Virus record (IMG/VR): IMGVR_UViG_3300027749_002344
Location: 1-27,356 of that record
Origin: a virus
Length of the DNA: 27,356 nt
Strand: one strand, 5' to 3'
Shown: positions 1 to 27,356 of the stretch, piece after piece
Position numbering within the stretch: the stretch's first letter is position 1
Layout of the letters: each line of letters opens with the position of its first letter
Notes under the pieces: model-generated
What the model saw: the letters and a program-made list of their open reading frames with translations, nothing else
Database searches by the model: none
Told to the model about the DNA's origin: nothing
Position numbers and translations under genes: made by a program

Positions 1-2186
1 AGGATAGATATGATATTTGAATCCTTAATGCGTTCAAACAAAATCTTCTTAGAAATCGGAACCCTAATCAATTCATCAATTTTTCTAGCTAGCGGTCTTG
101 CCCCCATCTTGCTATCATAGCCCTTAGCTGCCAAATATTCTATGACTGGTTCACTAAGATTAAGAGTAATGTTGTGCTTGTCTAATAAAGCTTTCTTGAT
201 ATCTTCAGCAAACTTAATAACAATCTTCTTTATAGAGAGTGTGTCAAGTTTCTTGAACTTGCAAATCATATCTAAGCGGTTTCTAAACTCAGGCTTAAAG
301 AAGTCCTTAAGCGCCTTATCATCTTCTCCGGTCTTTTCCATAGCACCAAAGCCAATATTGTTGCGCTCACTATCAGCACTACCCAAATTACTAGTTAGGA
401 TGATGATGCAATTCTTGCAACTAACTTCCTTGCCATTAGAACCTGTAATACGACCTTCATCTAACATCTGTAAGAAGATGTTAAAGATATCTGGATGAGC
501 TTTTTCCACCTCATCAAACAACATTACAGCGTGAGGATTCTTACTTAGATCGGACACCAGTCGGCCACCTTGAACTTGTGAGTCGCCAAAGCCAACATAT
601 CCCGGAGGAGGACCAATTAATGACGATACTGAGTGCTTTTCACTATACTCACTCATATCATACTTGAGTAAGGGCATATCTAAATTCTTGCTTAACAACT
701 TAACAAGTTCAGTCTTACCTGTGCCGGTTGGTCCTAAGAATAAGAAACTTGCTGTGGGTTTAGTTTCATTTCCAATTCCAGCAAACGAAACATATACACG
801 CTCAAGTACCTTCTCTACAGTTTCATCTTGACCATAAAGCTTGCTCTTGATATTAACATCAAGATTACTGATCTTATTAAGATTGTCACCTGCTAATTTG
901 TCAGCAGGAACTCCTGTGTACTTTTCAATTTGATCATAAATCAACTTCTTGTCAATAACAGCATCTTTATTACCAAGAACCTTTTGTTTGGCGCATGCCG
1001 CATCTAATAAATCAATAGACTTATCAGGGTTCTTTTTATCATGAATGTATCTGCTTGCGCCGTCGACGGCAGCCTTAATAGCTTCCTCTGTAATAGCGAC
1101 ACCATGAAAATCATTAAGACGAGAAGATATACCGCTAAGAATTCTAACCGTCGTTTCCGGTGAAGGCTCATCAATGCTGATCTTAAAGAACCTACGCATA
1201 AGCGCACGATCTTTTTCAAAGCTTTCATAGAACTCTTCCCAAGTTGTAGAAGCAATTACCTTTAAATCACCCTTAGTGATAGCAGGCTTCAGCATATTGG
1301 CAAAGTCAACTGCGCCGCTGTTACCAGCATTGCCAGCACCCTTCATAGTATGGGCTTCATCGATAAAGAGAATAGCATTTTTCTTAGTTCGCAACGCCTC
1401 TAGTACATGCTTTACCTTTTCTTCAAAGTCACCGCGATATCTAGAGCCAGCAAGTAATGAACCCACTTCTAACGAATATAATTCATATCCTTTTAAAAAG
1501 TCAGGTACTTCATCCTTAACAATAGCAAGCGCAATACCTTCAGCGATAGCAGTCTTACCAACACCGGGATCACCAACCATCAACACATTGGACTTGAATC
1601 GTTTTGCTAGCACATTGATAATATCGTCAATTTCTTGAATTCGACCAATAACTGGTTCAATCTTATCTTGTCTAGCCAATACAGTTAGATTAGTAGTATA
1701 TTCTTGCAAAATTTCATCAGCTTGGGTATCAGTTAGGTTAGTAGCATAGTCACCGCCCTTATAAGTTTTCTGCCAATGCTGTACGAACTCCATTTTGTTA
1801 ACGCCGTATTTCAACAAATAGTAATGAGCGTGGCTGTTACCCTCAGCACAAATGCTTAGGTAAAGATCAATAGTTAGTACTTGTTTCCGACCGGTAAACA
1901 GAACCTGCGTTACCGAACGGTTCATTACTCGTTCTAGCGTATTAGTTTTCTTAGGCTGCGTGTTTGGTTCTTTAGCTTCAATTGAATGTAGAGCATTAAG
2001 ATAGTGTGTCATTTCCCCAATCATTGCATCAGTTTCAACACCAAAAGATGTTAGACTCTTTTTAAAAGGAGAGAATGAGACTAATGCCAAACACAAGTGT
2101 TCTACTGTTACATACTGATGGTTTCTCTCCTTTGCAAGAGCAATGGACTGTTCAATGATGTTTTCAATTTCTGGGCTAGTCTGCAT
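1..2186 (-). CDS. clpA: ClpA-type AAA+ unfoldase (3' end outside window)
   Basis: Two-domain Hsp100 unfoldase, expected to unfold proteins with ATP and pass them to a ClpP peptidase. I translated it from ATG 2186 to the window edge without a stop (728 codons, C-terminus missing). Seen in order: a Clp N-terminal domain; D1 with Walker A GDPGVGKTA and Walker B LFIDEAH; D2 with Walker A GPTGTGKTE and Walker B VMLFDEVEKAH; the sensor region FRNRLD; and MGARPLAR near the C-terminus. There is no long coiled-coil M domain between D1 and D2, which argues for ClpA rather than ClpB. An IGF tripeptide sits where E. coli ClpA has its ClpP-binding IGL loop. The SD AGGA lies 5 nt before ATG. It directly follows dnaJ, so the two are probably co-transcribed. 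Family assignment is secure; partnership with host ClpP is inferred. Confidence 0.95.
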   Translation of the reverse strand, partial: MQTSPEIENIIEQSIALAKERNHQYVTVEHLCLALVSFSPFKKSLTSFGVETDAMIGEMTHYLNALHSIEAKEPNTQPKKTNTLERVMNRSVTQVLFTGRKQVLTIDLYLSICAEGNSHAHYYLLKYGVNKMEFVQHWQKTYKGGDYATNLTDTQADEILQEYTTNLTVLARQDKIEPVIGRIQEIDDIINVLAKRFKSNVLMVGDPGVGKTAIAEGIALAIVKDEVPDFLKGYELYSLEVGSLLAGSRYRGDFEEKVKHVLEALRTKKNAILFIDEAHTMKGAGNAGNSGAVDFANMLKPAITKGDLKVIASTTWEEFYESFEKDRALMRRFFKISIDEPSPETTVRILSGISSRLNDFHGVAITEEAIKAAVDGASRYIHDKKNPDKSIDLLDAACAKQKVLGNKDAVIDKKLIYDQIEKYTGVPADKLAGDNLNKISNLDVNIKSKLYGQDETVEKVLERVYVSFAGIGNETKPTASFLFLGPTGTGKTELVKLLSKNLDMPLLKYDMSEYSEKHSVSSLIGPPPGYVGFGDSQVQGGRLVSDLSKNPHAVMLFDEVEKAHPDIFNIFLQMLDEGRITGSNGKEVSCKNCIIILTSNLGSADSERNNIGFGAMEKTGEDDKALKDFFKPEFRNRLDMICKFKKLDTLSIKKIVIKFAEDIKKALLDKHNITLNLSEPVIEYLAAKGYDSKMGARPLARKIDELIRVPISKKILFERIKDSNIISI

Positions 2187-2202
2187 GTTTATCCTTATAC
2201 AC

Positions 2203-3018
2203 TTATTTATTTCTCAAATGTTCAATACTATCTATTATAGATTTATCTATAATATCAGGAATAATAGCGTTAAGCAAGATTATCTGGTCTCCGTACTGAT
2301 TAGAATTAAGTATGGGCATACCTTGCCCTGCTAATTTTAATTGATGGAATGGTTGTGTTTTGGGTTTGACAGTAACTTGCAATTTTTTACCCGAAATAGT
2401 AGTAAAATCAAAGCTAGTCCCAACAATCAAATCTAGTACTGATATGGTGTGAGTGCATACCAAGTTGTGATCTTGTCTATCAAATTTCAAATCAGGCATC
2501 ACTACAAATTCTACCATTAATATACCATTCTCAATGATATTCTCATATCTAATTTGGTTGCCAGTATGAACACCCTTAGGTATGTCCAAAGTAATAATAT
2601 TAGTTCCGGTATTAGTTTGCACTTTAAGCATTTGTTGTGAGCCATTGAATGCATCTAAAAGTGATACGTTGACCCTAGTTCTAAAAACTTGCTTTTGATT
2701 ACCTCGCTGGCCTGGTCCAAACGGACTATTTTGCCCAAATACCTGAGCAAAAATATCACTTACATCTACACCGTTTGTTGAGAAGGCAAACCCGTGAGGT
2801 CCACGATTCATACCTCCCATACCCGGAGGCGGAGGATTGTCGTACTGCTGCCGTTTTTGTGGGTCACTTAGTGTTTCATAAGCAGTTTGCAATTCTTGAA
2901 ATTTAGCAGTCTCACCGCCCTTGTCGGGATGATGCTGGCTAGCCAGCTTACGATATGCTTTTTTTATTTCTTCGGGCGTAGCTGTCTTGGCTATCCCTAA
3001 TGTCGAATAATAATCCAT
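2203..3018 (-). CDS. dnaJ: DnaJ/CbpA-type J-domain co-chaperone
   Basis: 271-aa J-protein expected to stimulate an Hsp70 (DnaK) ATPase and deliver substrates. The N-terminal J domain (about residues 1-62) has the essential HPD in QHHPDKGG. A Gly/Pro/Phe-rich linker follows (about 63-110), then a DnaJ C-terminal substrate-binding region containing KPKTQPFHQLKLAGQGMP. The four CxxCxGxG zinc-finger repeats of DnaJ itself are absent, so it resembles class II proteins such as CbpA. No phage DnaK is visible here, so the partner would be the host DnaK (inference). The ATG start is fixed because the J domain begins at residue 2. There is no SD; a consensus sigma70 promoter ends 5 nt upstream of ATG. 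The next gene downstream is the ClpA-like unfoldase. Confidence 0.94.
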   Translation of the reverse strand: MDYYSTLGIAKTATPEEIKKAYRKLASQHHPDKGGETAKFQELQTAYETLSDPQKRQQYDNPPPPGMGGMNRGPHGFAFSTNGVDVSDIFAQVFGQNSPFGPGQRGNQKQVFRTRVNVSLLDAFNGSQQMLKVQTNTGTNIITLDIPKGVHTGNQIRYENIIENGILMVEFVVMPDLKFDRQDHNLVCTHTISVLDLIVGTSFDFTTISGKKLQVTVKPKTQPFHQLKLAGQGMPILNSNQYGDQIILLNAIIPDIIDKSIIDSIEHLRNK

Positions 3019-3023
3019 GCGCT

Positions 3024-3052
3024 ATTATAACAAAGAATTGTTGATATGTCAA
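3024..3052 (-). promoter_or_regulatory. Consensus sigma70 promoter of dnaJ
   Basis: On the minus strand TTGACA (3047-3052) is followed by exactly 17 nt and TATAAT (3024-3029), a perfect match to the bacterial housekeeping consensus. The -10 ends 5 nt before the dnaJ ATG, so the usual start site falls on or within 1 nt of the A of ATG and the mRNA should be leaderless. The -35 begins right after the stop codon of the upstream putative holin gene. Confidence 0.85.
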
Positions 3053-3053
3053 A

Positions 3054-3335
3054 TTAAGGCGGACGAGTTCCAGATGCAGAGGATATAGTTGTATTATCAT
3101 AAGAATTATCTGTTTTATTAACCGATACAAATTTCTCCGACGCGGTAAATCCCAAACCTGCAACTACAATATACATTAAGGAATTATACATATTAGCATC
3201 TACTGCTAGTTTAAAAAACATATTACCAATAAATCCTACAGCACATAGGGTAAAGGATAATAAGGTAATAACTCTTTTTGAGGATAACGATTTATTATGC
3301 CCATCTTGTAGCATAGACCTTAATATTTTTCGCAT
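3054..3335 (-). CDS. Small membrane protein, putative holin
   Basis: 93-aa protein with two hydrophobic segments: about residues 22-42 (VITLLSFTLCAVGFIGNMFF region) and about 50-66 (LMYIVVAGLGFTASEKF region). A basic N-terminus and a Ser/Thr-rich tail flank them. The size, two membrane spans and the G-x-x-x-x-SEKF ending of the second span resemble small phage holins that permeabilise the inner membrane before the endolysin acts. The identification rests on architecture only. SD GAGGAT lies 6-7 nt upstream of ATG. It directly follows the 180-aa gene (1-nt gap) and precedes the dnaJ promoter. The endolysin is about 9 kb away. It could instead be another small phage membrane protein. Confidence 0.6.
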   Translation of the reverse strand: MRKILRSMLQDGHNKSLSSKRVITLLSFTLCAVGFIGNMFFKLAVDANMYNSLMYIVVAGLGFTASEKFVSVNKTDNSYDNTTISSASGTRPP

Positions 3336-3336
3336 A

Positions 3337-3879
3337 TTAAATCCTCGCTAATGCTTTTAGATTCCTAATATACTCATCATCTTCATATAGCTTTTTTGTA
3401 GGAAGATTTGCTCTAGTTCGATATTCGTTTAACTCTTTTTCTTTTTCTACTTTTTCTCTATACTCATGAGGCGAAAGTGTCATTACTTGCTTTAATACTT
3501 CTGGATCGGCATCGTACTCCTCATCATTAATTTCTACCGTCCAGTCTTTTAATTTAAGATCAGTTAGCGTATATAAATCTTCTAATATTTCGCAAATCCT
3601 GTCAGGAGTAGAGGTTCTGCGATTTGTTTCAGCAAACACTAGCCACTTGCCTGGCTCAATTTCGCCTTGACTTACACTAGCATCTAGTATCCAATCATAC
3701 CCAACTTCTAACCACTGTACTAAATCTTGTGCTGCCGCTTTAGAATGTACTACAAATGCAATAGTAACTACATTCGCATCTTTGCCCATCTTAGCAGCAT
3801 ACTCATCTACTGTGATAGTATCTTCTATTTGATCTACAAAGTCCCGGTAATCTAATCCTTCATTAATTTTTCTAGTCAT
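3337..3879 (-). CDS. Conserved-looking phage protein of unknown function (180 aa)
   Basis: I do not recognise this family. The protein is soluble and acidic in its first two thirds. It has an alpha/beta-looking N-terminal half (VVTIAFVVHSKAAAQDLVQW, then DWILDASVSQGEI and WLVFAETNRR) and a charged helical C-terminus rich in Lys/Glu (EKVEKEKELNEYRTRA). There is no signal peptide or membrane segment. SD AGGA lies 9 nt before the ATG. It starts 3 nt after the preceding gene and is followed 1 nt later by the putative holin gene, so all three are probably one transcript from the late-type promoters near 4500 and 4550. Its surroundings suggest a late or virion-related role, but nothing in the sequence proves this. 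Confidence 0.85.
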   Translation of the reverse strand: MTRKINEGLDYRDFVDQIEDTITVDEYAAKMGKDANVVTIAFVVHSKAAAQDLVQWLEVGYDWILDASVSQGEIEPGKWLVFAETNRRTSTPDRICEILEDLYTLTDLKLKDWTVEINDEEYDADPEVLKQVMTLSPHEYREKVEKEKELNEYRTRANLPTKKLYEDDEYIRNLKALARI

Positions 3880-3882
3880 AGA

Positions 3883-4494
3883 TTACAATCCTGTTGCTGC
3901 GGCTGTTCCAGCTGGCATTGATCCGGCTGGACCAGGACCAAATGAGCCTGTCTGTTGACTATTATTACCGTGCATATGTTCTTTATCAAGATCCTCATCA
4001 TATGCATCCTGAATATCTGCTAAATCAATAGTTTGACCTGCCAAATCGATAGAACCTTCCTTAATATCATCCATTAAGTCCAGTGGCACTGTGATCTTAA
4101 CAAACCAAATCTTTCGTTGCTTCATTCTAGGATACTTAGTACCCGGAACAAAGTCATCATAATTAGTAATTTCGACAGGGACCTTGATATCCGATTTAGC
4201 AAATTCTACTTTGCAACCTAACGCAAGTAATCGTTTTGCTCCGCGCGGATCTGGCATTAGCTTATAAGGCCACATAAACACACAAGTAACATCATAGCGA
4301 CCTAAATTTGGTCCTTGAACTAGTTCACCTGATAACCAGTTATTATAGGCATATAAATCAGCGTCATCTAGTACCCGTTCAAAGTCCAGCAAAATGGACA
4401 TAGATCCATCGCTTGTATAAATTCCCTTTACGGTACTAATTATACTAACGTAGTCTACGCTGTTAAACCAATCATCTGCGACTTTATGAACCAT
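3883..4494 (-). CDS. Phage protein of unknown function (203 aa)
   Basis: I do not recognise a named family. Residues 1-170 look folded, with recurrent aromatic and basic motifs such as VFMWPYKLMPDPRGAKRLL and KQRKIWFVKITVPLDLMDDI. The last about 35 residues are low-complexity Gly/Pro/Ala/Ser (GSFGPGPAGSMPAGTAA), typical of virion-associated tails. There is no membrane segment. The ATG has no SD. A T4-late-like octamer GATAAATA lies 5 nt upstream, and a second identical octamer lies 50 bp further up. This leads the transcript through the 180-aa protein and putative holin. It is divergent from phoH. A late structural role is plausible but inferred. Confidence 0.87.
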   Translation of the reverse strand: MVHKVADDWFNSVDYVSIISTVKGIYTSDGSMSILLDFERVLDDADLYAYNNWLSGELVQGPNLGRYDVTCVFMWPYKLMPDPRGAKRLLALGCKVEFAKSDIKVPVEITNYDDFVPGTKYPRMKQRKIWFVKITVPLDLMDDIKEGSIDLAGQTIDLADIQDAYDEDLDKEHMHGNNSQQTGSFGPGPAGSMPAGTAAATGL

Positions 4495-4499
4495 ACTAG

Positions 4500-4507
4500 T
4501 ATTTATC
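4500..4507 (-). promoter_or_regulatory. Late-type octamer GATAAATA, 5 nt from start
   Basis: GATAAATA on the minus strand differs from the T4 late consensus TATAAATA at one position. Only 5 nt (CTAGT) separate it from ATG 4494, which predicts a leaderless transcript. No SD is present upstream. Confidence 0.6.
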
Positions 4508-4549
4508 TCTTTAAGTTTTTGCGACGGAATACTCTATCGGCTAACAGTA

Positions 4550-4557
4550 TATTTATC
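4550..4557 (-). promoter_or_regulatory. Second late-type octamer GATAAATA
   Basis: This is an identical octamer exactly 50 bp upstream of the one at 4500-4507. A transcript starting about 6 nt downstream of it would have a leader of about 50 nt before ATG 4494, beginning just before the left arm of the 4533/4618 inverted repeat. Confidence 0.45.
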
Positions 4558-4604
4558 TAACATTTGGAATACATCAGTACTCAATTATTACACAATCTTA
4601 TCTA

Positions 4605-4612
4605 CTTAAATA
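4605..4612 (+). promoter_or_regulatory. Late-type octamer CTTAAATA upstream of phoH
   Basis: CTTAAATA on the plus strand ends 30 nt before the phoH TTG start. It shares the TAAATA core with the other late-type elements in this window. The predicted start site is near 4619, which leaves a short leader containing the AAGGAG SD. Confidence 0.45.
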
Positions 4613-4642
4613 CTTGTGCCGATAGATTAAAAGGAGACTAAA

Positions 4643-5407
4643 TTGAGCAAAAGAAAAACCGGAGCCTTACGAAAAGAACAAAACAACAAGAAAATGCAAA
4701 AAGTTACAACATACTACGGTAATGAAAGCAATAACACAATAGACTTTAATCAAGTTCATAGAGTTAAAAAGCCGATAGAACTCGTCCCTCAATCAGTAAA
4801 CCAAGAAAATTATATACTAAATCTTATGGATGATTCCAAAGATATAGTAGTAGTGTATGGTCCTGCGGGATCGGGTAAAACTTACTTAGGTATGCTTGCT
4901 GCACTAAAATCACTCAGACAAGGAGATTGTAAAAAGATTATTTTGACTAGACCGGCGGTAGCAGTAGACGATGAAAAACATGGATTTTTACCAGGTGATC
5001 TTAATAGTAAGATGGAACCTTGGGTAAGACCGTTGCTAGATATTCTTAAAGAATACTATTCTATGAAAGAAGTCGAATACATGCTCAAAGAGCAGATAAT
5101 AGAAATTACTCCACTGGCGTTTTGCAGGGGTAGAAACTTTAAAAATAGCTGGGTAATCTTAGACGAGGCTCAAAACGCCACACCATCACAAATTAAAATG
5201 CTAATGACTAGAATTGGAATTGGCAGTAAAATTGTGATCACCGGTGACGTAGAGCAGACCGACCGTAGAACCAAAGATAATGGCTTACTAGATTTGACTT
5301 ATCGCTTGACAGAAAATCCTGTAGGCGAAATCGGCTTAAGTAAATTTGAAGTAAGAGACATTAGACGCCATAGAATCATTGAAAAGGTATTGAAACTTTA
5401 CGACTAA
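4643..5407 (+). CDS. phoH: PhoH-like ATPase
   Basis: 254-aa P-loop ATPase of the PhoH family, common in phages of aquatic bacteria. Its role in infection is unsettled (RNA helicase or RNA metabolism, sometimes linked to phosphate starvation). It has Walker A GPAGSGKT near residue 74, Walker B VILDEAQNA near residue 176, and the family motif ITGDVEQTDRR near residue 202. The N-terminal about 50 residues are basic and Lys/Asn/Gln-rich. No PIN or KH domain is visible. The start is TTG, chosen because AAGGAG lies 6 nt upstream and no in-frame ATG precedes it. It is one of only two plus-strand genes here. Its TAA overlaps the stop codon of the convergent 89-aa gene. Confidence 0.93.
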   Translation: MSKRKTGALRKEQNNKKMQKVTTYYGNESNNTIDFNQVHRVKKPIELVPQSVNQENYILNLMDDSKDIVVVYGPAGSGKTYLGMLAALKSLRQGDCKKIILTRPAVAVDDEKHGFLPGDLNSKMEPWVRPLLDILKEYYSMKEVEYMLKEQIIEITPLAFCRGRNFKNSWVILDEAQNATPSQIKMLMTRIGIGSKIVITGDVEQTDRRTKDNGLLDLTYRLTENPVGEIGLSKFEVRDIRRHRIIEKVLKLYD

Positions 5408-5673
5408 GGCTTCAGATCGTCTTTAGCTTTTAGTGAGATAGGGGCTTCCCTCTCTAATTGAGTAATTAGAGGGGGGTAGACTCCCTTATAATATTCATTT
5501 AATTTGTCAAAGTCGGTGTCAATTTTTTTGCCTTCAATGTTGCACTTTTCAACTTTTTTAAGTGCATAATCTACAATGATGTTACAGGTAGATACATCGG
5601 CAGGCTTGACTCGCTTGGCTATTCTGACTTCTTCATCAATTTGTCCACCGGGCTTTCTAAAAAATGTAATCAA
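5404..5673 (-). CDS. Small protein of unknown function with uncertain start
   Basis: 89-aa basic protein that I cannot assign; the N-terminus reads FFRKPGGQIDEEV and the rest looks alpha/beta. A strong SD AAGGAG (5692-5697) overlaps the clamp-loader stop codon, but the first in-frame standard start, TTG at 5673, is 18 nt beyond it. In-frame ATT (5688) and ATC (5685) lie 3 and 6 nt from the SD, so a rare start codon is possible. I report the TTG start conservatively. It is the last gene of the unit running from the PolIII-alpha-like gene. It ends against phoH with overlapping stop codons. Confidence 0.75.
   Translation of the reverse strand: MITFFRKPGGQIDEEVRIAKRVKPADVSTCNIIVDYALKKVEKCNIEGKKIDTDFDKLNEYYKGVYPPLITQLEREAPISLKAKDDLKP
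5448..5475. other. 12-bp hairpin in the phoH/89-aa convergent region
   Basis: Arms 5448-5459 and 5464-5475 pair over 12 bp (one G-T wobble) around a GAGT loop. Neither strand has a following T-tract. It lies inside the 89-aa gene and 40 nt past the phoH stop. It may help end or stabilise phoH mRNA, but is not a canonical terminator. Confidence 0.4.
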
Positions 5674-5696
5674 TAAGTATCGGATAATATTCTCCT

Positions 5697-6629
5697 TTAT
5701 AAAGTAGTAAGTTCAACTAGCAACGCTGCTAGGGCTATTTCAGGAATACCAACTAATGGAAGATTTGCTAGACCATTCCTGATATAAATGATCGCTGCAT
5801 CTCGCTTTTGATTTGTATCACCCCACAGGTCTAGATTATCATATGTCCATTTGCAAACATCTTCAATCCTAGTAGGATACAACGAGATATACTGCATCAA
5901 CTGCTTTCTACCGTCAGCTATATTACCGTTCTTGAATAGATCAGTAGCTTGGATTAATAGATCATCTTCACTTTGACCTTCTTTAGCGATAGGCACTAGC
6001 TTGCCAGAAGTACTAGCCTGTTGTAACCTATTTAAACATTTTCTAAGATCAGGATACGTAGCACGAACATATGTGTCAAGTACATCCAAATCAAAATCAA
6101 CATTTTCAGTTGCAAGAACCGTTGCCGCTCTAGCAGTAAAATCTACATGATCAGTCTTTGTGATATGAAATTCATGGCAGCGAGACTTAAGTGCTGGAAT
6201 AATCTTATGCTGATAATTGCAAGTTAGAATGTAACGCACAGTAGAATGATACGCTTCCATATCATTTCTAAGTGCGGCTTGCGATGGCTGAGTTAAATAA
6301 TCAGCCTCATCTAATAGAACAACTTTAAACTTGCCAAACGGTATAGTCTGCACAAAGCTGTTGATCTTAGTTCTTAGATTTTCAATACCATTCTCACGAC
6401 TAGCGTTGATCTCTAGGAGATCCCACTCTTCAATCGATAGTTCATTAATCAATACTTTGGCTAGAGTAGTTTTGCCAGTACCGGGATCACCAGATAATAA
6501 CAAATGAGGAATGGTTTCATTCTTGATCCACCCTTCGACTGTTTCTCGCTGTGTTTGATCTACAAAAACATATTCGTTAACGGTCTTAGGGCGGTACGCT
6601 TCAACCCAAAGTTTATTACTAAGATTCAT
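5697..6629 (-). CDS. gp44: Clamp loader AAA+ subunit (T4 gp44-like)
   Basis: 310-aa AAA+ ATPase of the RFC/gp44 class, which with a small subunit (gp62 in T4) loads the sliding clamp at primer ends. Visible motifs are LWVEAYRPKTVNEYVF at the N-terminus, Walker A GDPGTGKTT (about residue 47), Walker B VVLLDEAD (about 105), sensor 1 LTCNYQHKI and the SRC motif KSRCHEF (about 150). A C-terminal helical collar domain follows. Length is close to T4 gp44 (319 aa). ATG overlaps the stop codon of the GroES-like gene by one base (TAATG), with AAGG 8 nt upstream, which implies translational coupling. No gp62 or gp45 homologue is recognisable in the window. Confidence 0.95.
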   Translation of the reverse strand: MNLSNKLWVEAYRPKTVNEYVFVDQTQRETVEGWIKNETIPHLLLSGDPGTGKTTLAKVLINELSIEEWDLLEINASRENGIENLRTKINSFVQTIPFGKFKVVLLDEADYLTQPSQAALRNDMEAYHSTVRYILTCNYQHKIIPALKSRCHEFHITKTDHVDFTARAATVLATENVDFDLDVLDTYVRATYPDLRKCLNRLQQASTSGKLVPIAKEGQSEDDLLIQATDLFKNGNIADGRKQLMQYISLYPTRIEDVCKWTYDNLDLWGDTNQKRDAAIIYIRNGLANLPLVGIPEIALAALLVELTTL

Positions 6630-6991
6630 TAAATTACCTTATCGCTCATTGTTTCATCAAAAACAGGTTCATCACTAGTAGCTAAAATGTCTTTTGGATC
6701 AACTTTACGAATAATTTTTTCGCCAGTTTCATCTTCAACAAGCAAGCCTCTAGTCCATCTACCATGAGATACTAACACGTATTCGCCTACTTTGATATGT
6801 GTTTGGGCAGGTCCAACCGCATAGACTTTAGCCCAGCGAGGTCTAATACCCGAACTCTTCATATCATCATATGGAATAATGATACCTGATCGCGTAATAC
6901 GTTCATCAAAGTCCATGTCAGTTACGACTACTGTATCATTGATTGGTCTAATCGACTTGAACTTAATAACTGTAAAATTTTGTGTTGCCAT
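6629..6991 (-). CDS. groES: GroES-like co-chaperonin (T4 gp31 role)
   Basis: 120-aa protein of the Cpn10 class. It would cap the host GroEL and help fold large capsid proteins, as gp31 does for T4. Evidence: the beta-barrel pattern SIRPINDTVVV at the start, the stretch TRSGIIIPYDDMKSSG in the mobile-loop position, AKVYAVGP and VKVGEYVLVS typical of GroES, and a C-terminal acidic extension. It is longer than bacterial GroES (about 97 aa) and closer to gp31 (111 aa). ATG overlaps the preceding gene's stop by one base (TAATG). The next gene is the clamp loader, also overlapped by one base. The GroES assignment is good; use with host GroEL is inferred. Confidence 0.85.
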   Translation of the reverse strand: MATQNFTVIKFKSIRPINDTVVVTDMDFDERITRSGIIIPYDDMKSSGIRPRWAKVYAVGPAQTHIKVGEYVLVSHGRWTRGLLVEDETGEKIIRKVDPKDILATSDEPVFDETMSDKVI

Positions 6992-7353
6992 TATACACCC
7001 TTGTTTTTTGCTTTAATCGCTTCGATCTCTGCATCATCTGCCTGTATATCATTTAAAGCGTTTTCTTGGGCAGTGAAATCAAACTCTGGTTTCTTGGGAG
7101 CCGCGACAGGTCTAGCCGCTCTAGCTGAACGGTTGCCTACCGTAGCTGCATAACTTTCGGCTCTCTTTTGATTCATAGTCTTTACTACATTGCCTTTAGA
7201 ATCAATACTATCGCCCCTAGCATTTATTTTCATACCAGTAGTTTTCCTACCTTCGCCAGCTGGTTGTACACCAACTGCTCGGGTTTGTTCATTTCTAGCC
7301 ATCAGGGCAGCCATATCAACTCGCTTGCCTTGGGCGCTTCTGTAAATTGCCAT
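6991..7353 (-). CDS. Small basic protein of unknown function (120 aa)
   Basis: I do not recognise a named family. It starts MAIYRSAQGKRVDMAALMAR, followed by an Ala/Arg/Lys/Gly-rich central part that looks disordered (MKINARGDSIDSKGNV, then NRSARAARPVAAPKK) and a short acidic helix (ALNDIQADDAEIEAI). It has the look of a small nucleic-acid- or assembly-associated phage protein, but no function can be assigned. A very good SD, AAGGAG, lies 7 nt before ATG. It overlaps the GroES-like start codon by one base. It follows the PolIII-alpha-like gene after 11 nt and lies in the same transcription unit. Confidence 0.85.
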   Translation of the reverse strand: MAIYRSAQGKRVDMAALMARNEQTRAVGVQPAGEGRKTTGMKINARGDSIDSKGNVVKTMNQKRAESYAATVGNRSARAARPVAAPKKPEFDFTAQENALNDIQADDAEIEAIKAKNKGV

Positions 7354-7364
7354 AAAAATTCTCC

Positions 7365-7871
7365 TTATTTTAAAAACTCTTCAATGGGAAGATCATAATG
7401 TAAACTATTTATTCTGTGGATCCCTATCAGATAAAGAACAAAACTAGCTACTGAACTACCTCTACCCACCCCCCAAACTACATTGTTTTTACGCATAATA
7501 TCTACCAAATACTTTAAGTATTTTAATAGAGTAAACATGTTGCGTTCTTGATACATTAACAGTTCTTGACCAGCACGTTGTAACTCATTATCATCCTTAC
7601 ACTGTTCCAGTACCCATTTAGCAATATCCATATCTAGATACTCTTTAGGCATGAACCAACTGTTTTGTAATTGTTTATCAAATTGAGATTTAGAAATGTC
7701 AGATAATTTGTATTCTATTAATTTGGGAATATTCTCTAGTTCTAAGTCACTGTTAAACTTGATTGGTTTTTCTACTAATACATTCTCAAGTTTTATTTCT
7801 GGATTAGTATAATACAGATTTACTAAATCTGTTTCATCAAATATCATTTGACCATACGAATCTTTTCTCAT
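7365..7871 (-). CDS. Stand-alone DNA polymerase III alpha-like fragment
   Basis: 168-aa protein whose C-terminus (about residues 131-168) matches the conserved early palm region of bacterial PolIII alpha: VWGVGRGSSVASFVLYLIGI, then LHYDLPIEEFL, comparable to GPGRGSAAGSLVAY...YDLLFERFLNPER in DnaE. The protein ends right there, before the catalytic PDxDxD aspartates, and it lacks the PHP domain. It therefore cannot be a polymerase by itself. It may bind nucleotide or DNA, or interfere with or contact a replisome partner (inference). The ATG has no SD. A TTGACA-17-TATACT promoter ends 6 nt upstream, so the mRNA is probably leaderless. It heads the replication/chaperone unit down to 5404. No frameshift or continuing ORF was found downstream, so it looks like an intact short gene. 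Confidence 0.8.
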   Translation of the reverse strand: MRKDSYGQMIFDETDLVNLYYTNPEIKLENVLVEKPIKFNSDLELENIPKLIEYKLSDISKSQFDKQLQNSWFMPKEYLDMDIAKWVLEQCKDDNELQRAGQELLMYQERNMFTLLKYLKYLVDIMRKNNVVWGVGRGSSVASFVLYLIGIHRINSLHYDLPIEEFLK

Positions 7872-7877
7872 ACATAA

Positions 7878-7906
7878 AGTATAATACTATTCTTTAGCTT
7901 TGTCAA
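7878..7906 (-). promoter_or_regulatory. Strong sigma70-like promoter of the PolIII-alpha-like gene
   Basis: TTGACA (7901-7906), a 17-nt spacer, and TATACT (7878-7883) on the minus strand: 11 of 12 consensus bases. The -10 ends 6 nt before ATG 7871, which places the expected start site on the A of ATG. The -35 lies inside the last codons of the upstream 185-aa gene. Confidence 0.8.
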
Positions 7907-8444
7907 CTGGTTCTTTCCAACTTAACCCCATTCTATCCCATGATTTTGGTTCACACAATTTAACGATATTATCTTTAAGTTTGATAGTGTCTGTGATCGA
8001 CATATCAGATTTGGTCCACCAACCTTTAACAGAAACCATTGTCTCAGCCATTTCACTGACCAATTGAAATCTTACACCCGAAGATATTCCTGAACCAAAA
8101 TCAATATCTGTTACACTGATTCTACCTTCCATTATGGCATTTAACTTTTGTAAGATAACCATTGCTACCACTTGGCAATATGGTTCTTCTGGAGTCATAC
8201 AAATCTTTAATCCAGCATCTTGATATTTTTGAATAACATCTACGCGATTACTACTTACTATAACACAATCTTCTAAACAGTGTTCTATGAAGTGATCCAT
8301 TCTGCATATAGCAACATTTTGTTCGTGCATATTGTCAGTGTAGACTAACATAGAAATGTCAAAGTCATACACGTTTATTAAAAACCTATCTTCTAAATGC
8401 ACGCCTGTCGCTAGGGTGTAAGATTTAGATATTCTAACATCCAT
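7887..8444 (-). CDS. Phage protein of unknown function (185 aa)
   Basis: I cannot assign this protein. It is soluble and mixed alpha/beta, with several Cys residues (AICRMDHFIEHCLEDCVIVS) that are not spaced as a classical zinc finger. The middle segment reads like a small Rossmann-like alternation (VIVSSNRVDVIQKY, then GLKICMTPEEPYCQVVAMV). Its ATG overlaps the stop codon of the preceding gene by one base and has no clear SD, so translation is probably coupled. The end of the gene contains the -35 and much of the spacer of the next gene's promoter. It sits at the junction between tail genes and the replication block, so its timing is uncertain. Confidence 0.83.
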   Translation of the reverse strand: MDVRISKSYTLATGVHLEDRFLINVYDFDISMLVYTDNMHEQNVAICRMDHFIEHCLEDCVIVSSNRVDVIQKYQDAGLKICMTPEEPYCQVVAMVILQKLNAIMEGRISVTDIDFGSGISSGVRFQLVSEMAETMVSVKGWWTKSDMSITDTIKLKDNIVKLCEPKSWDRMGLSWKEPVDKAKE

Positions 8445-8680
8445 TATTTACTATCTTTTTGTTGAATATTGATCAATGATTGTATGTCTTGTTTTTTAAT
8501 CATATCATCCATCTTCTTGCTATATGCATCTTTATAACTGTCTATTGCCATCATCAATTGATTTACTAATGCTCTATTTTCAGTCCTGCCTGCAAATGTA
8601 AGTTTTGTAGTTAGCGTTGATATAGTAGTCTGCAATTCTTCTAAACTTTTGTCTGACAGGTTACCTATAAAAGGATGCAT
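8444..8680 (-). CDS. Small helical protein of unknown function (78 aa)
   Basis: From ATG 8680 this gives a 78-aa, mostly helical, charged protein (MHPFIGNLSDKSLEELQTTI onward, later SYKDAYSKKMDDMIKKQ). I chose 8680 over the upstream ATG 8728 for two reasons. It begins 4 nt after the stop of the tail-protein gene, without overlap. It also has a GGTGA sequence 4 nt upstream, whereas 8728 has no SD and would lie within the end of the previous gene. No family is recognised; the predicted amphipathic helices suggest a small oligomeric or binding protein. Its stop overlaps the start of the 185-aa gene. Confidence 0.75.
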   Translation of the reverse strand: MHPFIGNLSDKSLEELQTTISTLTTKLTFAGRTENRALVNQLMMAIDSYKDAYSKKMDDMIKKQDIQSLINIQQKDSK

Positions 8681-8684
8681 TATA

Positions 8685-9725
8685 TCACCAGGAACTAAGT
8701 GCAGTTCTAGTCCAAATATTAGATCCATTATAACTAGTTGCAGTACATACGTTACTTCCTGTAGTAGCAGTTGTTAAGGTTAATGTCGAACCTGCTGTTC
8801 CACTTGAGCGTGTTCCACTAATTGTAATAGTTGAGTTACCAGTAATAATAGATTTAATATAATAAACTGTATTTGCAACTATTCCACCAATCACATACCC
8901 AGTAAACAAAATAGGTGCGTTGCTTGCTAAATTAGTAAGGTTGTTTAATAATATTTCATTATTTGATGAATATGTATTAGTTACTAGTACAGGGCCCGCA
9001 ACTGTAGAATTAAAGCTAGATGTACAAACATACAAATAGTTTGCGTCAACCGCTACTGTACCTTCAACATCGCCTGGATATCCAGTTGGAGGAGGCGTGC
9101 GTACTTGCACCTCAGTTGTTTGATATGGTCGATTAGTTGGAGTAATATATAGTGTGTTACCACAGTCTGTTGTAGTAATAGTATAATTTAATTGTGAAAC
9201 TCCATATGGTGCGGTTACAGTTGCTATGTTAGCAACGTTGGCATAATTTTCTAAAATAGTAACACCGTAGTTATTATTTGACGATATCACCGAAGCCGGG
9301 AAAGAAATAACTGCATTAGCATTACTGATAGCTAATTGCAATTGAATTGATTGTTGTGTGCCAGTTGGTGCCCAATTTCCAAACTGTAGCGTAACATTAC
9401 CTGCTACCGCACCGTATTGTACATCAGCTAATGAAGCATTTACTATTGCAGTACCGGATAAGGCATTTCCCAAATTGTAAGTAGTTGCTCTGAAACTTCT
9501 TGTGGCAGCATTACTAATCAATGTATTAGCCATGTCATTATTAAGGGTAGAATTTGCTAATGCTGCTTTTAATACTACATTAGTTTGCAGGTTGGTAATT
9601 TCAGTAGCAGCAATATTTAAATTGGTTACTATAGAATTGAAATTATTTCTAAATCCCTGAGAACTTTGATTCTGCCCCGGGACTGGATAATTTACATTGA
9701 TTCCGTTTGTGTTAATTGTACTCAT
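8685..9725 (-). CDS. Tail fibre/baseplate-type structural protein (346 aa)
   Basis: Ser/Thr/Asn-rich, beta-structured protein with almost no charged residues, typical of phage tail appendages. The N-terminus (INTNGINVNYPVPGQNQSSQ, then GFRNNFNSIVTNL) resembles the attachment module at the start of other T4-like tail proteins and of the 491-aa protein at 12925. Around residues 222-234 it has GTVAVDANYLYVC, and it ends IWTRTALSSW. These two halves of a short C-terminal module are separated by an inserted segment (about 255-328) that resembles one in the neighbouring 841-aa protein. A late-type octamer ACTAAATA lies 19 nt upstream. Its exact place in the tail is unknown. Confidence 0.8.
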   Translation of the reverse strand: MSTINTNGINVNYPVPGQNQSSQGFRNNFNSIVTNLNIAATEITNLQTNVVLKAALANSTLNNDMANTLISNAATRSFRATTYNLGNALSGTAIVNASLADVQYGAVAGNVTLQFGNWAPTGTQQSIQLQLAISNANAVISFPASVISSNNNYGVTILENYANVANIATVTAPYGVSQLNYTITTTDCGNTLYITPTNRPYQTTEVQVRTPPPTGYPGDVEGTVAVDANYLYVCTSSFNSTVAGPVLVTNTYSSNNEILLNNLTNLASNAPILFTGYVIGGIVANTVYYIKSIITGNSTITISGTRSSGTAGSTLTLTTATTGSNVCTATSYNGSNIWTRTALSSW

Positions 9726-9744
9726 TTATAATGCTTCCGTAATG

Positions 9745-9752
9745 TATTTAGT
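9745..9752 (-). promoter_or_regulatory. Late-type octamer ACTAAATA
   Basis: It is followed by C, giving CTAAATAC, the same extended core seen at 22182. It lies 19 nt before ATG 9725 and overlaps the end of the 841-aa gene by one codon. This allows a short leader with a weak GGAAG SD. Confidence 0.5.
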
Positions 9753-9753
9753 A

Positions 9754-12279
9754 TTAATGATTTGGGAGTATAGTTTTTCTAGGGAACAGCACATAGAAGT
9801 CTTTACTATTTGTTGGGTTGGGCACAGGAGTCCCACTAGGTAAATCAGTCCATGCGGGCGGATTAAGTGTATTATTATAATCATATGTAGGTGTCTTATC
9901 CACAGTAAATCTATCAATTTCAAAATTAATTTGATTTAGTGCATATGGTTCATTTACCGTATTTACCCAAAGTGTTTGTATATTTTGTGCAATCTGTTTA
10001 CTGAAGCCCGGCTTTGTATAGCATATTACCCAAGCTGGAGTAAACCCTAAAGTACCGCCATTTTCTTGTTGACTAGTCATCCAAAGTGGTAACACGTTAG
10101 AATCATACTCTTGCCCTAACACATCTCCAACTTGCTTACGCATATTTGGTAAAGAATTTGGATATAGTGTTTGTGCTGTTCCTGAAGTTAGGCTAGTATA
10201 ATAAGTTGGTTGTGATTCTGCATTAGGGAATATATAACTAGTATAAATGTTTACAACACTTGCGTACCATGGGCCCAAAAATAAGTCGATTGGTCTTGGC
10301 CATTCAATTACTTTACTAATACTCACGCCTTTTGGATTTACTAGATTATCTATTACTTCGCTGTACACAACTTCATAAATCACATTATCATTAATATCTG
10401 TTGCTACGGCAGTTTTAATTTGACCTAATGTTATATAACGCCAATAATGATTCTTTGTAACTGCTGCTACATATTGATTAAAATTACTAGCATATATGCC
10501 GTAAGCGTGCATATAAGTTACGGTAGTCGCTACGCCAAAGTTTGGATCAGTTGGTCTGTAAATTGCCGCCGGTGGAATAATGGTTGTGTTGTTCAATAAT
10601 CCTTCTAATACATAACGCTGATTAAGCGGTGGTGCAGCAGTAATATAAAGAGTGTCTGTTGGTTGTGCAAATTCTTGATATACATTCAGTGTGAATGTTT
10701 GTGAAGATTGTACAACTGGTAAATAATTAGGATTAGCAGCATATGCGTTTATAGTAAATGTATAAGTTGATATAGAGCCCGGAGCAATTAGTACATCTTT
10801 TGGTTGAAACGCTACCATTCCTGCAATCTCTCCGTTTGGTTGTAATACGAGATTGGGCGGCAACTCTCCAGAGATTATCTCATACTCTAACTCTACGTCA
10901 CAAGTTGCTTTTACTTGCAGTGTGCTTACCGTTGCATTTGAAATTTGTCCTAAATTGCTTGGCGTTATCCAAATTATATCTCCGGTAATTTGAGCAGAGA
11001 TCAATAATGAAAAATTAAAAATTGGTGAAATTATATATGTATTAAAATTCGCTTTTGCTACTACTGCGCTAAAAGAATATACGGTGATTGAATCAGCCGG
11101 TACTAATGGGATGCCAGTGATCCATCCTGTATTAGGATCTCCAGTTAACCCCGGCGGCAAATCAATGTAAGAATATCGTAAAGTATTACCATCAAAATCG
11201 TGCCCTAACATTTGAAAAGAGAAAAATTCTTTATTTGGAATCTGCCCTATATAGGCTTGTTGTGTTGTCGGATATGTTACGCCGTTACCGTTTGGTGGCA
11301 ACACATAATAACTATATAATGCTGGGTCAGACGCTATGTTATATGATGCTGGTCGAGTGTTTAGAATGGTAGGAGTTCTAGTGTTTGGTGGAAGGCCCGG
11401 ACCACCTTGACTTATTGGCGTATTTTGATTTATTACAGTAATGTAATAAGATTGCAGGGCGTTTCCTAAAGGACTATTTAGTGCTAATGAAAATGTATAA
11501 GTTCTAATAGTTGGTTCACCAATCGCTATGTTAGGTAAAGTCGCTGTTAAAAATCCTGAACCATTAGTAAGTACGTATACCGGACCATATTGACTGCTAC
11601 TTAAAGTAAATTGAGTCTCGTTGATAATAGACTGCACATAGTATGTCACACCCGGTACTATAGTACTAAATCCTGTGCCAGTAAATACTATGGATCTGCC
11701 AACTAAGAATCCAGCGGTACTTACTACCGTAAGGTAATTACCAGAACTAGTCGTTTCAGTAGCATAAGTAACCACAGTTTCATATGTTATTTGTGTTAGT
11801 GGTGGATTTGGATATCCTCTTATTAATCCAGTCTCGTTTATCTCTAGTCCGGGAGGTAAAGTACCTTGCACCACATTAATTATAATTGGATTAGTAGATA
11901 TTGGATTACTGTATGTTACTTGAAACTCTGTCCAAATACTGTCTAATGTATTTAAAAGTTGCCCGGGTGGTGTAGTAAATATCGGAGATGCGGCATGAGC
12001 AATAGTTACTGAAAAGGTTCTGTCTTGTAATCGTGATAAATTGTCGGTAGCTCTAATAGCAAAATTGTATATAGTTTGGGTGCTTAGTACTGCCGTATCT
12101 CCGGTCAACAACCCCAAAGCACTCAAACTCCATCCGGGCGGTAAAGAACCACTTAATAACGTATAAGTCACCGCAGTGGCGGGCAATGATGCCGATGCTG
12201 AAAATTGAAATGTTATAGGAATAGAACTAGGAAATATTCCTATTGACCCGGGCGGTGTATTCCATACTGGAGCTGTCAT
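9754..12279 (-). CDS. Large tail protein with Ig-like repeats and a baseplate-type C-terminal domain
   Basis: 841-aa virion protein. At least four putative Ig-like (He_PIG-type) repeats are visible from the recurring LPPG...G.I.G pattern: about residues 10-92 (GSLPPGWSLSALGLLTGD), 105-283 (GTLPPGLEINETGLIRG), 345-428 (DLPPGLTGDPNTGWITG) and 440-533 (GELPPNLVLQPNGEIAG). The second repeat is interrupted by a segment (about 172-247) also seen in the 346-aa neighbour. The C-terminal 300 residues are different, rich in Trp/Tyr and more charged (PLWMTSQQENGG, AWVICYTKPGFSKQIA), and look like a structural anchoring domain. Ig-like repeats often bind surface carbohydrate or extend tail structures. 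SD AAGGA lies 4-5 nt before ATG and overlaps the endolysin stop region. Confidence 0.85.
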   Translation of the reverse strand: MTAPVWNTPPGSIGIFPSSIPITFQFSASASLPATAVTYTLLSGSLPPGWSLSALGLLTGDTAVLSTQTIYNFAIRATDNLSRLQDRTFSVTIAHAASPIFTTPPGQLLNTLDSIWTEFQVTYSNPISTNPIIINVVQGTLPPGLEINETGLIRGYPNPPLTQITYETVVTYATETTSSGNYLTVVSTAGFLVGRSIVFTGTGFSTIVPGVTYYVQSIINETQFTLSSSQYGPVYVLTNGSGFLTATLPNIAIGEPTIRTYTFSLALNSPLGNALQSYYITVINQNTPISQGGPGLPPNTRTPTILNTRPASYNIASDPALYSYYVLPPNGNGVTYPTTQQAYIGQIPNKEFFSFQMLGHDFDGNTLRYSYIDLPPGLTGDPNTGWITGIPLVPADSITVYSFSAVVAKANFNTYIISPIFNFSLLISAQITGDIIWITPSNLGQISNATVSTLQVKATCDVELEYEIISGELPPNLVLQPNGEIAGMVAFQPKDVLIAPGSISTYTFTINAYAANPNYLPVVQSSQTFTLNVYQEFAQPTDTLYITAAPPLNQRYVLEGLLNNTTIIPPAAIYRPTDPNFGVATTVTYMHAYGIYASNFNQYVAAVTKNHYWRYITLGQIKTAVATDINDNVIYEVVYSEVIDNLVNPKGVSISKVIEWPRPIDLFLGPWYASVVNIYTSYIFPNAESQPTYYTSLTSGTAQTLYPNSLPNMRKQVGDVLGQEYDSNVLPLWMTSQQENGGTLGFTPAWVICYTKPGFSKQIAQNIQTLWVNTVNEPYALNQINFEIDRFTVDKTPTYDYNNTLNPPAWTDLPSGTPVPNPTNSKDFYVLFPRKTILPNH

Positions 12280-12280
12280 T

Positions 12281-12901
12281 TTATCCTTGCAAGGCCGCTA
12301 AGGCTGTGTTATATAGGGCGGTTCTGTCATCCAATCCATTTGTGCCGCCGTTAATGCGTTTAGTCATACCGACAATATCACCTTTATCTGCATAATCATT
12401 TAAATTATTTGCACTCCAAAACCAACCCGCACTTGACACAGCACCGGCCGGGGTTTCTAAATATGAAACAGCCTCAGTTAAATCTTTCTTTACTGCTGCT
12501 GCATATTTTGTATAATTATCTTTCCCGGTCAATTGAATTAATCCTCGTCCGCAGTATCGATAGCCATCACCTGATGTTTCATTACCGTTACCCATACGGT
12601 TTGCATATACTTTATTTGCAATCTTTTCTGGTTGCCGAGCATACGCGGTTGCCGTATCTGCGTTTGGAAAATATTTACCAAATACTTTTTGCAATCCATC
12701 AGCACTGTAGTTCAAGTTTTCTTTAGTAAAATTAAACCCACCGGATTCGTGTACTACTTGTGCTAGGAAACTTGCAATACGCTTGACATTATCAAACATA
12801 TTATAATACTTGCCTACATTGTTTATAGGATCAATATATCCAGATAGTATACTGGCTTTTGTTTTTGGACAAAGTTTTTGTAATATTTCTAAAGTAACCA
12901 T
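12281..12901 (-). CDS. Endolysin, GH19 chitinase-like muramidase
   Basis: 206-aa glycoside hydrolase family 19 enzyme, which in phages cleaves peptidoglycan glycan strands at lysis. The whole protein is the catalytic domain. The proton-donor Glu is in VVHESGGF (about residue 52) and the second acidic residue in TKENLNYSADGL (about 61). The substrate-cleft motif YCGRGLIQLTGKDNYTKY lies near 117-134, and RINGGTNGLDDR near the end. No signal peptide or membrane anchor is visible, so export would need a holin, possibly the 93-aa protein at 3054-3335. A GAGGGAG SD lies upstream at rather long spacing. It is placed between two tail genes, so a virion-associated role in entry is an alternative. Confidence 0.92.
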   Translation of the reverse strand: MVTLEILQKLCPKTKASILSGYIDPINNVGKYYNMFDNVKRIASFLAQVVHESGGFNFTKENLNYSADGLQKVFGKYFPNADTATAYARQPEKIANKVYANRMGNGNETSGDGYRYCGRGLIQLTGKDNYTKYAAAVKKDLTEAVSYLETPAGAVSSAGWFWSANNLNDYADKGDIVGMTKRINGGTNGLDDRTALYNTALAALQG

Positions 12902-12924
12902 GTTAGATCAGTCTCCCTCTCAGC

Positions 12925-14400
12925 TTACCAACTAGTTGATCCAAGGATCTTCGACCATGCATTAGTTGCTACGCATACATATAGATTTCCAGCTGCATCA
13001 TATGCGACTTGTCCTTCTGCACCAGATGCCGTATTACTTATAGGTGCTGTTGTCCATGTGATTGGCACATTTGATAGATTACTGCCATCACCTACAAAGT
13101 AATTTGCGGTAATTACATTGGCATTACTAACGTTACCTGTATAATCTACAATAATATTCGCTGGTGTCGTCAAGTTACCATCTGTACCAAAATGCCATAA
13201 ACTATTTGTGGTATCTGCTAATGTTTGCATATACGTACCATTAGCATTAGCAATCACATACGATTGTCCGTCATTACTACCTATCTGCGCTCCATCAGTG
13301 CCTGCTTGTAGAGTAGTTAAGCCGCCATTATTCCATATAATACCAAAATCCGATAACGTCAAGTTACCATCTGTACCAAAATGCCATAAACTATTTGTGG
13401 TATCTGCTAATGTTTGCATGTATGTACCATTAGCATTAGCAATCACATATGATTGCCCGTCATTACTACCTATCTGCGCTCCATCGGTGCCTGCTTGCAG
13501 AGTAGTTAAGCCGCCATTATTCCATATAATACCGGCATCCGGTAGCGTTAAGTTGGCGTCACCAAATTGCCACAAATGATTATTAGCATATATCCTTGCA
13601 TTTGCACCAGTAATCGTGATATTATTGATAGTTCCAGTTCCAAATGCAGCACCATTCGCGTCACCAAAGAAAGTTGATACTAGACCACCACTCGATGCAT
13701 ACGCATTTGTGATTACTCCACTAGTCGGCAGAGTTAGATTTCCAGCACTATCAAATACCCAATTACTTATAACACTATTACTGGTGTCATGGGTTTGTAT
13801 AATAACGTTGTCTAGTGTTTGCGCTGTACCAATTGTTGTATTACTAAATGTAATATTTCCAGTGTTTCCAGATGTAGCAAACACCCCGTTGGCGTATAAT
13901 ACATTACTGGAGTTTCCGTCTGCACCTATGATATTTAAACCATCAATATTGCTTATGTTATTGCCGTTACCGTAGAAGTAATTGGCAGTAATATTACCTA
14001 AAGCGTTTAATGTATTGCTAACTGTAACATTATTTGATGAAAGATTCCCTGTTAAAGTAATATTACCTATATTATAAAGATTGTTAGGAATATCTATTTG
14101 TAAAACTTGTGATGAGGTAGTCAATGAAGCATAACTAGCAGTATTTGACCCTATTCCGATCCCTAAAGTGCTTGACTGCACCTGTACGCGAGAAATATTA
14201 GCTGTAACTACTACATTTCCCGTAGGAGAGCTAACGGTGATGCCGGCACCGGCAGTTTGATTTACCGAAAGTACAGTGTTTGACGACACCGCAGAAAATA
14301 ACTGAGTAAAGTTATTTTGTACTTTTTGAAATGCAGTTCTTATTGCATCTGCGCCAGGGTCGTTTGGGAATGCACCGAAATCTATGTTTTGCTGCGACAG
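12925..14400 (-). CDS. Tail fibre-type protein with tandem repeats, CTG start
   Basis: 491-aa structural protein rich in Asn, Gly and Thr. I place the start at CTG 14400: AGGAG lies exactly 7 nt upstream, the frame is open, and the added 37 residues (QQNIDFGAFPNDPGADAIRT, then AFQKVQNNFTQLF) form the N-terminal attachment module expected of T4-like tail proteins. There is no ATG in the added stretch; a downstream GTG at 14289 would delete the module. The centre has two near-identical 63-residue repeats (13169-13546) plus degenerate flanking copies, each with GIIWNNGGLTTLQAGTDGAQ. The C-terminus carries GQVAYDAAGNLYVCV and ends KILGSTSW, similar to the 346-aa protein. A GATAAATA octamer lies 31 nt upstream. 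Confidence 0.85.
   Translation of the reverse strand: MSQQNIDFGAFPNDPGADAIRTAFQKVQNNFTQLFSAVSSNTVLSVNQTAGAGITVSSPTGNVVVTANISRVQVQSSTLGIGIGSNTASYASLTTSSQVLQIDIPNNLYNIGNITLTGNLSSNNVTVSNTLNALGNITANYFYGNGNNISNIDGLNIIGADGNSSNVLYANGVFATSGNTGNITFSNTTIGTAQTLDNVIIQTHDTSNSVISNWVFDSAGNLTLPTSGVITNAYASSGGLVSTFFGDANGAAFGTGTINNITITGANARIYANNHLWQFGDANLTLPDAGIIWNNGGLTTLQAGTDGAQIGSNDGQSYVIANANGTYMQTLADTTNSLWHFGTDGNLTLSDFGIIWNNGGLTTLQAGTDGAQIGSNDGQSYVIANANGTYMQTLADTTNSLWHFGTDGNLTTPANIIVDYTGNVSNANVITANYFVGDGSNLSNVPITWTTAPISNTASGAEGQVAYDAAGNLYVCVATNAWSKILGSTSW
13169..13546. repeat. Two tandem 189-bp repeats inside the tail-fibre gene
   Basis: Unit 1 (13169-13357) and unit 2 (13358-13546) each encode 63 residues. 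The differences I found within the shared block are all third-position and silent (for example ACG/ACA for Thr, TAT/TAC for Tyr, TCG/TCA for Ser). Amino-acid changes occur only at the unit boundary (SDFGI versus PDAGI). A third, diverged partial copy follows from 13547. Confidence 0.9.
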
Positions 14401-14431
14401 GGGAGTTCTCCTTATTATCGTATATTACATA

Positions 14432-14439
14432 TATTTATC
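14432..14439 (-). promoter_or_regulatory. Late-type octamer GATAAATA
   Basis: It lies 31 nt upstream of the CTG start of the tail-fibre gene and just downstream of the terminator at 14471-14499. This is the expected arrangement for a new late transcription unit. The AGGAG SD is located within the predicted leader. Confidence 0.6.
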
Positions 14440-14470
14440 GTTAGTTAGTAATTTACAGTTTGCTATACAA

Positions 14471-14499
14471 AAAAATACCCGGACTAGCCGGGTATTTTT
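14471..14499 (-). terminator. Strong intrinsic terminator after the 908-aa gene
   Basis: A perfect 12-bp stem (14471-14482 with 14488-14499) closes a 5-nt loop ACTAG. On the minus strand the CCGG-cored stem is followed by a run of T. The A-tract/T-tract symmetry could let it work on both strands. It lies 17 nt past the stop at 14516 and separates that gene from the late promoter at 14432. Confidence 0.92.
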
Positions 14500-14515
14500 A
14501 ATAAGTAGTCGTTAA

Positions 14516-17242
14516 TTACTTGATAGCGGCTAATCTTTGCATTGTCTGCATTATTGAACCGTCGGCAAAGCTTGGCTTAGTCTGAGTGTGAGGCAGAGTT
14601 GTTTGGTCACGCTTAGGCTTATTAAGACCACCGGCAATTACTTGTGTCATGAACTCAATGTCTTGCTCAAAAGTAGTGTCAGATACAGAGTTACCTGGGC
14701 CTGCTTTGTTGGCCCACTCATCTAATTTTTCAGATTCATCATCTTTATCAAGTAATTCTTTTTCTTTTTTTTCTTTTCTGTCTCGGTCAGCACGGTCGTA
14801 CATACTATCAATGTATTGTTCGGGTGTGATCCCGTCTGGTATGTGATCATTCCAACCTTCATCTAATTCTTCACACTGACAGTTTGACTTATGGCATACT
14901 GAACATTTCTCGGTTTCTTCGTTCTTTGGTGGAAAAAGACGTTTCAAGAAGGCAGCAGTATCTTTAGCGTGTTGTTCTCTACCACCAGGATATTTTTCGC
15001 TATATCTACCTTCTCTATCTTTTTCTGCTGCATTAGCTTTAGCATAACGCGATGCTCTTGCATTAAATTCTGGAGTACCTTCATCAACCTGCTCGGCTTC
15101 CATCATATCTTCGTCCATATCATCTTCAGCTACAGGATTATCACCTTGCGATTTGTCATACATTGCACCTGCATAGTTCTGAGCAGTATTACCCTTAGTT
15201 GCATTAGTAGCGTTTGCTGAACCGTTGTCTGGTGGATTTTGTGGCTGAGTATCATCTTCTGCTACTTGGTACATCATCTGATCTTCAGTCTGCACTTCAT
15301 CCATTCTGCCTGGGCAAGCACATTCCATCATACCGCATTCGTTGCAACCTTCTTCGTGATCATGTTCTTCATCTGCGTAATCACTGCTGTCATGATCCCG
15401 AGTATGACCTCCCATCTTTCTAATCAGCGACATCATATCGTCATGGTCATCAACTACGTCAATGCTAGGGGAGTTTGTTGATTTTACGACTGCAACTTCT
15501 TCCTCGCCATCTGCTGAATGATCGGCGTGACTAAACATACCCATTCCAGCTTTCTTTATAATGCTCATTAATTCATCAGCAGCATGATCTGTGGCACTTA
15601 CTGTTACAGACTTTGGCTGACCTTCTTGATCACTTACCGAAACGCTTAATCCTTCATTGATATCATTATATTCTGTCAATAAGTTACTTAATTGTGCATC
15701 CCATGATTCAAATGCTAGACTACTCGTATCTTTATAAGTACGTCCGCCCATTTTGAACTTTTCTCCCTTACGATGATGTGCTAACGCACCAGTGAAAGCA
15801 TTGCCCTCATCCATATCACTTTCATCAAGTTCAGGAGTATGAGCGCCAAAGCTAGCCATATCATCAACTACATGGCGTGACTCATCCATATCACTCATAT
15901 CCTTATGAACGCCGTGTACTAAGCCGTGAATTGGCATCATCTTACCATAGCATTCATCTAAGCCTGCTTTGTAGCCTTCATGATACATATGATGTTCATC
16001 TGAACCTTCATCAAAAGGACAATTGTAACCGTGCTTAGCCAAAGCGTGTGCTTTACCAAAATGCTGAGCAGCTTCCAATCTGTGTTCGTGGCTTTCTTTT
16101 AGCTTCTTTTTCTTCATTTTCTTTTTTTCATCATATTCGATGTCTTTGGTAACTTTTTTTCCAGCTTTTTCGGCCCTCTTGTCATCCTTACCTTTGTGAT
16201 ACATATCGTATTCTAAATCTTTGGTAACTTTCTTGCCGGCTTTCTCGGCTTTATTATCAGCCTTTGCACGACCTTCATTGGTTGCAGTATGAGTAACATC
16301 TGCCAAATGTGCATCGATTCCAGAAGTTGATTTTAATTTCCATTTTTCAGCAGCCTTTTTTGCTGCTTCATATGAAGTTTTTGCCTTTACTTCACACTTT
16401 CCTTTCTTAACATGTACACAGATGTACGGTCTTTCTGCACCTGCACTTTCAAATGTTTTTGTATTTCTTCCCATACCTATTCCTCCTCTACCTGTACCTG
16501 ATACACCTGCATTGCTTGGAGATTCTGCTTCTAATGTAGTCTGACTGCGGCCAGCGCCCAATGCCGCACCACTGACATCTACGCCACCGGTGTGGGGAAT
16601 TTCTGCTTCTTTTACTTTGCCCCAACCGCTTTTAGCGCGAATAGCAAATGCTAATTCTTTCATCTTAGTAAATGCAGGTGATCCCTTCTTATGAGGACCG
16701 CTTGCTTTTAATTTGTTATACTGTGACATCAATTCTGATTTATTCTTGCCTTTAAACATCCCTTTCTTTTCAGGATTAAGCTCGATGCCACCTTCAATCT
16801 TTTCATCAAGATTATCTTCAGCCATTTTTTGCATTCCTGATTGTTGGTTAGGTTGCGTACTAGTAGAAGGTGTTTTAGTTTGATTAGTAGTCTGTGGTTG
16901 ATTTTGGCTCTGATTCTGTTGACCTGTTTGCTGCGGCATAACAACTTGAACTTTTGCAGGGTCAAGTGATTGCAACATTTTTTTAACATCTGGATCTTGG
17001 CTAGTAATGACACCGGTACCAGCTTGTTTATTTCCCGGAGCCATTAATGCAACTGGCTTTGATCCTTGGGCATCTTCACTGAGTTTGTTAAACACGCTCT
17101 TCAATGAGGTAGTTGATTCGTTAATTACTTTCTTTCCTGCTTTAGGAGTAGTATTAGGTTCTCTAACATGCTTATGGACCTTAACAGGTTTTTCTTTTCC
17201 CTGAACTTCAGAGAGTTTTGCTAACATTTTTTTCATATCCAT
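14516..17242 (-). CDS. 908-aa mosaic low-complexity protein, putative virion/core protein
   Basis: Function unknown. Visible segments: an N-terminal helix (MDMKKMLAKLSEVQGKEK); a disordered Gln/Asn/Thr tract (104-136); a compact basic module (160-210) with KGMFKGKNKSELMSQYNKL and GPHKKGSPAFTKMKELAFA; a module near 270-316 (RPYICVHVKKGKCEVKAKTS); a near-exact tandem repeat AEKAGKKVTKD(L/I)EYD at 332-371; His/Asp-rich stretches (386-480 and 625-650); two related LMSIIKKAG/MMSLIRKMG segments (558-612); and two Cys clusters, CNECGMMECAC (633-643) and CSVCHKSNCQC (780-790), that could bind zinc. It is mostly acidic with many Met. SD AAAGGA lies 8 nt before ATG. It follows the 207-aa gene and ends at a strong terminator. 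An assembly/core role is a guess from composition and location. Confidence 0.85.
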   Translation of the reverse strand: MDMKKMLAKLSEVQGKEKPVKVHKHVREPNTTPKAGKKVINESTTSLKSVFNKLSEDAQGSKPVALMAPGNKQAGTGVITSQDPDVKKMLQSLDPAKVQVVMPQQTGQQNQSQNQPQTTNQTKTPSTSTQPNQQSGMQKMAEDNLDEKIEGGIELNPEKKGMFKGKNKSELMSQYNKLKASGPHKKGSPAFTKMKELAFAIRAKSGWGKVKEAEIPHTGGVDVSGAALGAGRSQTTLEAESPSNAGVSGTGRGGIGMGRNTKTFESAGAERPYICVHVKKGKCEVKAKTSYEAAKKAAEKWKLKSTSGIDAHLADVTHTATNEGRAKADNKAEKAGKKVTKDLEYDMYHKGKDDKRAEKAGKKVTKDIEYDEKKKMKKKKLKESHEHRLEAAQHFGKAHALAKHGYNCPFDEGSDEHHMYHEGYKAGLDECYGKMMPIHGLVHGVHKDMSDMDESRHVVDDMASFGAHTPELDESDMDEGNAFTGALAHHRKGEKFKMGGRTYKDTSSLAFESWDAQLSNLLTEYNDINEGLSVSVSDQEGQPKSVTVSATDHAADELMSIIKKAGMGMFSHADHSADGEEEVAVVKSTNSPSIDVVDDHDDMMSLIRKMGGHTRDHDSSDYADEEHDHEEGCNECGMMECACPGRMDEVQTEDQMMYQVAEDDTQPQNPPDNGSANATNATKGNTAQNYAGAMYDKSQGDNPVAEDDMDEDMMEAEQVDEGTPEFNARASRYAKANAAEKDREGRYSEKYPGGREQHAKDTAAFLKRLFPPKNEETEKCSVCHKSNCQCEELDEGWNDHIPDGITPEQYIDSMYDRADRDRKEKKEKELLDKDDESEKLDEWANKAGPGNSVSDTTFEQDIEFMTQVIAGGLNKPKRDQTTLPHTQTKPSFADGSIMQTMQRLAAIK

Positions 17243-17254
17243 TGGTATAATCCT

Positions 17255-17878
17255 TTATAATCTTGATTTTGCGCCGATTGGTGGCTTGGCTGGTCTGCTA
17301 ATTTTTGACATTGGACTCTTGTCACCCAACTGCTTATCATCTAAGTATGGTTTAAAAGGATCAAATGCAGCTTTAGTTTCTTTGCCTGCATAAGGAATAT
17401 TAATTTTATCATTCTTTGCCTGATCTTTGATACTAGTTAAGTAAGAATCTGCATATGCTTTACTTGCTTCTTTGCCATTGTCTTCCATTTTTTCATGTGT
17501 AAGAATTGGGCTGTGTTTCATCTGATTAGCATACAATTCTGTTTCTTGATCTATGCTATCATCATATTTTGTAGCTACCATACGCACCATATTTAAATTA
17601 TGACCTAATAATTGTGCCATCTGTTGAATCATTGGCTCAGTTGCAGGATATCTAAACTTAGCCTTGATGATGCAAACTTTCTGATTCTCTAAATCAGGAA
17701 ATCCATATGGAGACTTCTGAATAGGGGTGTGTGCTGGTTTGCTAATTTCTAGTGGATCGAATTTACTAAGATTATATGTAAATAACTCCAAGAAGTTATC
17801 GGTAACATCTCCAGCAAGTTTTATGGTGTAATCGTATGTGTGGATGCTTTCTGCAATATAGCTTTTCAAACTTTTCAT
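17255..17878 (-). CDS. Phage protein of unknown function (207 aa)
   Basis: Not assigned to a named family. It begins MKSLKSYIAESIHTYDYTI, a short amphipathic lead followed by a folded domain with conserved-looking patches (PIQKSPYGFPDLEN, KAKFRYPATEPMIQQMAQLL). The last about 70 residues are Lys/Pro/Asp-rich and probably flexible (ending SRPAKPPIGAKSRL). There is no membrane segment. SD GAGGT lies 6 nt before ATG, and a GATAAATA octamer 23 nt upstream gives a normal leadered late transcript. The 908-aa gene follows after 12 nt and is probably co-transcribed to the terminator at 14471. A virion or head-assembly role is likely from context only. Confidence 0.85.
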   Translation of the reverse strand: MKSLKSYIAESIHTYDYTIKLAGDVTDNFLELFTYNLSKFDPLEISKPAHTPIQKSPYGFPDLENQKVCIIKAKFRYPATEPMIQQMAQLLGHNLNMVRMVATKYDDSIDQETELYANQMKHSPILTHEKMEDNGKEASKAYADSYLTSIKDQAKNDKINIPYAGKETKAAFDPFKPYLDDKQLGDKSPMSKISRPAKPPIGAKSRL

Positions 17879-17887
17879 AAATAACCT

Positions 17888-18727
17888 CTATGTACTAGTA
17901 TTATTTATCTTTGGTAGATTGAATTTACATTTGTCTCCGTGCCACCGTTTATACATTCCTAAGCTGCACGTTTTTCCACAATGCTCGCATTGTGTTTTTA
18001 ATTGTGATGGGTGCTTTCCTTCTGCTAATCTCTTTAAGTTAGAATTTCTTTGTATTTCCCCACCGAAAAAATGGTGTGTTTTATTCAATATTCGTGTATC
18101 ATTATCTCTTAGCAGGTTATGAGTACCATCCTTAACTCTACGTCTGCTCGTTTTACTTTGTATTTTTCCTCCTAAAAAATTATGTGTCTTATTTTCTACT
18201 GCTTTCTTGCACTTTTCAATCTGCCATTGCTTATCTAAAAAACGATGATTCCGGTCCTCCAGACGTTTTTTCTCTCTTATTTTAGCAGCTTCTACGATTT
18301 TGGGGTCTTGTGAAGGGTGTCTGCCTTCTCGTAGCAATTGTTCATTGAATGCAGGGCCTACCCAATGGTGTGTTCCGTTTGATATTCTTTCTGCATTAGA
18401 TTTGCGTTGCGCTTCCCCACTTAAAAAAGGATGTGTGCCGTTTTCTACCATCCTCAATGCATTTAATTTTGCGAGTGACGATTTTTCATCAGGAGATATC
18501 TTCATATTTCTAGAAATTAATAAGCAAGCTGACCAATCTCCTTGTGAATAATGTATATCGTAATGTTCTTGAATTCGGACGGCTTTTAGATTTTTAGGGT
18601 CATTATTGTGGTGATTTCCGTCCAAGTGATGAATTTCATACGAACGGCCATTCTCTTCTTTAGGAATTGGACCATAATGATTTTCGTATATTTTACGATA
18701 GTTGGTAGTGTTACAATAAATACACAT
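17888..18727 (-). CDS. HNH homing endonuclease with repeated DNA-binding modules
   Basis: 279 aa from ATG 18727. The N-terminal HNH nuclease domain reads CIYCNTTNYRKIY, then YEIHHLDGNHHNNDPKNLKA and VRIQEHYDIHY, with the His pair, Asn and final His expected for activity. About eight repeats of the type (N/D/E)(G/K)(T/R/K)H(P/H/N)(F/W/L) follow at roughly 15-25-residue spacing, NUMOD3-like, probably reading DNA in tandem. A C-terminal zinc finger is seen as CEHCGKTC with later H and C. I preferred 18727 to the ATG at 18751, which overlaps the terminase gene, because AGGA lies 8 nt upstream of it. It is probably a free-standing mobile intron-like gene inserted after the small terminase gene. 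Confidence 0.9.
   Translation of the reverse strand: MCIYCNTTNYRKIYENHYGPIPKEENGRSYEIHHLDGNHHNNDPKNLKAVRIQEHYDIHYSQGDWSACLLISRNMKISPDEKSSLAKLNALRMVENGTHPFLSGEAQRKSNAERISNGTHHWVGPAFNEQLLREGRHPSQDPKIVEAAKIREKKRLEDRNHRFLDKQWQIEKCKKAVENKTHNFLGGKIQSKTSRRRVKDGTHNLLRDNDTRILNKTHHFFGGEIQRNSNLKRLAEGKHPSQLKTQCEHCGKTCSLGMYKRWHGDKCKFNLPKINNTST
17902..17909 (-). promoter_or_regulatory. Late-type octamer GATAAATA
   Basis: It lies 23 nt before ATG 17878, with an SD (GAGGT) inside the predicted leader. It lies within the last codons of the homing endonuclease gene, so the 207-aa/908-aa pair can be transcribed independently of that gene. Confidence 0.6.
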
Positions 18728-18731
18728 ATCA

Positions 18732-19211
18732 CTAATCCTGATTTTTACCATTCAGAATCTTAAGTAGTTCGTTGCGATCTAGCTTTTTACCTTCCCCTAA
18801 AGGGGTAGCATCTATTTCTTCGTTCTTAACTGCCATTTTTTGATCTAGTACTGCTTTTTTAAGCTGTAGCTCAATAGTCTTTAACTTCTTGTTAATTTTG
18901 GCAGTTTTTGCGGTAATAGCATGACCTAACAGATTGCTAGCCACACTGAAGATTTCGCTACTGAATCTGCTATCCACCTGCATGCCAAGATCCATTAAAT
19001 CTTTGTAACTAGATGTGGCGATATTTGCTAGCTCATCCATCTCTATGTCTGACATCTCTAGCCCGCGAACTTGGGGTAGTGCGTTCTCAATTTTCTCTAG
19101 ATTATTGAGTGCCTCAGAGGTTATTTCTTGCCCAATTTCTAAAACGGGCATTTCTGGGTTTTCGGTGTTAGGACCAATATTAAATAATTCTTCTAGTTTT
19201 CGATTGCTCAT
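18732..19211 (-). CDS. gp16: Small terminase subunit (T4 gp16-like)
   Basis: 159-aa protein, close to T4 gp16 (164 aa). gp16 forms rings, binds or signals DNA ends and regulates the gp17 packaging motor. It has the gp16-type layout: an acidic, flexible N-terminus (ELFNIGPNTENPEMPVLEI), a central pair of long helices forming a coiled coil (about residues 55-120, with FSSEIFSVASNLLGHAITAK and INKKLKTIELQLKKAV), and a short C-terminal tail. Identity rests on length, helix pattern and the gp4 neighbour, not on a catalytic motif. No large terminase (gp17) is in this window. The ATG lacks an SD, and a late-type ATTAAATA element sits 4 nt upstream. Confidence 0.7.
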   Translation of the reverse strand: MSNRKLEELFNIGPNTENPEMPVLEIGQEITSEALNNLEKIENALPQVRGLEMSDIEMDELANIATSSYKDLMDLGMQVDSRFSSEIFSVASNLLGHAITAKTAKINKKLKTIELQLKKAVLDQKMAVKNEEIDATPLGEGKKLDRNELLKILNGKNQD

Positions 19212-19215
19212 TAAG

Positions 19216-19223
19216 TATTTAAT
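19216..19223 (-). promoter_or_regulatory. Late-type element ATTAAATA, 4 nt from start
   Basis: The TAAATA core matches the other elements, and ATTAAATA is 4 nt (CTTA) from ATG 19211. No SD is visible, so a leaderless transcript is predicted. It is weaker than the GATAAATA/CATAAATA elements. Confidence 0.4.
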
Positions 19224-19235
19224 CGGGTAAAATTG

Positions 19236-19673
19236 TTATCTACTTTTTGACTTAAAAAAGAGGTCGTCTTCCGTAATTACGCGAAAGATTAATCCTTGCT
19301 GTTTGCAATATGCCTTTGCTGCTGCCCATTTAATATGATTTAATGCAACTACTGCTCTATCTCTCGCATTAGTTACTTTGCTTTCTATGATACTTTGTTT
19401 TTTAGGTTTAATCTCTACGATTTCCGCTACTTGCCTGCCACCAACTGTCTCATACAATACAAAGAAGTCGGGAACATACACGGTACCTTTACCTGTGAAT
19501 GGATTTTTATATGGTATTTTAATAGGTTCGCTAGCCCAATTAATTACTTTATCGTGACTATCACAGAACATCATAAACGTTAATTCCCACCCTGAACGAT
19601 AGTAAGGTTTATGATTACCTACATATTTTTGTGGATTTTTTGGAGTGAAAAACGCTTGTGCATATCTAGGCAT
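19236..19673 (-). CDS. gp4: Head completion nuclease-fold protein (T4 gp4-like)
   Basis: 145-aa protein of the T4 gp4 (head completion) family, which acts on filled heads before tail joining and has a TnsA-like PD-(D/E)xK nuclease fold. Visible: YYRSGWELTFMMFCDSH with the first Glu, INWASEPIKIPYKNPFTGK, then YVPDFFVLYE with the catalytic-type Asp and VEIKPKK with the ExK pair, and FRVITEDDLFF at the end. Length agrees with T4 gp4 (150 aa). All three nuclease-motif positions are kept, so DNA cleavage is possible. It starts 1 nt after the stop of the 126-aa gene with no clear SD, consistent with translational coupling. Confidence 0.9.
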   Translation of the reverse strand: MPRYAQAFFTPKNPQKYVGNHKPYYRSGWELTFMMFCDSHDKVINWASEPIKIPYKNPFTGKGTVYVPDFFVLYETVGGRQVAEIVEIKPKKQSIIESKVTNARDRAVVALNHIKWAAAKAYCKQQGLIFRVITEDDLFFKSKSR

Positions 19674-19674
19674 A

Positions 19675-20055
19675 TTACTGCACTACATTTCTTGCTGCGT
19701 TTTGATTTGGTTGTGGAATAACACTTATACCATATAACGCTGTCTTTGACTTAAAACTATTCAAGTAATAACAAATAAGACTGTTCATCTTCAACAAGCC
19801 CTGTGATGTAGCTGTGCTACCAGTGCTTATAGCTTTTAATAAAGTTACAACAGGTATGTTTGTTTTTTGTGAGATTAGAAAAAACAGATATGTAAAGTTT
19901 TTTGCTACCGTAGTAGAGGTGCAGACATTTAAAAAATATCCATTTACCATATCAAATTCATTAGAAGGCACAACTAATTGATTGCTGTAGAAAGAATCAA
20001 AGATTCTTACAGTTCTATCTACTGATAATGCGCTGTTGTCTATTGTGATTGCCAT
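19675..20055 (-). CDS. Phage protein of unknown function (126 aa)
   Basis: Not assigned. It is predominantly helical and hydrophobic (NFTYLFFLISQKTNIPVVTL, LICYYLNSFKSKTALYGI) but its polar residues do not allow a convincing transmembrane helix. It begins MAITIDNSALSVDRTVRIFD. It lies between the second tube-like protein and gp4 in the tail/head-completion cluster, which suggests a virion or assembly role. The ATG has no SD, and CATAAATA lies exactly 5 nt upstream, so the gene probably has its own leaderless late mRNA that continues into gp4. Confidence 0.85.
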   Translation of the reverse strand: MAITIDNSALSVDRTVRIFDSFYSNQLVVPSNEFDMVNGYFLNVCTSTTVAKNFTYLFFLISQKTNIPVVTLLKAISTGSTATSQGLLKMNSLICYYLNSFKSKTALYGISVIPQPNQNAARNVVQ

Positions 20056-20060
20056 AACAC

Positions 20061-20068
20061 TATTTATG
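20061..20068 (-). promoter_or_regulatory. Late-type octamer CATAAATA, 5 nt from start
   Basis: It differs from the T4 late octamer TATAAATA at only the first base. GTGTT (5 nt) separates it from ATG 20055 and no SD is present, which predicts a leaderless late mRNA. Confidence 0.62.
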
Positions 20069-20088
20069 CAAAGTGAAAATGACTACAC

Positions 20089-21459
20089 TTATGCATTATA
20101 TCCGGGAATTTCTGGTGCAAAGCCTAAACTACCATCATTATAAGGCTGCACCCCATTCACTTGCACACCTGCAGTTTGTGGTGATCCTGCCATACCTGTG
20201 CCAGCAAGTAGACTGTTTGGATCAGAATCAAAACTATATGGCGGAATATTAATTGGATCTAATTGCGGTCCACTTCCATCTGGTGCAATAGCAGGAGCAG
20301 AGGCCAATCCAGCTGGTCCAGGACTAGTGCTAGGCCCGGGCATACTGAATAGCGCATTTCTAGTACCTGCTTGTGCAACTTGATTTTCTGTTGCATTTTG
20401 TAATTGAGCATTGATAGCCCCTGATTGGCTAAGTATAGAGTCAAGTTGGTTGGCATTAGTAGCATAGTTTGTGGTTGATGGACCACTCTTGGGTATTGGA
20501 TTAGTCGTTGACGGTCTTCTTAGAGAGTTAACTGTACCACCCGGCGTAACAGAATCAAGTCCTTGATTAGTAATCACTCCGCTTTGTGAACCTTCTGGAG
20601 TGATTGGGCTAAGCTTTCTGTCATACGTAGGTTCTTGACCAAACCCGGAAACAATATTGCCTGGTTCAGCGCCGTCTAATGATCCCTCGTTGTACACAAC
20701 AGTTTCATAATCTAACGTCATAGTGTTTTTCATTACACCGGCACCATCATCGTAATTATAAGTATCATGTCCAAATTGAGTAATGATTGGGTTAATTAGG
20801 GTATACGCTAAAAAGTTGTGGCGTTGTAATCCAAACACTGTTATATTCTTAAAGAAAGGAGTTTTAGTATTGGAACTTGAAGATGGAACATTAGTATCCC
20901 CTATGTATCCCCAATTATTAGGATTGGGCAATGCGGAAGAAGGTACATATTGTGTTCTAAGTTGGTAATTTGTTAATGTTGATACTTGTCTTTGTCCTCC
21001 ACTAGGCGGGGCAAGACATGCATCATTAGCAGTACCCGAGTTACCACTGAATAATACTGCTGGCAGAGATCCATCAGCATAATAATATGTATAATATGCA
21101 GCCCACATACTAGCAATTGTATTGCTCATATCGTCATGGAATGTAAAATTAACCGGATCATATTTAATCTTAGTTTGTACGATTCTCTTTCTATTGTACT
21201 GATTAAGTTGATGTGTAGTAAATGTATAGCTAGGTAGCTTTACTTCTTTAACTAATATTCCAATTAAATTTGTTTGTCCAGGGAAATCGGGCGCATAGGC
21301 TTCAGGATTTATTTCAAAATATACATGAAATAAGAATTTTTGTTTGGGTGCATTGGCAAATGCATTAGACCCAAATATTTGAGAGGCGTGTCTAAAATCA
21401 GCGAGTGAGTGAGCGGCGGTGTTTCGCTCTACAGATTGACCACTATAACCTATTGCCAT
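20089..21459 (-). CDS. Tail-tube-like protein, possible tube initiator/baseplate component
   Basis: 456 aa. The N-terminal about 150 residues look like a tail-tube fold (KFLFHVYFEINPEAY, then VKEVKLPSYTFTTHQLNQYN and KIKYDPVNFTFHDDMSNTIA). These are the hallmarks of gp19/gp54-type proteins that stack in the tube or start it on the baseplate. The central part continues with beta-type sequence (FFKNITVFGLQRHNFLAYTL and YDYETVVYNEG-like). The last about 160 residues are low-complexity Pro/Gly/Asn/Gln/Ser. It is twice the length of the true tube protein, so a tube-initiator or baseplate-junction role is more likely (inference). SD AGGA lies 10 nt before ATG, inside the 3' arm of a stable hairpin that may limit its translation. 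Confidence 0.75.
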   Translation of the reverse strand: MAIGYSGQSVERNTAAHSLADFRHASQIFGSNAFANAPKQKFLFHVYFEINPEAYAPDFPGQTNLIGILVKEVKLPSYTFTTHQLNQYNRKRIVQTKIKYDPVNFTFHDDMSNTIASMWAAYYTYYYADGSLPAVLFSGNSGTANDACLAPPSGGQRQVSTLTNYQLRTQYVPSSALPNPNNWGYIGDTNVPSSSSNTKTPFFKNITVFGLQRHNFLAYTLINPIITQFGHDTYNYDDGAGVMKNTMTLDYETVVYNEGSLDGAEPGNIVSGFGQEPTYDRKLSPITPEGSQSGVITNQGLDSVTPGGTVNSLRRPSTTNPIPKSGPSTTNYATNANQLDSILSQSGAINAQLQNATENQVAQAGTRNALFSMPGPSTSPGPAGLASAPAIAPDGSGPQLDPINIPPYSFDSDPNSLLAGTGMAGSPQTAGVQVNGVQPYNDGSLGFAPEIPGYNA

Positions 21460-21467
21460 AATATTAT

Positions 21468-21500
21468 AATCCTATTCACGGTATTAGCGTGAATAGGATT
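21468..21500 (-). promoter_or_regulatory. 13-bp hairpin sequestering the SD of the tube-like gene
   Basis: Arms 21468-21480 and 21488-21500 pair perfectly over 13 bp with a 7-nt loop. On the minus strand it follows the tail-tube stop codon by 9 nt. Its 3' arm contains AGGATT, the only SD of the next gene, and ends 8 nt before ATG 21459. The minus strand has no T-run after it, so it is better read as an RNA structure than as a terminator. Confidence 0.65.
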
Positions 21501-21509
21501 TTTCTCTTA

Positions 21510-22160
21510 TTATTGAAGTCCACCGATGCCGGTGGACGAATCTTGTGGATATGCTGGGGTTCTGAATACTTCTGGTGTACCAACACCTGCAAGGATTCCA
21601 TTCTCAAGCTGTACTGCGTTGTCATAGCGTAGTGTCAATCCAATAGTTACTGCTTCGCTTGTAGCGTAGTTTAGCGTCTGATAGTTTGCAGACTTGAGGA
21701 AGCAACCATAGAGTTGCCACTCTTCCAATACTACTGGAGCGTAGATACCGTTACCGCCGTCAAGCACCTGAATGTTTGTCTCAAACTTGTAGTCTTGACC
21801 TGCGGCTGCTGAAGCCTGCTCAACAAAGTTCATTTGTTTCTGTAACTGATCTCCAAGAGCTTGAGACACCGTGCCCGAAGCATCATCTCTGATAGTCATG
21901 GTCAATTCTGACCAAGTATGCTTACCAGCAAGATAAATGCGTGAGTTATAAACGTTTAATGTAATTTCGTCAAACGATAAGTTTGGACGTTGACATTCCA
22001 TTACTTGTTTAGTTAAAGCTAAACCGTCATTACCTAAACCAAGATTTATGAAGTTTACTCTAAATCTAAATTGAAGCTTAGGCATTAACAAGCCTTGGTT
22101 GCCGCCCGAGTTATCTCCTGCGACTGTCATGTTGAACAAACTTTGTGAGGCTATTGCCAT
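21510..22160 (-). CDS. gp19: Tail tube protein (T4 gp19-like)
   Basis: 216-aa major tail tube subunit, which polymerises inside the sheath as the DNA conduit. Visible tube-fold signatures: FRFRVNFINLGLG, TKQVMECQRPNLSFDEITLN (the family's conserved loop and strand), VYNSRIYLAGKHTWSELTMT and IRDDASGTVSQALGDQLQ, then GCFLKSANYQTLNYATSEAV near the C-terminus. It is longer than T4 gp19 (163 aa), mainly at the termini. A strong SD AGGAG lies 7 nt before ATG, and an ACTAAATA late octamer 21 nt upstream gives it its own transcript. It follows the sheath gene after a hairpin, the same sheath-tube order as in T4. Confidence 0.95.
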   Translation of the reverse strand: MAIASQSLFNMTVAGDNSGGNQGLLMPKLQFRFRVNFINLGLGNDGLALTKQVMECQRPNLSFDEITLNVYNSRIYLAGKHTWSELTMTIRDDASGTVSQALGDQLQKQMNFVEQASAAAGQDYKFETNIQVLDGGNGIYAPVVLEEWQLYGCFLKSANYQTLNYATSEAVTIGLTLRYDNAVQLENGILAGVGTPEVFRTPAYPQDSSTGIGGLQ

Positions 22161-22181
22161 ATTAATTCTCCTAATATACTG

Positions 22182-22189
22182 TATTTAGT
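22182..22189 (-). promoter_or_regulatory. Late-type octamer ACTAAATA of the tail tube gene
   Basis: It extends to CTAAATAC, the same as at 9745. It lies 21 nt before ATG 22160 with AGGAG in the predicted leader. It begins directly beside the hairpin arm at 22190. Confidence 0.55.
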
Positions 22190-22217
22190 CTAGGCACTAC
22201 TTGTCCATAGTGCCTAG
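22190..22217 (-). other. 10-bp hairpin between sheath and tube genes
   Basis: CTAGGCACTA (22190-22199) and TAGTGCCTAG (22208-22217) form a perfect 10-bp stem with an 8-nt loop, 14 nt past the sheath stop codon. There is no T-run on the minus strand. It could be a weak terminator, an mRNA 3' end stabiliser or a processing site. Confidence 0.6.
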
Positions 22218-22231
22218 CCTATTATCTCTTT

Positions 22232-25200
22232 TTACTGACCTGCATTATTCCCCAACGCGCCTGTTGCCAAAACACGAACCGGGATATAGATAAACTCGGC
22301 AGCCTTAACAGGCTCAATTGCACAGTCTACCCATAGCTCATTAGCATCAATTCTCGCAGGTGTGTTGTTTGAAGCATCGCAGACTACCAAGTAGTCATAG
22401 ATACCACGCTTTGCTACTAAGTCAATAAAGAATGTTTGGATAACACCGGATATTGCCTTTCTTGTGATACTATCATTAGGTTCAAACACAAACGGTCTCG
22501 CTGCAATCGTCAATTGACGACGAATAAAGCAAATTAATCTTGCAACATTCGTTCTATCCAATGCACTGCTTGACGCAAAGCTTGTTATGTTACCATAATT
22601 AAGCAAGCCTTGACCTGTAAAGAACACTAATGGGTTGATGTTGTTTTGATAAAGAACATCACGAATACCCTGACTAGTCTTGATTGATACGTATGCACCG
22701 GTCTGTGCATTTACATAACCAATCGATGTAGCATTAGTAATAATACCTCTGCGTGTACCTGCCGCCGCTAACCAAGGATAAGCCACTTGGTCATTGTACA
22801 AGAATGTACTCAGCATCATGTGTGATGGGGGTACAGCAACTTGGTTGCCACTTAAGTCTATTGATGACCCTGACGGATAGAATAGTCCAAGATATGTATT
22901 TCTTGTTACACATCCATCTAGCCCAGTTGATGCTGCGCCTGCTGCGTTTCTAGCCCAAGCTTGAATTGCAGTTGCATCATTAGGTAGAGTCATTGGCGTG
23001 TCACCCAAGATATAACTTGTGTCGCCGCGATCATCGTTGAGTATTACCATGTCTGGCTGTAATTCAGGATAATTTGGGCAAGCCTGCAAGTTGAAGTAGT
23101 TATCTTCATCTCTCACATCTACATTGGTTTCAATTGCTGTACGCAATGATTTTACAACCATTGCTCTTTGAGCCTTGCTACCCATGTAAGGTGCACCATT
23201 TGCCTGATTACCACTTTGTGTTACCCATGCGCTTGTTTGTGTTGGTAAAACCTGATCAGGGAACGAATTAGCATTGAAGTAATTAACTTCATATGCCTTA
23301 ACATTATAACCTGAACGTCTTGTGTTCCACAACAACATGCCTACTGGATATAGATTAGGCAACGGTGCGTCTAAGTCTAGATAGTCACTTGCCAACAAGC
23401 TTTGAATTGTTGGAATTGGGTCAGTTGCTGGGTTTATGTCACCATTTGGTGCCCAACGTGCATCTTCAAAGATGATACCGGAAGAGCTTACGCTATCTGT
23501 ATTGCTTAACAATACCCACTGATCCATACCGTTATAATTCTGCCAACGCTGGACTAACGGATAGTTATTCAGATCAGCCGTGTCAATCCAAAGATCACCA
23601 TACGCTAACGCAGTGCCATCACTTTGTGTTGTTGGTGCGCTGAACGAAACAATTGGTCCATTTGGATCTGTTTGATCTGAGCCAGGAATTGGGAACCCTG
23701 CGCTGCTGTAAGCACTATTTAAGTACCCCATCCAACCATCCGGGGTATTTACCATGATATCAACTTGAGTTGGATCACTGTAGTACCACAACGTACCATT
23801 AGCTGGTGCAACGAACGGAGCACCTAAGCTTGCAGTGTATGCTGGATACAATGGTACCCAACTGCTAATTTGTGTAGAGTAACTGACTGCTGCGGTTCCT
23901 GACACCCACTGAACAGCGGTGACAGCTCCGGCATTTACTCCAGTTACGATGACAGTTAGATCACTTCCACCACCCAAATCACTACCGTTAAACGTCACTT
24001 CATCGCCCACAACATGACCTGTTCCCGGCGCAACAAAAGTTGTATTGGCTACAATATATTGTCCATATAGATTAGCTACATTAATTTGTAATCCAGTGCC
24101 CGAACCTGTTGTACTTGCTTGTACAGGAGTAAATTGCGGAGTAGGAGAGAATCCATTCTTAACATTTACATCACCTGTTACAAATCCTGCACCACTCATT
24201 AATTCAAATGAGCCGCCGGCAGTGTAATCATAATCATCTACTACAATTACGCCACCTGTCGTGTGAGTAAGAACAATTGAACCCGATGAATTTACGGTTG
24301 CCGCTGTGTAAGGTACTCCCGATGCATACCACTGAGTCACAAAACTAGAACCGTCTGTGACACCCGACAAGTTCATTGTGTAAGGACCGGACAAGGTAGT
24401 TGATGACGGTACCGAAACATAAATGCTTGCAGTGTCACCTGACATGTATGAGAATGTAGGACTTGCTACGCTACCTGCAGCTACTGTTACGCCTGCAGTT
24501 GATCTTGTCCAAAGATATACAGGACCCTGATTAGTGTCTCCGTCATATCCATATTGAGCATAAACTGTGCCGGTTGCAATTGCTGCCCCGCCAGTAGAAT
24601 CTAGTGCAGCGTCAACTGCCCAGTCACTAGTTGACAGAGTTGCATTTTTTGATCTCCACGACTGTGAAGTACTGCTCCACTGACTTACTGTTGGTAATAG
24701 ACCGTTCCCAGAAGAACCAACCTTTACCCATACTGAACCAGATGGTGCCGGTGTCGCTTGACCAGTCTGCCATAATGGCTGCTGAGCAGATGTGCCATAT
24801 ACGAACTGCGGTTGCTGGTAAGTCCCGGCAGTAATACCAATACCGGTACTAGTATTTGAAAGAACTGTACCTGTGTTTGCACTAACAACAATAGAATACG
24901 TACCAGTATTTTGGTAAGACTGGCTAGAGAACAACTGAAGTCTACCATTTACTACCTGTGCTGATAATCCTGTCCAACCTAACGTGTTGATTAATCCAGC
25001 TAAGCCAGCAACAGTATTGTTTGGAGAACTAGGCACTGTTATAAGCGTTCTACCAGTAGTAGTAGTATTAGTTGGATTGTTTAAGTTAAGATAAAAGCTG
25101 TCACCAACGTTTAGTGTTGGATTTGATTGAGTACCTACTACAGTCGGCACAGAATTCATCCATGACAATGAACCAACCGGTACCCATTCATTATTCGTGT

Positions 25201-25840
25201 TCTTATAGAAGAACTGCTGACCCGATGTTGCAGCAGGACCCATATCACTGTCGATTGGAGTCGCAACTACACAATAGTCACCAATTGTTCCCAAACTACT
25301 TACTGGAACTCCACCTGAAGTATAAGCAGTATAATTGTCTGAATTAATGACAATTGGAGATTGTGCATTGAATGTGCCAGTTACATTACTAAACTCATAC
25401 ATGCCCCAAGTTGAGCTTGATGTGTTTAACCACCATGACCCATTAGCAGGATCACCCAATGGGCGACCAACTGAACCAATTAGTGAGGCTAAGTCAATAC
25501 CTGCTCTTATAACATAAATCTGATTAGTCAACCCAAGAGCATAGTAAGCTGCTAGGAGACCGTATTCGTTTAATTCATAACCGTTAATTGGAGTGCCGTT
25601 CGTTGTATTATAGAAGAATGGGTTACCAAACAATGATACTAAGTCGGATTGACTCGTAACTAATGTCAATGTATTTGCATTTGCAGGGATAGTTCCAACT
25701 GCAACTGTCCCCGGAGAATTTGGGTTCGTTTTATTCGCTGCCGTAGCTAACAGTACGAATGGGACTGAATTTGTAGCGCCTGAAAGATACTGTGATTGAT
25801 CTACGATAGTAACTTGTACGCCGGGTGATACTAATGCCAT
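22232..25840 (-). CDS. gp18: Tail sheath protein (T4 gp18-like) with a very large insertion
   Basis: 1202-aa contractile sheath. The N-terminus (about 1-120) is sheath-like: MALVSPGVQVTIVDQSQY, then SVPFVLLATAANKTNPNSPG and LGLTNQIYVIRAG. The C-terminal part (about 835-1202) carries the classic core: GDTSYILGD, PWLAAAGTRRGIITNATSIG, GIRDVLYQNNINPLVFFTGQ, ARPFVFEPNDSITR and IEPVKAAEFIYIPVRV. T4 gp18 has 659 aa; the excess lies between these parts. It includes several G(S/T/D)xW...W units (for example GSWWLNTSSSTWGMY, PSGSVWVKV, NGTLWYYSDP, YGDLWIDTAD) and a module near 578-650 with GTGLQINVAN and GHVVGDEVTFNGSDLGG. SD AAGGA lies 8 nt before ATG; a CATAAATA promoter lies 52 nt upstream. Confidence 0.95.
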   Translation of the reverse strand: MALVSPGVQVTIVDQSQYLSGATNSVPFVLLATAANKTNPNSPGTVAVGTIPANANTLTLVTSQSDLVSLFGNPFFYNTTNGTPINGYELNEYGLLAAYYALGLTNQIYVIRAGIDLASLIGSVGRPLGDPANGSWWLNTSSSTWGMYEFSNVTGTFNAQSPIVINSDNYTAYTSGGVPVSSLGTIGDYCVVATPIDSDMGPAATSGQQFFYKNTNNEWVPVGSLSWMNSVPTVVGTQSNPTLNVGDSFYLNLNNPTNTTTTGRTLITVPSSPNNTVAGLAGLINTLGWTGLSAQVVNGRLQLFSSQSYQNTGTYSIVVSANTGTVLSNTSTGIGITAGTYQQPQFVYGTSAQQPLWQTGQATPAPSGSVWVKVGSSGNGLLPTVSQWSSTSQSWRSKNATLSTSDWAVDAALDSTGGAAIATGTVYAQYGYDGDTNQGPVYLWTRSTAGVTVAAGSVASPTFSYMSGDTASIYVSVPSSTTLSGPYTMNLSGVTDGSSFVTQWYASGVPYTAATVNSSGSIVLTHTTGGVIVVDDYDYTAGGSFELMSGAGFVTGDVNVKNGFSPTPQFTPVQASTTGSGTGLQINVANLYGQYIVANTTFVAPGTGHVVGDEVTFNGSDLGGGSDLTVIVTGVNAGAVTAVQWVSGTAAVSYSTQISSWVPLYPAYTASLGAPFVAPANGTLWYYSDPTQVDIMVNTPDGWMGYLNSAYSSAGFPIPGSDQTDPNGPIVSFSAPTTQSDGTALAYGDLWIDTADLNNYPLVQRWQNYNGMDQWVLLSNTDSVSSSGIIFEDARWAPNGDINPATDPIPTIQSLLASDYLDLDAPLPNLYPVGMLLWNTRRSGYNVKAYEVNYFNANSFPDQVLPTQTSAWVTQSGNQANGAPYMGSKAQRAMVVKSLRTAIETNVDVRDEDNYFNLQACPNYPELQPDMVILNDDRGDTSYILGDTPMTLPNDATAIQAWARNAAGAASTGLDGCVTRNTYLGLFYPSGSSIDLSGNQVAVPPSHMMLSTFLYNDQVAYPWLAAAGTRRGIITNATSIGYVNAQTGAYVSIKTSQGIRDVLYQNNINPLVFFTGQGLLNYGNITSFASSSALDRTNVARLICFIRRQLTIAARPFVFEPNDSITRKAISGVIQTFFIDLVAKRGIYDYLVVCDASNNTPARIDANELWVDCAIEPVKAAEFIYIPVRVLATGALGNNAGQ

Positions 25841-25892
25841 ATTAAGATTCCTTGTGTAATATTTTGAGGTTTACAACCTGATTGCTTAATAT

Positions 25893-25900
25893 TATTTATG
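25893..25900 (-). promoter_or_regulatory. Late-type octamer CATAAATA of the sheath gene
   Basis: It lies 52 nt before ATG 25840, leaving a leader of about 45 nt that holds an AAGGA SD and a small 5-bp hairpin (25867-25879). It fits a strong late promoter for an abundant protein. Confidence 0.6.
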
Positions 25901-25928
25901 AAAATATTTAAAAAACACGGAGATAGCG

Positions 25929-25942
25929 GACCTTCGAAGGTC
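25929..25942. repeat. 14-bp perfect palindrome upstream of the HNH-like gene
   Basis: GACCTTCGAAGGTC is fully self-complementary and overlaps the first two bases of the TCTAAATA element. It could be a dimeric protein site or form a small hairpin. It lies between two divergent late-type elements. Confidence 0.55.
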
Positions 25943-25948
25943 TAAATA
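25941..25948 (+). promoter_or_regulatory. Late-type element TCTAAATA, 5 nt from start
   Basis: It extends to CTAAATAC as at 9745 and 22182. CATGT (5 nt) separates it from ATG 25954 and no SD is visible at usable spacing, so a leaderless mRNA is predicted. Confidence 0.5.
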
Positions 25949-25953
25949 CATGT

Positions 25954-26307
25954 ATGGCTATACAAAGACCTATATGTAAAGAATGTAATAAGAATTATTC
26001 AGCCGTTAACTATAAAAAGAACGGCATTACGCACTACCGAAGCATTTGTGACCGATGCGGTAGTAAGAGGTCTAAATCTAGACCTAAAATTCCTCTTTGG
26101 GAAAAAAGCAGTTACAAGAAAAAACCCGCATGCGATAGCTGCGGGTTCAAGAGTTTGTATCCTACACAAATGCTAGTGTTTCACATTGACGGAAACTTAA
26201 AGAATATATCACTGTCTAATTTAAGAACTATATGCCTAAATTGCGTAGAAGTTGTCAAGCGTAAAGAATTGACTTGGAAACGCGGTGACTTACAAATTGA
26301 CTATTGA
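25954..26307 (+). CDS. Small Cys-rich HNH-like protein, possibly degenerate
   Basis: 117-aa basic protein with four CxxC motifs: CKEC, CDRC, CDSC and CLNC, probably two zinc sites. The C-terminal part resembles an HNH fold (MLVFHIDGNLKNISLSNLRT, then ICLNC), but the usual second His before IDGN is Phe. The His expected after the last CxxC is Val (CLNCVEVVKRK). Cleavage activity is therefore doubtful; a DNA-binding role is possible. It stands on the plus strand between minus-strand genes, like a cargo gene, with its own late-type promoter and no SD. It overlaps the dNMP kinase 3' end by 7 nt, convergently. Its coding sequence includes a minus-strand terminator. Confidence 0.8.
   Translation: MAIQRPICKECNKNYSAVNYKKNGITHYRSICDRCGSKRSKSRPKIPLWEKSSYKKKPACDSCGFKSLYPTQMLVFHIDGNLKNISLSNLRTICLNCVEVVKRKELTWKRGDLQIDY
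26119..26147 (-). terminator. Minus-strand intrinsic terminator inside the plus-strand HNH-like gene
   Basis: On the minus strand AACCCGCA and TGCGGGTT (26140-26147 and 26123-26130) form an 8-bp stem with a 9-nt loop. The second arm runs into six T in a row. It lies 154 nt past the dNMP kinase stop codon and about 220 nt before the sheath promoter. It would end the kinase transcript while being translated as Cys/Asp/Gly codons on the other strand. Confidence 0.75.
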
Positions 26308-26954
26308 TAAAGGTTCACGGGCTGGCGTAAAACATTTTCAATTTGTTCATGTAGCTCTGTTATTGTCTTGTTATTATCCAGGTTATAATCATACTCTAAC
26401 CCAACACTGCTGTATTCGCTAGCATGGATGTTTAGATTATTCAATAGTTTTCTGCATTCATACTTAATATCATCATTAGTAGTTACATTCAACAGGCTAG
26501 CAATTGGTAACCATTTAGGAATCTCGCCTCGATGACAACGTACAGTCATGCCACCTGCACCCTTGATAGCTTTCAACTCATTTGGAAAGCGACAGTCAGT
26601 GATGACAATATCTTCTTTAGTGTTGCGTAGCTTGTTCTCTACTGACGCAACCCAAATATCATTGTGGAAGCCTTGGCGACAGACTTCAGTTCCCCATCGC
26701 TGTAGAACCCAACGAGGGGTAAGATTGGGAATACCAAGACGATTGGACCACCACTCGTCTACTTGTTCACGCCATTCTCGGCTGTGCTTAGTTGAACCTT
26801 CAAGAAGTTCACGATTCCAATCAAATACCGCAGCAACTGCGTCTTTGAGGGTGCCTGCAAAACTCATGCGCTTGTAGCCATGAAATGTGCAGAGATAGTC
26901 TGCTGCGGTGTCTTTGCCTGATCCGATTAGCCCCGTGATGCCCACAATCATCAA
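26301..26954 (-). CDS. gp1: Deoxynucleoside monophosphate kinase (T4 gp1-like)
   Basis: 217-aa P-loop kinase that would phosphorylate dNMPs to dNDPs for phage DNA synthesis. It has Walker A GITGLIGSGKDT at residues 5-16, the family motif KRMSFAGTLKDAVAAVF, LLEGSTKHSREWREQVDEWW, and LTPRWVLQRWGTEVCRQGFH of the lid/substrate region. VITDCRFPNE follows as the Walker B-like strand. Length is near T4 gp1 (241 aa). The start is one of two adjacent ATGs with AAAGGAAC upstream. The leader is about 60 nt from a TTGACA-17-TATCAT promoter, which suggests early expression. Downstream transcription ends at the terminator at 26119-26147. Confidence 0.93.
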   Translation of the reverse strand: MMIVGITGLIGSGKDTAADYLCTFHGYKRMSFAGTLKDAVAAVFDWNRELLEGSTKHSREWREQVDEWWSNRLGIPNLTPRWVLQRWGTEVCRQGFHNDIWVASVENKLRNTKEDIVITDCRFPNELKAIKGAGGMTVRCHRGEIPKWLPIASLLNVTTNDDIKYECRKLLNNLNIHASEYSSVGLEYDYNLDNNKTITELHEQIENVLRQPVNLYQ

Positions 26955-27024
26955 GTTGTTCCTTTATGTTTAAAGTTGTCACCGTGCCATCTAGAATATT
27001 CATAGCATCTATTGACTTAGCATA

Positions 27025-27053
27025 ATGATAGCAAACTTTCTTTGTGGTGTCAA
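27025..27053 (-). promoter_or_regulatory. Sigma70-like promoter of the dNMP kinase gene
   Basis: TTGACA (27048-27053), a 17-nt spacer and TATCAT (27025-27030) on the minus strand: 11 of 12 consensus bases. The predicted start site is near 27018, about 64 nt before the kinase ATG, so unlike the other two sigma70-type promoters this one gives a leadered mRNA. Confidence 0.75.
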
Positions 27054-27075
27054 GTGACCACAGATCCAAATTAAC

Positions 27076-27356
27076 TTATCCTTGGATCCATGTCAGGGGC
27101 TGACTGTAATCCTGATATTCTCTCAAGTCTTTAAGCAATCTGTCTTGCAACGACATTCCCTGTTGTTTCATAGCAGCGCCATTAAGTGAGGTGCCACCAC
27201 CTGGACCATTGATGCTTGCAAACTTCTCACGGGCCTCGCCTAGAATGATTTGGCAAGTAGCCAAGATAAAGTCACCGATCCATACACCAGCACCGGGGTC
27301 TTGCAATAGTTCTAATTCAGGACGTTGAACATCGCCCCAAATAAGAATTCGCTCAC
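27076..27356 (-). CDS. C-terminal part of a phage protein (5' end outside window)
   Basis: The frame is open from the right edge (27356) to TAA at 27076, about 93 codons, so the true start is outside the window. Visible sequence: ERILIWGDVQRPELELLQDP, GVWIGDFILATCQIILGEAR, then INGPGGGTSLNGAAMKQQG and the C-terminus PLTWIQG. This helix followed by a Gly-rich turn resembles C-termini of T4-like virion structural (neck/head) proteins as I remember them, but I cannot name it. It precedes the dNMP kinase gene, which has its own promoter in the 121-nt gap. Confidence 0.75.
   Translation of the reverse strand, partial: ERILIWGDVQRPELELLQDPGAGVWIGDFILATCQIILGEAREKFASINGPGGGTSLNGAAMKQQGMSLQDRLLKDLREYQDYSQPLTWIQG

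Follow-up and report, generated by a model that had tools for sequence, protein, structure and literature searches.

Jumbo phages that carry their own Clp and chaperone genes have been described before. A set reported in 2018 for Agrobacterium phage Atu_ph07 includes ClpA (gp292), DnaJ (gp293), ClpP (gp676), ClpS (gp708), ClpX (gp2) and ClpB (gp492) (PMC6102473). The window analyzed here, a virus record of 27,356 bases taken at its whole length, comes from a T4-related jumbo phage of the wider Atu_ph07/PA5oct/RaK2 group, of which it covers the tail and virion region, and its proteins are new members of this described jumbo-phage Clp/chaperone set (PMC6102473; PMC7824862). Like the window, Atu_ph07 has DnaJ immediately upstream of ClpA and the IGF loop, and like long relatives of the window it has its own ClpP, ClpS and ClpX, but its ClpA is 40% identical to that of the window, its dnaJ has no leaderless-spaced promoter and its ClpS pocket is changed relative to the window’s clade (N34D, M40L, H66E). 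Pseudomonas phage PA5oct (Wroclawvirus) repeats the gene order of the window, from a chaperonin through a clamp-loader-sized ORF, an opposite-strand PhoH and virion genes to DnaJ and ClpA, and it encodes its own ClpP and ClpS; unlike the window, it has a ClpA that is 37% identical and a dnaJ without a leaderless-spaced promoter, and it shows no excess of such promoters, either of the sigma-70 or of the late class. The phage set also resembles the E. coli ClpAPS protease in domain order, pore loops, docking loop and the types of adaptor and peptidase.

The lambda cI gene is a leaderless gene with a -10 box adjacent to the ORF. Leaderless genes of Deinococcus-Thermus, like the J-protein gene of the window, have a -10 box a few nucleotides before the start codon and no ribosome site (PMC12340547); unlike these cases, the present one is found in a lytic-type jumbo phage, comprises both a sigma-70 and a T4-type late class of promoter and includes a complete -35 box. 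According to a 2017 paper (PMC5312081), phage mRNAs in general often lack a leader, but we found no earlier report of this clade’s leaderless promoter geometry in the open-access literature searched. This conserved geometry seems to be the new part, the Clp/chaperone set itself having already been described.

Clp and chaperone genes of the window

The features discussed below are all on the (-) strand of the window:

3..2186, ClpA-like two-ring AAA+ unfoldase, its C-terminus cut by the contig end (PHROG 4871, TIGR02639)
348..356, IGF tripeptide (residues 611-613 of ClpA), at the position of the ClpP-docking IGL loop of E. coli ClpA
2203..3018, class II J-protein (HPD at 2923-2931), separated by 16 nt from ClpA downstream
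3024..3052, sigma-70 promoter of the J-ClpA operon, TTGACA-17-TATAAT, with 5 nt between the -10 box and the J ATG
4500..4507, T4-type late box GATAAATA, 5 nt ahead of the start codon (ATG at 4494) of the virion-protein gene 3883-4494
6629..6991, GroES/T4 gp31-like co-chaperonin (Pfam Cpn10 1.2e-7; PHROG 931 “head morphogenesis” 1.5e-13)
7878..7906, a further sigma-70 promoter with leaderless spacing, TTGACA-17-TATACT, ahead of the gene 7365-7871 for a DNA-polymerase fragment and found in 7/7 relatives

The ClpA-like ORF encodes 728 aa up to the contig end, where it is cut off; in long relatives the open ClpA frame measures 753-764 aa, so that some 30 residues are lacking at the C-terminus. E. 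coli ClpA aligns with it from end to end (phmmer, E 8e-174), with 47% identity in D1, 43% in D2 and 27% in the N-domain, which is present with a weak Pfam Clp_N match. Both rings have intact Walker A/B motifs, pore loops (KYR-type and GYVG) and arginine fingers, and the D2-small domain is present as well. The match to PHROG 4871 (a jumbo-phage “ATP-dependent protease”) reaches 1.1e-230 over profile positions 8-743 of 764. TIGR02639, the NCBIfam ClpA equivalog, is the best family, yet this truncated protein scores 765.9 bits against a 993-bit cut-off, and in view of that score it is best named ClpA-like, PHROG 4871.

The J-protein (271 aa) has a J domain with HPD and a DnaJ_C domain but no zinc finger, which makes it class II (type B), and Pfam, PHROG and NCBIfam concur on both this and the ClpA-like assignment. 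The two genes are same-strand neighbors in 166/166 loci where both were detected and are also paired in the named phages Atu_ph07, Phosso (where a peptide deformylase gene lies between them) and PA5oct; the pairing is old and stable. A sequence-only reading of the window had described a class II J-protein ahead of ClpA under a strong promoter, with a GroES-like protein nearby, and all of this was borne out; absent from that reading were the truncation of ClpA by the contig end and the position of the -10 box just 5 nt before the J start.

Docking loop and phage-encoded partners

Loop residues 610-628 of E. coli ClpA dock into clefts of ClpP (PMC9663308). In our alignment ERNNIGFG of the window protein pairs with ERKSIGLI of E. 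coli ClpA, confirming the earlier placement of the IGF tripeptide at the IGL position, so that the [LIV]-G-[FL] ClpP-docking loop of D2 is present as IGF. Among 127 distinct ClpA relatives (2 of them too truncated to cover the tripeptide) we counted IGF in 119, VGF in 2, IGV in 2, IGY in 1 and MNM in 1. Relatives lacking IGF or IGL, which the sequence-only reading had said would count against docking, thus do exist, but they are few and distant, and at 70% identity or more to the window the loop is IGF in 75/75.

The diverged loops belong to RaK2 (IGV), Munch (MNM), Vibrio 2.275 (IGV) and SCTP-2 (IGY). The ClpPs of these phages are 35-49% identical to E. coli ClpP and have altered cleft residues (at positions that we take, from E. 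coli ClpP, to form the cleft), whereas those of the IGF phages are 60-64% identical, except PA5oct (50%). This suggests that ClpA loop and ClpP cleft diverge together, as expected for a loop fitted to the phage’s own ClpP, in a comparison of four phages that are related to each other.

Phage-encoded partners are the rule among the 20 long relatives searched (15 records and then five further named phages). Both ClpP and ClpS were found in 17 of them (12/15, then 5/5), the three records without them being contigs of 139-181 kb, and the S-H-D catalytic triad is intact in 17/17 phage ClpPs. ClpX scored above cut-off in 11/12 relatives tested and is usually clustered with ClpS and ClpP; in one relative, G001, clpX, hsp20, clpS and clpP follow in this order within 6 kb. 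The N-degron pocket residues N34, D35, T38, M40 and H66 of ClpS are retained in 10 IMG/VR relatives and Phosso, with D, N or E at position 36 in the window’s clade, and several pocket residues are changed in Atu_ph07, RaK2 and Munch. Distances between ClpA proteins correlate with those of ClpS (r=0.94) and of ClpP (r=0.70), with a Mantel p of 0.0001 in both cases (n=15); the ClpA/ClpS correlation would fit co-inherited partners, though shared descent alone would produce both correlations. The window is a 27-kb fragment, and we therefore infer its phage’s own ClpP and ClpS from these relatives.

The Hsp70 and Hsp60 partners are a different matter. GroEL was found in 0/15 long relatives and DnaK in only 1/15 (G008), so that the J-protein and Hsp10 would need the DnaK and GroEL of the host. 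The relatives would thus bring a complete ClpA/X-P-S system, with Hsp70 and Hsp60 supplied by the host. Two further candidate partners were dropped: the leucyl/phenylalanyl-tRNA transferase Aat, as a phage-borne N-degron writer, is absent from 12/12 relatives, and peptide deformylase, as a constant partner, occurs in only 7/12.

Several other genes were noted in passing. The full-length DnaK gene of G008 (L180) adjoins the phage ClpS gene. A second, divergent ClpP-like protein accompanies the canonical ClpP in two phages (L196 6711-7293 in G009; PV764938.1 115158-115679). TonB-dependent receptor genes lie inside two jumbo-phage contigs (L187 9254-11629 in G001; L330 in G004), in G001 directly adjoining the phage clpP, and are either acquired receptors or the product of an assembly join.

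Promoters adjacent to start codons

The J-ClpA promoter agrees with the sigma-70 consensus at 12/12 positions and has TG before the -10 box. The usual start point of transcription lies some 7 nt beyond the -10 box. With the box ending 5 nt before the ATG, the J transcript should begin at or next to the A of the AUG and so be leaderless. A promoter scoring at least 9/12, with its -10 box ending 5-7 nt before the ATG, precedes the J gene in 75/78 relatives with a usable start (22 at 5 nt, 49 at 6 and 4 at 7), and a Shine-Dalgarno-like 4-mer precedes it in 1/78. The J gene thus has the sequence marks of a leaderless gene (a -10 box about 6 nt before the ATG and no Shine-Dalgarno), and from the conserved promoter sequence the J-ClpA mRNA should be leaderless.

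At neighboring genes the same promoter and spacing occur at ClpA in 0/44, at virion genes in 0/67 and 1/70, at GroES in 0/34 and at the clamp loader in 8/54; at the DNA-polymerase fragment gene they occur in 7/7. Over the same loci 85/1161 ORF starts qualify, most of them J genes, against a background of about 1% of other ORF starts. The spacing was also considered for the other Clp genes and rejected: in the sequences inspected, the regions upstream of clpP and hsp20 are purine-rich and Shine-Dalgarno-like, and those of clpS and clpX are mixed.

Besides the DNA-polymerase fragment genes, primase-like and PD-(D/E)XK nuclease-like genes have leaderless-spaced sigma-70 promoters. Because the promoter class of J-ClpA is common to replication genes, and from this company of primase-, nuclease- and polymerase-like genes, J-ClpA is probably expressed early.

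A similar geometry is seen with late promoters. The GATAAATA box lies 4-6 nt from the ATG of homologues of the virion gene 3883-4494 in 65/70 relatives. Within the window, T4-type late boxes (7/8) at 4500-4507, 20060-20067 and 25942-25949 stand 5 nt before the starts 4494, 20055 and 25954, which suggests that the three genes behind them may have leaderless late mRNAs. Across whole genomes, the word ATAAATA placed 4-5 nt ahead of an ORF that starts with ATG was counted 16 times in G003, 22 in G002 and 23 in G001 (the means for permuted words are 0.7-1.7) and twice in PA5oct; no such case appeared in the parts read of Atu_ph07 (to 400 kb), RaK2 and T4 (50 kb). As far as they were read, these four phages contradict the idea that leaderless spacing is a habit of all T4-like phages. 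A chance origin of the spacing is ruled out by the neighboring genes (0-15%), the other ORF starts and the permuted late-box words. Matches to Gp55 were found in G001, G003 and Atu_ph07 (E 1e-5 to 1e-6) and were weak in G002 and PA5oct.

Possible roles of the J-ClpA operon

The reading we favor, and consider reasonably probable, is that J-ClpA is an early leaderless sigma-70 operon whose ClpA serves a phage-encoded ClpAPS protease, while the J-protein and Hsp10 work with host partners. Host RNA polymerase with sigma-70 would transcribe the two genes from a near-consensus promoter, placed so near the first of them that the message starts at the J start codon, and ClpA would be translated further down that message from its own ribosome site. 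The ClpA hexamer would then dock through IGF on a ClpP tetradecamer, most likely the phage’s own (to judge from co-occurrence and motifs), and substrates delivered by phage ClpS, or taken directly, would be degraded by the resulting protease. Since the phage partners are absent, the J-protein would pass clients to host DnaK and Hsp10 would work with host GroEL. An early remodeling of the infected-cell proteome is a more likely task for the operon than a part in virion assembly.

The sequence-only reading had proposed instead a proteostasis takeover that could redirect host ClpP, DnaK and GroEL. Part of it stands, namely a docking-competent ClpA with its J-protein and the dependence on host DnaK and GroEL, but the part concerning ClpP is weakened. 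That phage ClpA docks on host ClpP and turns it to new substrates is possible, given that IGF is a canonical ClpP-binding tripeptide (IGF in E. coli ClpX, IGL in ClpA) that fits bacterial ClpP and does not vary among close relatives; the similarity of the clade’s own enzymes to E. coli ClpP likewise means that the host enzyme might dock. It is not the simplest reading, however, and we hold it unlikely, since all long relatives with matches carry both ClpP and ClpS of their own, and since Salmonella phage Munch has MNM and RaK2 has IGV despite ordinary ClpP in their hosts. In place of a vague takeover of host ClpP there is now a testable proposal: a phage unfoldase, peptidase and N-degron adaptor inherited together.

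ClpA and the J-protein might also act as chaperones without proteolysis, in virion assembly, in remodeling of replication complexes or in disaggregation with host DnaK. Iyer et al. (2021) suggested that phage ClpA may act as a translocase or in assembly (PMC7824862), the pairing resembles the DnaK/Hsp100 disaggregation pair, and the operon sits between virion genes, a position compatible with assembly. Such a role would leave unexplained why the ClpP-docking loop is retained in 119/127 relatives and why every record of complete scale has a ClpP gene as well; the promoter, moreover, is of the host sigma-70 type while the adjacent virion gene uses a late box. We rate this reading as rather unlikely. 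Least probable, in our estimate, is general stress relief, in which the set would remove aggregates and prevent host death before lysis, a role already suggested for Atu_ph07 (PMC6102473): ClpX, Hsp20, ClpS, ClpP, DnaJ, Hsp10 and sometimes DnaK together do resemble a heat-shock set, but stress relief alone accounts for neither the early-class promoter nor the N-degron adaptor.

A broader and more tentative idea is that the clade runs a two-class leaderless program, in which early sigma-70 and T4-type late mRNAs both start at AUG, J-ClpA being an early member; phage messages might in this way exploit a ribosome state not used by leadered host messages, or evade a control to which those are subject. 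The promoter spacing itself predicts leaderless phage mRNAs from two promoter classes across an abundant, uncultured jumbo-phage clade, a prediction that bears on gene calling in these phages and on how their early and late genes are interpreted.

Two genes behind leaderless-spaced sigma-70 promoters have features of their own. The gene 7365-7871(-) encodes a 168-aa fragment resembling DNA polymerase III alpha (PHROG 11127); it stops near the point where the catalytic aspartates would follow and, with its own promoter, suggests a split polymerase. In G003 (L219 13975-14436) the promoter precedes an HD-domain protein, perhaps a (p)ppGpp hydrolase, whose Pfam HD_4 match is weak and under the cut-off.
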